Assembly: GCA_944382965.1 (NCBI GenBank)
Contig: CALWOA010000018.1
Location: 1-52,610 of the forward strand
Source: an uncultured Oscillospiraceae bacterium
GTDB taxonomy: Bacteria > Bacillota > Clostridia > Oscillospirales > Oscillospiraceae
Reading direction: 5' to 3'
DNA length: 52,610 bases
Shown here piece by piece: positions 1-52,610 of the stretch; the stretch's first letter is position 1; each line of letters starts with the position of its first letter. A program made the position numbers and the translations under genes. The notes under the pieces were generated by a model. It worked only from the letters and a program-made list of their open reading frames with translations. It was not told where the DNA came from and did not search any database.

Positions 1-1409
1 ATCCCATCACTGTTTCCAGTGCCGCTGGCGGTCAGGCTGCCGCCGTTGACGGAAAGAGAGATATTCGGGGAGCCGGTAGCGCTTGGGCCGGACTGCACAC
101 AGACGCCGGCGTAGCCAGAAGAGGTTTGAGTAGTCTTTGCATCGACGGAAGCGTTTTCAATGGTCAGGGAGGCGTCGCCTGTTCCGCTTTTGACATATAT
201 TCCGTGATCAGAACCAGATACTCCCAGGCTGCCATTGTTTTCACCCGTAATAGTCAGGGTGGCATCTGTACCATAGCTGTCACGGCTCACCTCTGCATCC
301 ACAAAAATTCCATAGGAGCCTGTGATGGTATTATTGCCAATCAGTTTGATGGTCAGGGAAACTGATTGACCGCTGTTGCTCTGAGCATAGATCCCGGCGC
401 CATAAGGAACTGACCCGGTAGAAGTTCCTCCCTGAATCGTCGCGCCGTTCAGCGTCAAAGTACCGTTGCCGTCGTAGTGGACATTGTAGTCACTTTCACT
501 ACCAGGTTCCAATTTTCCATCAGCAGTTGTTTTCCAATAGCCGCTCCCAGTAATTGGTGTTTGGCCCACATAAAGCGTACTTGCACCCTCCGGCAGCACC
601 ATAACCTCCTCTACCACCACTGCAACAGCGAGGGGGGCAGCCCCTTCTTTCAGGGCATAGCCATCGGGCAGTTCGGCGGTGAAGGTCTTGGTTTCCTTGC
701 TATAAGTCCAGGTCAGGGAAATGGTATGCTCCCCCGCCTGGATGGACTGGGGCAGCAGCTTCTGAATCTCGGGCAGGTTCTCATCTATGATTTCCTCGGT
801 CAGATGCAGCTTGCCGTCATCGCTCAGAGCCTGCATGGAATCCACCCAGGTCCAGTTTTCGACGGTAATCACATCAGAGGCCGCCGCATTTCCCGTGGTA
901 TCGCCAGCACCATTGGTCACGGGCTGTCCCAGCTTGACCTGCACCTCCAGGGCAGCCACACCCTCTTTCAGGGTATAGCCCTGGCCCAGCTTGGCGGTAA
1001 AGGTGTAATCGCCGCCGGTGGACATATCCCCAAAGCTCAGGCATTCCCATCCCTCCACCGGGATGGTTACATCCTCCTCGCTGCCTTCTACCTTGGCGGT
1101 AATTTCCTTGGGCAGGAACACCGTTACGCCGCTGAACTGCACGGGATTCTGCGCATTTACATCGGGCTGTTTCAGAACGCCCTCTTTCAGGTAGCCATTG
1201 GGGTCTACCCAGTCCCAGGACCTAATGGTCTTGGGTGTCTCCGGCGCAGGTGCGGGGGTTTCCCCATCGGGCGCAGGGGTGACTTCCTGCGTACCTCCGT
1301 CGGTCAACGGGGCAGCTTCCGTTGCCCAGGCCGGCCCAATGGCACCAATCAACAAGGTCATTGCGCACAGCAGCGCCAGGATGCCGCGCAACCCTTTTCG
1401 TTGTGTCAT
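1..1409 (-). CDS. Secreted beta-helix/carbohydrate-binding-like surface protein, 3' end outside window
   Basis: An open frame of 469 codons begins at ATG 1409 and stays open to base 1, so the C-terminus is missing. A GGAGGA ribosome binding site lies just upstream (1413-1420). Residues 1-29 form a signal peptide (basic start, hydrophobic core, cut near AWA-TE), followed by a Pro/Glu/Thr-rich linker to about residue 60. Two similar modules of about 100 residues follow: each starts with a W-x-WVD motif (residues 65-69 and 186-190) and ends with a GY-x-LKEG motif (144-150 and 250-256). From about residue 275 the sequence is rich in Gly, Ser, Thr and Asn with repeated 'LTI..' strands, as in right-handed beta-helix surface proteins of the Cthe_2159 type. 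The role is probably cell-surface glycan binding or adhesion; this is inferred from composition only. A small hairpin (1431-1449) sits in the leader. Confidence 0.75.
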   Translation of the reverse strand, partial: MTQRKGLRGILALLCAMTLLIGAIGPAWATEAAPLTDGGTQEVTPAPDGETPAPAPETPKTIRSWDWVDPNGYLKEGVLKQPDVNAQNPVQFSGVTVFLPKEITAKVEGSEEDVTIPVEGWECLSFGDMSTGGDYTFTAKLGQGYTLKEGVAALEVQVKLGQPVTNGAGDTTGNAAASDVITVENWTWVDSMQALSDDGKLHLTEEIIDENLPEIQKLLPQSIQAGEHTISLTWTYSKETKTFTAELPDGYALKEGAAPLAVAVVVEEVMVLPEGASTLYVGQTPITGSGYWKTTADGKLEPGSESDYNVHYDGNGTLTLNGATIQGGTSTGSVPYGAGIYAQSNSGQSVSLTIKLIGNNTITGSYGIFVDAEVSRDSYGTDATLTITGENNGSLGVSGSDHGIYVKSGTGDASLTIENASVDAKTTQTSSGYAGVCVQSGPSATGSPNISLSVNGGSLTASGTGNSDG

Positions 1410-1465
1410 ATGTATTCCTCCTTGCAAAACAGCCCGACACTTCCGGGCTATAATACTTCAACAAT

Positions 1466-1494
1466 ATTATAGCAGGAAGCGCCGGGAGTTTCAA
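1466..1494 (-). promoter_or_regulatory. Sigma-A promoter of the beta-helix protein
   Basis: On the minus strand TTGAAA (1489-1494), a 17-nt spacer and TATAAT (1466-1471), about 50 nt upstream of the start codon. Confidence 0.75.
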
Positions 1495-1543
1495 CAAGCT
1501 TAAGAAAAACTTAGGAGTTGCTGAACTGGAAAATTTTCCCAAA

Positions 1544-1849
1544 TTACAGCATGGACAAAATCTGATTTTTGGGGCGGAATCCCAGGGCCTGGTTGACAAT
1601 TTTTCCGTCCTTCATCACGACCAGGGTGGGGATGCTGACGATGCGGAATTGGCTGGCCAGCTCCGGCTCCTCGTCGACGTTGATCTTGCCCACTTTGATG
1701 TCGGAACGCTCCTGGGCGATGGCCTCAATGGAGGGCGCCACCATCCGGCAGGGGCCGCACCAGCTGGCCCAGAAGTCCAGAAGGACAGGCTTGTCGGAAT
1801 TGAGTACTTCCTGACGGAAATTGTTCTTGGTAATGGAGATGGCAGACAT
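1544..1849 (-). CDS. trxA: Thioredoxin
   Basis: This 101-residue protein is a complete classical thioredoxin, a cytoplasmic disulfide reductase. The active site WCGPC sits at residues 30-34 (Cys31, Cys34), preceded by the DFWASW strand. The cis-proline is in the 'SIPTLVVMKDG' stretch, so the fold is intact. AAGGAGGAAAATACT precedes the ATG. It lies 75 bp downstream of the NapH-like gene but has its own promoter-like region with a palindrome (1915-1927) that is also found before the ferredoxin gene. This suggests that thioredoxin and the ferredoxin/NapH pair respond to one signal. No thioredoxin reductase is adjacent. Confidence 0.97.
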   Translation of the reverse strand: MSAISITKNNFRQEVLNSDKPVLLDFWASWCGPCRMVAPSIEAIAQERSDIKVGKINVDEEPELASQFRIVSIPTLVVMKDGKIVNQALGFRPKNQILSML

Positions 1850-1886
1850 AGTATTTTCCTCCTTAAATGAGTTATTTTGTAATCAT

Positions 1887-1927
1887 AGAATAGCGGATTT
1901 TTCCGGAGTTTTCCGTGATAAAATCAC
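1887..1927 (-). promoter_or_regulatory. trxA control region with GTGAT-N3-ATCAC palindrome
   Basis: The palindrome GTGAT-AAA-ATCAC (1915-1927) is followed on the minus strand by GGAAA, 15 nt, then GCTATTCT, whose -10 is 1887-1892. There is no good -35. The same arrangement and spacing occurs before the ferredoxin gene (2720-2760). It reads as an activator-dependent promoter with the site centred near -41. Confidence 0.6.
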
Positions 1928-2493
1928 CGATTTTTGGCTTTGCAGATCAGCTGGGTCATGGTGCCCATGGGGCAGTAGACGCACCAGCTGCGGGGCTTGA
2001 ACAGCACCATGGTAACAAGCCCCAGCACCGTGGAAGTGAGCATCACGCTGTAAAATCCAAAGGCAAACTGGGCAACTCCCGGATGGAGCAAGGTGCCATG
2101 GTAGGCCCAATGCCAGGGAAGCTTGAAGGTCCACAGAAGCGTGACCACCTGGCGCAGATCCTGTGCCCCGGCAAAGACCAGGTAGGTATTCCACAGCATC
2201 TGGAAGAACATAAGGAAGAAGAAAATCAGGAACCCATAACGAAAGGCCTTGCTTTTCATCCAGCCGGGAATATCCCGCTTCCGGGACAGGCCGAACCGGC
2301 CCCCCAGCAGGGAAAACAGCTGCCCCCGCCCGCAATAGCGGTTGCAGTAGCCCTTGGTTCCCCGGGTCAGGGAGATTAGCAAGGGAATGAAGAAGCACAG
2401 CAGCCCCAGCCAGGCAAAGAGAATGTTGAAAAAGCCCAGAATCAAATAGGCCGCGGAGAAAATCCACAGATAATCATACCACTGCTTTTTCAT
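1924..2493 (-). CDS. NapH-like polytopic iron-sulfur membrane protein
   Basis: A 189-residue membrane protein with about five hydrophobic segments. It has two short cysteine clusters, CNRYC near residue 50 and CVYCP near the C-terminus, as in the NapH/YccM/RdxA-like Fer4_5 family. Such proteins pass electrons between membrane quinone or flavin carriers and soluble iron-sulfur partners. The start at 2493 is chosen because GGAGGTACAGCC precedes this ATG; a longer frame has no ribosome binding site. Its ATG overlaps the ferredoxin stop by 4 bp (ATGA), so the two are translationally coupled and probably partners. It lacks the longer C-terminal ferredoxin domain of full NapH; the adjacent ferredoxin may supply it. 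The electron acceptor is unknown. Confidence 0.75.
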   Translation of the reverse strand: MKKQWYDYLWIFSAAYLILGFFNILFAWLGLLCFFIPLLISLTRGTKGYCNRYCGRGQLFSLLGGRFGLSRKRDIPGWMKSKAFRYGFLIFFFLMFFQMLWNTYLVFAGAQDLRQVVTLLWTFKLPWHWAYHGTLLHPGVAQFAFGFYSVMLTSTVLGLVTMVLFKPRSWCVYCPMGTMTQLICKAKNR

Positions 2494-2690
2494 GGCTGTA
2501 CCTCCCGGATGGTGATGACGGATGCGGGGCACTCCTTGGCGCACTTGCCGCAGCCGATGCAGTTTTCCTGGTCAATTTCTGCCCGGATGCCCCGGTAGAT
2601 GGCGATTGCCCCCTTGGGGCAGACCTTCACGCAGCAGCCGCAGGCTACGCAGGCGGCGGTGTCCACGGCAGCTTTCCGTTTTATTCTCAT
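2490..2690 (-). CDS. 2[4Fe-4S] ferredoxin
   Basis: A 66-residue bacterial-type ferredoxin with two cluster motifs, C-x2-C-x2-C-x3-CP near residue 14 and C-x2-C-x2-C-x3-CP near residue 44. It is a low-potential electron carrier in the cytoplasm. An ATG at 2696 also exists, but the GGGAGG site leaves only 2 nt to it and 8 nt to the ATG at 2690, which decides the start. The gene overlaps the NapH-like gene by 4 bp, suggesting a dedicated electron-transfer pair. Its promoter carries the palindrome shared with trxA. Confidence 0.92.
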   Translation of the reverse strand: MRIKRKAAVDTAACVACGCCVKVCPKGAIAIYRGIRAEIDQENCIGCGKCAKECPASVITIREVQP

Positions 2691-2719
2691 TTCCATTCCC
2701 TCCCGGATTTGATGGGGTC

Positions 2720-2760
2720 AGTATAGCACCTTCCAAAGATGCTTTCCGTGATTTCATCAC
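2720..2760 (-). promoter_or_regulatory. Ferredoxin promoter with GTGAT-N3-ATCAC palindrome
   Basis: Palindrome GTGAT-GAA-ATCAC (2748-2760), then GGAAA, 15 nt and GCTATACT (-10 at 2720-2725). The -35 position reads CGGAAA, poor for sigma-A, which fits an activator bound at about -41. The layout is identical to that of the trxA region. Confidence 0.65.
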
Positions 2761-2765
2761 ATAGC

Positions 2766-2796
2766 AAAAGGACACCGGAGCGACGCTCCGGTGTCC
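2766..2796 (-). terminator. Terminator of groESL
   Basis: Eleven-bp stem GGACACCGGAG/CTCCGGTGTCC (2770-2796) followed on the minus strand by TTTT, 16 bp after the groEL stop. Confidence 0.85.
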
Positions 2797-2812
2797 AGAT
2801 GTTTTTTGGGGA

Positions 2813-4737
<1,925 letters not shown>

Positions 4738-4797
4738 TTGTAATTCCTCCATACACAATGTATTTAGACCGCAGCAAGCTGCATATATCTACTTACT

Positions 4798-4824
4798 TTA
4801 GCACTCGTTATCTCTGAGTGCTAA
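4798..4824 (-). promoter_or_regulatory. CIRCE operator (HrcA site)
   Basis: Perfect inverted repeat TTAGCACTC - 9 nt - GAGTGCTAA, the HrcA binding site of class I heat-shock operons, placed just downstream of the -10 box. hrcA itself is not in the window. Confidence 0.98.
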
Positions 4825-4827
4825 TAC

Positions 4828-4856
4828 ATCATACTCCATAGCGCGAAAAAAAGCAA
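4828..4856 (-). promoter_or_regulatory. groESL promoter
   Basis: TTGCTT (4851-4856), 17-nt spacer, TATGAT (4828-4833) on the minus strand, with CIRCE at the start of the transcript. Confidence 0.85.
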
Positions 4857-4909
4857 GAGGAAAAATGGAATTATCCGTAAATAATTTATGAACCAGCTTT
4901 TCCAAAGCC

Positions 4910-6058
4910 TTACGACTTTGCCATGGAAGCCCGCATCAGCACCCGGACAAACAGCGCTCCCCAGCTCAGCCGCTCTACTCCCTGGGCGGCAACCAGCGGG
5001 ATTTCCCGCAGAACCTGCTCGCCGCTTTTTACCGTCAGGGTGCCAATCCGCTGCCCCTGGCTGACCGGTGCGGTAACGGATTCGTCCAGGGTAATATCAG
5101 TAGTGACGGTGTTTTTCTGCGCCTTGTCAATGAGAAGGCCGTCGCTCTGCCCCAGCTGAACCGCCACCCCTTCCTGGGTTCCCAGCCGGACGGGGACATC
5201 GGAGACTTCCGTCAGTTCCGGGTTAATGACGGCAAAGTTGGCAAAGCCATAATCCAGCAGCTGCTTGCAGGCGGCGTTGCGCTCCTGCGAGGTTGCCGCT
5301 CCCATCACCACGGCCACCAGTTCCATCCCTTCCCGCTGTGCGGAGGCGGACAGGCAATATCCGGCAGCGGAAGTAAAGCCGGTTTTCAGGCCCGTTGCTC
5401 CCTGGTAGAATCGGATCAGCTTATTGGTATTGGACAGACCGAAGCTGCCGTTTCGCACCGTGTCCATCCAGATGGTGGTAAACTCTTTGATCTGGGGGTG
5501 GTTTTTCAGCAGTTCCCGGGACATAACCGCAATGTCGTGGGCAGAGGTTTTGTGCTGGTCCGCATTGGCCCCGTCATCCAGGCCGGTGCAGTTGACGAAG
5601 GTGGTATCCGTCATTCCCAGTTCCTGGGCGCGCTGGTTCATCAGCGCCACGAAGGCTTCCTCAGAACCGGCAATGTACTCTGCCATGGCGCAGGCGCAGT
5701 CGTTGGCGGAGGAAACGGCAACGGATTTGAGCATATCCGATACGGTCATGGTTTCCCCGGCCTTCAGATAGATCTGACTGCCGCCCTTGGCAGCAGCGGC
5801 TTCCGAGGCGGTGACGGTGTCGGTCATGGCAATTTTGCCGCTGTCCACTGCTTCCATAATCAGCAGCATGGTCATCACTTTGGTGACGCTGGCCGGGGCC
5901 AGACGCTCGTGGGCGTTGGATTCGTACAGGATACTTCCGGTAGACACGTCCATCAGCAGGGCGCTTTTTCCCGCCACCGACAATTCCACAGCCTCGGCCT
6001 TTCCCGGCAAACAAAACAGGCACGCCAGCAGCGCCGCGGCCCAAGCAATCCGCTTCAT
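4910..6058 (-). CDS. dacF: D-alanyl-D-alanine carboxypeptidase (DacF/PBP5 type)
   Basis: A 382-residue low-molecular-weight penicillin-binding protein that trims the terminal D-Ala from peptidoglycan stem peptides outside the membrane. All three catalytic motifs are present: SVTK (Ser57, Lys60), SAN (117-119) and KTG (225-227). An N-terminal signal peptide ends near KAEA. A C-terminal beta domain follows, and the last residues (around WGALFVRVLMRAS) look like the amphipathic membrane anchor of PBP5 relatives. The start at 6058 fits GGAGGG with 6-nt spacing; the ATG two codons upstream touches the ribosome binding site. The neighbouring genes are unrelated, so it is probably monocistronic. The symbol dacF is by family; dacA/dacB naming varies. 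Confidence 0.93.
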   Translation of the reverse strand: MKRIAWAAALLACLFCLPGKAEAVELSVAGKSALLMDVSTGSILYESNAHERLAPASVTKVMTMLLIMEAVDSGKIAMTDTVTASEAAAAKGGSQIYLKAGETMTVSDMLKSVAVSSANDCACAMAEYIAGSEEAFVALMNQRAQELGMTDTTFVNCTGLDDGANADQHKTSAHDIAVMSRELLKNHPQIKEFTTIWMDTVRNGSFGLSNTNKLIRFYQGATGLKTGFTSAAGYCLSASAQREGMELVAVVMGAATSQERNAACKQLLDYGFANFAVINPELTEVSDVPVRLGTQEGVAVQLGQSDGLLIDKAQKNTVTTDITLDESVTAPVSQGQRIGTLTVKSGEQVLREIPLVAAQGVERLSWGALFVRVLMRASMAKS

Positions 6059-6145
6059 AATCATCCCTCCAAACAATTCCTGGTACAATCGATACCTATG
6101 GTGTATCTTTATGCGGACAGGGCCGGATTATTTTTCTTTTTTTTG

Positions 6146-6174
6146 TAGAAAATTTCAGAAAACTGTGATAGAAT
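6146..6174 (+). promoter_or_regulatory. Possible promoter of the hydrogenase
   Basis: TAGAAA (6146-6151), 17 nt, TAGAAT (6169-6174). The -10 matches 5 of 6 bases and the -35 matches 4 of 6. Moderate support only. Confidence 0.4.
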
Positions 6175-6258
6175 AACTTCATATTGTCTGCCGACTGGGG
6201 ATTTGTCCTAATTTTTCCCATTTCGGCATAATTCTTTTTCTGGAGGATGAGAAAGCAA

Positions 6259-7764
6259 ATGAGAGGTATCCCTTCCCTGATCACAGATATCCGCAAGAAT
6301 GTCTTCACCGAAGTGGCGCGCATGGCCTATTCCGGCGGCGATTACAGCCAGGCAGAAGATCTGCCCTTCAAAATCGTCCCCGGTGATCAGCCCATGCACC
6401 GGGAATCCATTTTCCTGGAGCGGGCCATTGCCGGCGAACGGGTTCGCCTGGCCATGGGCCTGAGCATCCGCCCCATCCAAACCCGAACCCTGATGACGGA
6501 AGGAATGGATGCGGCCGCCATTGCCGAGCAGTATTACGAGCCGCCTCTGATCAATATTATTCCCTATGCCTGCCACGCCTGCCCCACCAATCAGTATAAG
6601 GTGACAATTGGCTGTCAGAACTGTCTGGCTGCCTCCTGCCAAAAGGTATGTCCCAAGGATGCCATTTCCTTTGTCAACGGCAGAAGCTTCATTGACAAAG
6701 ACAAGTGCATCAAATGCGGACGCTGCGCCAAAGCCTGTCCCTATCACGCCATTATCCACCTGGAACGGCCCTGCCAGGTTTCCTGCGGCATGGATGCCAT
6801 CGGTGTGGACGAGCATGGCAAAGCGGTCATCAACCAGGACAAGTGCGTTGCCTGCGGCCAGTGTCTGGTCAGCTGCCCCTTCGGTGCCATTGTGGACAAG
6901 GGTCAGATTTTCCAGGTCATCCAATCCATCCTGAAGGGAGACAAAGTCATCGCCATTGTGGCTCCCGCCTTTATCGGTCAGTTCAGCGGCAAGGTCTCTC
7001 CGACCAAATTGGTCAGCGCCATGAAGATACTGGGCTTTGACCGGGTGGTGGAAGTGGCCATTGGCGCGGATATGTGCACCATTGAGGAAGCCAAGGACTT
7101 CCTGGAGAAGGTGCCTCAGGAGCAGGACTATATGGCAACCTCCTGCTGCCCTGCCTGGCACTCCATGATCTACAAGCTGTTCCCCACGGAGACCAAGAAG
7201 ATCTCCATGACCCTGACCCCCATGGTCTTTACCGCCCGGCTGATGAAGAAGCAGAATCCGGGATGCAAGGTGGTTTTTGTCGGCCCCTGCGCCGCCAAGA
7301 AGCTGGAAGCCATCCGGGAGGACATCCGCTCCGATGTGGACTTTGTTCTGACCTTCGAAGAGCTGATGGGTATGTTTGAGGCAAAGGAAATTGACTTTGG
7401 TTCCCTGCCGGATAGCGAAGGCCTGAACGAAGGCACCAGCGCCGGACGAGGCTTTGCGGTGGCCGGCGGCGTCGCCAAGGCGGTGACGGATCTGGCCAAG
7501 GAGCAGAATCCGGGACTGGAAATCAAGACCGCCCGGGCCGAGGGCCTGCGGGACTGCCGCAAGCTGATGATGATGGCCAAAAACGGCAAGTACAAGGGGT
7601 ATCTTCTGGAAGGCATGGCCTGTCCCGGCGGCTGTGTAGCCGGAGCGGGAACCATTTTGTCCGTGGAACAGGCGACCAAGTGTGTGGAAAAATACACCAA
7701 GGAAGCCCCGGCTGCTTCCCCCCTGGAAAGCGCCTACCGCCACGAAGGCGAGCATCTGGACTAA
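6259..7764 (+). CDS. Monomeric [FeFe]-hydrogenase, group B-like
   Basis: The protein has 501 residues and all three H-cluster signatures: TSCCPAW (near residue 293), GPCAAKK (near 341) and ACPGGC (near 453). Upstream are several 4Fe-4S motifs: an unusual N-terminal cysteine set (CHACP, CQNC), then CIKCGRCAKACP and CVACGQCLVSCP. The serine/alanine pattern around the H-cluster (GPCAAKK, GGCVAGAGT) and the N-terminal cysteines fit group B rather than the classical bifurcating group A enzymes. It should interconvert protons and H2 with ferredoxin-like donors; the physiological role of group B is poorly known. No maturases (HydE/F/G) are nearby. The ATG at 6259 is chosen because the one at 6247 abuts the GGAGG. 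Its 3' neighbour is convergent. Confidence 0.9.
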   Translation: MRGIPSLITDIRKNVFTEVARMAYSGGDYSQAEDLPFKIVPGDQPMHRESIFLERAIAGERVRLAMGLSIRPIQTRTLMTEGMDAAAIAEQYYEPPLINIIPYACHACPTNQYKVTIGCQNCLAASCQKVCPKDAISFVNGRSFIDKDKCIKCGRCAKACPYHAIIHLERPCQVSCGMDAIGVDEHGKAVINQDKCVACGQCLVSCPFGAIVDKGQIFQVIQSILKGDKVIAIVAPAFIGQFSGKVSPTKLVSAMKILGFDRVVEVAIGADMCTIEEAKDFLEKVPQEQDYMATSCCPAWHSMIYKLFPTETKKISMTLTPMVFTARLMKKQNPGCKVVFVGPCAAKKLEAIREDIRSDVDFVLTFEELMGMFEAKEIDFGSLPDSEGLNEGTSAGRGFAVAGGVAKAVTDLAKEQNPGLEIKTARAEGLRDCRKLMMMAKNGKYKGYLLEGMACPGGCVAGAGTILSVEQATKCVEKYTKEAPAASPLESAYRHEGEHLD

Positions 7765-7770
7765 ACGCAA

Positions 7771-7803
7771 AAAGAGGACTCCACAGGGAGTCCTCTTTTC
7801 TTT
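7771..7803 (+). terminator. Terminator of the hydrogenase gene
   Basis: Twelve-bp stem AAAGAGGACTCC/GGAGTCCTCTTT (7771-7798) with a 4-nt loop and a T-rich tail, 6 bp after the stop. Confidence 0.9.
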
Positions 7804-7806
7804 AGA

Positions 7807-7840
7807 AAATAACCGGGTCAGGTTTTTCCCTGACCCGGTT
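7807..7840 (-). terminator. Terminator of the NSS symporter gene
   Basis: Stem AACCGGGTCAGG/CCTGACCCGGTT (7811-7840) followed on the minus strand by ATTTTC. It could also act on the other strand. Confidence 0.85.
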
Positions 7841-7849
7841 TCTGTTTTG

Positions 7850-9214
7850 TTATGCGCCGAAGAAGGAAATCATACCGGCAACAAAGATAATTGCCACAAT
7901 CACCGGCAACACATAGGTCATGTAAGGCCGCATCCACTTGGCAACCTTCAGGCCGATGCCTTCGTTGGCTTCTGCCATGAACTTCTCCCAGCCCCAGCCG
8001 TAACGGGTTGTGCAGAAGAGCACAAAAATGAGAGAGCCCAGGGGAAGCATGATGTTGCTCACCAGGAAGTCCTCGGTCTCCTGAATGTCGTGTCCGAGCA
8101 AAGGCTGGATATTGGACCAGGCATTGTATCCCAGCAGGCAGGGCAGGCTCAGCAGGAAAATGCCCACACAGCAGGCAATGCAGGTCTTCTTCCGGCTCCA
8201 GTTCGTCAGCTCGATGATGCAGGAGACGATGTTTTCAAACACCGCCAGGATCGTGGAGTAGGCGGCAAAGGTCATAAAGAGGAAGAAGAGGCTGCCCCAG
8301 AGACGGCCCAGAGGCAGGTTGTTAAAGACGTTAGGAAGGGTCACGAAAATCAGGGGAGGTCCCTGGGTTACGTCCACACCATAGGCGGAGCAGGCGGGGA
8401 AAATGATGAGGCCGGCGGAAAGGGCGACGAGGGTATCCAGGCCGCAGATACGGAAGGCCTCGCCCATGAGGGCCTGTTCTTTGCCGATGTAGCTGCCAAA
8501 AATAGCCATGGCACCGATGCCCAGGCTCAGGGTAAAGAAGGACTGATTCATGGCACCTACGATGATGTTGCCGATGCCCACTTCCTGCATTTTCTGAACG
8601 TCGGGAATCAGATAGAATTTCAGGCCCTCAGCGCCGCCCTCCAGGAACACGGAGTTGACGGCCAGGGCGATGGTCAGCACCATCAGGGCCACCATCATGC
8701 TCTTGGTAACCTTCTCCAGGCCCTTCTGGACGCCTTTGGAGATGATAAAGAAGCCGGAAACCACCACAACGCCCATATAACAGACCATTTTCCAGGGAGA
8801 AGACAGCATGGTCCCAAACGCACCTTCTACGGCTGCGGTGTCCATGCCCACGAAGACGCCGCGAGCAGTGTCCACGAAGTACTGGAGCATCCAGCCGGCC
8901 ACGGTGGTGTAGAACATCATGAGGCAGATATTGCCTGCCAGGCACACATAGCCGTGCCAGTTCCACTTGCCGCTATTTTGCAGGGCAGGGTACATTTTCA
9001 CAGGGCTCTTCTGGGCCGCCCGGCCCATGGCCAGTTCCATGGTCAGCACTGGCACGCCCAGGGCCACCAGGAACAGTAAGTAGATCACCACGAATGCGCC
9101 GCCGCCGTACTGGCCCGCCATCCAGGGGAATTTCCAGACATTGCCGACGCCTATGGCGCATCCGGCGCTCAGCAGCAGGAATCCCAATCGGCTTCCCAGA
9201 TGTTCACGTTGCAT
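7850..9214 (-). CDS. Sodium-dependent transporter, NSS (SLC6/LeuT) family
   Basis: A 454-residue polytopic membrane protein with 11-12 predicted helices. The first helix carries the family signature 'GCAIGVGNVWKFPW', which lines the sodium and substrate sites in LeuT and MhsT; the next conserved block is 'GGGAFVVIYLLF'. It should import an amino acid or related amine with Na+. Substrate cannot be told from sequence. The start at 9214 uses ATG after GGAGG; a TTG six codons upstream overlaps the ribosome binding site. It has a consensus promoter and its own terminator, so it is a single-gene unit. Confidence 0.93.
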   Translation of the reverse strand: MQREHLGSRLGFLLLSAGCAIGVGNVWKFPWMAGQYGGGAFVVIYLLFLVALGVPVLTMELAMGRAAQKSPVKMYPALQNSGKWNWHGYVCLAGNICLMMFYTTVAGWMLQYFVDTARGVFVGMDTAAVEGAFGTMLSSPWKMVCYMGVVVVSGFFIISKGVQKGLEKVTKSMMVALMVLTIALAVNSVFLEGGAEGLKFYLIPDVQKMQEVGIGNIIVGAMNQSFFTLSLGIGAMAIFGSYIGKEQALMGEAFRICGLDTLVALSAGLIIFPACSAYGVDVTQGPPLIFVTLPNVFNNLPLGRLWGSLFFLFMTFAAYSTILAVFENIVSCIIELTNWSRKKTCIACCVGIFLLSLPCLLGYNAWSNIQPLLGHDIQETEDFLVSNIMLPLGSLIFVLFCTTRYGWGWEKFMAEANEGIGLKVAKWMRPYMTYVLPVIVAIIFVAGMISFFGA

Positions 9215-9252
9215 AATTCTCTCTTCCTCCAAATAAGATAAAATCCGGGGTT

Positions 9253-9281
9253 ATTATAAGAAAATCACCCCGAATTGTCAA
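9253..9281 (-). promoter_or_regulatory. Consensus promoter of the NSS symporter
   Basis: Perfect TTGACA (9276-9281), 17-nt spacer, perfect TATAAT (9253-9258) on the minus strand. Confidence 0.92.
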
Positions 9282-9347
9282 TGAATATTTTCCCAGACAG
9301 ACAAAAGTCTTTTATATGCAGACGCTCCAGCTGATTTTGTGTCCCCA

Positions 9348-9374
9348 CCAAAGAAAGTCAAATTATTTCTTTGG
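9348..9374 (-). terminator. Hairpin over the YitT-like stop codon
   Basis: Nine-bp stem CCAAAGAAA/TTTCTTTGG that includes the last codons of the gene. No clear T tract follows, so it may be a weak terminator or a 3'-end stabiliser. Confidence 0.35.
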
Positions 9375-10244
9375 CAAATTCTGATCCACTTTCCCCCGGG
9401 AGAACCCCCGTCCCCAGACCTCACTGACACGGCTGACAATCATAAAGCAGTCCGGGTCAATGCTTCGGGCCAGGCGCTCGATTTTGGGCATTTCATGGTT
9501 GGAGACGATGCTGAGAATGATTTCCGTAGGCGTGTGCAGGAACCCTCCTTCTCCGTGGAGCAGGGTCACGCCCCTGTCCACCTGGGACAAGATGGCATCC
9601 CGAATGGCGTCGGCCTTGGGGCTGACGATTTTTACTTCCGTTCTGCTGGTGCCCATGAGCATCACCCGATTCAAGGTGAAGGAAAGAATCAGAATCATCA
9701 AAATGCCGTACAGCAGATCTTCCAGGGTATGAAACAGCAGCTGGGAAATCATAATGCAAAAATCAAACACCCACAAGCTGGAGGAAACAGGGATATGCAA
9801 ATACTTTTTCAGAATCAGCGGTGGGATATCCATGCCACCGGTGGAGGCACCGCCCCGGATCACCATGCCCAGCGACACACCCAGCCCCAATGCGGCAAAG
9901 ACCACATTCAGCAGAATATCCTGGGTAATCCGGATATCCCCCAAAGTGCGGTTAAGCACCTCCAGTGCAGCAGGATAAAATAAGGAGGAAAACACCGTAC
10001 TTAAGGCAAATTGCCTGCCAATCATCCGCCATCCCACCAGCAGCATCACCACATTGAACACAAAGATGAAGCCGGAAATGGGGATATTGGTCAGATGATG
10101 AACCACTAGAGCAATACCAGTGGTTCCGCAGCTGATCAGATTTGCCGGCAGCAGAAACAGCTTGACAGACAGTGCGTACAGGATGTTTCCCACTACCACC
10201 AGCAGCAGGGAAAATATCCGATTTCGATTGATTTCCTGTGACAT
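9363..10244 (-). CDS. YitT family membrane protein (DUF2179)
   Basis: A 293-residue protein with five or six hydrophobic helices in the first 190 residues and a soluble C-terminal domain of about 80 residues (from 'SRTEVKIVSPK' to the end). This is the standard YitT/YvjA architecture. The family motif 'GGASTGGMDIPPLILKK' is present near residue 130. Function is not established; the C-terminal domain is thought to bind a small ligand. It lies 85 bp after the leucine-rich protein and behind that gene's terminator, and no clear promoter is seen, so read-through may supply transcription. Confidence 0.88.
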   Translation of the reverse strand: MSQEINRNRIFSLLLVVVGNILYALSVKLFLLPANLISCGTTGIALVVHHLTNIPISGFIFVFNVVMLLVGWRMIGRQFALSTVFSSLFYPAALEVLNRTLGDIRITQDILLNVVFAALGLGVSLGMVIRGGASTGGMDIPPLILKKYLHIPVSSSLWVFDFCIMISQLLFHTLEDLLYGILMILILSFTLNRVMLMGTSRTEVKIVSPKADAIRDAILSQVDRGVTLLHGEGGFLHTPTEIILSIVSNHEMPKIERLARSIDPDCFMIVSRVSEVWGRGFSRGKVDQNLPKK

Positions 10245-10269
10245 TTATCTTAACCGTCCTTTCCGGAGA

Positions 10270-10305
10270 AAAATCACGTCTGTCAGGGACTGCCTGACAG
10301 ACGTG
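10270..10305 (-). terminator. Terminator of the leucine-rich protein gene
   Basis: Thirteen-bp stem CACGTCTGTCAGG/CCTGACAGACGTG (10275-10305), 5-nt loop, then ATTTTTC on the minus strand. Confidence 0.9.
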
Positions 10306-10329
10306 GGCAAAGCGGAACCCAAGAAAGGA

Positions 10330-11880
10330 TTACCACTCCATATAGTACATATTCAGGGCATCGCGCATGGCGTAGTAGTTGGGCAGCCGCCGCCAGCCGC
10401 TGGAAACGGTGGCATTGCCGCTGGCCACCACATGGGTGTTAGGCAGCGCCTGGGTCATTTCCCAAGCACTTCCGCCTCCGCGGAAGACCATCCACAGATT
10501 TTTCAGCCAGGTCATTTTTCCGATGGGCGTTACATCCGCACCGGTTTTACCGATATTCAGATCCTCCAGTGCTGTGCAGCCCTGAAGCGGAGTGAAATCC
10601 CTTACCGGACTCCAGTCCAGTTCCAGGAAGATCAGGTTTTTGCATGTACTCAGGGGCGTAATGTCCTGAACCTCCGTATGGGCCAGAATCAGATATTTGA
10701 GGTTGGGCATATATTGTACAAAGCTGACATCTTTCACACCCATATGTCCAACGTCCACCGCGATGATATCTTCACAGTAACGCAGGTTCACCGTGGCATC
10801 GTCCCGGATATAGCCAACACCGTCCCGGCTGGGCATGAAGGAAGTGGTGTCGGTGCGGGTGGGCAACTTCTCACCGCAGCGCACAATCCATACAACCTTA
10901 TAATCCGCCCGGGCCCGCTCCCGGTAGGCGGCAATTTCCTCATTGTCCAGTCCGCATTCTCCCAGGAATACCTGTTTGGTACCGGGGAAATACTTCATGC
11001 CCTGCTCCACTTCCTCCAAAGTCTTGATGGTGGTATCGGACAGGTCCACTTCCTCCACACCCAGTTCAAAGCTCTTTCCGCAGATTTCCTGCTCCCAGGT
11101 TACTTCCGCATCCGCATATGTATCCTTTAGGGCAATAACCGCATCTGCCGCCGCTTTGGGGTTTTCCAGGTGAAGCTGCTTCATGTCCGGCAGCAGCTGC
11201 AGCAGGTTCAGTTCTGCATCATTGGGTTCCTTCAGAGTTACCTTCTTGGTATCATCCGCAATTTTTTCTCCGTTAACGGAAACAAAGAAATCCAGACCGT
11301 TTTCATGGCAGTAGGTTTGCAGCTGGGCCAGGTTTTCCATCTGCTCTCCCCCGCTGACCACCACCGTGGACAACTGGCGCAGATAGGGCAGCAGGCCAAG
11401 TTCTTCCTGGCTGATACCTGTCAAGTTAATTTCCTTGGCATCATAGCGGTAGCCGGTGCCGTTGATTTCCACATCAAAGGTAATGTCCACTTCCGGATAC
11501 CGATCTTGGGCCGCCAGCAGTTGGGGATAGTCTTTGCAGCCCTCCGCGTTTAGCTTTTGCAAAGAGGGAAAATAGCCCAGTACGCCCACATCTTCTTCGC
11601 TCAGGGTGGTTATGGTCAGTTCTGTGGTGTCGTCCGGATAAACTGTTCCCTGGAAAGGGATGTCCCAGCGGATTTCGCAATCCGGCAAACGGCTGTGCAG
11701 TTTGTCGTAGTGGCTCAGAGAAATATCCTGCCCCCGCAGGTCCAGGCTCTGAGCCTGCTTGGAATAAAACCGGAAGTCCACCATCCAGTAGTGGGTGATG
11801 TTCCAAACCAGACCAGCAGCCAGGGTAACCAGCATGATTACCAAAATCAGCACCACAAAGACTTTTTTCATTCCGCTCAA
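10330..11880 (-). CDS. Membrane-anchored leucine-rich repeat protein
   Basis: A 516-residue protein with one N-terminal hydrophobic helix (about residues 6-27) and a long extracytoplasmic part. The C-terminal third contains leucine-rich repeats ('NLKYLILAHTEVQDITPLSTCKN', then two further similar turns), as in internalin-like proteins; more divergent repeats lie before it. It is probably a surface protein for binding; the ligand is unknown. The start codon is TTG at 11880: GGAGG lies 8 nt upstream, whereas the ATG three codons later is 17 nt away. A promoter with TTGACT lies 60 bp upstream and an attenuator-like hairpin further upstream. Confidence 0.8.
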   Translation of the reverse strand: MSGMKKVFVVLILVIMLVTLAAGLVWNITHYWMVDFRFYSKQAQSLDLRGQDISLSHYDKLHSRLPDCEIRWDIPFQGTVYPDDTTELTITTLSEEDVGVLGYFPSLQKLNAEGCKDYPQLLAAQDRYPEVDITFDVEINGTGYRYDAKEINLTGISQEELGLLPYLRQLSTVVVSGGEQMENLAQLQTYCHENGLDFFVSVNGEKIADDTKKVTLKEPNDAELNLLQLLPDMKQLHLENPKAAADAVIALKDTYADAEVTWEQEICGKSFELGVEEVDLSDTTIKTLEEVEQGMKYFPGTKQVFLGECGLDNEEIAAYRERARADYKVVWIVRCGEKLPTRTDTTSFMPSRDGVGYIRDDATVNLRYCEDIIAVDVGHMGVKDVSFVQYMPNLKYLILAHTEVQDITPLSTCKNLIFLELDWSPVRDFTPLQGCTALEDLNIGKTGADVTPIGKMTWLKNLWMVFRGGGSAWEMTQALPNTHVVASGNATVSSGWRRLPNYYAMRDALNMYYMEW

Positions 11881-11941
11881 CGAAAATGCCTCCTTTTGGC
11901 AAGGATCAGAGAATTCTCCCCTAATTTTTCATATAGGCTAT

Positions 11942-11970
11942 ATTATGGTCAAAAAACGCAAATAAGTCAA
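11942..11970 (-). promoter_or_regulatory. Promoter of the leucine-rich protein
   Basis: TTGACT (11965-11970), 17-nt spacer, CATAAT (11942-11947) on the minus strand. Confidence 0.75.
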
Positions 11971-11995
11971 GGGTAACTTACCAAAATACAGCGCA

Positions 11996-12064
11996 TGAAA
12001 AAAGGCGCTGTCAATACAGACGCCCTAACAGATTCATCATATCATAAGCAATTTGCTCCGTCAA
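11996..12064 (-). promoter_or_regulatory. Upstream promoter followed at once by a terminator-like hairpin
   Basis: TTGACG (12059-12064), 17 nt, TATGAT (12036-12041). Only a few bases after the expected start lies GGCG-T-CTGT/ACAGCGCC followed by TTTTTT (about 11998-12026). Any transcript would be about 30 nt unless it reads through into the leucine-rich gene. Confidence 0.5.
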
Positions 12065-12139
12065 TCCTTATCTGAAGAAAATCCGCTTTTTCTGCCATTT
12101 GCACGGGAAACAAGAAACTTATTTATCCACTATTCCATA

Positions 12140-12168
12140 TTGCAAATTGCAAGATCATCAGTTATGAT
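12140..12168 (+). promoter_or_regulatory. Promoter of the orphan ncRNA
   Basis: TTGCAA (12140-12145), 17-nt spacer, TATGAT (12163-12168); predicted start near 12173. Confidence 0.7.
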
Positions 12169-12171
12169 ATA

Positions 12172-12436
12172 GGCACAAAGAGGTGATACCAATGTTCTAG
12201 TACACCCCAGATTCCCATGAAAAACGGAATCGAAAGACCTGCTTTCCCCCTCTTCCGATGACATAAATTTCTAGGAAACGATAATACAGGAATTGAGACG
12301 GAAGCAATTCGGATTCGACGAAAGCAGTGTCTACTTCGTAGAAAGCGAGGTTACCCAATGATTGACCCCATTCACTGTGCGAAATAACCCCCGACAGTTA
12401 CCTGGTAATCCGGGACTGATCGGGGGTTATTTCATG
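12172..12436 (+). ncRNA. Candidate structured non-coding RNA, family not recognised
   Basis: About 207 nt with no protein frame, bounded by a closing helix GCACA (12173-12177) with TGTGC (12376-12380). A 14-bp hairpin follows at once (12381-12394 with 12420-12433) and is a likely terminator. Internal helices visible by eye: GGTG/CACC (12182-12206), GATTCC/GGAATC (12210-12231), a 12-bp long-range helix 12235-12246 with 12320-12332 containing one bulge, GAATTG/CAATTC inside it, and CTAC-TTC-GTAG (12331-12341), the last partly competing with the long helix. A promoter ends 4 nt before. Near the 5' end AGGTGAT precedes ATG-TTC-TAG, a two-codon mini-frame. It is not tmRNA, SRP RNA or RNase P by sequence; 6S-type or raiA-type RNA were not excluded. 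Confidence 0.65.
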
Positions 12437-12474
12437 CTGTTTTTAGCCTGACAACGGGGTATTTCATACGGTCA

Positions 12475-12509
12475 TAAAACAGTCCGGGCATCCTGCGGAT
12501 GCCCGGACT
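12475..12509 (-). terminator. Terminator of the mgl operon
   Basis: Thirteen-bp perfect stem AGTCCGGGCATCC/GGATGCCCGGACT (12481-12509), 3-nt loop, then GTTTTAT on the minus strand. Confidence 0.92.
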
Positions 12510-12515
12510 TAGTAC

Positions 12516-12884
12516 TTATTCCTCAGGAACCCAGGCAGCGTAGAGCGTCATACTCCGGCTGACCTGATTGGTTTCCATATCCCAGGGATAGATGCAGTTT
12601 TCATCACTGTACCATCCGGCAAACTCGTAGCCTTCCCGGGAAGGAGGCTCCGGCTCTGCCACCAGGTCACCATACATCAGCTCCTGGGACGGCACATCCG
12701 TGCCGCCGTTGGAATCAAAGGTAACAGTGTATCCATTGTTGGCTACGCCGAACAGCACCAGCACTACAATGGCTGCGATACCGCCAAGGATAATCTTGTC
12801 CAGGGTTTTTACCGAGATTTTCACATTCCGATACAGTCCCCGGAAAGAGCTTTGGACTTCTCTGCTGGGTTTCTGCTCTTCCAT
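12516..12884 (-). CDS. Single-helix membrane protein with InlB B-repeat
   Basis: A 122-residue protein: a basic N-terminal segment, one membrane helix (about residues 31-49), then one complete Listeria-Bacteroides/InlB B-type repeat. The repeat shows the motif V-x-FD-x-NGG near residue 55, GYEFAGWY near 85 and a final 'LYAAW'. Such repeats are small extracellular beta domains of the ubiquitin-like fold. Its ATG overlaps the mglC stop by 1 bp (TAATG), so it is translated with the sugar permease; this location is unusual for an InlB repeat. It may be an accessory on the outer face of the transporter, but that is inference. Confidence 0.75.
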   Translation of the reverse strand: MEEQKPSREVQSSFRGLYRNVKISVKTLDKIILGGIAAIVVLVLFGVANNGYTVTFDSNGGTDVPSQELMYGDLVAEPEPPSREGYEFAGWYSDENCIYPWDMETNQVSRSMTLYAAWVPEE

Positions 12885-13948
12885 TACTTACGAACCAAGT
12901 ACTTTCTCATATCAATGGAGCAGGCCACCAGGATAATCATACCTTTGACGATGTACAGCAGGTTGGGGTCCACGGACAGGTAGTTCAAGCCTACGAAGAT
13001 AACCTGCAGCAGCAGCACACCGATGATAGCACCGCTGACCTTACCAATACCACCAACGAAGGAGATACCGCCGATGACGCAGGCTGCGATGGCATCAGAC
13101 TCGTAGTTCAGACCGGTGTTGGCGTTGACGGAGGCGATACGGGCGGCATCCATGAAGCCGGTCAAGCCGTAGAGCATACCAGCCATAATGAAAACCATGA
13201 TGATGGTCTTCGTAACATTGACGCCGGAGACATTGGCGGCATCCTCATTGGAACCCACAGCGTACATATTCTTGCCGAAAGTGGTCTTATTCCAGATAAC
13301 CCACACAACTACGGCGATGATGGCGGAGTAGAGCACGTAACGGGGCACTGTGGTGTTGCCGACCTTGAACAGCTCGCCAGTAACGAAGTTGCGGTAACTC
13401 TCGCTCATGCCGGACAGGGTCTGACCGGAGTTGGTACCCAGCTGCATGAAGATCAGAATAATGCCGTAGACGATCAGCTGAGTGGACAGGGTGACGATAA
13501 AGGGATGCAGCTTGAACTTAGCCATAAAGAAGCCGTTGACAAATCCCACACAGGCGCCCACAACCAGCACAGCCAGAATGGCTACGGGAACGGGCATAAC
13601 CTGCAAGCCGGGGAACAGCTTATTGGTGGTCAGCTGCAGACCGGCGGCGATACAGGCAGAAAGACCGACCACACGGCCGGCAGAAATATCGGTACCGGCC
13701 AGGATGATACAGCCGCCGACGCCCAGAGCGATGGGCAGCTTGGCCGCGGTCAGGTTGATGATATTGACGACGGAGGGCAGAGACAGGAAGGTAGGTTCTG
13801 CAATGTAAATGCCCACAACGGCAATGGCAATGATAATGAACATAGCGTTGTTCATCAGCAGATCGCCAATGGCGCGCTTTCTGTCTTTGGGGGTCATGGC
13901 CTTCAGTTCTTCAATCTTGGAAGGCTTATTGGCTTTTAATTTCGTCAC
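12884..13948 (-). CDS. mglC: Galactose/methyl-galactoside ABC transporter permease
   Basis: A 354-residue permease with 9-10 predicted helices, typical of the MglC/RbsC (BPD_transp_2) family. It has the 'GGCIILAGTDISAGRVVGLSA' segment and the 'FGKNMYAVGSNEDAANVSGV' cytoplasmic loop that contacts the ATPase. It forms the membrane channel for the MglB-delivered sugar. The start is GTG at 13948, with AAGGAGG and an 8-nt spacer; a longer frame starting at TTG would put that ribosome binding site inside the gene. It is 13 bp downstream of mglA and overlaps the InlB-repeat gene by 1 bp. Confidence 0.93.
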   Translation of the reverse strand: MTKLKANKPSKIEELKAMTPKDRKRAIGDLLMNNAMFIIIAIAVVGIYIAEPTFLSLPSVVNIINLTAAKLPIALGVGGCIILAGTDISAGRVVGLSACIAAGLQLTTNKLFPGLQVMPVPVAILAVLVVGACVGFVNGFFMAKFKLHPFIVTLSTQLIVYGIILIFMQLGTNSGQTLSGMSESYRNFVTGELFKVGNTTVPRYVLYSAIIAVVVWVIWNKTTFGKNMYAVGSNEDAANVSGVNVTKTIIMVFIMAGMLYGLTGFMDAARIASVNANTGLNYESDAIAACVIGGISFVGGIGKVSGAIIGVLLLQVIFVGLNYLSVDPNLLYIVKGMIILVACSIDMRKYLVRK

Positions 13949-13961
13949 GGTTGATTCCTCC

Positions 13962-15473
13962 TTAAGCAAACTTAGCGGCAAGGGTCATAATCTCTTCCTG
14001 CGAGGTGTTTCTGGCATCGACCTCACCGGCCAGGCGTCCGCCGGACATAACCAAAATCCGGTCACACACGCCCAGCAGCTCGGGCATTTCCGAAGAGACC
14101 ATAATGACAGTCTTGCCCTGCTTTGCCAGATTCAGGATCAGCTGGTAAATTTCATATTTGGCGCCTACGTCGATACCGCGGGTAGGCTCGTCCAGCAGCA
14201 GCACAGTAGGCTCGGTCTTCAGCCAGCGGCCCAAAATAACCTTCTGCTGGTTGCCGCCGGAGAGGGAACGAATCTGGGTGTACTGGCTGGGAGTTTTGAT
14301 ATGCATGGCATCGATGCTCCATTCGGTAGCATCGGACATTTTCTTGTTGCTCAGCAGCGGGCCGTTCAGGTAACTCTTCAGGCTGGAAATAACGGTATTT
14401 TCCCGAATATTCAGGATCCCGAAGATACCATTTGCCCGGCGTTCTTCCGTCAACAGGGCAAAGCCGTTGTCGATGGATTCCTTGGCGTTGCGGTTGCGCA
14501 CCTGCTTGCCGTTGAGGAAGATCTTGCCGCTCTTGCGGGTGGCAACGCCGAAGATGTTCTCCAGCACTTCCGTACGGCCGGAGGCATCCAGGCCTGCAAT
14601 GCCCAGAACCTCACCCTTTCTGGCGGTGAAGGAAACATCTCTGATATGGGAGTACATGGCGGTCAGGCCCTCCACCCGGAGCAGCTCCTCGCCCACCACG
14701 TTGTCTTTGTGGGGATAGCGGTTGGTCAGTTCACGTCCAACCATCAGGCGGATAATCTCATCCATGGTAAGGTCCTTGGCAGGCTTGGTGGCAATCCACT
14801 GACCGTCACGCATGATGGTGATATCATCGGAAATTCGCAGGATTTCCTCCATCTTATGTGAGATGTAGATGATGCCGCAGCCGCGGTCCCGGAGCATGTT
14901 GATAATCTTGAACAGGTGCTCCACTTCCACCTCCGTCAGGGAGGAGGTAGGCTCGTCGAACACAATGATCTTGGAGTTATAGGAAACTGCTTTGGCAATT
15001 TCCACCATCTGCCGCTGAGAAACCGGCATGGTGCTCATCACGGTTCTAGGATTGACTTTGATGCCCAGCTGGTCAAATACTTCCATGGTGGCATCATACA
15101 TTTTCTTTTCGCTTGTCAGGGGAATTCCCTTGGCAACCATGGGGAACCGGCCCAGCCACATGTTGTCCATGACGTTGCGCTTCAGGGCCTGGTTCAGCTC
15201 CTGGTGCACCATGGCAACACCGTTTTCCAAGGCTTCCTTGGAATTTTTAAAGTTGACTTCCTGGCCGTTCAGGAAGATCTTGCCAGCGTCCTTCTTGTAA
15301 ACGCCGAACAGACATTTCATCAAGGTGGACTTACCGGCACCATTTTCGCCCATCAGGGCATGCACCGTACCGGCCCGTACTGTCAGGTTGACACCGTCAA
15401 GGGCCTTGACACCGGGAAATTCCTTGACGATTCCTTCCATTCGCAGCAGGACGGATTCTTGATTCTTTTCCAA
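13962..15473 (-). CDS. mglA: Galactose/methyl-galactoside ABC transporter ATPase, two-domain
   Basis: A 503-residue protein with two ABC domains, the MglA/RbsA size. Domain one has the Walker [10 protein letters not shown] and a Walker B in '[13 protein letters not shown]'. Domain two has the usual degenerate P-loop ([16 protein letters not shown]) with intact LSGGNQQKV and '[15 protein letters not shown]'. It powers sugar import with MglC. The start is TTG at 15473, supported by GGAGG at 7-nt spacing; the ATG-led longer frame has no such site. A stem-loop separates it from mglB. Confidence 0.94.
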
Positions 15474-15584
15474 ATGTTTCGCCTCCTGTTGTGAAATGCT
15501 GGTTACCCGGATTTTGCAGAATCGGGGCACGCCCACGAGCGTTCATGGGCATGACCTCATGCTGCAAAAGGTCCAAGAGTAACC

Positions 15585-15614
15585 AAAGCAGCCGCGCCGA
15601 GACGCGGCTGCTTT
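15585..15614 (-). other. Stem-loop between mglB and mglA
   Basis: Twelve-bp perfect stem AAAGCAGCCGCG/CGCGGCTGCTTT without a T tract. It probably protects the mglB message 3' end and lowers downstream expression, so that binding protein exceeds transporter. Confidence 0.75.
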
Positions 15615-15630
15615 CGCTGCAATTGATAAC

Positions 15631-16767
15631 TTATTCGCCAGTGTAAGCAGAGTAGGGGATGTTCACACGCCAGGTACCCACCACGTTAGCAGTGTCGATG
15701 GTGTCGAACTTGTCAGCACCGGTAGCCAGGTTCTGGGAGATGGTCACAACCGCGTTGGCCATACCCTCGGCATCCTGCTTGATGGTGCCGGTCATGGAGC
15801 CAGCTGCAATAGCTTCCTTGGCAGCGTCGGTAGCGTCAACGCCGAAGACAGGAATGTACTTGCCGCCTTCCTTGTTGTAGCCAGCGTTCTGCAGAGCGGA
15901 GATAGCGCCCAGGCCCATGTCGTCGTTGTTGGCGATAACCAGCTCGACCATGTTGCCATTGTCCTCGGAGTACTTGGACAGCAGAGTCTGCATCAGGTTC
16001 TGGCCCTGCTCAGCAGACCAAGCACCGTTGGCATCCAGCAGATACTTGGAGGGGTTGGCATCATCATAGAACACCAGAGCGGGCTTGCCAGCCTCGGTCA
16101 GAACCTTGTCGGCATCCTCAACACCGTACTGGGTACGGGCGTCAGCTTCCATGTTGCCTTCCTGGCCCTTGAACATAACGTAGGAGATCTCGCCGTCGCC
16201 GTTCAGATCCAGAGTCTCATAGTTCTCCAGAACGTAGTTGCCGATCATCTCGCCCTGCATGTGGCCGGCCTGAGTGTAGTCAGTGCCAACGTAAGCAGCC
16301 TTGTCATAGGCGGAAACGATCTCCTCGGAGACGGAACGGTTGAAGAACACCAGGGGGATGCCGGCCTGCTCAGCCATGTCAACGATGGCCTGAGTAGCGT
16401 CGTCGGAGCTGGCGTCCACGATGTTTACCACCAGGACAGCGGTGCCCTTGGTGATAGCAGTCTGAATCTGCTCGGTCTGAGTGGTCTGGCTGTTGTTGGC
16501 ATCGTAGTCATGATACTTGATGCCAGCAGCGTCCCAAGCGGCGTTCATAGCGGAACGAACGCTGGACAGATAAGTATCGCCGAAGGTGTACCAGAAGATG
16601 GAAACTTCACCATCGACACCGGCAGCTTCCGCAGCGGTAGCGGTGGTTTCCACAACAGCGTCGCCCTCAGCGGCGGCAGTAGTGGTCTCGGCGGGTGCGG
16701 CGGAGCCGCAGGCTACCAGGCCAAAAGCCATGACCAGAGCCAGCACAAGCGCAATTACCTTTTTCAT
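15631..16767 (-). CDS. mglB: Galactose-binding lipoprotein of the Mgl transporter
   Basis: A 378-residue periplasmic-binding-type lipoprotein with signal peptide and lipobox (LVAC, Cys20), then an Ala/Thr/Glu-rich linker and a type 1 sugar-binding fold. The 'DLNGDGEISYV' loop is the calcium-binding EF-hand-like loop typical of MglB galactose-binding proteins. The C-terminal 'GVDATDAAKEAI' strand also fits. It captures galactose or a related sugar outside the cell. The start at 16767 follows GGAGGAAAAATCAAA. First gene of mglBAC, divergent from the beta-galactosidase that would release galactose. Confidence 0.95.
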   Translation of the reverse strand: MKKVIALVLALVMAFGLVACGSAAPAETTTAAAEGDAVVETTATAAEAAGVDGEVSIFWYTFGDTYLSSVRSAMNAAWDAAGIKYHDYDANNSQTTQTEQIQTAITKGTAVLVVNIVDASSDDATQAIVDMAEQAGIPLVFFNRSVSEEIVSAYDKAAYVGTDYTQAGHMQGEMIGNYVLENYETLDLNGDGEISYVMFKGQEGNMEADARTQYGVEDADKVLTEAGKPALVFYDDANPSKYLLDANGAWSAEQGQNLMQTLLSKYSEDNGNMVELVIANNDDMGLGAISALQNAGYNKEGGKYIPVFGVDATDAAKEAIAAGSMTGTIKQDAEGMANAVVTISQNLATGADKFDTIDTANVVGTWRVNIPYSAYTGE

Positions 16768-16819
16768 TTTGATTTTTCCTCCTTTGTTTTTTGAGAGCGA
16801 TGCCCTCAAAATCAAGTTA

Positions 16820-16848
16820 AATATAGCAATTTTGGAGGTTGCTGTAAA
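16820..16848 (-). promoter_or_regulatory. mgl operon promoter
   Basis: TTTACA (16843-16848), 17-nt spacer, TATATT (16820-16825) on the minus strand. A short inverted repeat TGTATGAATACA at 16865-16876 just upstream might bind a regulator. Confidence 0.75.
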
Positions 16849-17046
16849 GCAGTTTTATGAATTTTGTATGAATACACAATGTTTCATCCACAAATCTGTT
16901 GAATCTGCCAAAATTCAAATTGGTAAATCCTTTTCCGGAAATTTGGACTTTTTTCCGATTTGTTGCAAATCTTCAAGCCATTTTGGACATATTCTCCACA
17001 TATTTCGCTGATAATTCTCTCACCTTTCTTCCACTTTCCCAATCCG
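16849..17046. other. mglB-lacZ divergent intergenic spacer
   Basis: AT-rich stretch between the two divergent promoters. Apart from the small inverted repeat at 16865-16876, no coding frame with a ribosome binding site and no clear cre or LacI-type operator was seen. Confidence 0.5.
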
Positions 17047-17075
17047 TTGACGAAGCCGCTGACCTTTGCTATACT
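17047..17075 (+). promoter_or_regulatory. lacZ promoter
   Basis: TTGACG (17047-17052), 17-nt spacer, TATACT (17070-17075), 42 bp before the start codon. Confidence 0.82.
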
Positions 17076-17117
17076 GGATAACAGGCAACCGAAATATCAT
17101 GTGAAGGAGACAATACC

Positions 17118-19898
17118 ATGCAGGCAGATCTCAACTGGCTGGCAGACCCGACCGTGTTCCGCGTGAACCGGCTGGATGCCCATTCTGATCATATTTGTTA
17201 TGCCTCTTCCCAGGAGGCTGCCCAGGGGCAAAGCTCCCTGCGCCAAACCTTGGATGGACAGTGGCGCTTTTCCTGGAGTCCCAATCCCGCTTCCCGGCCG
17301 GAAGCTTTCTGGCAGGAAGGATACGACCTGTCAGGCTTTGGCACCATCACCGTCCCCGGACATATGGAAACTCAAGGCTACGGTCAGATTCAGTACATCA
17401 ATAAGCTCTATCCCTGGGATGGCCACGCCTATCTGCGCCCGCCGCAGATTGACTGGGAGGATAACCCCGTGGGCTGCTATGTCCGGGAATTTGATCTGGA
17501 CCCGGGCCTCATGGGAAAAGCCGTGTGTGTTTCCTTCCATGGAATTGAACAGGCGGCTTACGTCTGGCTCAACGGGCAGTTCGTAGGCTACTGCGAGGAC
17601 ACCTTCACCCCCTCTGAATTTGACCTGACCCCCTACATCCGCAGCTATGGCAACCGACTGTGCGTCCAGGTGCACAAGCGCAGCAGCGCCGCCTGGCTGG
17701 AAGATCAGGACTTTTTCCGGTTCTCCGGCATTTTCCGTTCTGTCTACCTGTATGCCAAGCCCCATGCCCACGTTCAGGACCTGTGGATTCGTACCACATT
17801 GAACCCCGATAATCAAAGCGGCAGTCTGAACATCCGCCTTCTGCTGGAAGGCAGCGCCGCTGTCCGGGCGAAAATCTGCCACAGCACCGACGGCGTGCTT
17901 TTTGATGGCAGTCTGGAGCTGAAGAAAGAAGGCAGCTATTGGGTCAGCCAGGAACTTTCCTTTGACCACGTCCGACTGTGGGATCACGGAAGCCCCGAGC
18001 TGTACCGGGTGGAACTGACGGTTCTGGACGAAAAAGGCGAAGTGACCGAATTTATTCCCTACGACACTGGCTTCCGCCGGTTTGAACTGCGGGACAAGGT
18101 TCTCTATCTCAACGGAAATCGGCTGATGCTTAACGGCGTGAACCGCCACGAATGGAATCCCCATACCGGCCGGGCCATTACCCTTACCGATATGGAGAAG
18201 GCAATGGAGACCTTCAAGCGCAACAACATCAACGCTGTGCGCACCTCCCACTACCCCAACCGCACCGAATGGTATCACCTGTGCGACCGCAACGGCATCT
18301 ACATGATGGACGAAACCAATATGGAAACCCACGGTTCCTGGCAGAAAGACCCCATCATTGACCCTTCCTGGAACATCCCCGCCAGCCTTCCCCAATGGCT
18401 GGATTGTGTGCTGGACCGGGCCAAATCCATGTTCGAGCGGGACAAGAACCATGTTTCCATTCTCTTCTGGTCCTGCGGCAACGAATCCTACGCAGGCTCG
18501 GACATTCTGGCCATGGCGGATTACTTCCGCAGCGTCGATCCCAGCCGGGTGGTGCACTATGAAGGCGTGTTCCACTGTCGGGAATTTGACGCCATTTCCG
18601 ATGTAGAGTCCCGGATGTACGCCACCCCAGAGCAGATCCGGGAATACCTGGAAACCGACGGCGGCAAGCCTTACCTGAACTGTGAATATATGCACAATAT
18701 GGGCAACTCCCTGGGCGGCATGGAAAGCTATGTCCGGCTGGGCGAGGAATTTTCCCAGTATCACGGCGGCTTTATCTGGGATTACATGGATCAGGCCCTG
18801 TACTATACCAATGTGAACGGCCGTGAGGTTCTGGGCTACGGCGGTGACTTTGGAGAGCGGCAGACAGACTACAATTTCAGCGGCAACGGTATCGTCACCG
18901 CAGATGGTCAGGAAAAGCCCTGTATGCAGGAAGTCCGGTACTGGCATACTTCCCCCGCCCAACGTGCTGCTCAGGACGCTGCCAACGAGCAAGCCCGAGC
19001 AGCTGCTCGGATGCCCGTCCACTCCGTTTCCTCTGCGCCTCTGCGGATCACCCAGGGTGACGGTGCCTGGGGCGTGAAGGGAGAGGATTTTGAGATTCTC
19101 TTCTCCTTCAGTCAAGCCGGTCCTGCGTCTTTGCGTTGGGGCAATACGGAATGGATCTGGCGCGGTCCCCGGCCTGCTTACTGGCGGGCTCCTACAGAAA
19201 ATGACATCGGCTGCGGCTTCCCCTTACGCAGCGCCATCTGGTCGGCAGTGGATGCTTACCAGAGCTGCACCGATGTTCAGGTTCTGGAGCGCAGTGAAGA
19301 AGCCTTTGCCATTTGCTACACCTTCACCGCCCAGGTCCTGCCAGGACTGAAAACAGAGGTCACTTACCGGGTAGATCGGAGCGGCAATCTGGATGTCGAT
19401 GTACATTACTACGGCGGCGCAGGCCGTCCCCAGCTTCCTCTGCTGGGACTTCGCTTCGCTACCCCCAAGCCGGTAGAGAAAACCCAGTGGATGGGCCTGT
19501 CAGGCGAAACCTATCCGGACCGGAAAAAGGGCAGCCTGTTCGGACTGCACAGCGAAGTGCCCCACATTGCCAACTACCTGGTACCCCAGGAGTGCGGCAA
19601 CCATGAAGATACCCACTATGCCCGGCTGCATTTGGGTGCTTCCGTGCTGAACCTGGAAAAGCTGGATGATCCCTTCTCTTTCTCCGCCATTCCTTATACC
19701 CCCGCCCAGTTGGAGCAGGCCTTCCATGTGGAGGAACTGCCAGATCCTACCCGGACGGTGGTAACGGTCTGCGGGAAAATGCGAGGTGTGGGCGGTATTG
19801 ACACCTGGGGCACCGATGTGGAGTCTGCTTACCACATCAGCGCCGAAGAGGACATCCGTTTCCGCTTCCGCATCCGGGGTGAAATTGCCAAACCGTAA
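17118..19898 (+). CDS. lacZ: Beta-galactosidase, glycoside hydrolase family 2
   Basis: A 926-residue GH2 enzyme with no signal peptide, so cytoplasmic. Domains in order: sugar-binding jelly roll (about 40-210), Ig-like domain (220-320), TIM barrel (330-620), then the Bgal-small-chain domain at the C-terminus that marks LacZ-type enzymes. The acid/base glutamate is in SCGNES (Glu456) and the nucleophile in NCEYMH (Glu523). It hydrolyses lactose or other beta-galactosides. It is divergent from mglBAC and both sides likely serve galactoside use; no kinase or regulator gene is present. AAGGAG precedes the ATG. Slightly short compared with E. coli LacZ (1023), as usual in Clostridia. Confidence 0.96.
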   Translation: MQADLNWLADPTVFRVNRLDAHSDHICYASSQEAAQGQSSLRQTLDGQWRFSWSPNPASRPEAFWQEGYDLSGFGTITVPGHMETQGYGQIQYINKLYPWDGHAYLRPPQIDWEDNPVGCYVREFDLDPGLMGKAVCVSFHGIEQAAYVWLNGQFVGYCEDTFTPSEFDLTPYIRSYGNRLCVQVHKRSSAAWLEDQDFFRFSGIFRSVYLYAKPHAHVQDLWIRTTLNPDNQSGSLNIRLLLEGSAAVRAKICHSTDGVLFDGSLELKKEGSYWVSQELSFDHVRLWDHGSPELYRVELTVLDEKGEVTEFIPYDTGFRRFELRDKVLYLNGNRLMLNGVNRHEWNPHTGRAITLTDMEKAMETFKRNNINAVRTSHYPNRTEWYHLCDRNGIYMMDETNMETHGSWQKDPIIDPSWNIPASLPQWLDCVLDRAKSMFERDKNHVSILFWSCGNESYAGSDILAMADYFRSVDPSRVVHYEGVFHCREFDAISDVESRMYATPEQIREYLETDGGKPYLNCEYMHNMGNSLGGMESYVRLGEEFSQYHGGFIWDYMDQALYYTNVNGREVLGYGGDFGERQTDYNFSGNGIVTADGQEKPCMQEVRYWHTSPAQRAAQDAANEQARAAARMPVHSVSSAPLRITQGDGAWGVKGEDFEILFSFSQAGPASLRWGNTEWIWRGPRPAYWRAPTENDIGCGFPLRSAIWSAVDAYQSCTDVQVLERSEEAFAICYTFTAQVLPGLKTEVTYRVDRSGNLDVDVHYYGGAGRPQLPLLGLRFATPKPVEKTQWMGLSGETYPDRKKGSLFGLHSEVPHIANYLVPQECGNHEDTHYARLHLGASVLNLEKLDDPFSFSAIPYTPAQLEQAFHVEELPDPTRTVVTVCGKMRGVGGIDTWGTDVESAYHISAEEDIRFRFRIRGEIAKP

Positions 19899-19913
19899 CA
19901 AGCAGCATACGGC

Positions 19914-19950
19914 AAAAGCGCAATGCGAAAAATCGCATTGCGCTTTTTAT
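19914..19950 (+). terminator. Bidirectional terminator between lacZ and degV
   Basis: Fourteen-bp stem AAAAGCGCAATGCG/CGCATTGCGCTTTT (19914-19947) with T tracts on both strands; serves the convergent lacZ and degV genes. Confidence 0.92.
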
Positions 19951-19973
19951 GTTTTTTATGTTATGGAAGGTCT

Positions 19974-20840
19974 TCAGCGATGATCGCCCAGGAAGAACAG
20001 GGCCACCGTGCCGGGGCCGGAGTGGGAGCCGATAACGGCGCCTACATAACTGATGACAACTTCCTTGACGCCGTACTTTTCCTTCAGGATGCCTGCAAGA
20101 TACTCTGCATCCTCCAAGCAGTCGCCATGGGAAATGAACATGGTGCTGTTGTCATAGTTCCCCGCCAGTTCGCCCACCTTCTTAGCCAGAGCATCAATGG
20201 ATGCCTTCCGTCCCCGGGCTTTGGCCACATTAATCAGATGGCCTTCGTCGTCCACATGGAGCACCGGCTTGATTTGCAGCATGGTGCCCACCAACGCTGT
20301 GGTGGCGCTGATTCGACCGCCACGCTTCAGGTGCATCAAATCATCCACCGTAAACCAGTGGCACAGATGCAGCTTGTTCTCCTCCACCCAGGTGTAGAGC
20401 TGCTCCAGCGTCATACCTTCGTCCCGCTTTTTGCAGGCATACCAGACCAAAAGGCCCTGGCCCATGGACGCAGCCAGAGTGTCCACCACATAGAGATTCC
20501 GCTCCGGGTATTTTTCCCGCAGTTCCTCAGCGGCAATCACCGCAGACTGGTAGGTGGTGGACAGGCCGGAAGAAAAAGCCATCACCAGCACATCTTCCCC
20601 GGCTGCCAGAGGGGCTTCCATAGCCTGGGTCCAACGGCTGGGATTGACGGCAGAGGTTTTGGCAGATTCCCCGGCGCGAAGTCCGTCATAAATCTGCTTC
20701 AGGCTGTCATCGTTTTTATCATCTGTAACACTGCCCCGGAATTCCACACTCAGCGGTACCATGGTCAGATTCAGCTGGGCATACATGTCATTGGGGAAAT
20801 CACAGCCGGAGTCAGTAATAATGCGATAGCTCATTGTCAT
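19974..20840 (-). CDS. DegV family fatty-acid-binding protein
   Basis: A 288-residue two-domain DegV protein. The N-terminal 'IITDSGCDFP' motif, the 'KTSAVNPSRW' segment and the 'FSSGLSTTYQSA' motif line the fatty-acid pocket in FakB relatives. 'LKRGGRISATTALVGTMLQIKPVL' marks the second domain. Proteins of this type present fatty acids to the kinase FakA for phosphorylation. No fakA is nearby. GGGAG stands 5 nt before the ATG at 20840; an ATG two codons later is also possible. It converges with lacZ over a shared terminator. Confidence 0.93.
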   Translation of the reverse strand: MTMSYRIITDSGCDFPNDMYAQLNLTMVPLSVEFRGSVTDDKNDDSLKQIYDGLRAGESAKTSAVNPSRWTQAMEAPLAAGEDVLVMAFSSGLSTTYQSAVIAAEELREKYPERNLYVVDTLAASMGQGLLVWYACKKRDEGMTLEQLYTWVEENKLHLCHWFTVDDLMHLKRGGRISATTALVGTMLQIKPVLHVDDEGHLINVAKARGRKASIDALAKKVGELAGNYDNSTMFISHGDCLEDAEYLAGILKEKYGVKEVVISYVGAVIGSHSGPGTVALFFLGDHR

Positions 20841-20859
20841 TCACGCTCCCAAAAAGTAA

Positions 20860-20888
20860 TAGACACCTTCGGTCTTTTGCAGTATAAT
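20860..20888 (+). promoter_or_regulatory. Promoter of the CDF transporter
   Basis: TAGACA (20860-20865), 17-nt spacer, TATAAT (20883-20888). It implies a leader of about 160 nt. Confidence 0.75.
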
Positions 20889-20889
20889 G

Positions 20890-21050
20890 GCGGGTGGTAC
20901 ACCCTTACCGAGATATCATACAACAGACTGGGAGCAAAGTCACGCCATAATCGGGCAAATTCACCGACATTGTCTCCCACAGGTGGTAGAATTCCCGACT
21001 CTACTGGCAGTAGAGTGAAATAACGCCGGCTTTCCGGCCTTTTAGGAGGA
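20890..21050 (+). promoter_or_regulatory. Structured 5' leader of the CDF transporter
   Basis: The leader has several helices: GGGTG/CACCC, GGGAGCAA paired with TTGTCTCCC, CGGG..AATTC paired with GAATTCCCG, CTCTAC/GTAGAG, and GCCGG/CCGGC just before the ribosome binding site. Some are mutually exclusive. It resembles a metal-sensing leader by context, but it does not match the NiCo, yybP-ykoY or T-box patterns. Confidence 0.4.
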
Positions 21051-21056
21051 TAATTT

Positions 21057-22232
21057 ATGACGGATCTTCTATTACGCTTGTTTGTCAAAGACTATGAAAA
21101 CATCTCCAACAGCCGGGTTCGGGCCGCCATCGGAGCCATGTCCGGTTTGGTGGGCATTGCCTGCAATCTGCTGCTGTCCCTGGGCAAGGGCATTGTGGGC
21201 ACCCTGACCGGTTCTGTCTCCATTGCTGCGGATGCCCTGAATAACCTCTCCGACGCCTCCGGTTCCATTGTGACCCTGATCGGATTCCGTCTGGCGGATA
21301 AACCTGCGGATGAACACCACCCCTTTGGTCACGCCAGAGCGGAATATTTAAGCGGTCTGGCGGTGGCCGCTCTGATTCTGGTCATCGGCTTTGAGCTGGT
21401 CAAAAGCTCCGCCGAGAAAATTATCCATCCCACGCCGGTGGAATTTTCCGCCGTGGCCGCCGGGGTTCTGGTGGCATCCATTGCCGTGAAGCTGTGGATG
21501 GCCCTGTTTAACCGGAAGCTGGGCAAGAAAATCGACTCCACCGCCCTGCTGGCTACTTCCGCCGACAGCCGCAACGACTGCATTACCACCACTGCCGTTT
21601 TGGCCGCAGGATTGGTGCAGCATTTCTGGGGTCTGCCGGTGGACGGCTACATCGGTCTGTGCGTGGCACTGTTCATTCTCTACAGCGGTGTGCAGCTGGC
21701 CAAAGATACCATCTCTCCCCTGCTGGGAGAAAATGCAGACTCCCATCTGCGGCAGGAAATTGTAGACTACATAGCCCAGCAGCCCAAGGTTCTGGGCTAC
21801 CACGACCTGATGGTCCATGATTACGGTCCGGGACAGCGGTTTGCCAGTCTCCATGTGGAGATGGATTATCGGGAAGACCCGCTGGAATGCCACGAGTGCA
21901 TCGATGATATGGAGCGTGAGTGCCTGCGCAGTCACAACGTCCACCTGGTAATTCACTACGACCCGGTAATTGTGGACGATCCGGAGCTGACCCGGTGCAA
22001 ACAATCTGCCACTGCGCTGCTTCAGCAGCGGGACCCCCGGCTTACCTTACACGATTTTCGCATGACCCAGGGCCGCAAACATATGAATCTGGTGTTCGAT
22101 GTGGCCCTTCCGTCCGACCTGCAAGGTCAGGAGGAATCCATCCGCCGCTTTGTGGAGGACGGAATGAATCAGGAAGGGTCCATGGTGTATCATGTGGTCA
22201 TCACCTTTGACGCAGCGTCTTTTAACGAATAA
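21057..22232 (+). CDS. Cation diffusion facilitator family metal exporter
   Basis: A 391-residue CDF protein with six predicted helices in the first 220 residues and a cytoplasmic C-terminal domain. The metal-site motifs are present: DALNNLSD in helix II, 'HPFGHARAEY' after it, and 'SADSRNDC' in helix V. It should export a divalent metal such as Zn2+, Mn2+ or Fe2+ by proton exchange. The C-terminal part (about 310-391) is longer than in minimal CDFs. AGGAGG precedes the ATG. The 160-nt structured leader suggests RNA-level control. It meets the next, convergent gene with a gap of only 4 bp. Confidence 0.93.
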   Translation: MTDLLLRLFVKDYENISNSRVRAAIGAMSGLVGIACNLLLSLGKGIVGTLTGSVSIAADALNNLSDASGSIVTLIGFRLADKPADEHHPFGHARAEYLSGLAVAALILVIGFELVKSSAEKIIHPTPVEFSAVAAGVLVASIAVKLWMALFNRKLGKKIDSTALLATSADSRNDCITTTAVLAAGLVQHFWGLPVDGYIGLCVALFILYSGVQLAKDTISPLLGENADSHLRQEIVDYIAQQPKVLGYHDLMVHDYGPGQRFASLHVEMDYREDPLECHECIDDMERECLRSHNVHLVIHYDPVIVDDPELTRCKQSATALLQQRDPRLTLHDFRMTQGRKHMNLVFDVALPSDLQGQEESIRRFVEDGMNQEGSMVYHVVITFDAASFNE

Positions 22233-22236
22233 CGGA

Positions 22237-22668
22237 TTATTTTCTGCGCAGCTGGCGCAAACTGACCATGAGCAGGCAGGCCCACAAAAACAGGCTCAGC
22301 GCCCACTGACCACTGCAAATCATAGGCGTGGATATCACCACCAGCACATAATGCAGTACCGTCCCCAGCATTTCCGGCCCCAGAGCTGACCAGAAGTTCA
22401 GAATCAATACCACCAGCGTCAGCCCCAGAGAAAGGGCGGACAAATTGCGGATCCGCTGCTGAATGGGGACATTCTTTTCCTTCCCAGCCTGATGCAGCAG
22501 CACTGCCGGAGGCAGGAAGAACAGCACCGACAGTACCGTCATCACCACCCGCAGCAAGCAAATTCCCCCGTCCTCTGCAGGGGCGCAAACCGGCTCCGGC
22601 AAAAATCCCAACGCGGCGCACAGAACAAACAAACCGCCCCACAGGGAAAACCATACTTTTTTCGACAT
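22237..22668 (-). CDS. Small membrane protein, four helices, unknown function
   Basis: A 143-residue hydrophobic protein with about four membrane helices and basic ends ('MSKKVWF' and 'SLRQLRRK'). No family was recognised. The start at 22668 is set by AAGGAGTGCGTT before ATG; a longer upstream frame has no such site. It has its own promoter (22712-22740) and converges with the CDF gene. Confidence 0.65.
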   Translation of the reverse strand: MSKKVWFSLWGGLFVLCAALGFLPEPVCAPAEDGGICLLRVVMTVLSVLFFLPPAVLLHQAGKEKNVPIQQRIRNLSALSLGLTLVVLILNFWSALGPEMLGTVLHYVLVVISTPMICSGQWALSLFLWACLLMVSLRQLRRK

Positions 22669-22711
22669 AACGCACTCCTTACGATAGCATAAACGAAACG
22701 GACATGTCCCT

Positions 22712-22740
22712 ATTCTACCCCATCGGCGCCAGATTGGCAA
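22712..22740 (-). promoter_or_regulatory. Promoter of the small membrane protein
   Basis: TTGCCA (22735-22740), 17-nt spacer, TAGAAT (22712-22717) on the minus strand. Confidence 0.7.
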
Positions 22741-22777
22741 GAGTCATTCCTGTCGAATCCCGGCTGATAAAAAATGC

Positions 22778-22806
22778 TGGACAGTGGAAGATTTTTCTGC
22801 TATAAT
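22778..22806 (+). promoter_or_regulatory. nrdR promoter
   Basis: TGGACA (22778-22783), 17-nt spacer, TATAAT (22801-22806), 35 bp upstream of the start codon. Confidence 0.82.
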
Positions 22807-22841
22807 ACAGGAATCATTGAGGGAAAGGGCGTGAATTTCCC

Positions 22842-23297
22842 ATGAAATGTCCGTTTTGCGGCGATCAGGAAAGCAAGGTGGTGGACTCCCGCCACAGCGA
22901 GGACGGCCTGAGCATTCGCCGCCGCCGGGAGTGTATGGGCTGCCAGCGCAGGTTCACCACCTATGAGATTGTGGAGAGTCTGCCCATCATTGTTGTGAAG
23001 CGGGACGGCTCCCGTCAGAACTTTGACCGCAATAAAATCCTGAATTCCATGATCCGCGCCTTTGACAAGCGGAAAGTGGACGTCACCGATCTGGACCGCA
23101 TTACCACGGAAATCGAACAGGCCATCCAAAATACCCTGGAGCGAGAAATCAGCACCGACAAACTGGGAGAAATGGTCATGGAACGGCTGAAACCCCTGGA
23201 CGAAGTGGCCTACATCCGCTTTGCCTCCATCTACCATCGGTTCCAAGATGCCGGGAGCTTTATGCGGGAGATCAGCAAATTCCTGGAGGAAAAATAA
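22842..23297 (+). CDS. nrdR: Transcriptional repressor NrdR
   Basis: A 151-residue protein, the normal NrdR length. It has the zinc ribbon (Cys3, Cys6, then CMGC), the linker 'RRFTTYE', and an ATP-cone domain from about residue 46 ('PIIVVKRDGSRQNFDRNKI'). It senses ATP/dATP and represses ribonucleotide reductase genes. No nrd genes are in the window. It overlaps the next gene by 1 bp (TAATG), so the two form an operon. Confidence 0.98.
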   Translation: MKCPFCGDQESKVVDSRHSEDGLSIRRRRECMGCQRRFTTYEIVESLPIIVVKRDGSRQNFDRNKILNSMIRAFDKRKVDVTDLDRITTEIEQAIQNTLEREISTDKLGEMVMERLKPLDEVAYIRFASIYHRFQDAGSFMREISKFLEEK

Positions 23298-23872
23298 TGA
23301 GCACAATTCCAACGGAAATTCTGGAGACCACTCTGGCAACACTGGAAACCACTGTGGCCACCATCCCTACAGATCCCACTGCCGCCACGGAAGGCGGTCT
23401 GGATTTAGGTTCCATCAAGGATATGATGGATGCCTTCGACCCGGCGTCTTTACTGCCGGAACTGAGCGATGTTTTTGGAAGCCTGTCCGCCGTCTGCCGC
23501 TTTGCGGTGATGATCGGCCCCATTGTTCTGCTGGTGCTGGGACTTGCATATCTGTTCCTGTCACCGAAGGAGGCCAACTACTATTTTGGCTATCGCTGCT
23601 ACTACGGCATGGGCAGTGTCCAGGCCTGGCGGTTTACTCAGCGGCTGGCCGGCGTGGTTTTTGGCGGCCTGGGACTGATTCTGACCATCATTATGCTGCT
23701 GATTTCCGGCGGCTTTGCTACAATGGAAGTCACCGACATGGTTTGGCGTGCTGCCGACTGTCTGATCTGGCAGGCAATTCTGGTTGTGCTGGCGACTGTG
23801 GGCATCAATCTGACCGCCGCCATGCGCTTTGACCGCAAAGGCGAATACCGGAAGAAAAACAAGCAATCATAA
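23297..23872 (+). CDS. SdpI-like membrane protein
   Basis: A 191-residue protein with a Thr/Glu/Pro-rich first 60 residues, then four membrane helices. The segment 'FGYRCYYGMGSVQAWRFTQRLAGVVFGGLG' matches the conserved GYR-x-n-W-x-FA core of the SdpI immunity/YhfL-like family. Function here is unknown; SdpI itself protects against the SdpC toxin. The start overlaps the nrdR stop by 1 bp. A terminator follows directly. Confidence 0.6.
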   Translation: MSTIPTEILETTLATLETTVATIPTDPTAATEGGLDLGSIKDMMDAFDPASLLPELSDVFGSLSAVCRFAVMIGPIVLLVLGLAYLFLSPKEANYYFGYRCYYGMGSVQAWRFTQRLAGVVFGGLGLILTIIMLLISGGFATMEVTDMVWRAADCLIWQAILVVLATVGINLTAAMRFDRKGEYRKKNKQS

Positions 23873-23878
23873 AAATAT

Positions 23879-23911
23879 GCTCCAGCCCAAACCTTGGGCT
23901 GGAGCTTTTTT
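23879..23911 (+). terminator. Bidirectional terminator, nrdR operon and mtaB
   Basis: Twelve-bp perfect stem GCTCCAGCCCAA/TTGGGCTGGAGC (23879-23905), 3-nt loop, TTTTTT on the plus strand and ATATTTTT on the minus strand. Confidence 0.95.
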
Positions 23912-23914
23912 CTG

Positions 23915-25207
23915 TCAGATGTCCAGAATTTCTCCCCGTACACCATCTTCCCAGATTTCCAGAATGCGCACCCTGCGCATCTGGTTGTGCAGGTTCTCTC
24001 CCGGGGCATAGACTTTTACATAATTGGAAGCGTGACCGGTGTAATATTCGCCGGTTTTTTCTTCAAACAGAACCTCCTGCACCGATCCAATCAGCTTCTG
24101 CCGGAACTGGCGGCACATCTGCTCTGCCACGGCAATGGCTGCCCGGCTCCGGGCTTCTTTGGTGGCATTGCTGTGCTGGCCCGGCATTTTGTCCGCCGGA
24201 GTGCCGGGGCGGCGGGAATAGGGGAAAATGTGCATATCCGCAAAGCCGCATTTTTGAATAAAGGAAAGGCTCTGAGCAAACTCCTCCTCTGTCTCCCCCG
24301 GGAAGGCCACGATCATATCCGTGGTGATGGCGCAGTCTGGAAAATACTGATTCAACAGGCATACACTTTCATAGTAGCGGGAAGTGTCATACTTGCGCTT
24401 CATCCGCTGCAAAACCGTATCGCAGCCACTTTGCATACTCAGGTGAAATTGGTGGCACAGATTGGGCAGCGCCGCCAATCGTTTGCAAAAATCCTCGTTG
24501 ACAATTCTGGGCTCCAGAGACCCCAGACGCACCCGAAGCTGGGGCACCGCCCGGCATATGGCTTCAATCAGCCCCGTAACCTGGGGCTTGCCTGGCAGAT
24601 CCGCACCCCAACTGGCAATTTCAATGCCCGTCACCACGATCTCCAGATAACCCCGCCGGGCCAGATCCTGGGCCTGCTCCACCGCCAGCTCCACCGGAGC
24701 CGAGCGAATAGGTCCCCGGGTGTAGGGGATAATACAGTAAGTACAGAAATTGACGCAGCCGTCCTGCACTTTCAGCATGGCCCGGGTCCGCTCTTCCAGG
24801 CCGCCGGCGGGAAGGACCTCAAATTCTCTCCGGCGCAGCGCATTGTCCAGGCATTCCAAATGGGAGCGGTTTTCCAGTGCCGTGAGCATTTGTTCCACAA
24901 AAGCCTGTCGCCCGCCGCTGCCGCCGATCACATCCACCCCCAGCTTCCGCACGTCTTCCGGTGCATGCTGGCAGTAACAGCCGCAGACGCCAATCACCGC
25001 ATTGGGATTGTCCCGGCGGCACCGGCGGATCACCGCCCGGTTTTTCTTGTCCGCCACCGCCGTTACGGAGCAGGTATTGATGATATAGCCGTCGCATACC
25101 TGGTCAAAGGGTACAATTTCATGGCCTTTTTCCGTCAGAAATCGTTCCATTGCCTGGGTTTCGTACTGATTTGTTTTGCATCCTAGGGTATAAAATCCAA
25201 ACCTCAT
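23915..25207 (-). CDS. mtaB: tRNA t6A37 methylthiotransferase MtaB
   Basis: A 430-residue radical-SAM methylthiotransferase that converts t6A37 to ms2t6A37 in tRNA. Domains: N-terminal UPF0004 domain with three cluster cysteines (GCKTNQ, NTCSV, CGCY), radical-SAM domain with C-x3-C-x2-C ('CVNFCTYCIIPYTRG'), and a C-terminal TRAM-like domain. The 'MRFGFYTLGCKTNQYE' start is the family N-terminus, so the upstream frame extension is rejected; a weak GGTGGA precedes it. It converges with the nrdR operon. Confidence 0.95.
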   Translation of the reverse strand: MRFGFYTLGCKTNQYETQAMERFLTEKGHEIVPFDQVCDGYIINTCSVTAVADKKNRAVIRRCRRDNPNAVIGVCGCYCQHAPEDVRKLGVDVIGGSGGRQAFVEQMLTALENRSHLECLDNALRRREFEVLPAGGLEERTRAMLKVQDGCVNFCTYCIIPYTRGPIRSAPVELAVEQAQDLARRGYLEIVVTGIEIASWGADLPGKPQVTGLIEAICRAVPQLRVRLGSLEPRIVNEDFCKRLAALPNLCHQFHLSMQSGCDTVLQRMKRKYDTSRYYESVCLLNQYFPDCAITTDMIVAFPGETEEEFAQSLSFIQKCGFADMHIFPYSRRPGTPADKMPGQHSNATKEARSRAAIAVAEQMCRQFRQKLIGSVQEVLFEEKTGEYYTGHASNYVKVYAPGENLHNQMRRVRILEIWEDGVRGEILDI

Positions 25208-25263
25208 TGTCAAATCCACCAATAAAAAAGTTAATAAATTGTTAAAATCGGCCAAACCGACAG

Positions 25264-25291
25264 TTGCATTTTTGCTAAATAATGCTATAAT
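25264..25291 (+). promoter_or_regulatory. Promoter of the HPr-like gene
   Basis: TTGCAT (25264-25269), 16-nt spacer, TATAAT (25286-25291), inside the divergent mtaB/HPr-like spacer. Confidence 0.65.
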
Positions 25292-25397
25292 ATGGGTATC
25301 TGCATCGTATGCGGGAATATCGGAGCCGTCTTTTGGATTGCTGCTCTCCATTATACAGGATAATGTGGATTTTGTACAGCTTGCGAAGGAGAGTTTT

Positions 25398-25634
25398 ATG
25401 TGGGAATTTGAAATTCAGCTTCGATCCGTTCGGGATGTCCAGGAATTTGTTGCGTTGGCAACGACCTTTCCTTTCCCCGTTCGGGTAGGAAACGACCAGT
25501 ATCAGGCCAATGGAAAAAGCTTTATGGAAATGTTCTGCCTGAACTTTTCCTCCCCCCTCACCGCAGTTGTCACCTGCACAGAAGCGGAATATCAGCACTT
25601 CTGCAGCACGATCAGCCGATTTCTGGTAAACTGA
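25398..25634 (+). CDS. HPr-like domain protein lacking the phospho-histidine
   Basis: A 78-residue protein of HPr size and strand/helix pattern. 'NGKSFMEMFCLNFSSP' corresponds to the Ser46 region, and the last helix is 'EAEYQHFCSTISRFL'. The loop that carries His15 in HPr has no histidine, so it cannot act as a PTS phosphocarrier. Small His-less HPr relatives are common in Clostridia and have no known role. AAGGAG with suitable spacing precedes the ATG at 25398. It is a single-gene unit with its own promoter and terminator. Confidence 0.75.
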   Translation: MWEFEIQLRSVRDVQEFVALATTFPFPVRVGNDQYQANGKSFMEMFCLNFSSPLTAVVTCTEAEYQHFCSTISRFLVN

Positions 25635-25651
25635 CATAGGCTCTTGTAGCA

Positions 25652-25683
25652 CCGTCCTGGGAATACCTGGGGCGGGTTTTTTT
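25652..25683 (+). terminator. Terminator of the HPr-like gene
   Basis: Six-bp stem CCGTCC/GGGCGG (25652-25675, one G-U pair) and a run of seven T. Confidence 0.7.
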
Positions 25684-25705
25684 ATACCGGGAAAATCCAA
25701 ACAAT

Positions 25706-25734
25706 TTGACTTTCCCCGGGAGCCATGGTATCAT
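25706..25734 (+). promoter_or_regulatory. lspA operon promoter
   Basis: TTGACT (25706-25711), 17-nt spacer, TATCAT (25729-25734). Confidence 0.75.
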
Positions 25735-25763
25735 AGCTTCGACCAAATAGGAGGAACAGATTC

Positions 25764-26246
25764 ATGCCATTTCTGTACTACGCACTATTTTCCCTCTGCA
25801 TTGCCGCAGCCGATCAGGCTGTGAAATATCTGACGGTTTTGAATATCCCCTTGTCCGGAGAAGTCCCCTTCCTGCCGGGGCTGCTGCAGCTGACCTATGT
25901 GCAGAATAACGGTGCCGCGTTTTCTTCCTTTCAGGGACAGCAGTGGCTGTTTGCCCTGATTTTTGCGGTATTTACCGGGCTGATTGTTTGGGAGTACTAC
26001 AAAAAGCCCATGGGCTTCGTCCCCTTTGAGCGCTGGTGCATTGCCGCCATCTACGGCGGCGGCCTGGGCAATATGATTGACCGGGTACGGCTGGGATATG
26101 TGGTGGACATGTTTGAAACTACCTTTGTGGAATTTCCCGTATTCAACGTAGCCGACTGTTTCATTACCTGTGGCTGCGTTTTGCTGATGGGCCATCTGGT
26201 GCTGTTTCACCGGGACTTCTGGAAGGACGAGAAAAAATGCGCCTGA
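25764..26246 (+). CDS. lspA: Lipoprotein signal peptidase (signal peptidase II)
   Basis: A 160-residue protein with four membrane helices. The catalytic aspartates are in 'GNMIDRVRLGYVVDMF' and 'FNVADCFI'; NNGAAFS is also conserved. It removes the signal peptide from prolipoproteins after lipid attachment, for example MglB and PotD of this window. AGGAGGAACAGATTC precedes the ATG. It overlaps rluD by 10 bp, as in many Firmicutes. Confidence 0.98.
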   Translation: MPFLYYALFSLCIAAADQAVKYLTVLNIPLSGEVPFLPGLLQLTYVQNNGAAFSSFQGQQWLFALIFAVFTGLIVWEYYKKPMGFVPFERWCIAAIYGGGLGNMIDRVRLGYVVDMFETTFVEFPVFNVADCFITCGCVLLMGHLVLFHRDFWKDEKKCA

Positions 26247-27142
26247 TTGCGGATATCGCCGGGGAACGGCTGGATGCTTTTCTGGCAAGATGTGCTGACG
26301 GACTCAGCCGCAGCGCTGCCCAAAAACTGCTGGAGTCCGGAGCCGTTCTGCGCAACGGCAAGCCCGGCAAGAAAAATGACAAACTGAGCATTGGCGACCA
26401 GGTGGAATACACCATTCCCGAAGCCAAGCCTGTGGACATTGCCCCCACCCCCATGGATCTGGAAATCGTCTACGAAGACGACGACCTGCTGGTAATCAAC
26501 AAGCCCAAGGGGCTGGTGGTCCACCCTGCCGCAGGTCACAGTGACGATACCCTGGTCAATGGCCTGCTCTACGCCCTTGGGGACGACCTGAGCGGCATCA
26601 ATGGGGAACTGCGCCCCGGTATCGTCCACCGCATTGACAAGGACACCTCCGGCCTGCTGGCGGTGGCAAAGAATGACTACGCCCACACCATGCTGGCCAG
26701 CCAGCTGAAAGACCACACCATGGCCCGCACCTATGAAGCCATTGTGGTAGGTTCTTTCCGGGAGAACTCCGGAACGGTAGATGCCCCCATTGGCCGCCAC
26801 CCCACTGACCGCAAAAAAATGTGCGTCACCCAACGCAACTCCAAGCCTGCCGTGACCCATTGGGAAGTGGTGCGCCGCTATCGGGGATATACCCACATCC
26901 GCTGTCGGCTGGAAACCGGGCGCACCCACCAGATTCGGGTACACATGGCCTACATCGGCCACCCCATTCTGGGCGACACCGTCTATGGCCACAAAAAGCC
27001 GGAATTGGGGCAGGACAGCCAGTGCCTTCATGCAGGGGCGTTATGCTTCCAGCATCCGAGGGACGGTCATCCGGTAATGGTTTTTGCCCAGCTGCCCGCC
27101 TACTTTCAGGAAGTGCTGGAGAAATTGGAAAAAATGGGCTGA
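26237..27142 (+). CDS. rluD: RluD-type 23S rRNA pseudouridine synthase
   Basis: A 301-residue pseudouridine synthase. An N-terminal S4 RNA-binding domain (about 10-70) is followed by the catalytic domain with the motif HRIDKDTSGLL, whose aspartate attacks the uridine, and the 'GRTHQIRVHM' motif. It probably modifies helix 69 of 23S rRNA, but paralogues act on other sites, so the symbol is by family. It overlaps lspA by 10 bp and is followed 24 bp later by the HAD gene, forming an operon of three. Confidence 0.93.
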   Translation: MRLIADIAGERLDAFLARCADGLSRSAAQKLLESGAVLRNGKPGKKNDKLSIGDQVEYTIPEAKPVDIAPTPMDLEIVYEDDDLLVINKPKGLVVHPAAGHSDDTLVNGLLYALGDDLSGINGELRPGIVHRIDKDTSGLLAVAKNDYAHTMLASQLKDHTMARTYEAIVVGSFRENSGTVDAPIGRHPTDRKKMCVTQRNSKPAVTHWEVVRRYRGYTHIRCRLETGRTHQIRVHMAYIGHPILGDTVYGHKKPELGQDSQCLHAGALCFQHPRDGHPVMVFAQLPAYFQEVLEKLEKMG

Positions 27143-27166
27143 TTACCCTGAGAGAGGAGTACCAAT

Positions 27167-28027
27167 ATGGGGATTTATTCTGATGTTTTGCTGACTGCCG
27201 ACTATGATCGGACCTTAACTGCACCGGATTCCACCATTCCGCAGCGGAATGTGGAGGCCATCCGTTACTTTATGGAAAACGGCGGTGCCTTCACCGTCAA
27301 TACCGGCCGCAGTGTCCCCATGGCAAGACCCTTCCTGGACAAAGTGCCTGTAAACGCTCCGCTTCTGCTGTACAACGGTTCCGCCGCCTATGATGTCCAA
27401 ACCGGAAAGTTTTTGTTCTGCCATGAAATTCCTCTGGATCTGTGGCAGACCGTCCGGACCTGTATGGAGCTGTTTCCCGATATGACCGTGGAAGTTCAGG
27501 GAGTGGATGCCCACTACCGGTTCCAGGAAAATCCCGCCTGGGATGCCTTCTGTGACCACAACGGCTGCAGCCGAGGCTTTGCACGGCCGGGAGATGATCT
27601 GGGACCTTTCCTGAAGTTCTCCGTCTATGGCCAGATTCGGGATGTGACGGTATCCCATCTGTTTTCCGGCACTGAGGAAGAATACCGACAGATTGACCAG
27701 GTGCAGGAAATTCTTCTGAAGCGGTTTGGAGCCTGCTGTGAAGTCTTCCGAGCAGCTCCCCGGATTTTGGACATCCATGCAAAAGGGGTCAGCAAGGCCC
27801 GGTCTGCCCGCCAGCTGCAGCAAAAGCTGGGCCGGAAGATTCTCGTCTGTGCGGGAGACGCAGAAAATGATCTTTCCATGCTGCGCGACGCCGACTACGC
27901 TTTTGTTCCCGGAGACGCCATCCTGGCAGACCGATTCCCCACCGTTTGCAACTGCGCCGACGGTGCGGTTGCAGATGTGATCTACGAAAAAATACCGGAA
28001 ATTTTGCAAAAAGCTCTTGACAGATAG
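27167..28027 (+). CDS. HAD superfamily (Cof-type, IIB) phosphatase
   Basis: A 286-residue Cof-type HAD hydrolase. Motif I is DYDRT (residues 12-16), motif II is in 'TVNTGRS', motif III is the conserved Lys in 'HAKGVSKARS', and motif IV is 'GDAENDLSML'. The IIB cap lies between motifs II and III. Such enzymes dephosphorylate sugar phosphates or cofactors; the substrate is unknown. GAGAGGAG precedes the ATG. The stop overlaps the -35 box of the tRNA promoter. Confidence 0.93.
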   Translation: MGIYSDVLLTADYDRTLTAPDSTIPQRNVEAIRYFMENGGAFTVNTGRSVPMARPFLDKVPVNAPLLLYNGSAAYDVQTGKFLFCHEIPLDLWQTVRTCMELFPDMTVEVQGVDAHYRFQENPAWDAFCDHNGCSRGFARPGDDLGPFLKFSVYGQIRDVTVSHLFSGTEEEYRQIDQVQEILLKRFGACCEVFRAAPRILDIHAKGVSKARSARQLQQKLGRKILVCAGDAENDLSMLRDADYAFVPGDAILADRFPTVCNCADGAVADVIYEKIPEILQKALDR

Positions 28028-28045
28028 CGGATTCTATGGTAGTAT
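28017..28045 (+). promoter_or_regulatory. Promoter of the tRNA Gly-Arg-His operon
   Basis: Perfect TTGACA (28017-28022), 17-nt spacer, TAGTAT (28040-28045). Confidence 0.85.
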
Positions 28046-28077
28046 TTTCTGGCTGAATCAGCTGGTGAAGCGAATTC

Positions 28078-28151
28078 GCGGGTGTAGTTCAATGGTAGAA
28101 CACCAGCCTTCCAAGCTGGATACGCGGGTCCGATTCCCGTCACCCGCTCCA
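28078..28151 (+). tRNA. tRNA-Gly (TCC)
   Basis: Acceptor GCGGGTG pairs with CACCCGC; anticodon loop CTTCCAA gives anticodon TCC; T-arm with GTCCGATTC; CCA encoded. First of three tRNAs. Confidence 0.97.
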
Positions 28152-28159
28152 TTCGATAT

Positions 28160-28236
28160 GCGCCAGTAGCTCAGTCGGATAGAGCAACTGCCTTCTAAGC
28201 AGTAGGTCGGGGGTTCGAATCCCTCCTGGCGTGCCA
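28160..28236 (+). tRNA. tRNA-Arg (TCT)
   Basis: Acceptor GCGCCAG/CTGGCGT, anticodon loop CTTCTAA (anticodon TCT), GGTTCGAAT T-loop, encoded CCA. Eight bases after tRNA-Gly. Confidence 0.97.
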
Positions 28237-28253
28237 TTCAGCGAATTGCATAT

Positions 28254-28331
28254 GGTGGATATGGCCTAGTTGGCTAAGGCGTCAGATTGTGGCTCTGAAG
28301 ATCGTGGGTTCGAGTCCCATTATCCACCCCA
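28254..28331 (+). tRNA. tRNA-His (GTG)
   Basis: Extra G-1 facing C73, acceptor GTGGATA/TATCCAC, anticodon loop TTGTGGC (GTG), encoded CCA. Confidence 0.97.
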
Positions 28332-28332
28332 T

Positions 28333-28366
28333 AAAACCGACATCCAAATGGATGTCGGTTTTCTTT
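28333..28366 (+). terminator. Terminator of the tRNA operon
   Basis: Thirteen-bp stem AAAACCGACATCC/GGATGTCGGTTTT (28333-28362) and a T-rich tail directly after tRNA-His. Confidence 0.93.
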
Positions 28367-28382
28367 TATCCTGTCAAAAGAG

Positions 28383-28408
28383 ATCCCTGGGCCAAATGGT
28401 CCGGGGAT
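28383..28408 (-). terminator. Weak terminator after the S-component-like gene
   Basis: Imperfect hairpin ATCCCTGG..CC/GG..CCGGGGAT; on the minus strand it is followed by TCTCTTTTG. Confidence 0.45.
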
Positions 28409-28413
28409 AATTT

Positions 28414-28959
28414 TCAGCGATGCAGGGCCTTGCGCAGCACCGGCACGATGATCAGTGCCACGGCTCCGCCGATCAGTGCAGTGACCAGCTGAGGCCAGGC
28501 AAACATGGTGGGCAGCATCTTCAGCATAGGCTCCTTCAGCGTACCCGCCTCCAGCAGCGGTGCGGCAGCCAGTCCGCAGATAATCTTTACCACCAGCAGA
28601 TACAGCACCGCAAACTTTGCCAGAGCAGCAACCAGCCAGGCGGCAATCTGCTTGCCCAGAACCTTGCTGTCCGTTCCGGCAATCAGCCGAATCAGCACCA
28701 CAAACACCGTGTTGCCCACCATAATCGCCGGCACCGTCACCGCCTGTGGGGCGATGCCCAGCAGGAATGCCAGCACAGGAGAAATCACCGCAATGGTAAT
28801 ACCGCTGCCCAAGCCCGTCAGCAGGGCCGCCAGGGCCAGCACTGCGTTGACGCAGGAACCGGTGACAAACTGTCCGAAGCTCTTGGTGACCGACTGCAGA
28901 ACAATCAGCAGCGCCAGCAGCAAAGCGGTTTCCGTAATCCAGCGAATTTTCTTACTCAT
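28414..28959 (-). CDS. ECF-type S-component-like membrane protein
   Basis: A 181-residue protein with about six membrane helices. The size, the short N-terminal basic segment (MSKKIRWITE) and the pattern of small-residue helices resemble substrate-binding S components of ECF transporters; no ECF ATPases are nearby, so a shared energising module would be needed. The ligand is unknown. It starts 18 bp after the TM1266-type regulator stop, with AAAGAGGATATTGTT as ribosome binding site, so both genes share the riboswitch-like leader. This link is the main hint about ligand and pathway. Confidence 0.55.
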   Translation of the reverse strand: MSKKIRWITETALLLALLIVLQSVTKSFGQFVTGSCVNAVLALAALLTGLGSGITIAVISPVLAFLLGIAPQAVTVPAIMVGNTVFVVLIRLIAGTDSKVLGKQIAAWLVAALAKFAVLYLLVVKIICGLAAAPLLEAGTLKEPMLKMLPTMFAWPQLVTALIGGAVALIIVPVLRKALHR

Positions 28960-28977
28960 AACAATATCCTCTTTTCT

Positions 28978-29241
28978 TTATTCTTGATCTTCGGCAGTAA
29001 CCCCGGAGTAGGCAGTTTTCACGCTGATTCCCGGCAGGCTTCCGACTTTCCCAGCCAGAGCGGAAATGGTGTCCTGGGGTGCGTCCAGGGCAATGGCGAT
29101 GATATTGACTCCCCGCTTCCGATAAGGAATGCCCATTCGTCCGATGATGTACTCTCCGTAGGTATGGAGCATGGCGTTGAGCTGCTCCACCGCGTCCGGG
29201 TTTTCCACGATGATGCTCATAACCGCTACCCGTGTTTGCAT
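28978..29241 (-). CDS. TM1266-type putative iron-only hydrogenase system regulator
   Basis: An 87-residue protein with the family features: 'TRVAVMSIIVEN' strand, 'YGEYIIGRMGIPYRKRGVN' core, and 'APQDTISALAGKVGSLPGISVKT' at the end. The fold is ferredoxin-like/ACT-like. The family co-occurs with [FeFe]-hydrogenase maturation genes and is called a regulator on that basis; its action has not been shown. The start at 29241 follows GGAGGGG with 4-nt spacing; the upstream frame extension runs into the structured leader. The window's only hydrogenase is 21 kb away. Confidence 0.88.
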   Translation of the reverse strand: MQTRVAVMSIIVENPDAVEQLNAMLHTYGEYIIGRMGIPYRKRGVNIIAIALDAPQDTISALAGKVGSLPGISVKTAYSGVTAEDQE

Positions 29242-29252
29242 AGAACCCCTCC

Positions 29253-29374
29253 AAAATAAAAATTGCCGTGACCTGACGGCACGGCAACGGCAGTATCCCC
29301 GGCAGACACCGGGGAAGAAACACCATATTCGCACCTTTCACGCAGCGCCTTGCGCTTAATGTCAGGATCACGGC
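29253..29374 (-). promoter_or_regulatory. Riboswitch-like attenuator of the TM1266/S-component operon
   Basis: At the expected transcript start GCCGTGA-T-CCTGAC (29361-29374) pairs with GTCAGGTCACGGC (29265-29277), a 13-bp P1 with one bulge. The same 3' strand also forms an 8-bp terminator stem, TTGCCGTG/CACGGCAA (29263-29270 with 29280-29287), followed by TTTTTATTTT (29253-29262). The two are mutually exclusive. Inside P1 are the hairpins AGCGC/GCGCT (29344-29356) and CCCCGG/CCGGGG (29297-29314). No known riboswitch consensus was recognised. Confidence 0.7.
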
Positions 29375-29377
29375 ATC

Positions 29378-29406
29378 ATCATAGCACACAAGTTCTTCTT
29401 TGTCCA
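29378..29406 (-). promoter_or_regulatory. Promoter of the TM1266 operon
   Basis: TGGACA (29401-29406), 17-nt spacer, TATGAT (29378-29383) on the minus strand; start expected at about 29371-29374. Confidence 0.8.
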
Positions 29407-29419
29407 GCAGAACAAATGC

Positions 29420-29451
29420 ACAGCCTGCTCCTGGTTTCTGGAGCAGGCTGT
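29420..29451 (-). terminator. Strong hairpin downstream of punA
   Basis: Twelve-bp stem ACAGCCTGCTCC/GGAGCAGGCTGT; on the minus strand only GCATTTGTT follows, on the plus strand TTTTC. Likely ends the DUF1576-punA transcript. Confidence 0.65.
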
Positions 29452-29492
29452 TTTCGGGACTTTTGATTCAGGCTTATTCGGGAATACACCCG

Positions 29493-30311
29493 TTAATTCC
29501 AGGTTTCCAGCAGCTTTGTGATCCAGCGGCAAAGTTTTTCACTGGACTGCTCCGCAATGCGCACCACTTCTTCGTGGCTGTGCTTTCCTGTGCGCAGTCC
29601 GGTTGCCATATTGGTGATGCAGGCAATGCCCAGGGTCTTGATGCCCAGGTAGTTGGCGGCGATGGTCTCGGGCACAGTGGACATGCCGATGGCATCGCTT
29701 CCCAGGGTCTTATACATCCGGATTTCCGCAGCGGTTTCGTAGTATGGGCCCTGGAAGAAGGTATAGACACCGTGTTTGGTTTCTATCCCTAAGCTGTCTG
29801 CCGCTGCCTTTGCCTTTTCCCGCAGCGCAGTGGAGTAGGGCTCAGACATGTCCGGGAACCGGGGACCAAATCGCTCATCATTCTCTCCAATCAACGGATT
29901 GGTGCCGATGGAGTTGATAAAGTCATCAATGATCATCAGGTCTCCTGGCGCAAATCCCGGATTGATGCCGCCGCAGGCGTTGGTGACAATCATATTTTCA
30001 ATCCCCAGCAGTTTCATTACATACACCGGGTAGGCCACTTCCTTCAAGGAAAATCCTTCATAGTAGTGGAACCGCCCCTGCAGGGCCAGCACCTTAGTTT
30101 GTCCGATTTTGCCGAAGACCAGATTGCCCGCATGACCGGCTACAGTGCTCCGGGGGAAGTGGGGAATCTGCTGATAGGGAATGGTCTTTTTCTCCGTCAT
30201 GGCATCCACGATTTTTCCCAGACCGCTGCCCAGAATCACCGCCACATCCACCTTCTGTCCCAGCTGGGACTGGATATAGTCGGCGCTTTCTTTTACCTGA
30301 TCGTAAAACAT
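29493..30311 (-). CDS. punA: Purine nucleoside phosphorylase
   Basis: A 272-residue trimeric-type PNP that splits guanosine or inosine with phosphate into base and ribose-1-phosphate. Motifs: phosphate site 'ILGSGLGKI' and 'GRFHYYEG', the 'TNACGGIN' segment, 'FFQGPYYETAAEIRM' and the 'IGMSTVPETIAA' substrate region. GGAGGTTATCAAA precedes ATG 30311; the longer frame is rejected. It lies 69 bp after the DUF1576 gene with an intercistronic hairpin and no promoter, so it depends on the ZTP-controlled transcript. Confidence 0.96.
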   Translation of the reverse strand: MFYDQVKESADYIQSQLGQKVDVAVILGSGLGKIVDAMTEKKTIPYQQIPHFPRSTVAGHAGNLVFGKIGQTKVLALQGRFHYYEGFSLKEVAYPVYVMKLLGIENMIVTNACGGINPGFAPGDLMIIDDFINSIGTNPLIGENDERFGPRFPDMSEPYSTALREKAKAAADSLGIETKHGVYTFFQGPYYETAAEIRMYKTLGSDAIGMSTVPETIAANYLGIKTLGIACITNMATGLRTGKHSHEEVVRIAEQSSEKLCRWITKLLETWN

Positions 30312-30342
30312 TTTGATAACCTCCAAGTTTTCTATTACATCA

Positions 30343-30376
30343 AACGTGCTGACCCGGTTTCCCAAGTCAGCACGTT
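30343..30376 (-). other. Intercistronic hairpin DUF1576-punA
   Basis: Eleven-bp stem AACGTGCTGAC/GTCAGCACGTT without a T tract; likely a message-stability element. Confidence 0.65.
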
Positions 30377-30380
30377 GTCC

Positions 30381-31715
30381 TTATTTCACCTTCAGTTCCC
30401 GGCGTTCCTGCTTGGTCTTGGTGAACCGCTCCAGCTGAGGAATCAGCAGAACGCAGATCAGCGCTGCAGTGAAGCCGCCGTTATACAGGCAGAATCCGCC
30501 GTGCAGGTTGGGTACGGAAGTCACCAGCATGTAGTGCATGGCACCTGCCAGAGCGCCAAACTGCCAGCCGTACTTGCTGGACACCGGGCTTAAGCCGTTG
30601 GCGTAGCACAGTCCCACGCAGATGGCTTGGGCGTTGATGGCCTGGGCAAAGGTCCCCCCTGCCAAGATAGACAGCCAGCTGAACACCACCGAGGCCAGGA
30701 AGTAACCAACCATAATGGGCCAGACATTACCCGGATGGGAACCGGAGTTACAGGTAGAGAGCATGCAGAAAATAATACCGAAGGTCACGCCGTTGAAGGA
30801 CGCGCCGATGAGATTATAGTATCCCAGAATGAACAGGCCGAACACGCCCACATTCATCAGGAATACTGCATTGCCGTAAGTAGAGGAGAAATTGTTCACC
30901 GCTGCCTTGTCGGTCAGCAGGCGCCAGTAATCCCGGGGTTTGCATCCCAATGCCAGCGCACCCAGTACGCAAAGCCCAAAGACAATGCCGCAGAACAGAT
31001 TCACCGTCAGCCGGGAAGCTACCTGAAGCTGGGCAGAATCGGCTCCGTCAGGCAGGGCAACACCCATGGTTTTGTACAGTACTGCATTCAGGAAGAACGC
31101 CGTCATGCCAATGGGCAGCGCTGCGGAGTACAGGTCAAAGCCCTTGTGAATGCTGGGAGATGCCGCCATACCCGCCGGCAGGAAAAATCCAATGACAATA
31201 CCCACCAGCACAGCCACGCCAATGCCCGGCAGGTTGAAGCCCACCGCCTCGGCGTAGGGGTAGCGGATCATCAAATCCGTAATCAACGGCGCAATACCGG
31301 TGGAGAACATCATGGCGTTGACCAGGCTGCCGAAGGATTCCTTCTTCACCAGGCCGTAAAGCATCACGCCGAAAATGGTGGGCCAGATGTTCAGGATGTT
31401 GATGCCCCAGGAGCAGAAACCCAGCGTCAGCACCACGGCCAACGTGGAAACATTATTGGCCTTGCCCCGGAATACCACAAACAGCCCCAGGCAAATCAGC
31501 CCCACCAAGCCCATGTTCAGGAAGGTAGCCGCATAGCCGCCCACTGCAAAGTAGTTGGTAGTCAGCTTGCTGGGCTGGCTAATGATCTGCCACAGGCCGG
31601 AAAACATGCTGCCCCGATCCGGCATACACACAGCCCCAACCAGGAAAGCCAGGCTCAGCAGCCCAAAAAACAGCTTCAAAAAGTCGCTTTCGGAGAGATT
31701 TCTGATTTTTTTCAT
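30381..31715 (-). CDS. DUF1576 polytopic membrane protein
   Basis: A 444-residue protein with 11-12 predicted membrane helices; the conserved blocks 'STCNSGSHPGNVWPIMVGYF' and 'NGLSPVSSKYGW' place it in the DUF1576 family. The biochemical function is unknown. The start at 31715 follows GAGGGGTGCATT. It is the first gene behind a ZTP riboswitch and is followed by purine nucleoside phosphorylase. This makes a purine, nucleoside or folate-precursor transporter the best guess from context. Confidence 0.82.
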   Translation of the reverse strand: MKKIRNLSESDFLKLFFGLLSLAFLVGAVCMPDRGSMFSGLWQIISQPSKLTTNYFAVGGYAATFLNMGLVGLICLGLFVVFRGKANNVSTLAVVLTLGFCSWGINILNIWPTIFGVMLYGLVKKESFGSLVNAMMFSTGIAPLITDLMIRYPYAEAVGFNLPGIGVAVLVGIVIGFFLPAGMAASPSIHKGFDLYSAALPIGMTAFFLNAVLYKTMGVALPDGADSAQLQVASRLTVNLFCGIVFGLCVLGALALGCKPRDYWRLLTDKAAVNNFSSTYGNAVFLMNVGVFGLFILGYYNLIGASFNGVTFGIIFCMLSTCNSGSHPGNVWPIMVGYFLASVVFSWLSILAGGTFAQAINAQAICVGLCYANGLSPVSSKYGWQFGALAGAMHYMLVTSVPNLHGGFCLYNGGFTAALICVLLIPQLERFTKTKQERRELKVK

Positions 31716-31780
31716 AATGCACCCCTCGATTCTTTGTGTTGACACACCCTTTGTCTTCCCGCCTGTTCGAAAACCCTATG

Positions 31781-31885
31781 AACAAAAAGGGCGATCCAGT
31801 TTGGTAACCAGATCGCCCAGACGGTCGGCACAACTACTCTTACACTTCCCCTGCGTTAAACCGCATTCGTCCGTCAGTCATGTAA
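31781..31885 (-). promoter_or_regulatory. ZTP riboswitch (pfl motif) with terminator
   Basis: On the minus strand TGACTGACGG (5' core, about 31871-31880), GGGGAAGTG, and then GCCGACCGTCTGGGC (31815-31829), the hallmark 3' core of the pfl/ZTP motif. The pseudoknot GACGG (31871-31875) with CCGTC (31820-31824) is kept although one base pair differs from the usual GGCGG/CCGCC, so it covaries. The 3' core overlaps the stem GGGCGATC/GATCGCCC of a terminator ending in TTTTTGTT (31781-31818), the usual ON-switch layout: ligand binding should prevent termination. ZTP/ZMP signals folate-limited purine synthesis. Confidence 0.85.
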
Positions 31886-31897
31886 GATGGTACATTC

Positions 31898-31926
31898 ATT
31901 GTAAGCAATTCGGATGGTTTTGTCAA
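31898..31926 (-). promoter_or_regulatory. Promoter of the ZTP-controlled operon
   Basis: Perfect TTGACA (31921-31926), 17-nt spacer, TACAAT (31898-31903) on the minus strand, just downstream of the antiporter stop. Confidence 0.9.
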
Positions 31927-31964
31927 CAGGAATTTCCTGCAGAGAAAGGGGCATTTTGCTGAAG

Positions 31965-33233
31965 TTACGCCTCGTTGATTTTTCTTGCGCTGGTACGGCC
32001 CTCGGGCTTGATTTCGCCCACCGCCAGCAAAGACCGCTTGGTCAGGTTGGGTCCGATCAGTTCGTAAACCAGAACGCTGAACAGCACCACATTCCGGGCC
32101 AGGGCGCCATCGGGCAGTGTAGCCGCTGTCATAGCCATGCCCAGTGCCACACCGGCCTGGGGCAGCAGGGTGATGCCCAGATGATCCGTAATGGGCTTGG
32201 GCTGCCGGGTCAGGCGGCAGCTCAGGGCAGCGCCGTAGTACTTACCGGCAGACCGGGCCAGAATGAAGGTCACGCCCACCAGCAGGGTAACCGGCTGGGC
32301 CAGCACATTCAGATCCAGCTCTGCGCCGGAGATCACAAAGAACAGCACGTTCAGGGGCATAGTCCAGCCATCCACACGATTCATCAGTTCTTCGGAAGTG
32401 TCGCAGATGTTGCAGAAAATGGTGCCGGTCATCATGCACACCAGCAGCAGAGAAAAGCCCAGATGGATACCGCCAATGTCAAACTCCAGCATGGACAGGC
32501 CAACTGTCAGCATCACAAAGGCAACGGAGATGCTCATACGCTTGCTGCGGGAGTGGAAGAACTGCTCTACCCAGTTCATCAGCCAGCCCATGGCGCTGCC
32601 CAGAAGCAAAGATGCCACAATCTCCAGAATCGGCTCCACCACCACAGCCAGCACGCTGACCTGTCCGCTGGACAGAGCCGTGGCAATGCCGAAGGAAGCA
32701 GAGAACAGCACCAGACCCACCGCATCATCAATGGCAACCACCAGCATCAGCAGTCTAGTCATGGGGCCGTCGGCCTTATACTGGCGAACCACCATCAGCG
32801 TGGCAGCAGGAGCGGTAGCCGAAGCGATGGCACCCAGGGTAATGGCACAGGGGATGGAAATCAGCTGCGGGAAGAACAGGTGCAGCGCAACCAGAACAAT
32901 GTCCACCACAATGGTGGTGATAACCGCCTGCAAAATACCGATGGTAATGGCCTTGGCGCCGGTGGCCTTCAGCTGGCTCAGCCGGAACTCATTGCCGATG
33001 GTGAAGGCGATGAAGCCCAGAGCCGTCTGGGTCACAATCCCCAGAGTTTCCACCTGCTCCAGGCTATTGAAGCCAAAGCCGCTGACTTTCAGCGCGCCCA
33101 GGCAGAACGGTCCCAGAATCAGGCCCGCCACCAGGTAAGCCGTAACGGCAGGCAGGTTAATTAACTTGGTCAAACGAGAAAGCATCAGGCCGCCAACCAA
33201 GGCAACGGCCAGGCTGATCAGATAAATTTCCAA
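31965..33233 (-). CDS. Cation:proton antiporter (CPA2/KefB-NapA type)
   Basis: A 422-residue protein with 12-13 membrane helices of the Na_H_exchanger fold. The conserved 'LPAVTAYLVAGLILGP' helix, 'SATAPAATLMVV' and the paired acidic 'VVAIDDAVGLVLF' (the Asp-Asp ion site) are present. No C-terminal RCK/TrkA-N domain, so it is not a full Kef channel. It exchanges Na+ or K+ for H+. The start is TTG at 33233 behind AGGGGG; the next Met is 16 codons in and has no site. A structured leader precedes it. Confidence 0.9.
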   Translation of the reverse strand: MEIYLISLAVALVGGLMLSRLTKLINLPAVTAYLVAGLILGPFCLGALKVSGFGFNSLEQVETLGIVTQTALGFIAFTIGNEFRLSQLKATGAKAITIGILQAVITTIVVDIVLVALHLFFPQLISIPCAITLGAIASATAPAATLMVVRQYKADGPMTRLLMLVVAIDDAVGLVLFSASFGIATALSSGQVSVLAVVVEPILEIVASLLLGSAMGWLMNWVEQFFHSRSKRMSISVAFVMLTVGLSMLEFDIGGIHLGFSLLLVCMMTGTIFCNICDTSEELMNRVDGWTMPLNVLFFVISGAELDLNVLAQPVTLLVGVTFILARSAGKYYGAALSCRLTRQPKPITDHLGITLLPQAGVALGMAMTAATLPDGALARNVVLFSVLVYELIGPNLTKRSLLAVGEIKPEGRTSARKINEA

Positions 33234-33288
33234 AGTGATTCCCCCTGATATTGATTTGCGATTGCCGCAATGGAAACGCTTCTATTCC

Positions 33289-33340
33289 GGCGGGAACATG
33301 ATACCACCATTTATCCTTTGCCGCAAGATTTATTCCCGCC
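33289..33340 (-). promoter_or_regulatory. Long-range hairpin in the antiporter leader
   Basis: GGCGGGAA (33289-33296) and TTCCCGCC (33333-33340) form an 8-bp stem closing a 36-nt loop in the leader, 55 nt before the start codon. Confidence 0.4.
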
Positions 33341-33353
33341 AAAGTTTTGGGGA

Positions 33354-33381
33354 AATACAAAAAAACTTTGTGCAATTTTCA
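33354..33381 (-). promoter_or_regulatory. Possible antiporter promoter
   Basis: TTGAAA (33376-33381), 16-nt spacer, TGTATT (33354-33359) on the minus strand; moderate match. Confidence 0.4.
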
Positions 33382-33455
33382 AAATGACTCCTATATATTA
33401 TTGTGCATTCCAACGAATGATTTTCCGTTTCCTGTTTCATATTCTTCCGTACTTC

Positions 33456-33484
33456 TTGACTTTCCGGACAATAACAAGTAAACT
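33456..33484 (+). promoter_or_regulatory. Promoter of the DUF362 gene
   Basis: TTGACT (33456-33461), 17-nt spacer, TAAACT (33479-33484). Confidence 0.7.
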
Positions 33485-33514
33485 GAAAGCAAATTCTGAC
33501 AGGAGGTAACCACA

Positions 33515-34618
33515 ATGGCATCCAAAGTTTATTTTACCGATTTCTACACCGGTACTTCCGAGACCTTGCCCCAGAAGCTGGCCCGGCTGTGTCTGAGCGC
33601 CGGCATGGATCAGATTGATTTCAAGGACAAATTTGTAGCCATCAAGATTCACTTCGGCGAGCTGGGCAACATGGCCCATCTGCGTTCCGGCTATGCCCGG
33701 GTCATCGTGGATCTGGTAAAGGATCTGGGCGGCAAGCCTTTCCTCACCGACGCCAACACCATGTACATCGGTTCCCGGAAAAATGCCCTGGATCACCTGG
33801 AAACCGCTTATCTTAACGGCTTTACCCCCTATTCCACCGGCTGCCACATCCTCATTGCCGACGGTCTGAAGGGCACTGACGATGTAGACGTGCCTGTGGT
33901 GGGCGGCGAGTATGTGAAAACAGCGAAAATCGGCCGGGCCATTATGGATGCCGACATTGTCATCTCCCTGAACCACTTCAAGGGCCATGAAGAAGCCGGT
34001 TTCGGCGGTGCCATGAAGAACCTTGGCATGGGCTGCGGCTCCAACGCCGGCAAGCGGGAGATGCACAGCGAAGGCCGTCCCGAAGTGGACCCGGAAAAGT
34101 GCATCGGCTGCGGCACCTGCGCCAAGTACTGCGCCCACGACGGCCCTCAGATGGAAAACGGCATCATGCACATCGACTGGACCAAGTGCATGGGCTGCGG
34201 CCGTTGCATTGACGTGTGCCCGGTGAAGGCCATCTCCCCTGCCTACGCCCAATCCGCCACCATCCTCAACTGCAAGATTGCTGAGTACACCAAGGCCGTA
34301 TTGGACGGGCGTCCCCACTTCCATGTGAGCCTGGTTCGGGATGTCAGCCCCTACTGCGATTGCCATGCGGAAAACGACATTCCCATTGTGCCAGACGTGG
34401 GCATGTTTGCTTCCTTCGATCCGGTAGCACTGGATCTGGCCTGTGCGGAAGCGGTCAACGCCCAAAGCGTTATGCCCAACTCCAAGCTGGATAAAGCAAA
34501 TCGTCCCGATCTGGACAACCTGACCGGTTCCTTCCCCCATACCAACTGGCGCAGCCAGATTGAGCACGCCAAAAAGATTGGCCTGGGCGAAGATTCCTAC
34601 GAACTGATCACCATTTAA
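33515..34618 (+). CDS. DUF362 iron-sulfur protein
   Basis: A 367-residue soluble protein. The DUF362 domain spans about residues 35-180 and resumes near the C-terminus ('FDPVALDLACAEAVN'). Two 4Fe-4S motifs are inserted at about residue 194 (CIGCGTCAKYCA) and 225 (CMGCGRCIDVCP). 'LNHFKGHEEAGFGGAMKNLGMGC' is the family signature. The first cluster ends in CAHDG rather than CP. Function is unknown; an electron-transfer or redox role is likely. AGGAGGTAACCACA precedes the ATG. Single-gene unit. Confidence 0.9.
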   Translation: MASKVYFTDFYTGTSETLPQKLARLCLSAGMDQIDFKDKFVAIKIHFGELGNMAHLRSGYARVIVDLVKDLGGKPFLTDANTMYIGSRKNALDHLETAYLNGFTPYSTGCHILIADGLKGTDDVDVPVVGGEYVKTAKIGRAIMDADIVISLNHFKGHEEAGFGGAMKNLGMGCGSNAGKREMHSEGRPEVDPEKCIGCGTCAKYCAHDGPQMENGIMHIDWTKCMGCGRCIDVCPVKAISPAYAQSATILNCKIAEYTKAVLDGRPHFHVSLVRDVSPYCDCHAENDIPIVPDVGMFASFDPVALDLACAEAVNAQSVMPNSKLDKANRPDLDNLTGSFPHTNWRSQIEHAKKIGLGEDSYELITI

Positions 34619-34630
34619 TATTGTATTGCC

Positions 34631-34661
34631 AAGGGCGCCGGGAAACTCTCCCGGTGCCCTT
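34631..34661 (+). terminator. Hairpin after the DUF362 gene
   Basis: Twelve-bp stem AAGGGCGCCGGG/CCCGGTGCCCTT with one G-U pair; the T tract is poor (TTACTTG). Confidence 0.6.
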
Positions 34662-34710
34662 ACTTGCGCTGTGGTACCGAATAAAAATTCCCATTTCCCA
34701 ACAAAATACA

Positions 34711-34738
34711 TTGACAACAGGGATTTTTGCGCTATAGT
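34711..34738 (+). promoter_or_regulatory. potABCD promoter
   Basis: Perfect TTGACA (34711-34716), 16-nt spacer, TATAGT (34733-34738). Confidence 0.75.
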
Positions 34739-34787
34739 TATAGTTGTCGAATTTTGACATAAAATACAAAAGAAACGGGGGAGGATA

Positions 34788-35912
34788 ATGTCCAAAGAAC
34801 TCATCCGGCTCCAGGATCTTACCGTGGAGTTCGACGGGGAGCGTATCCTCGACGGAATCAATCTTTATTTTAACGACCATGAATTCCTCACGCTGCTGGG
34901 CCCCTCCGGCTGCGGCAAAACCACCACCCTGCGGATTATCGGCGGCTTCCTGAAGCCCACTTCCGGCACGGTGACCTTCGACGGGAAAAAGGTCAACGAT
35001 GTGCCGCCCTACCAGCGGCAGATCAACACGGTGTTTCAGCGCTATGCGCTGTTCCCCCACCTGGACGTATATGACAACATTGCCTTTGGTCTGAAAGTTG
35101 CCAAGCTGCCCAAGGACGAGATTAAGCGCCGGGTCAGTGAAATGCTGGAAATCGTCAGCCTGAAGGGCTACGAAAACCGCAGCGTGGACAGCCTTTCCGG
35201 CGGTCAGCAGCAGCGGGTGGCCATTGCCCGTGCTCTGGTGAACCGTCCCAAGGTGCTGCTGCTGGACGAGCCTCTTGCAGCGCTGGATCTGCGGCTGCGC
35301 AAGGATATGCAGAACGAACTCAAGCGCATCCAGCAGGCCACCGGCATTACCTTTATCTACGTCACCCACGATCAGGAGGAAGCCCTTTCCATGTCCGACA
35401 CCGTGGTAGTCATGGACAAAGGCCGGATTCAGCAGATCGGCAGACCTGAGGATATCTATAACGAACCGAAAAACGCATTCGTTGCGGACTTCATCGGCGA
35501 AAGCAACATTCTCGACGGCGTCATGCTGCAAGATTACAAAGTCCGGTTCTTCGGCCGGGTTTTTGACTGCGTGGACAAGGGCTTTGCCCCCAGCGAAAAC
35601 GTGGACGTGGTCATCCGTCCGGAGGATATCGACATTGTTCCTCCCGAGCAGGGCCATCTGGTGGGCACCGTTACCAGCATCACCTTCAAGGGCCTGAATT
35701 ATGACATTATTGTCGAGTTCAAGGGTTTCAAGTGGCTGATTCAGACCACGGACTACCACGGTGTGGGCTCGGTCATCGGCATTCGGTTGAACCCGGAAGA
35801 CATTCACATCATGCACAAGAGCGAATACTCCGGCATGTTTGGCGACTACAGCTCCTACTCTGCCGAGTATGACGAGCTGACGGAGGATGCTGCGGATGAA
35901 GAAGCGGAATAA
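34788..35912 (+). CDS. potA: Spermidine/putrescine ABC transporter ATPase
   Basis: A 374-residue ABC ATPase with Walker [10 protein letters not shown], signature LSGGQQQRV, Walker B '[12 protein letters not shown]' and the H-loop in '[14 protein letters not shown]'. A C-terminal TOBE-like domain from about residue 245 is typical of PotA. It energises polyamine import through PotBC. First gene of potABCD; GGGGGAGGATA precedes the ATG. The acidic tail (EDAADEEAE) overlaps the potB start by 17 bp. Confidence 0.96.
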
Positions 35913-36723
35913 TGCGGTTTTGCTCAGCACCCCTTACCTGCTGTGGATGGTGGCTTTCACACTGATTCCTTTGGGTGTGGTGGCCTACTACGCCCTGACC
36001 GATCCGGCCACGGGGGCCTTTTCCTTTCGGAATCTGAAGGATCTGGGGATGTATCTGCCGGTGCTGTGGCAGTCCATCGTCTATTCTCTGGCCTCTGCGG
36101 TAATCTGCCTGATATTGGGCTATCCCGTGGCCTACTGCATTGCGCAGTGCCGTCCCGCCACCCAGAAATTCCTGTACATGCTGGTAATGCTGCCCATGTG
36201 TATGAGCTTTCTGCTGCGCACCTTGGCCTGGGTGGGCCTGCTGCAGGACACCGGCATTCTCAACAGCCTTCTGGCTCGAATTGGCATCGGACCGCTGAAA
36301 ATGATCCGGACCCCCGGTGCGGTGATTCTGGGCATGGTGTACAACTACCTGCCCTACATGATCCTGCCCCTGTACGCCACCATTGTCAAGATTGACCACC
36401 GCCTGATTGAAGCGGCGGAAGATCTGGGCTGCAACGGCGTTCAGGTCTTTGGACGGGTAGTACTGCCGTTGTCGGTTCCCGGCATTCTGTCCGGAATGAC
36501 CATGGTGTTTGTTCCTTCCGTGTCCACCTTCTATATCTCCCAGAAGTTGGGCGGCACCGATACGGTGCTCATCGGCGACGTAATTGAACGTCAGTTCAAG
36601 CAGGGCAACAACCCCAACCTGGGCGCCGCCCTGAGCTTGGTGCTGATGCTGCTGGTGTTTGTCTGTACCGGCATTATGAACCGCTTCGGCGGTGACAGTG
36701 AGGAAGGAGGCGTGATTGTATGA
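35896..36723 (+). CDS. potB: Spermidine/putrescine ABC transporter permease PotB
   Basis: A 275-residue permease with six membrane helices and the EAA loop '[27 protein letters not shown]'. The start at 35896 is chosen because GGAGG ends right before the ATG at 35887, leaving no spacing, while 35896 has 9 nt. It overlaps potA and potC, indicating coupled translation. Confidence 0.95.
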
Positions 36724-37538
36724 AGCGGACAAACCGCATCCTGACCACCCTGATTTTCATTTTCCTGTATATCCCCATGGTGGTTCTGATCGTGGCCTCC
36801 TTCAATACCGGCAAGGACATTACCCAGTTTGAAAGCTTCACTTTCAAACAGTACGTCCGGCTGTTCCAGGACAGCAGCCTTCTGCAGCTTCTGGGCAACT
36901 CTTTGATTGTGTCCATCCTGGCAAGTTTCTGCGCCACCACTTTCGGCACCGTGGCTGCCCTGGGCATTCATAACCTGAATCCCAAAATGCGCAAAGCTGC
37001 CATGACCCTGACCAACATTCCCATGACCAACCCGGACATCGTCACCGGCGTTTCCCTGTCGCTGCTGTTTGTGTTTGTGGGTACCCGGATGCTGGGACAG
37101 CGCAACAGTCTGACCTTTTGGACCCTGCTGATTGCCCATATCACGTTCAATCTGCCTTATGTAATCCTTAACGTAATGCCCAAGCTCAAGCAGATGGACA
37201 AGTCTCTGACAGACGCCGCCATGGATCTGGGCTGCACCCCGGTGCAGGCATTTTTCCGGGTGACGCTGCATGAAATTATGCCGGGCATTGTTTCCGGCGC
37301 CATCATGGCCTTCACCATGAGTCTGGATGACTTCGTCATCAGCTATTTTGTCAGTGGTCTGGACTTTGTGACGCTGCCGGTGGAGATTTATTCCTACACC
37401 AAAAAGCCCCTCCAGCCCAAGATTTATGCCATGTTTACCCTGCTGTTCCTGCTGATTCTGGTGCTGATGATCGCCATGAATTTGATTCAGGTATATGGTG
37501 ATCGTAAAAAAGCCCACTCCCGGACTGCGGGTATTTAA
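36720..37538 (+). CDS. potC: Spermidine/putrescine ABC transporter permease PotC
   Basis: A 272-residue permease with six helices and EAA loop 'TDAAMDLGCTPVQAFFRVTLHEIMPGI'. The 'FTMSLDDFVISYFVSG' segment is typical of PotC. It overlaps potB by 4 bp (ATGA) and is followed by potD after 19 bp. Confidence 0.95.
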   Translation: MKRTNRILTTLIFIFLYIPMVVLIVASFNTGKDITQFESFTFKQYVRLFQDSSLLQLLGNSLIVSILASFCATTFGTVAALGIHNLNPKMRKAAMTLTNIPMTNPDIVTGVSLSLLFVFVGTRMLGQRNSLTFWTLLIAHITFNLPYVILNVMPKLKQMDKSLTDAAMDLGCTPVQAFFRVTLHEIMPGIVSGAIMAFTMSLDDFVISYFVSGLDFVTLPVEIYSYTKKPLQPKIYAMFTLLFLLILVLMIAMNLIQVYGDRKKAHSRTAGI

Positions 37539-37557
37539 TGAGGAGGTAAGTTTAAAA

Positions 37558-38634
37558 ATGAAAAAAATTCTTTCCCTTGTGCTGGCAGTATGCCTGGTGC
37601 TGGGCTGCGCAGCCATGCTCACCGGCTGCGGCGGTGAGGAGAAAACCACCCTGTATGTTTACAACTGGGGTCAGTACATTGCCGAGGGTGATGATGACTC
37701 CCTGGATGTGATCGCCGCTTTTGAGGAAGCCTATCCCAACATCGAAGTGCGCTACTCCACCTATGACTCCAACGAGATCATGTACTCCAAGCTGGCCAAC
37801 GGCGGCATTACCGTGGACGTGATCATTCCCTCCGACTACATGATCGGTCGGATGCGTCAGGAAGGCATGCTGGAAGAGCTGAACTTCTACAACATTCCCA
37901 ACTATCAGTATATCGACGAATCTTTCCGCAACACATCCTACGACCCGGAGAACAAGTACTCCGTTCCCTACACCTGGGGCACCGTGGGTATCATCTACAA
38001 TACCAAGTATGTAGATGAAGCCGACGTCACCGGCTGGGAACTGCTGTGGAATGAAAAGTACGCCGGCAAGATCCTGATGTTCGACAACTCCCGGGACGCT
38101 TTCGCCATTGCCCAGTATCTGCTGGGTTATGACATCAACACCACCGACGAAACCGAGCTCCAGGCCTGCGCCGACAAGCTGGCAGAGCAGAAGCCTGTAG
38201 TGCAGCAGTACGTCATGGACCAGATTTTCGACGCCATGGAAAATGAGGAAGCCTGGATTGCGCCTTACTACGCAGGCGACTATCTGACCATGGTAGCCGA
38301 GAACCCCGACCTGGCCTTCTATCAGCCCCAGGAGCAGGGATTCAACATGTTCATTGACGCCATGTGCATCCCCACCTGCTGCCAGGAAAAGGAAGCTGCC
38401 GAGCTGTTCATCAACTTCCTGTGCGATCCGGAGATCAGCGCTGCCAACATGGATTTCCTGGGCTACAGCGTCCCCGCCTCCGCCTCCAAAGAATATCTGG
38501 ACCCGGAGCTGGCCGCCAACCCGGTAGCCTATCCCTCGGAAGAAACCCTGCGCAACGCTTCCAGCTTTGACAACCTTCCGGAAGAGACTTCCCGCCTGAT
38601 GGAAAGCCTGTTCATGGAAGTCAGAAACGGCTAA
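37558..38634 (+). CDS. potD: Spermidine/putrescine-binding lipoprotein
   Basis: A 358-residue type 2 periplasmic-binding-protein fold. It has a lipoprotein signal peptide ending in LTGC (Cys22) and the PotD features 'LYVYNWGQYI', 'VIIPSDYMIGRM' and 'VPYTWGTVGIIYNT'. It captures polyamines for PotABC; the exact polyamine is not readable. The start at 37558 follows GAGGAGGTAAGTTTAAAA. Confidence 0.95.
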   Translation: MKKILSLVLAVCLVLGCAAMLTGCGGEEKTTLYVYNWGQYIAEGDDDSLDVIAAFEEAYPNIEVRYSTYDSNEIMYSKLANGGITVDVIIPSDYMIGRMRQEGMLEELNFYNIPNYQYIDESFRNTSYDPENKYSVPYTWGTVGIIYNTKYVDEADVTGWELLWNEKYAGKILMFDNSRDAFAIAQYLLGYDINTTDETELQACADKLAEQKPVVQQYVMDQIFDAMENEEAWIAPYYAGDYLTMVAENPDLAFYQPQEQGFNMFIDAMCIPTCCQEKEAAELFINFLCDPEISAANMDFLGYSVPASASKEYLDPELAANPVAYPSEETLRNASSFDNLPEETSRLMESLFMEVRNG

Positions 38635-38640
38635 AACTTT

Positions 38641-38678
38641 AAAAACTGTGCGGGCAGAATTGTCCGCACAGTTTTTCT
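38641..38678 (+). terminator. Terminator of potABCD
   Basis: Thirteen-bp stem AAAAACTGTGCGG/CCGCACAGTTTTT (38641-38676), 6 bp after the potD stop. Confidence 0.92.
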
Positions 38679-38689
38679 GTCTAAAACGG

Positions 38690-38720
38690 AAAAACCCCGG
38701 TGCCAGGGGAGGCACCGGGG
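38690..38720 (-). terminator. Distal terminator of the two-component operon
   Basis: Ten-bp stem CCCCGGTGCC/GGCACCGGGG (38695-38720) followed on the minus strand by TTTTTCCGTTTT. It implies a 3' untranslated region of about 230 nt. Confidence 0.85.
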
Positions 38721-38947
38721 ATTCCGCAAAAGGGTTTGGAAAGAAGAGAGGTAGAAAAGAGGATCTACGGAGTTTGAAAGGAGCGGCTCACGGCTTCCGC
38801 AACCTTTCTGTTATTAAGATACTTTTTGGTTTTGAACGCCCAATAACAGAATTGAAAACAAAAAACGACAAATTTATGAACATTCCGCGATTTCTCGCAA
38901 ACGATTACCCCGCCGGTATTTTCACCGGCGGGGTATCTTGCGTCTGA
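38721..38947 (-). other. Long 3' untranslated region of the kinase gene
   Basis: No coding frame with a ribosome binding site. Contains a 10-bp inverted repeat TTCTGTTATT/AATAACAGAA (38806-38851, loop 26) and a hairpin CCCCGCCGG/CCGGCGGGG (38908-38933) right after the stop, without a T tract. Confidence 0.5.
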
Positions 38948-41851
38948 TCAAATGCTGGGGAAGATCAGCGTGACCTTAAACAGGTCACCGTCCACCAGCA
39001 GCTGCAGCTGTCCCTTCTGCAGCTCCATCAGGCTCTTGGCAATGTTCAGCCCTAAGCCGCTGCCTTCGGTATTCCGGGAATCGTCGCCCCGGACAAAGCG
39101 CTCCATCAGATCATCGGCATCCACATTCAGTTCTTCCCGGGAGATATTCTTCAGGGAAAGGATAACCTTTCCTTCCGTCTCCAGCAGGTCCACATACAGC
39201 CGGGTTCCGGGCATGGCGTACTTAACCGCATTGCTCAGCAGGTTACTCAGCACCCGCCAGACCAGCCGTCCGTCGGCCCGCATATACACCACTTCTTCGG
39301 TATGTCGGAACACGGGAATCAGTTGGGCTCTGTCCAGCTTGTCGGCAAACTCTCCCAAAGCCTGATTGACGGATTCCACCGCATTGACCTGAGTAATCTC
39401 TACGGTCATGTTGCCGGTGTTGGCTTTGCTCATTTCCATCAGATCTTCAATCAGCTTCTTCAGCCGCTGGGACTGGCGATCCAGAACCTCCAGATACGCC
39501 GCTTCTTCCTGCTGCGTGTGGGGTCTTTGCAGCAAGTCCACATAGTTGATAATGGAGGTCAGCGGGGTCTTGATGTCGTGGGAAACATTGGTAATCAGTT
39601 CGGTCTTCATCCGTTCAGACTTCAGCTGCTTCTGGGCTGCCGCCACCGCCACACCGGCCAGGGCGTTCAGGTCCTCAGCAAAGTCACGGAACACACCTAC
39701 CATCTGCTTATCGTCCACTTTGATATTCAGATCTCCCCTGCTCATCCGCCGGGTGTTTTCCATCAGCGTACCGAAGCTCCGGGCGCCGTAGAGAATCAGC
39801 ACAACATCCGCCGCCAGGAACAACAGGGTAAAGAATACGGAGCGAACAGCCACTGCCAGAAGCATCAGCAGGAAGATGCCGAAGCCGCAGGCCAGCCACT
39901 GCCAGGTCAGCGGAAGCAGCGACAGGAAGATATGGGTCTTCTCTTTCAGCTGCCCCATCAGCTTGCGCAGCAGCTTTCCTGCGCCGCCGCCAATTTTCTT
40001 CAATCCACTGCCCAGGTAAGGAAGCAGTTTCTGAAGGCCCCATTGTCCTGCCAGTGCCAACAAGCTCAGCACCCGCACGCATAGGGTATTACGCCACCAG
40101 AAGCCGCCAGGAGTTTTGATCTGCGCCACAAAGGCAAAGCAGAATCCCACAAAAATCAGGCAAGCCAGGAATCCGGCACCTGCGCCAAAGACGCATCCCA
40201 CCTGCAAATTCTGTTCCAGCGCCAAACTTGCGCCTTCCCACACCACAACGACAATACCACTGATACTGGCGATTGCCAGTACAAGATAGGCATCCAGAGA
40301 CATCCGGTTCAGTCCGCCAGCCTGCACCCGCTTACTTCCGGGTGACCGGCCTGCCACGCAGCACAGATACACGCCCGAAATCGCAAATGCCAGCAAGCTG
40401 ATTCCCAGGATCAGGAACAGATCGCTGCGGAATCCCCGGACAACCTCCAGCAAGGAAAACAGTCCGTCATCTCGCAGCCCGCCCTGTGCCAAATACAACT
40501 CCAGAGTCATCTCCGGCATAGGAACGTAAACACACTTAGCAACCATGGTGCTGCCGCTCTGCTCATCGGTATACTCGTAGCGGGAAATATCATACTGATC
40601 TAGGGGCTTTCCGTTGATTGTCACCGGTGCAGTCGGATCAGGCACCGTCTGCTGCGGAATCGTTTCCTCTGGGACTGTAGGTGCCTGCGTCTCAGTTGGC
40701 GCAGTCTCTGCAGCAGCGGTTTCTGTCGGAGCAGCCTCCGCAGTTGTTTCCGGCACCGCCTCTGGGTCCTCGCTGATTTGGGCTGTTTCTGCCTCCGTAG
40801 GGGGAGCAGTCTCCTCCTGGTCAGCATCTTCTGCCGTTTCTTCCGCTGCCTCCTCCGGCTGCTCCTCAGATTGTGCCTGCTCCTGCTGCACGGTTTCCTC
40901 AGTGGAATCCTGAACAGGATCTCCGTTTTCATCCACTTCCGGTGCCTGGGTTTGCTCCGCGGTGGGTTCTGTAGCCGCTTCGGTTGCAGGCTGGGTTTCC
41001 GGCAGGGTTGTTGCTTCGGTCACAGGCTCTTCCTGGGTAAGGTTTTCCGTCAGTTCTGTCTGAACAGTAGCGGTAAATACCGTACACCCCATTTCATCCT
41101 GAGTCAGCGTTCCCACGCTTTGGGAAGAATAGGCTTCATAAATCACATCAGAGCCAATGCCCAGCAATTCCAGCTGAGACACTTGTCCAATTTCCACATA
41201 TTCCGACCGGTTGGAGCGGTATAGGACATTTCCGTCCTCGTCATACATCACCGTACCCAGGATCTCCCCGCTGCCGGTGTTGTTATAAATCGGCTGACCA
41301 TCCATATCCCAGAATGTCACGCCATATACTGCCGCACCGGTCTTGGGGATGGCATTGTAAATGTACGTTTCCGAGTCTGTGTAGATTTTGGGTTCCACAG
41401 ACTGAGTGGGAACCTCAATTATCTGTACCTTCGGCTCTGTGGAAACCAGATGCAGATATTGTCCGGAAACAGGGAAGGTATAGACCTGCGCTCCATCCGC
41501 TTCCGTCAGGGCGCCGTCGCTATCGAGGATATTGCCCTCAGCGTCCTTCAGGGCATAGCCAGCTTTTTCCCAGTTAAATCCGGCATAATACCAGCCCCCA
41601 TCATTGACATGTTCCCTCACCAACGGCCTCGGGCAGCCGCCAAGCTCCACGCTGCTGTAGTACATCGCAACGCCGCTTGTCAAGTCTCTTCCCCAGCTTT
41701 TCACTTCCGCATCCCGCACCTGCTGCACCGTCTTGTCGTAAAGCCCGGCACCAGTCAGGGCCACAATTGCGCCGGTGCTGGCCACACAGCCAAACAGTGC
41801 CAATGTGCACAGAAGGATCGCCAGGAATTTAAATGCAATGTGGTTTTTCAT
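38948..41851 (-). CDS. Sensor histidine kinase with very large low-complexity extracytoplasmic domain
   Basis: A 967-residue kinase. An N-terminal helix (about 8-30) leads to an extracytoplasmic part of roughly 440 residues. Its first 230 residues look folded, followed by about 155 residues (roughly 265-425) of Thr/Glu/Pro/Ala/Gln-rich low complexity, then a short folded piece. Six or so membrane helices lie at about 475-700, then a HAMP-like linker, HisKA with His758 (SHDIKTPL) and a HATPase with 'LLSNAVKY' and GSGLGLNIAK. It phosphorylates the OmpR-type partner encoded directly upstream, overlapping by 4 bp (ATGA). The acidic stretch may be a cell-wall-spanning spacer. The stimulus is unknown. 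Confidence 0.9.
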   Translation of the reverse strand: MKNHIAFKFLAILLCTLALFGCVASTGAIVALTGAGLYDKTVQQVRDAEVKSWGRDLTSGVAMYYSSVELGGCPRPLVREHVNDGGWYYAGFNWEKAGYALKDAEGNILDSDGALTEADGAQVYTFPVSGQYLHLVSTEPKVQIIEVPTQSVEPKIYTDSETYIYNAIPKTGAAVYGVTFWDMDGQPIYNNTGSGEILGTVMYDEDGNVLYRSNRSEYVEIGQVSQLELLGIGSDVIYEAYSSQSVGTLTQDEMGCTVFTATVQTELTENLTQEEPVTEATTLPETQPATEAATEPTAEQTQAPEVDENGDPVQDSTEETVQQEQAQSEEQPEEAAEETAEDADQEETAPPTEAETAQISEDPEAVPETTAEAAPTETAAAETAPTETQAPTVPEETIPQQTVPDPTAPVTINGKPLDQYDISRYEYTDEQSGSTMVAKCVYVPMPEMTLELYLAQGGLRDDGLFSLLEVVRGFRSDLFLILGISLLAFAISGVYLCCVAGRSPGSKRVQAGGLNRMSLDAYLVLAIASISGIVVVVWEGASLALEQNLQVGCVFGAGAGFLACLIFVGFCFAFVAQIKTPGGFWWRNTLCVRVLSLLALAGQWGLQKLLPYLGSGLKKIGGGAGKLLRKLMGQLKEKTHIFLSLLPLTWQWLACGFGIFLLMLLAVAVRSVFFTLLFLAADVVLILYGARSFGTLMENTRRMSRGDLNIKVDDKQMVGVFRDFAEDLNALAGVAVAAAQKQLKSERMKTELITNVSHDIKTPLTSIINYVDLLQRPHTQQEEAAYLEVLDRQSQRLKKLIEDLMEMSKANTGNMTVEITQVNAVESVNQALGEFADKLDRAQLIPVFRHTEEVVYMRADGRLVWRVLSNLLSNAVKYAMPGTRLYVDLLETEGKVILSLKNISREELNVDADDLMERFVRGDDSRNTEGSGLGLNIAKSLMELQKGQLQLLVDGDLFKVTLIFPSI

Positions 41852-42546
41852 CTGCTCTCCCCTTCCATCTTATATCCCTGGCCCCAAACAACCTTCAGAT
41901 ACCGAGGTTCCGAGGGGTTGATCTCAATTTTCTCCCGCAGATGACGGATATGGACCGCCACTGCGCCTTCGCTGCCCAGGGCCGCTTCCTGCCAGACGGA
42001 TTCATACAGCACCTTGGTAGAGAACACTTTTCCGGGATTGGCCATGAGTAAGTGCAAAATGGCGTACTCCGTGGGCGTCAGAGAAACCGGTTCTCCTTCC
42101 ACGGTAACGGTTTTCGTCCGGTCATCCAGCACAATGCCCCCCAGAGTGATCTGACCGCCGGTAGGTTCCGGGCAGCTTCCCAGCCGGGCATAACGGCGCA
42201 GCTGGGATCGGACTCTGGCCAGTACCTCCACCGGCACAAAGGGCTTGGTAATATAGTCATCGGCGCCCACATTCAGGCCAAGCACCTTATCCTCGGTTTC
42301 GGATTTGGCAGTGAGCAAAATAATGGGGACATTGGAAATCTCCCGGATATGGGCCGTAGCCGTGATACCATCCATAACGGGCATCATCACATCCAGCAAA
42401 ATCAGATGGATTTCGTTATTCTTCACAATATCCAGCGCCTGCTGCCCGGTAAAGGCCTCATAGAGGTTGTATCCTTCCGGAGTCAGGTATATTTTCAGAG
42501 CGTTGACGATGTCCGGCTGATCGTCACAAATCAGGATATTATACAT
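41848..42546 (-). CDS. OmpR/PhoB-family response regulator
   Basis: A 232-residue regulator with receiver domain (Asp52 in LLDVMMP, acidic pair Asp8-Asp9, Lys in 'DDYITKPF') and a C-terminal winged helix ending 'VVWGQGYKME'. It is first in a regulator-kinase operon. The start at 42546 is set by GAGGG with 7-nt spacing; the upstream GTG frame has no site. Direct repeats of TTCTTAA (plus-strand reading) near its own promoter suggest autoregulation. Confidence 0.95.
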   Translation of the reverse strand: MYNILICDDQPDIVNALKIYLTPEGYNLYEAFTGQQALDIVKNNEIHLILLDVMMPVMDGITATAHIREISNVPIILLTAKSETEDKVLGLNVGADDYITKPFVPVEVLARVRSQLRRYARLGSCPEPTGGQITLGGIVLDDRTKTVTVEGEPVSLTPTEYAILHLLMANPGKVFSTKVLYESVWQEAALGSEGAVAVHIRHLREKIEINPSEPRYLKVVWGQGYKMEGESR

Positions 42547-42578
42547 GGGGCATCCCTCTTTCTTCACTAAGTAACGGT

Positions 42579-42623
42579 ATTATATCACCATTTTTCTTAA
42601 GAAGGAAGAGGCAGGTTTCTTAA
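42579..42623 (-). promoter_or_regulatory. Response-regulator promoter with direct repeats
   Basis: TATAAT (42579-42584, minus) with a poor -35 (TTCCTT). Two copies of TTCTTAA on the plus strand (42594-42600 and 42617-42623) start 23 bp apart, close to two helical turns, as expected for an OmpR-type dimer site. Confidence 0.5.
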
Positions 42624-42689
42624 ATTGTGTTTAATATCTTTTTTTGCAAAAGGCACATTGGCTTTCCTGTGGTGCTTCCGGGAAATCGC

Positions 42690-42718
42690 TTGCTATTTTT
42701 CCGGGGAATTGGTATAAT
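42690..42718 (+). promoter_or_regulatory. MscS promoter
   Basis: TTGCTA (42690-42695), 17-nt spacer, TATAAT (42713-42718). Confidence 0.78.
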
Positions 42719-42752
42719 ATTTGTAATCATTTTACGAAGGAGATGTACGCTT

Positions 42753-43547
42753 ATGGACATTTTTGCAATTTTACGTCTTCCGGTTCTTTCCCGGATCGGC
42801 GGGGCACTGATTGTTTTGGTAATCGGCATTCTGGCCGCAAAAATTGTACTGACCCTGCTGCGCAAGACCCTGGAAAAATCCAAGCTGGAAAAGGCAGCCC
42901 ACAGTCTGATTCTGTCACTGGTCCGGGCCGGAATTTACCTGCTGACCGGCCTGAGCGCTGCCTCTGCTTTGGGCATTGATGTTACCGGCATTGTGGCCCT
43001 GGCCAGTGTGCTGACCCTGGCACTTTCCCTGTCGCTGCAGAATATGGTTTCCAATATTATCGGAGGCTTTACCATTTTGTACACCCATCCGTTCCACTCC
43101 GGCGACTATGTGGAGATTGCCGCCCAATCCGGCACTGTTCAGGAAATCAACATGACCTACACCGTGCTGGCTACCCCGGACAACAAGGTGGTTTCCATTC
43201 CCAACAGCTCCGTGGTTGCGGCACAGATTGTCAACTACTCCTCCACCGGCACTCGCCGGGTAGAGGTAAATGTATCCGCCTCCTATGATGCCCCCACCCA
43301 GAAAGTGCTGGACGCACTGGTTCTGGCCGGCACCATGGACAACGTTCTGCTGGACCCGGCACCCAATGCCGTAATCACCGCTTATGGTGACAGCGCCATC
43401 TCTTACAGCCTCCGGCTGTGGGTCAAAACACCAGATTACTGGGATGTGTACTTTGCCGCTACCAAGCGGATCAAGGATATTTTCGACGAACAGAACATCG
43501 GTATGACCTATCCCCACCTGATTGTCCACGTGGATAAAGAAGCTTGA
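42753..43547 (+). CDS. mscS: Small-conductance mechanosensitive channel MscS
   Basis: A 264-residue MscS of minimal type. There are three helices, with the third, pore-lining helix at 'VTGIVALASVLTLALSLSLQNMVSNIIGGF'. The beta domain follows ('SGDYVEIAAQSGTVQEI', 'IPNSSVVAAQIVNYS') and then the C-terminal alpha-beta domain. It opens on membrane tension to release solutes. The start at 42753 follows AAGGAGATG; longer upstream frames lack a site. Confidence 0.94.
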   Translation: MDIFAILRLPVLSRIGGALIVLVIGILAAKIVLTLLRKTLEKSKLEKAAHSLILSLVRAGIYLLTGLSAASALGIDVTGIVALASVLTLALSLSLQNMVSNIIGGFTILYTHPFHSGDYVEIAAQSGTVQEINMTYTVLATPDNKVVSIPNSSVVAAQIVNYSSTGTRRVEVNVSASYDAPTQKVLDALVLAGTMDNVLLDPAPNAVITAYGDSAISYSLRLWVKTPDYWDVYFAATKRIKDIFDEQNIGMTYPHLIVHVDKEA

Positions 43548-43588
43548 TTTTTTCCAGCCTGATTTTCAGGCGGTAAGGAGGCCGGCCT

Positions 43589-44416
43589 ATGCACACCATG
43601 GAAGTATCCCACCTGACCCGGGACTACGGGCAGGGAAAAGGGATCTTTGATCTGAGTTTTTCCATTGCTCCCGGGGAAGTTTTCGGTTTTCTGGGGCCAA
43701 ACGGCGCCGGGAAAACCACCACCATCCGCCATTTGATGGGGTTTCTCCGGCCCCGTCAGGGCAGCTGCGCCATCGATGGTATGGACTGTTGGAAAGATGC
43801 CGCCCGGATTCAGAAGAATCTGGGCTACATTCCCGGGGAAATTTCCTTTTTCGGGGATATGGATGGCTGGGAGTACCTGACCTTCCTGCAAAAATACCGG
43901 GGCATGTCCGGCCGAAACCGGATGATGGAACTGATTGCCCGGTTTGAAGTAAATCCCAAAGGCAAAATCAAGAAAATGAGCAAGGGCATGAAACAGAAAA
44001 TCGGCATTGTGGCCGCCTTTATGCATGACCCGGCCATTCTCATTCTGGATGAACCCACCAGCGGCCTGGACCCGCTGATGCAGGGCCGCTTTGTGGAACT
44101 GATTCAGGAAGAAAAAGCCGCCGGAAAAACCATTCTGATGTCCAGCCACATGTTTGAGGAAGTGGAGCGCACCTGCGACCGCATCGGCATCATCCGCAGC
44201 GGCAAGTTGGTAGCCCTGGACAGCGCCAGTGCATTGGGCGCCAAGCACCGCAGGCGCTATACTGTTACCCTGGCTGCACCCCAGGAGGCGGCGGACTTTG
44301 CCCAGGCCTTCGGCGGCGAGCTGAACCGGCTGAATCCCTGCCAGGTCACCCTCACCCAGAAACAGACTCTGGAAGATATCTTCCTGCACTATTACGCTGA
44401 GGAGGATCGGCCATGA
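43589..44416 (+). CDS. ABC exporter ATPase
   Basis: A 275-residue ABC ATPase with Walker A GPNGAGKTT, signature 'MSKGMKQKIGI', Walker B 'ILILDEPTSGLDP' and H-loop 'LMSSHMFEE'. It resembles ATPases of ABC-2 drug or bacteriocin exporters. It forms an operon with the following permease (4-bp ATGA overlap). The substrate is unknown. AAGGAGG precedes the ATG. Confidence 0.92.
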   Translation: MHTMEVSHLTRDYGQGKGIFDLSFSIAPGEVFGFLGPNGAGKTTTIRHLMGFLRPRQGSCAIDGMDCWKDAARIQKNLGYIPGEISFFGDMDGWEYLTFLQKYRGMSGRNRMMELIARFEVNPKGKIKKMSKGMKQKIGIVAAFMHDPAILILDEPTSGLDPLMQGRFVELIQEEKAAGKTILMSSHMFEEVERTCDRIGIIRSGKLVALDSASALGAKHRRRYTVTLAAPQEAADFAQAFGGELNRLNPCQVTLTQKQTLEDIFLHYYAEEDRP

Positions 44417-45210
44417 ACCTGACACTGTATCGCAAGGAGCTCAAAGGGTCCTGGAAACTGCTTATCATCTTTGCTGCCATCCTGACCATGTACATATCCA
44501 TGATCATCAGCATGTACGATCCGGAGATGGCGGATGCGCTGAAACAATTTGAGGAGCTCATGCCGGAACTGATGGCAGCTGTGGGAATGGTAGGCGGTCA
44601 GGATACCTTGATGGGATTTATGACCTCCTATCTGTACGGCATGATCCTGCTGGTGTTTCCCATGGTCTATACCATCATCCGCGCCAACGGACTGGTTGCC
44701 AAATATGTGGATCAGGGCAGCATGGCGGCGCTGCTGGCTGCCCCGGTAAAACGCTCCCGGGTGGCCTTCACCCAGCTGATGGCCCTGTTCACTGGAATCG
44801 TCCTGCTGGTTGCCTACAGCACCGCTCTGGAATGGTTTGTTGCCGAAGGGATGTTCCCGGGGGAACTGGAACTACGGCAGCTTCTGATGGTCAATGGTGG
44901 ACTGCTGTGCCTGCAGCTGTTTATTGGCGCATTCTGCTTTCTGTGTTCGTGCAGCTTCAGTGAAACCAAGCTGAGCCTGGCCTTTGGTGCCGGAATTCCG
45001 GTGCTGATGTATATTCTGCAAATGCTGGCCAATATGGGCGGCAAGCTGGAACAGATGAAGTATGCCACTTTCTTCACCCTCTTCCAGGCAGAAGGTTTAG
45101 CCGCTGCAGATGAGCAGGCCTTCCTCTTTGCCGGGATTTTGCTGCTGGCTTCTTTGGTATTCTCCCTGGCAGGAATCCTGGTATTTCGCAGCAAGGATCT
45201 GCACCTGTAG
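44413..45210 (+). CDS. ABC-2 type permease
   Basis: A 265-residue membrane protein with six predicted helices, starting 'MNLTLYRKELKGSW', a common ABC-2 permease N-terminus. The helix 4-5 region contains 'FCFLCSCSFSETKLSLAFGAGIPVLMYIL'. Partner of the ATPase encoded upstream with 4-bp overlap; together a likely exporter of unknown substrate. Confidence 0.88.
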   Translation: MNLTLYRKELKGSWKLLIIFAAILTMYISMIISMYDPEMADALKQFEELMPELMAAVGMVGGQDTLMGFMTSYLYGMILLVFPMVYTIIRANGLVAKYVDQGSMAALLAAPVKRSRVAFTQLMALFTGIVLLVAYSTALEWFVAEGMFPGELELRQLLMVNGGLLCLQLFIGAFCFLCSCSFSETKLSLAFGAGIPVLMYILQMLANMGGKLEQMKYATFFTLFQAEGLAAADEQAFLFAGILLLASLVFSLAGILVFRSKDLHL

Positions 45211-45243
45211 GCTCTCTTTTCAAAAAATATTTTCCCCAACCTC

Positions 45244-45272
45244 TTTACAAAGCCGGAAAAGACTGCTATAAT
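45244..45272 (+). promoter_or_regulatory. tRNA-Arg promoter
   Basis: TTTACA (45244-45249), 17-nt spacer, TATAAT (45267-45272). Confidence 0.85.
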
Positions 45273-45293
45273 AGTTAGGCTGATAAGCGATAT

Positions 45294-45369
45294 GCGCCGG
45301 TGGCTCAATGGATAGAGCATCGGATTCCGGTTCCGAGGGTTGGGGGTTCGAGTCCCTTCCGGCGTACCA
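45294..45369 (+). tRNA. tRNA-Arg (CCG)
   Basis: Acceptor GCGCCGG/CCGGCGT, anticodon stem TCGGA/TCCGA with loop TTCCGGT (anticodon CCG), GGTTCGAGT T-loop, encoded CCA. The accessory region begins directly behind it. Confidence 0.97.
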
Positions 45370-45370
45370 T

Positions 45371-45419
45371 AACGAGTGTTCTTATAGGATTTGATATCCT
45401 GTGAGAACACTCGTTATTT
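45371..45419 (+). terminator. Terminator shared by tRNA-Arg and the recombinase remnant
   Basis: Twelve-bp stem AACGAGTGTTCT/AGAACACTCGTT (45371-45415) followed by ATTTTATT on the plus strand; also fits the convergent recombinase gene. Confidence 0.85.
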
Positions 45420-47035
45420 TATTGCTCATTTTGCGCCGGTTCGTAGGTGACGAACACGCCTTTGCGGGTATTGACCGTCACATCTGGGACGGGCAGCGAA
45501 TCGGTATCCGGGATGAACAGGGTGCCGATGCAGTTGTAGTGGATGGTCAGTTTCTGAACCCACTCACCGTCGATCTTTTCAGCCTGATAGACCTCAATGT
45601 GATCGATCAGCTCGTTTACCATACGGGGCGTCAGCTTTTTTGCTCGTGTGTACTTTCGCACCGTGGACAGGAACATATCCGTAGAGACGGCTTCGCTGCT
45701 GAGCTTGTCCAGCTCCTTGCGGAGCGTTTTGATTTTGTCGGCAAGACCAGCCTGTTCTTCCTCATAGCGCTGGGACATTCTGGCAAAGCGTTCATCGGAC
45801 AGCTTGCCGGAGAGATTATCTTCGTAGATCCTCTCAAATAAACCGTCCAATTCCGTGTCACGGGCTTGCGCTGCGGTCAGCTCTTTTTGTTTCAGCTTCC
45901 GCTCCAGCTCAACGGTTTTCTGGGTGCTGCCCATGATCGCCTGCTGGAATTCATCCTCATAACGCACAGCGTACTTGGTGAGCCGCTTGATTTCCCCCAG
46001 AACCACCTGTTCCAGAAAATCCACCCGGATGTAATGGGTCGATGTACAAGTCCCCCGGCTGCTGTTGTAGTTGGAGCAGTTGAAGTATTTGATATCGTGA
46101 TTTCCCTGATTGAAATGGAAGTTCAGATTATGACCACAGTCCGCGCAAACCAGCAGACCGCAGAACATATTCCGTTCTCCATCCTTAGGCTTTCGCCTGC
46201 GGATCTTCCCGCGCTTCTCCTGAACCTGTTCCCAGATCACACGATCAATAACCGGCTCATGCACATCTTTGAAGATCGCCCAGTTTTCCCGGTCATTGGG
46301 AATCCGCTTCTTGTTTTTGTAGGATTTGGAGTAGGTCTTGAAATTCAGTACATCTCCGCAATACTCCTGCAAAGCGAGAATATTCACGATGGTGGAGGCA
46401 TTCCACTTGGTAGATGGCTGCTGTTTTGCCTTTCCGGGCTTCTTGACACCCTTTTTCAGCCAATAGGCGCGAGGAGTAAGGATTTCTTCTTCCTCAAAAA
46501 TAGTGGCGATCTGCTCCGTTCCATACCCTTCCAGAATCATACTGAAAATTCTGCGAACGACCTGGGCAGCTTCTTCATCGATGATCCAGTGCTTGGGATT
46601 CTCCGGGTCCTTCATGTAGCCAAAGGGGGGCGGCCCCATTGGTTCCCCGGCATTGCCCTTGATCTTATTGCTGATCCGGCGCTTTTTGCTGATGTCCCGC
46701 GCATACCACTCATTAAACAGGTTGCGGATGGGCGCCAGCTCATTCTCGCCTTCGGCAGTGTCGATATTGTCCGAAACCGCCACAAGGCGGATATCGTGCT
46801 CCGGGAAGAATTCCTCCATCAGCCGCCCCACTTCAATGTAGTTTCTGCCCAGCCGGGAAAGGTCTTTGACAAACAGCGCAGAGGCCTTGCCTTCTTCCAA
46901 CTGGCGCATCATTTCATTAAAGCCGGGACGATCCATGGTAACGCCGGAAACACCGTCGTCAACGAAGGTTACGATATTTGTATAGCCCATATCCTTGGCG
47001 GTTTTGGTCAGTAGCTTCTTTTGGAAAGAGATTTG
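45419..47035 (-). pseudogene. Large serine recombinase (TnpX-like), N-terminal catalytic part lost
   Basis: About 538 codons remain, ending at 45419. Present: most of the resolvase domain ('VTFVDDGVSGVTMDRPGF', 'VKDLSRLGRNYIEVG', 'NEWYARDISKKRR'), the recombinase domain, a zinc ribbon (CADCGHNL, CSNY..C) and a coiled-coil region. In frame upstream of the first ATG (46990) the codons still encode a recombinase-like stretch (QKKLLTKTAKD), then TGA at 47036-47038. The first 30 or so residues with the nucleophilic serine are missing, and none were found further upstream. It is therefore a broken integrase left by a mobile element, about 50 bp from tRNA-Arg. Confidence 0.85.
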
Positions 47036-47179
47036 TCAAGGGTGTTTTCAACATAAAAAACATGATTTCTCATTCGACAAGCTCAATAACAAGCCAAGCA
47101 ATTTGCCTGAACAAGATTGAATGGTCTCTGAACCGGAGAAATTGATTAGCACTTGATTGTGTGAATAATTTTTCAATTA

Positions 47180-47218
47180 AAACAAGAGCAGTCACCCCAA
47201 AAGTAGGTGTCTGCTCTT
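47180..47218 (-). terminator. Terminator of the TetR gene
   Basis: Stem AAGAGCAG-CACC/GGTG-CTGCTCTT with one mismatch (47184-47218), followed on the minus strand by GTTTTAATT. Confidence 0.75.
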
Positions 47219-47255
47219 ATATTATAGCTGTACAACAAAATATCTGGATACCTAA

Positions 47256-47789
47256 TTATAGCCCTTGGCTCTGGAACAATCCTGCAATTTCTTCCGCTGT
47301 TTCTTTCATTCCTCTCTGAAACCACACCTCAATCCAGCCGTACAAGGTATAGGCTACATAAGCTCGTGCGTAGGCTTCAATTTTTGAGTGTTCTGGTTTG
47401 GGGCCACAAATTCCTACGATAACATCTTTCAAAAGATAAATAAGATTTCTCTGATTGAGTAGCTCATAAAAACTGCGATGTGCTTCAAAATGTGAAAAGA
47501 TGGATCTCAGGCGTTCGCTGAGAAGTTTATCCTCATTTTGCTGATCGTCCTGTGTCCACTCCTGAAAGATATTTTGAATATATCCCCGCAGAATATCCTC
47601 TTTGCTGTTGAAATTCCGATAGAACGATGCCCGCCCAATGCCTGCCGTTTCACACAGCTCACTGATGGATATATCCTCAATCGGTTTATCCCGCATTAAC
47701 TCTAACATTGCATCCGTGATGTGTTCCAGCACATAGGCATTTCGTCCTTCATTGCTCATCGGTGATACAGTTTTTTCGTTTTGTCTCAT
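47256..47789 (-). CDS. TetR/AcrR-family transcriptional regulator
   Basis: A 177-residue regulator. The N-terminal helix-turn-helix is at about residues 25-60 ('ISISELCETAGIGRASFYRNFNSKEDILRGYI'), and the C-terminal ligand domain resembles short TetR_C types. It is divergent from the hydrolase operon, and a 21-bp near-perfect palindrome lies between them, so it likely represses both. GGGAGGCAGTAAA precedes ATG 47789, excluding the longer frames. The ligand may be a substrate or product of the hydrolases. Confidence 0.88.
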   Translation of the reverse strand: MRQNEKTVSPMSNEGRNAYVLEHITDAMLELMRDKPIEDISISELCETAGIGRASFYRNFNSKEDILRGYIQNIFQEWTQDDQQNEDKLLSERLRSIFSHFEAHRSFYELLNQRNLIYLLKDVIVGICGPKPEHSKIEAYARAYVAYTLYGWIEVWFQRGMKETAEEIAGLFQSQGL

Positions 47790-47826
47790 TTTACTGCCTC
47801 CCATTGACATCAAGCAAAAATGGGTG

Positions 47827-47872
47827 ATACTATTGTAACGCCGAAACAAATGTAATACCATGATGGTATCAC
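47827..47872. promoter_or_regulatory. Divergent promoters and TetR operator
   Basis: Palindrome GTAATACCAT-G-ATGGTATCAC (47852-47872; one mismatch). It overlaps the minus -35 (TTACAT, 47850-47855; -10 TAGTAT at 47827-47832, 17-nt spacer) and the plus -10 (TACCAT, 47856-47861; -35 TTGTAA at 47833-47838). Binding here would block both directions. Confidence 0.72.
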
Positions 47873-47915
47873 AACAAACGTGAATTGTCAATCAAACGGG
47901 AGAAAGGGTTTTCGC

Positions 47916-48050
47916 ATGATTTGGACAAAAAAGAGATGGATGATCCTGCTCATCATTGTTGCTGCGGGATTTATTCTGGGCAGGCTTGCGGTCAGGGCCT
48001 TTATGAATCTGCTGCTGGGCGGCACACTGTTCGGAGGAAACTTTTTATGA
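47916..48050 (+). CDS. 44-residue single-helix membrane protein
   Basis: ATG 47916 to TGA 48050, with AAAGGG 7 nt upstream. The start is basic (MIWTKKRWM), followed by one hydrophobic helix and a Leu/Gly-rich end. It overlaps the hydrolase start by 4 bp (ATGA), so the two are translationally coupled. A similar tiny protein precedes the third hydrolase. No family recognised; it may be a membrane partner or just a leader for coupling. Confidence 0.65.
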   Translation: MIWTKKRWMILLIIVAAGFILGRLAVRAFMNLLLGGTLFGGNFL

Positions 48051-49021
48051 ACAAAGCAATACCAGAAAAGAGGGGCAGAGCTGTGTTCGTTGGAATGGGG
48101 ATTTTGGCATTTGTGTTAGCCTTTTTAGGCGGTGCGGTATCAAAGTTCGCCATCAAGCCATCATGGAACAAAGAATACACGGTGGTTTGGAGTGACGAGA
48201 TCGGCAGGATGCAAACCGACATCCCTTACGGACAAGGCGAAGCAAACAAATTTGACCTTTACCTGCCGACAGACAACACAAAGGAACGCTATGGCCTTGT
48301 GGTATATCTTCATGCTGGCGGCTTTACCAGCGGGGATAAGCAGGACGACACCGCCATGCTGCAATGGCTCTGCTCCAAAGGCTATGTTGCAGCCGGAATC
48401 AACTACACGCTGCGCACCGATACCAACTCTGCAAGCGTTTTCTCTCAGTCCAATGAGATCAAGGATGCCGTTCCAAAGGTGATCGAAGCCGCCAGGAAAA
48501 ACGGATACCAGATCGACAAAATGACCATGGCGGGAGGCTCTGCGGGTCATGCGCTGGCCATGATCTATGCCTACCGTGACGCCGGGGAAGCCCCTGTCCC
48601 AGTTGTGCTGACATTCGGCGCAGTCGGCCCAGCCAGTTTTTATCAAGAGGACTGGGGGATTTACGGCCTTGACCAGAGCGATGAAGCCTGCGCCGCCATG
48701 TTCGGCGTGATGGCTGGGGTTGAAATTACACCGGAAGAAATCCGGGATGGTACTTATCTGGAAAAGGTAAAGCCGATTTCCGCTTCTATGTGGATAACAG
48801 AACATTCTGCTCCTGCGGTTGTTGCCTACGGCACACAAGACAGGATACAGCCCTATTTGGCATCCTTGCGCCTGAAAACGGCGTTGGAGGAACATGGTGT
48901 GGACTTTCAGTATTTTGAACTGCCCCATTCCGGGCATGGATTGCAGAATGACGATGCCATTTCCGAACAATGGATGAATTCAGTTGCGGAATATCTCGAA
49001 AAATATATGCCTGTAAAATGA
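48047..49021 (+). CDS. Membrane-anchored alpha/beta hydrolase (esterase/lipase type)
   Basis: A 324-residue hydrolase with an N-terminal helix (about 11-32) that anchors or exports it. Oxyanion motif HAGGF (89-93), nucleophile elbow GGSAG (Ser165), acid Asp265 (GTQDRIQP) and His297 (HSGHG) form a plausible triad, as in BD-FAE/HSL-like esterases. GGAGG stands 9 nt before ATG 48047. Substrate unknown, likely a short ester. Gene content is near 50 percent GC, lower than the chromosome part. It is a paralogue of the hydrolase at 50178. Confidence 0.85.
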   Translation: MNKAIPEKRGRAVFVGMGILAFVLAFLGGAVSKFAIKPSWNKEYTVVWSDEIGRMQTDIPYGQGEANKFDLYLPTDNTKERYGLVVYLHAGGFTSGDKQDDTAMLQWLCSKGYVAAGINYTLRTDTNSASVFSQSNEIKDAVPKVIEAARKNGYQIDKMTMAGGSAGHALAMIYAYRDAGEAPVPVVLTFGAVGPASFYQEDWGIYGLDQSDEACAAMFGVMAGVEITPEEIRDGTYLEKVKPISASMWITEHSAPAVVAYGTQDRIQPYLASLRLKTALEEHGVDFQYFELPHSGHGLQNDDAISEQWMNSVAEYLEKYMPVK

Positions 49022-49047
49022 TGTTTATATATTAAGAGGGAAAGCGA

Positions 49048-49992
49048 ATGAAAAAAGTGATTAAAGTTATGATTGGGTTGCTTGCAGTTGTTGGGCTGTT
49101 CTTTCTTCTGTTTAAGGGCTGTACCGCCGTGCTTCAAAAGATTTCCAGACAACCTAATGCACCAACAAACTATCAGGACACCGTGCAAGTGGGAGGGGAA
49201 CTTGAGAAGGAATATATGAAAAAAGGGGATTCCGAAGTAACCCACTATGAGCAAGCAGTGTTGCAGGGATTTTCTAAATATACGATTTGCTATCCAAGCC
49301 AATTAGCAGAGGAAAATGGTACATATCCTGTAATTGTGCTCTGCAATGGTACGGGTGTCCCGATGTCTAAATATCTTCCTGTGGCTGAGCATTTTGCATC
49401 ATGGGGATTTATTGTGATTGGTACAGAAGAAGAGTACGATTGGAATGGTTTTGCAGCAGAAATGTGCGTCCGGTATTTACAATTACTGAATGACAGCAGC
49501 ACTATCAATGATGCCGAAAATATTTTTTATCAAAAGATCGACATAAATAATATCGGTATCGCCGGACACTCACAAGGCGGAGTAGGCGTAATCAATGCCA
49601 TTACGACGCAGAAAAATAAAGATATTTTCAAAGCAGCAGTAGCGATTTCTCCTACAAACAAAGAATTGGCTGCGGCGTTGCAATGGGATTATGATGCATC
49701 AAAATTGGATACGCCCATTATGCTGATCTCTGGCGAGGGTGGCGGCGATGATTGGGTGGTGACTGGAGCGCAGTTGTCTGACATCTATAACGATATTCCT
49801 GATAACAAAATTATGCTTAGAAGAAAAAGTACCGCACACGGCGAAACGCTCTATGCCGCCAATGGCTATGTGACGGCATGGTTTATGTGGCAACTGCAAG
49901 GAGATATGTACGCTGCCAGTGCCTTCACAGGCGATGAACCTGAAATTATGAGAAATTCGCTGTATCAAGACCAGCTTATTGATTTGAATTAA
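49048..49992 (+). CDS. Membrane-anchored alpha/beta hydrolase, dienelactone/PET-hydrolase-like
   Basis: A 314-residue hydrolase of another subfamily than its neighbours. It has an N-terminal helix (about 5-23), the elbow GHSQGG (Ser175), acidic residues near 'SGEGGGDDW' and a histidine in STAHGE. The architecture resembles polyester or chlorophyllase-like hydrolases. GAGGGAAAGCGA precedes the ATG. It lies 26 bp after the first hydrolase, so is co-transcribed. It is AT-rich. The substrate is unknown. Confidence 0.82.
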   Translation: MKKVIKVMIGLLAVVGLFFLLFKGCTAVLQKISRQPNAPTNYQDTVQVGGELEKEYMKKGDSEVTHYEQAVLQGFSKYTICYPSQLAEENGTYPVIVLCNGTGVPMSKYLPVAEHFASWGFIVIGTEEEYDWNGFAAEMCVRYLQLLNDSSTINDAENIFYQKIDINNIGIAGHSQGGVGVINAITTQKNKDIFKAAVAISPTNKELAAALQWDYDASKLDTPIMLISGEGGGDDWVVTGAQLSDIYNDIPDNKIMLRRKSTAHGETLYAANGYVTAWFMWQLQGDMYAASAFTGDEPEIMRNSLYQDQLIDLN

Positions 49993-49994
49993 GA

Positions 49995-50027
49995 GAATAT
50001 CTTGATAAATATATGCCTGTGAAATAA
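49995..50027 (+). pseudogene. Relic C-terminus of a further hydrolase copy
   Basis: Ten codons plus TAA read EYLDKYMPVK, nearly identical to the EYLEKYMPVK end of the hydrolase at 48047-49021, yet stand alone right after the second hydrolase. They are best explained by a duplication or recombination that deleted the rest of a paralogue. Confidence 0.65.
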
Positions 50028-50048
50028 TAATAAAAGCGTGAACATTGT

Positions 50049-50165
50049 ATGGACAAGAAAAGAAAGAAAGTATTCATCAATATTGGCATAACTATTGCCG
50101 TAATAATCTTTGCCGCCAAACTTGGCATAGTTGTCGGGGAATTATTGCTCGACAATTTGATATAA
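50049..50165 (+). CDS. 38-residue single-helix membrane protein
   Basis: ATG 50049 to TAA 50165. Strongly basic start (MDKKRKK), one hydrophobic helix and an acidic end (LLLDNLI). The ribosome binding site is weak (AAAGCGTGA). It ends 12 bp before the third hydrolase and mirrors the small protein before the first hydrolase. Confidence 0.55.
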   Translation: MDKKRKKVFINIGITIAVIIFAAKLGIVVGELLLDNLI

Positions 50166-50177
50166 GGTGGTGGCGGT

Positions 50178-51125
50178 ATGAAGAAAAGAACAAAAATAAC
50201 ACTTTGGAGTATACTGTTCGTTATCGTGTTTACCGTCAGTGCTTTAATCAGAGTAAATATGCTCGGCTCTGCACCTATGAAGCTGATGCAGGTCAAATGG
50301 GACGATACTGTAGGGACGATTTACAACGACTTAAACTATGAAAATGATTACGGACATAAATACGATTTGTATGTTCCTGCAAACCTTGATATAGGAAACG
50401 CACAGCAGCTTATTCTTTTTATCCACGGCGGTAGTTTTAATTCCGGTGCAAAAGAGGACGGAGAAGTTTGGTGCAAATATTACGCTTCAAAGGGGTATAT
50501 TGCAGCTTCACTTGACTACTCTCTTCAAACTGTTCAAGAGGACGCAAGCCTTGTGAGAATGAACACAGAAATCAAAGAATGTGTGAACGCAATCAACGAA
50601 AAGTGCAAAGAACTCGGTTATACCCTTGATGGTATGGCAACCTGCGGTGTTTCCGCAGGCGGAACGCTTGCAATGAATTATGCCTACACCTGTGCCGAAA
50701 CCTCTGTTGTTCCTGTAAAATTTGTGTTTCAACTTGCCGCACCTGCTGACTTTGAACCGAGCGATTGGGATATACTAAAAAAGGTCAACAAGCTCGATAC
50801 TGACGCGGAATTCCTTTCTATGATGACAGGCGTAAATATTACAGAGGAAATTATCAAAAGCGGCGAATATGAGAAGTATGTCGATATGATTTCTCCCGCA
50901 AGGCTGGTAAATGAAAACTCTGTTCCCACATTACTGGGATATGGGCTGAAAGACCATCTCGTACCGAGAGAGTTAAAGTACAAATTGGTTTCTGCATTAG
51001 AGGATAACGGTGTAGAGTATGATTATTTTGAATTTCCCAACTGCAATCACGGTATGTACCGTGACCTCGATATGCTGAAGCAGTTTTTAGAACTGTCCCT
51101 TGAATACTGTGAAAGGTACTTTTGA
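50178..51125 (+). CDS. Membrane-anchored alpha/beta hydrolase (esterase/lipase type), second copy
   Basis: A 315-residue paralogue of the hydrolase at 48047. N-terminal helix (about 8-24), HGGSF oxyanion motif (83-87), GVSAG elbow (Ser159), Asp259 (GLKDHLVP) and His291 (NCNHG). The ends match too (ALEDNGVEYDYFEFP versus ALEEHGVDFQYFELP). It is clearly AT-rich, near 40 percent GC, and so differs in base use even from its paralogue, suggesting separate origin or transfer. AAGGTGGTGG precedes the ATG. Confidence 0.85.
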   Translation: MKKRTKITLWSILFVIVFTVSALIRVNMLGSAPMKLMQVKWDDTVGTIYNDLNYENDYGHKYDLYVPANLDIGNAQQLILFIHGGSFNSGAKEDGEVWCKYYASKGYIAASLDYSLQTVQEDASLVRMNTEIKECVNAINEKCKELGYTLDGMATCGVSAGGTLAMNYAYTCAETSVVPVKFVFQLAAPADFEPSDWDILKKVNKLDTDAEFLSMMTGVNITEEIIKSGEYEKYVDMISPARLVNENSVPTLLGYGLKDHLVPRELKYKLVSALEDNGVEYDYFEFPNCNHGMYRDLDMLKQFLELSLEYCERYF

Positions 51126-51198
51126 AAAGCATAAAGTTTCAACATATTGTTTTTGAACAAATGCGTTAAACAATAACCTCTGGTCTTTTAACATAGCG

Positions 51199-51240
51199 AT
51201 GGAGGTCGATACCGTCAAAAAGTATCGACCTCCATATTTT
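51199..51240 (+). terminator. Terminator of the hydrolase operon
   Basis: Fourteen-bp perfect stem ATGGAGGTCGATAC/GTATCGACCTCCAT (51199-51235), 9-nt loop, then ATTTTAT. Confidence 0.88.
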
Positions 51241-51412
51241 ATACTATGCGTACTTTCTTTTTCTTCGCCTTTGAAAGTTTGATAATAAGCTCATCAACCG
51301 CATCGGTGTATCTGTCCTCACGAATGAGATTGTTTTTGAGCGAAACTAAAGATTGCAACACAAGACTATATTCTTCATCGGTCAAGTAGAGATAATATTT
51401 CGGGGTTCTCAT
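51239..51412 (-). CDS. 57-residue conserved mobile-element protein
   Basis: ATG 51412 (behind GAGGTGATTTATGT) to TAA 51239. The sequence starts MRTPKYYLYLTDEEY, contains 'YTDAVDELIIKLSKAK' and ends in a Lys-rich tail. Small proteins of this kind are common next to relaxase genes in conjugative and mobilisable elements of Clostridia; their role is unknown. It is on the same strand as the relaxase, 133 bp downstream. Confidence 0.75.
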   Translation of the reverse strand: MRTPKYYLYLTDEEYSLVLQSLVSLKNNLIREDRYTDAVDELIIKLSKAKKKKVRIV

Positions 51413-51545
51413 ACATAAATCACCTCACTGTTGACTACCTCCATAGCGGCGCTGCGAAATCCGGCAGCTTGAAAACCAGGAAACGGTGTTGTGGCAAATT
51501 TAGTATAGCAGGCATCAGACCATTCCATAACATTTCCAAGACTGT

Positions 51546-52610
51546 TTACCGTTCTACCCCTTTCGATTTCTTCTCATGCGAAGCCTGCTGTTCTTTCTGC
51601 GCCTGCCGTACCAATCTCCGTACTGCCTGCCGCTCAATATCCTCATGCAGCATACGGGAAACCGCCTTTTTGCTGTCAAACATCAAAAGCGGACTGTATT
51701 TCTCGCCGTAAGCCTGCTGTGCTCGGTTCTCCGCTTCCTGCTCCTTGCCGGGGCGGATGGCCTGTCTTGCTTCATACAGCTGCACCGGGGCGAAACCCTG
51801 TGCCTGCTCCCGAAGCCCGGCATACTCGTTCAGGGCAGCGTCCAGCTCGGCAGAATATTTCTGTTCCTGTTCTTCCAACCGTTTCAGGCTCTGCTCCATG
51901 GCAGCGATGTCTTTAGGGAATTTATCGGCAGCATCTTCCTCTGTATATGCCAGCGATACCAGAAGCATATTTTTCTCCGAACGCAGTTCTTCCAAATCCT
52001 CCGTCAGCGCCGCTATCTTAGCCGCCAGCTCCCGGTGCCGGAACACATGGACAGCAGAGAGCGCCTTTTTCTCGGAGAGCAAGCTGCGGCGTTCTTTCGT
52101 CTTATCCCGAATGTCCTTTGCCAGCTGATTGTACTGTGTGAGGGCAGGGCGCAGCGTATTCAGCGAAGTGTTCAGACGCTCCTTGCCCTTGCGGAGATAC
52201 CCCAGCTGATAGCAGAACAGCAGCAGATTTTTACGCAGATTCTCCATGGCCTCGGCAAGTGCCGGGAGGGTATTTTTGACTGCCTGCGCCAGCTTTTTGA
52301 CCTGTCCTCTCAGTTCCCGGAGCAGGGCATTGTCCGCCTTGATCTGCCGGTTCAGTTCGCACCGGTCAGAGATAATGCCCTTTTTCTCCATGGCTCTGGC
52401 AACCACACCTTCATGGACCGTAGGCCGCTCCAGCAGGCCACGCTCGGCATGGCTGCGGTGGTCGATGCGTTCTTCGTGCCCGGTGCGCTCCAGATGGCGG
52501 TTTGCCACATCTGCCCATGCAGCCCGCCACAGAACAAGTTGCTCGTCGCTGTTCCAGCGTTCCGTGATGGGATTTTGTCTTCCGAATTTGGTGCTTTTGG
52601 GGTACTTGGA
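51546..52610 (-). CDS. MobA/MobL-family relaxase, N-terminus outside window
   Basis: The frame is open from the right edge (52610) to the stop at 51546, 354 codons. The segment 'NPITERWNSDEQLVLWRAAWADVANRHLE' near the edge and 'RIDHRSHAERGL' just after it are hallmarks of MobA/MobL relaxases, the enzymes that nick DNA at oriT for conjugal transfer. The catalytic tyrosine and HUH motif should lie outside the window. The rest is a long Glu/Lys/Leu-rich coiled coil ending in a basic tail. GC content is higher than in the hydrolase cargo, so the element is a mosaic. Confidence 0.88.
   Translation of the reverse strand, partial: SKYPKSTKFGRQNPITERWNSDEQLVLWRAAWADVANRHLERTGHEERIDHRSHAERGLLERPTVHEGVVARAMEKKGIISDRCELNRQIKADNALLRELRGQVKKLAQAVKNTLPALAEAMENLRKNLLLFCYQLGYLRKGKERLNTSLNTLRPALTQYNQLAKDIRDKTKERRSLLSEKKALSAVHVFRHRELAAKIAALTEDLEELRSEKNMLLVSLAYTEEDAADKFPKDIAAMEQSLKRLEEQEQKYSAELDAALNEYAGLREQAQGFAPVQLYEARQAIRPGKEQEAENRAQQAYGEKYSPLLMFDSKKAVSRMLHEDIERQAVRRLVRQAQKEQQASHEKKSKGVER

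Follow-up and report, generated by a model that had tools for sequence, protein, structure and literature searches.

The window analysed here, the whole stretch of 52,610 nucleotides from an uncultured Oscillospiraceae bacterium, carries on its minus strand two genes preceded by a short structured leader. The features of this locus, listed in the direction of transcription, are the following:

29378..29406, minus strand: sigma-70-type promoter TGGACA-17-TATGAT with an extended -10 TG (consensus scan, 10 of 12 matches)
29362..29374, minus strand: 5' strand of helix P1, GCCGTGATCCTGA, the predicted antiterminator arm, which includes the conserved CCUGA
29334..29366, minus strand: conserved putative sensing hairpin CCUGACAUUAAGCGCAAGGCGCUGCGUGAAAGG, 33 nt (covariance models R1 and R2, fold)
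29330..29335, minus strand: GGUGCG, at the 3' end of the conserved hairpin, predicted second antiterminator contact with CGUGCC on the 5' side of the terminator
29296..29315, minus strand: linker hairpin, 8 bp, G/C-rich (leader folds, letters)
29265..29276, minus strand: 3' strand of P1, TCAGGTCACGGC, overlapping the terminator loop and 3' arm
29253..29287, minus strand: intrinsic terminator, TTGCCGTG/CACGGCAA followed by TTTTTATTTT (letters, scan, fold)
28978..29241, minus strand: TM1266-family gene, 87 aa, putative regulator of the [FeFe]-hydrogenase system (PF21699, 108.8 bits; TIGR03959, 114.3 bits, cut-off 60.8)
28414..28959, minus strand: ECF transporter S-component, 181 aa (PF12822, 47.2 bits, gathering cut-off 30.7)

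The two genes agree with a sequence-only reading of this stretch, which had proposed a TM1266-type regulator and an S-component-like protein. The S-component has no NCBIfam match and no sequence relative in the PDB; the structures closest to its predicted fold are RibU and ThiT (query TM around 0.62, with a modest E of 2.3e-3). Another regulatory RNA lies nearby. A ZMP/ZTP riboswitch (window positions 31808-31891, minus strand; 48 bits, gathering cut-off 39) precedes the genes of a DUF1576 membrane protein (30381-31718) and a purine nucleoside phosphorylase (29493-30311), a context that suggests a purine-related role for DUF1576.

The promoter scan of the leader returned one match, compared with 0.3 expected in shuffles. 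The transcript is predicted to start about 7 nt past the -10 element, on the 29374 side, that is, at the 5' strand of P1, where the sequence-only reading had placed it. P1 pairs GCCGTGATCCTGA with TCAGGTCACGGC through 12 pairs and one bulged U, so the helix described earlier is present with one pair fewer than the 13 bp claimed. Its duplex energy is -26.3 kcal/mol when the 5' segment is taken slightly longer and -24.6 kcal/mol in a second cut. The enclosed segment measures 85 nt, against the 80 nt or so first given, and contains the two firm hairpins that had been noted, AGCGC/GCGCU and the G/C-rich linker hairpin. The terminator folded alone (29287-29253) reaches -16.1 kcal/mol (z -5.6), and the terminator scan of the leader returned its 6-pair core. 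As proposed, P1 and the terminator are mutually exclusive, because the 3' strand of P1 is common to both. The complete 136-nt leader folds at -59.1 kcal/mol, compared with -43.8 kcal/mol (sd 3.7) in 200 shuffles, none of which is as low (z -4.1). Its minimum-energy fold includes the GGUGCG/CGUGCC pairing, a duplex of -12.3 kcal/mol that beats only 80% of swaps.

The conserved part of the leader is the 33-nt hairpin. In the window it is built from outer CCU/AGG pairs, a purine internal loop (GA/AA), a 3-bp helix (CAU/GUG), a second internal loop and the 5-bp P2, and represents the form with a 3-bp inner helix. The class consensus spans 33-40 nt and reads CUGAC ... RAAGR: the outer pairs end in C-G and U-A, GA faces RA, the resulting loop and a second purine internal loop flank a helix of 3-4 bp, and the apical stem is variable. 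The DNA upstream of TM1266 in many genomes of the family shows CUGAC, a short variable hairpin, RAAGR and then a terminator. Folded alone, the window hairpin adopts the consensus structure at -12.3 kcal/mol, with a z of only -1.6 against shuffles. BLAST searches of 200 family genomes with the leader DNA gave scattered short matches only and were uninformative because the RNA is too diverged.

Covariation was evaluated in 35 hairpins chosen by sequence alone and aligned with MAFFT. In this alignment CUGAC and G.AAG are invariant, 82% of the cells are paired and the covariation score is 0.431, a value that none of 500 shuffles reaches (0.208 in shuffles); sliding the partners gives no more than 0.181. 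Pairs in which both sides have changed number 8, which is not unusual, as 176 of the 500 shuffles reach this count. A second set of 72 hairpins, taken from other genomes, has five helix positions (8, 9, 13, 14 and 15) that exceed all 500 shuffles; it was picked by the covariance model and is therefore biased towards the model's structure. Over all curated instances, CUGAC is kept in 127 of 133 unique cores and RAAG in 131 of 133. Model R1, which was trained with the window hairpin included, scores this hairpin at 29.8 bits. For model R2, 80 named TM1266 loci supplied 45 matches and the window was left out; it gives the window hairpin 39.7 bits (E 3.2e-8), the only match in the window up to E 10. 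Those 45 matches (E <= 0.05) fall in 41 of the loci, and 45 of 45 lie on the TM1266 strand.

Reading the CUGA/RAAG loop as a kink-turn was rejected by hand, as no consistent 3-nt bulge or C-stem was found. Some loci have two hairpin copies, in tandem or one per gene in an operon (L132, 143-174 and 181-225; L278, 170-215 and 220-265; L260, 4879 and 6292). Five loci upstream of TM1266 (L094, L108, L111, L118 and L119) have longer leaders with a further CUGAC segment upstream, which could base-pair with some of the hairpin; R1 found the hairpin in L108 and L119, weakly in L094 and L118, and not in L111.

No Rfam family (4227 searched) falls on the leader when the whole window is compared at the gathering cut-off. 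A search with 281 nt of the leader region at E <= 10 returned only chance-level Thr_leader matches (14.1 and 12.8 bits; gathering cut-off 55), and 16 and 12 further loci searched at E <= 5 gave no match on the hairpin. The hairpin is a conserved, covarying and putatively cis-regulatory RNA that matches no Rfam family, and the novelty suggested by the sequence-only reading stands in this comparison. In the accessible parts of the open-licence literature, including the ncRNA surveys PMC11109978 and PMC8632094, neither this RNA nor a regulon of this kind was found to be described.

The RNA resembles several known systems. As in terminator-type riboswitches, a conserved structured element lies in a 5' leader with mutually exclusive antiterminator and terminator, ahead of coherent genes that include importers; unlike them, the window RNA is a single hairpin that matches none of the Rfam families. 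The RAT elements of BglG/LicT are hairpins of about 30 nt with two internal loops, which compete with a terminator and have a small regulator gene nearby. The window RNA shares these traits, but its predicted sign is opposite (the folded hairpin terminates) and TM1266 belongs to PF21699; no CAT/PRD protein was found among the seven window proteins scanned. The HMP-PP (thiS) and xanthine (NMT1) riboswitches are likewise compact bacterial elements, and the NMT1 motif is named after a broad transporter class to which the importers described below are related. Both should be Rfam families, whereas the present RNA has no Rfam match and the controlled genes differ.

The distribution of the RNA follows that of TM1266. 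A family search found TM1266 in 79 of 200 genomes of the window's family. The RNA (R1, E <= 1e-3) occurs in 55 of these 200 genomes, in 48 of 391 genomes of the class and in 12 of 299 of the phylum, the class and phylum samples containing the window's genome and a few common genomes. Over the genomes searched, the class of RNA occurs in Clostridia and a few other Bacillota. Within the family and at the same threshold, it is present in 54 of the 79 TM1266-bearing genomes, compared with 1 of the 121 lacking TM1266, and absent from 25 of the 79. The sole TM1266-less genome with the RNA (G115) is a plausible case at a contig end. Among the 55 genomes with class or phylum matches, 51 carry TM1266; the four exceptions are G589, G812 and G848, whose matches were judged to be chance, and G392. 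For HydE-bearing genomes of the family, the RNA is found in 34 of 46 with TM1266 and in 0 of 5 without it.

The genes behind the RNA belong largely to one system. The RNA precedes hydrogenase-system genes in 34 of 38 loci from the class and phylum searches, the gene behind it being TM1266 (24 loci), hydG (5), or hydE, hydF, aspA, a FecCD permease or an S-component (1 each). The other four loci (L225-L228) are chance-like; 19 of the 49 class-search matches and the weak R1 family matches without a fetched region lie outside this reading of gene context. RNA loci that do not adjoin TM1266 stand ahead of hydE, of hydE-hydG-hydF, of an NMT1/SsuA-like ABC importer, or of nifH-like/nifD-like operons with hydE and hypF, and a similar number of weaker family matches (L182, L184-L189) are chance-like. 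Representatives of the proteins encoded behind the RNA pass the NCBIfam cut-offs for HydE (561.3 and 545.5 bits), HydG (897.1 bits) and HydF (531.4 bits), and other hydE, hydG and hydF loci were labelled by tblastn to these representatives. The AspA representative passes the subfamily model NF008909 (669.8 bits, cut-off 510) and lies below the equivalog TIGR00839 (564.2 bits, cut-off 681.2).

Of the 135 curated instances, 107 have TM1266 as their first gene, a count inflated by the many loci that were found through TM1266. The curated set leaves out the loci whose context looked chance-like or unclear (L182, L184, L185, L186, L187, L188, L189, L225, L226, L227 and L228) and also L181, which may be real, with a lipoprotein start at a contig end. 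It omits in-operon matches below about 22 bits (the second copies of L087, L088, L074, L075, L073 and L065; L063, L094, L118 and L135), together with L242, the second matches of L235, L240 and L278, and the duplicates L296, L300, L204 and L219. Regular-expression matches far from TM1266 or inside genes were not used as instances (e.g., L094, L098, L099, L106, L107, L127, L130 and L137).

The RNA precedes aspA in locus L197. As far as the accessible part of PMC11736057 goes, ammonia-lyase genes, above all aspA, are reported to adjoin hyd operons and to supply nitrogen for the dithiomethylamine ligand, which makes AspA a notable member of the regulon; no RNA or regulator is described in that part. 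The predicted regulon is coherent, joining TM1266, hydE, hydG, hydF, aspA, nitrogenase-like genes or an importer, and we infer that the RNA reads something about the supply of the H-cluster.

The nitrogenase-like genes recur in a particular setting. Five HydE-bearing genomes without HydG were tested (G033, G041, G104, G150 and G170), and four of them have an RNA-linked operon with NifH-like and NifD-like genes (loci L174, L175, L179 and L068; Pfam), with HydE in three and HypF in two of these operons. The named loci L267, L271, L279 and L280 show the order TM1266-FecC-FecE-HydE-NifH-NifD. Speculatively, a nitrogenase-like system together with HypF might replace HydG in providing the CO/CN ligands.

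A terminator-like hairpin lies within 230 nt in 102 of the 135 curated instances, compared with 3-6 of 135 in five shuffles; the scan found no terminator in the other 33. In the 102 instances, the 3' strand of the hairpin (RAAGR plus 12 nt) pairs with its own terminator 5' arm at -11.72 kcal/mol, compared with -8.35 kcal/mol for swapped arms (p 1.6e-15), and the own pairing beats 90% of swaps in 51 of them. At least two AAGR bases take part in 95 of the 102 alternative duplexes. Three control pairings show no difference between own and swapped partners (p 0.92, 0.44 and 0.64; n = 102). Since the hairpin strand pairs with the terminator arm, the hairpin and the antiterminator should compete and the folded hairpin should terminate (OFF). 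Two features of a riboswitch are found here, an element backed by covariation and an expression platform mutually exclusive with it.

In the proposed mechanism, the hairpin would form first in the nascent RNA. An effector that stabilises it would keep both strands occupied, the downstream terminator would form and the genes would be OFF. On the other hand, when the effector is absent, the hairpin 3' strand (RAAGR and the following nucleotides) would pair with the terminator and transcription would continue; in the window leader the hairpin 5' strand, through P1, would also pair with the terminator. The folds of the window leader fit this sequence of events. The hairpin is the minimum-energy fold of the nascent transcript up to about 95 nt. 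In the full leader, the antiterminated structure (P1 plus GGUGCG/CGUGCC) lies at -58.4 kcal/mol, compared with -50.5 kcal/mol for hairpin plus terminator. Read-through is consequently the predicted default, an effector that holds the hairpin would turn the genes off, and the 7.9 kcal/mol by which the equilibrium fold favours read-through must be supplied by the effector or by kinetics. The predicted direction of the switch, folded hairpin meaning termination, rests on these pairings. In the hydG leaders L217 and L224, RAAGR lies directly next to a purine-rich Shine-Dalgarno sequence, an arrangement consistent with the same sign of control in translation; control in these few hydG leaders is therefore probably translational.

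A P1-type antiterminator (5' strand with the terminator 3' side) was rejected as a general feature of the class (own versus swapped, p 0.92; n = 102). The sequence-only reading had made its switch depend on the retention of P1/terminator pairing in close homologues. Among relatives with the S-component, the pairing is strong in L259 (-17.8 kcal/mol), L246 (-14.8) and L277 (-11.4) and is weak in L230 (-6.0); L232 and L239, in which the scan called no terminator, were unscored and by eye lack it. The switch survives this partial loss because there is a further contact, between the hairpin 3' strand and the terminator 5' arm.

Taken as a whole, the leader probably (about three chances in four) belongs to a conserved class of leader RNAs that act by attenuation on genes through which the H-cluster of [FeFe]-hydrogenases is made or, probably, acquired. 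With about even odds, and ahead of the TM1266 protein, the effector would be a small molecule or a metal complex connected with H-cluster assembly. A small ligand fits a riboswitch-like regulon in which genes for biosynthesis and for uptake are combined. A small hairpin with neither junction nor pseudoknot is nevertheless unusual for a metabolite aptamer. Cobalamin had been named among the candidate cofactors in the sequence-only reading, and no result obtained here supports it or any other named ligand.

A possible alternative, on the doubtful side, is that the effector is the TM1266 protein itself: bound to the hairpin as a dimer or tetramer, it would repress the whole regulon including its own operon, and its ACT-like fold may carry a ligand. 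The hairpin is pseudo-symmetric, with an approximate twofold relation that would suit such a protein, and the one solved relative, 2nzc, presumably represents an oligomer (dimer or tetramer) of the ACT-like fold class. The co-occurrence described above also speaks for it, namely TM1266 in 54 of 55 family genomes and 51 of 55 class or phylum genomes with the RNA (three of the four exceptions being chance-like), the lack of the RNA in the 5 HydE-bearing genomes without TM1266, and the inflated lead position of the gene, but the same pattern is expected from mere membership of the regulon. Moreover, the residue conservation of TM1266 did not separate genomes with the RNA from those without it (57 and 21 proteins): the 21 proteins from RNA-less genomes keep nearly all residues conserved in the other 57, with relaxation above 0.2 confined to positions 13 and 31. 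Two genomes, G392 and G115, combine a plausible RNA with an apparent lack of TM1266, but they are incomplete (93% and 79%).

It is improbable that the leader acts passively, as an attenuator or mRNA-processing element that responds to no specific effector: the terminators and alternative pairings would suit such an element, but the near-invariant CUGAC and RAAG amid varying helices and the single-function regulon point to specific recognition. Least probable of all is the earlier picture of a riboswitch whose aptamer is the 85 nt or so closed by P1, since that helix, strong as it is and kept in L246, L259 and L277, is not general in the class, is weak in L230, and pairs with the conserved CCUGA, thereby disrupting the 33-nt hairpin that is the conserved, covarying part; what stands of the claimed switch linking the two genes is the attenuator and a conserved element found across a coherent regulon.

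The preferred reading, an RNA that would respond to H-cluster supply, has to be seen together with the hydrogenase genes of the window's family. At the cut-offs used, HydA (PF02906, E <= 1e-30) is found in 168 of 200 family genomes and HydE (E <= 1e-60) in 51. At least 117 of the 200 have HydA and no HydE, and hydrogenases without the known maturase are therefore common in this family. An [FeFe]-hydrogenase gene is present in the window's genome (90.8% complete), which is one of those with TM1266 and no HydE; HydF and HydG were not found in it either, and its HydA has all three H-cluster motifs. HydA is present in 31 of the 33 genomes with TM1266 and no HydE. HydG is missing from 32 of them (G121 has it) and HydF from 29, with HydF in G072, G121 and G148 and a fragment in G130. 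The HydA proteins of 20 such maturase-less genomes keep motifs 1 and 2 in 20 of 20 and motif 3 in 18 of 20. In at least 7 of the 33 genomes, no more than 5 kb separates HydA from TM1266.

The RNA or TM1266 locus of these HydE-less genomes often holds an importer. In a list compiled by reading the loci, HydE occurs in 2 of 22 TM1266-bearing genomes with an NMT1-like importer at the locus, compared with 44 of 57 without one (p 3e-8, kinship ignored). The importer binding protein (E < 1e-60) was sought in 80 chosen genomes. It is found in 33 of 44 genomes with HydA but neither HydE nor TM1266, in 10 of 18 with HydE and TM1266, in 0 of 12 without HydA and in 6 of 6 positive controls; the importer therefore goes with HydA (both HydA-bearing groups versus HydA-less, p 6e-6). 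Its presence anywhere in the genome does not separate HydE-less from HydE-bearing genomes (33 of 44 versus 10 of 18, p 0.14). The 11 of 44 maturase-less genomes that lack it and the 10 of 18 HydE-bearing genomes that have it argue against a strict either/or replacement. The nearest solved structure of the binding protein is 3hn0, a 'nitrate transport protein' (4.7e-35); neither this match nor the PDB search with the S-component pointed to a ligand. Six aligned binding proteins share an invariant Cys near the C-terminus in the motif A-x-P-x-C, five of them with N as the next residue, and this Cys could contact a metal or thiolate ligand.

A more specific proposal, which we consider unlikely, is that those bacteria of this family which have HydA and lack HydE, HydF and HydG take up a finished H-cluster precursor, or a late intermediate, released by neighbours, via NMT1-like ABC, FecBCE-type or ECF S-component importers. 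The hairpin RNA would sense that compound in the manner of a vitamin riboswitch, shutting off synthesis (hydE/G/F, aspA) or uptake when the supply is sufficient. Synthetic diiron complexes are in use to mature the apo-enzyme, according to the accessible parts of PMC12752695 and PMC12933642, and precursor import is for this reason chemically not absurd. The importers make the cofactor-scavenging hypothesis directly testable.

If the main reading is true, the leader would represent an undescribed class of regulatory RNA, tied to one of the most elaborate metal cofactors in biology. It would also offer an entry point to the role of the small TM1266 protein and to the way in which the active site is supplied in hydrogenase-bearing bacteria without known maturases.
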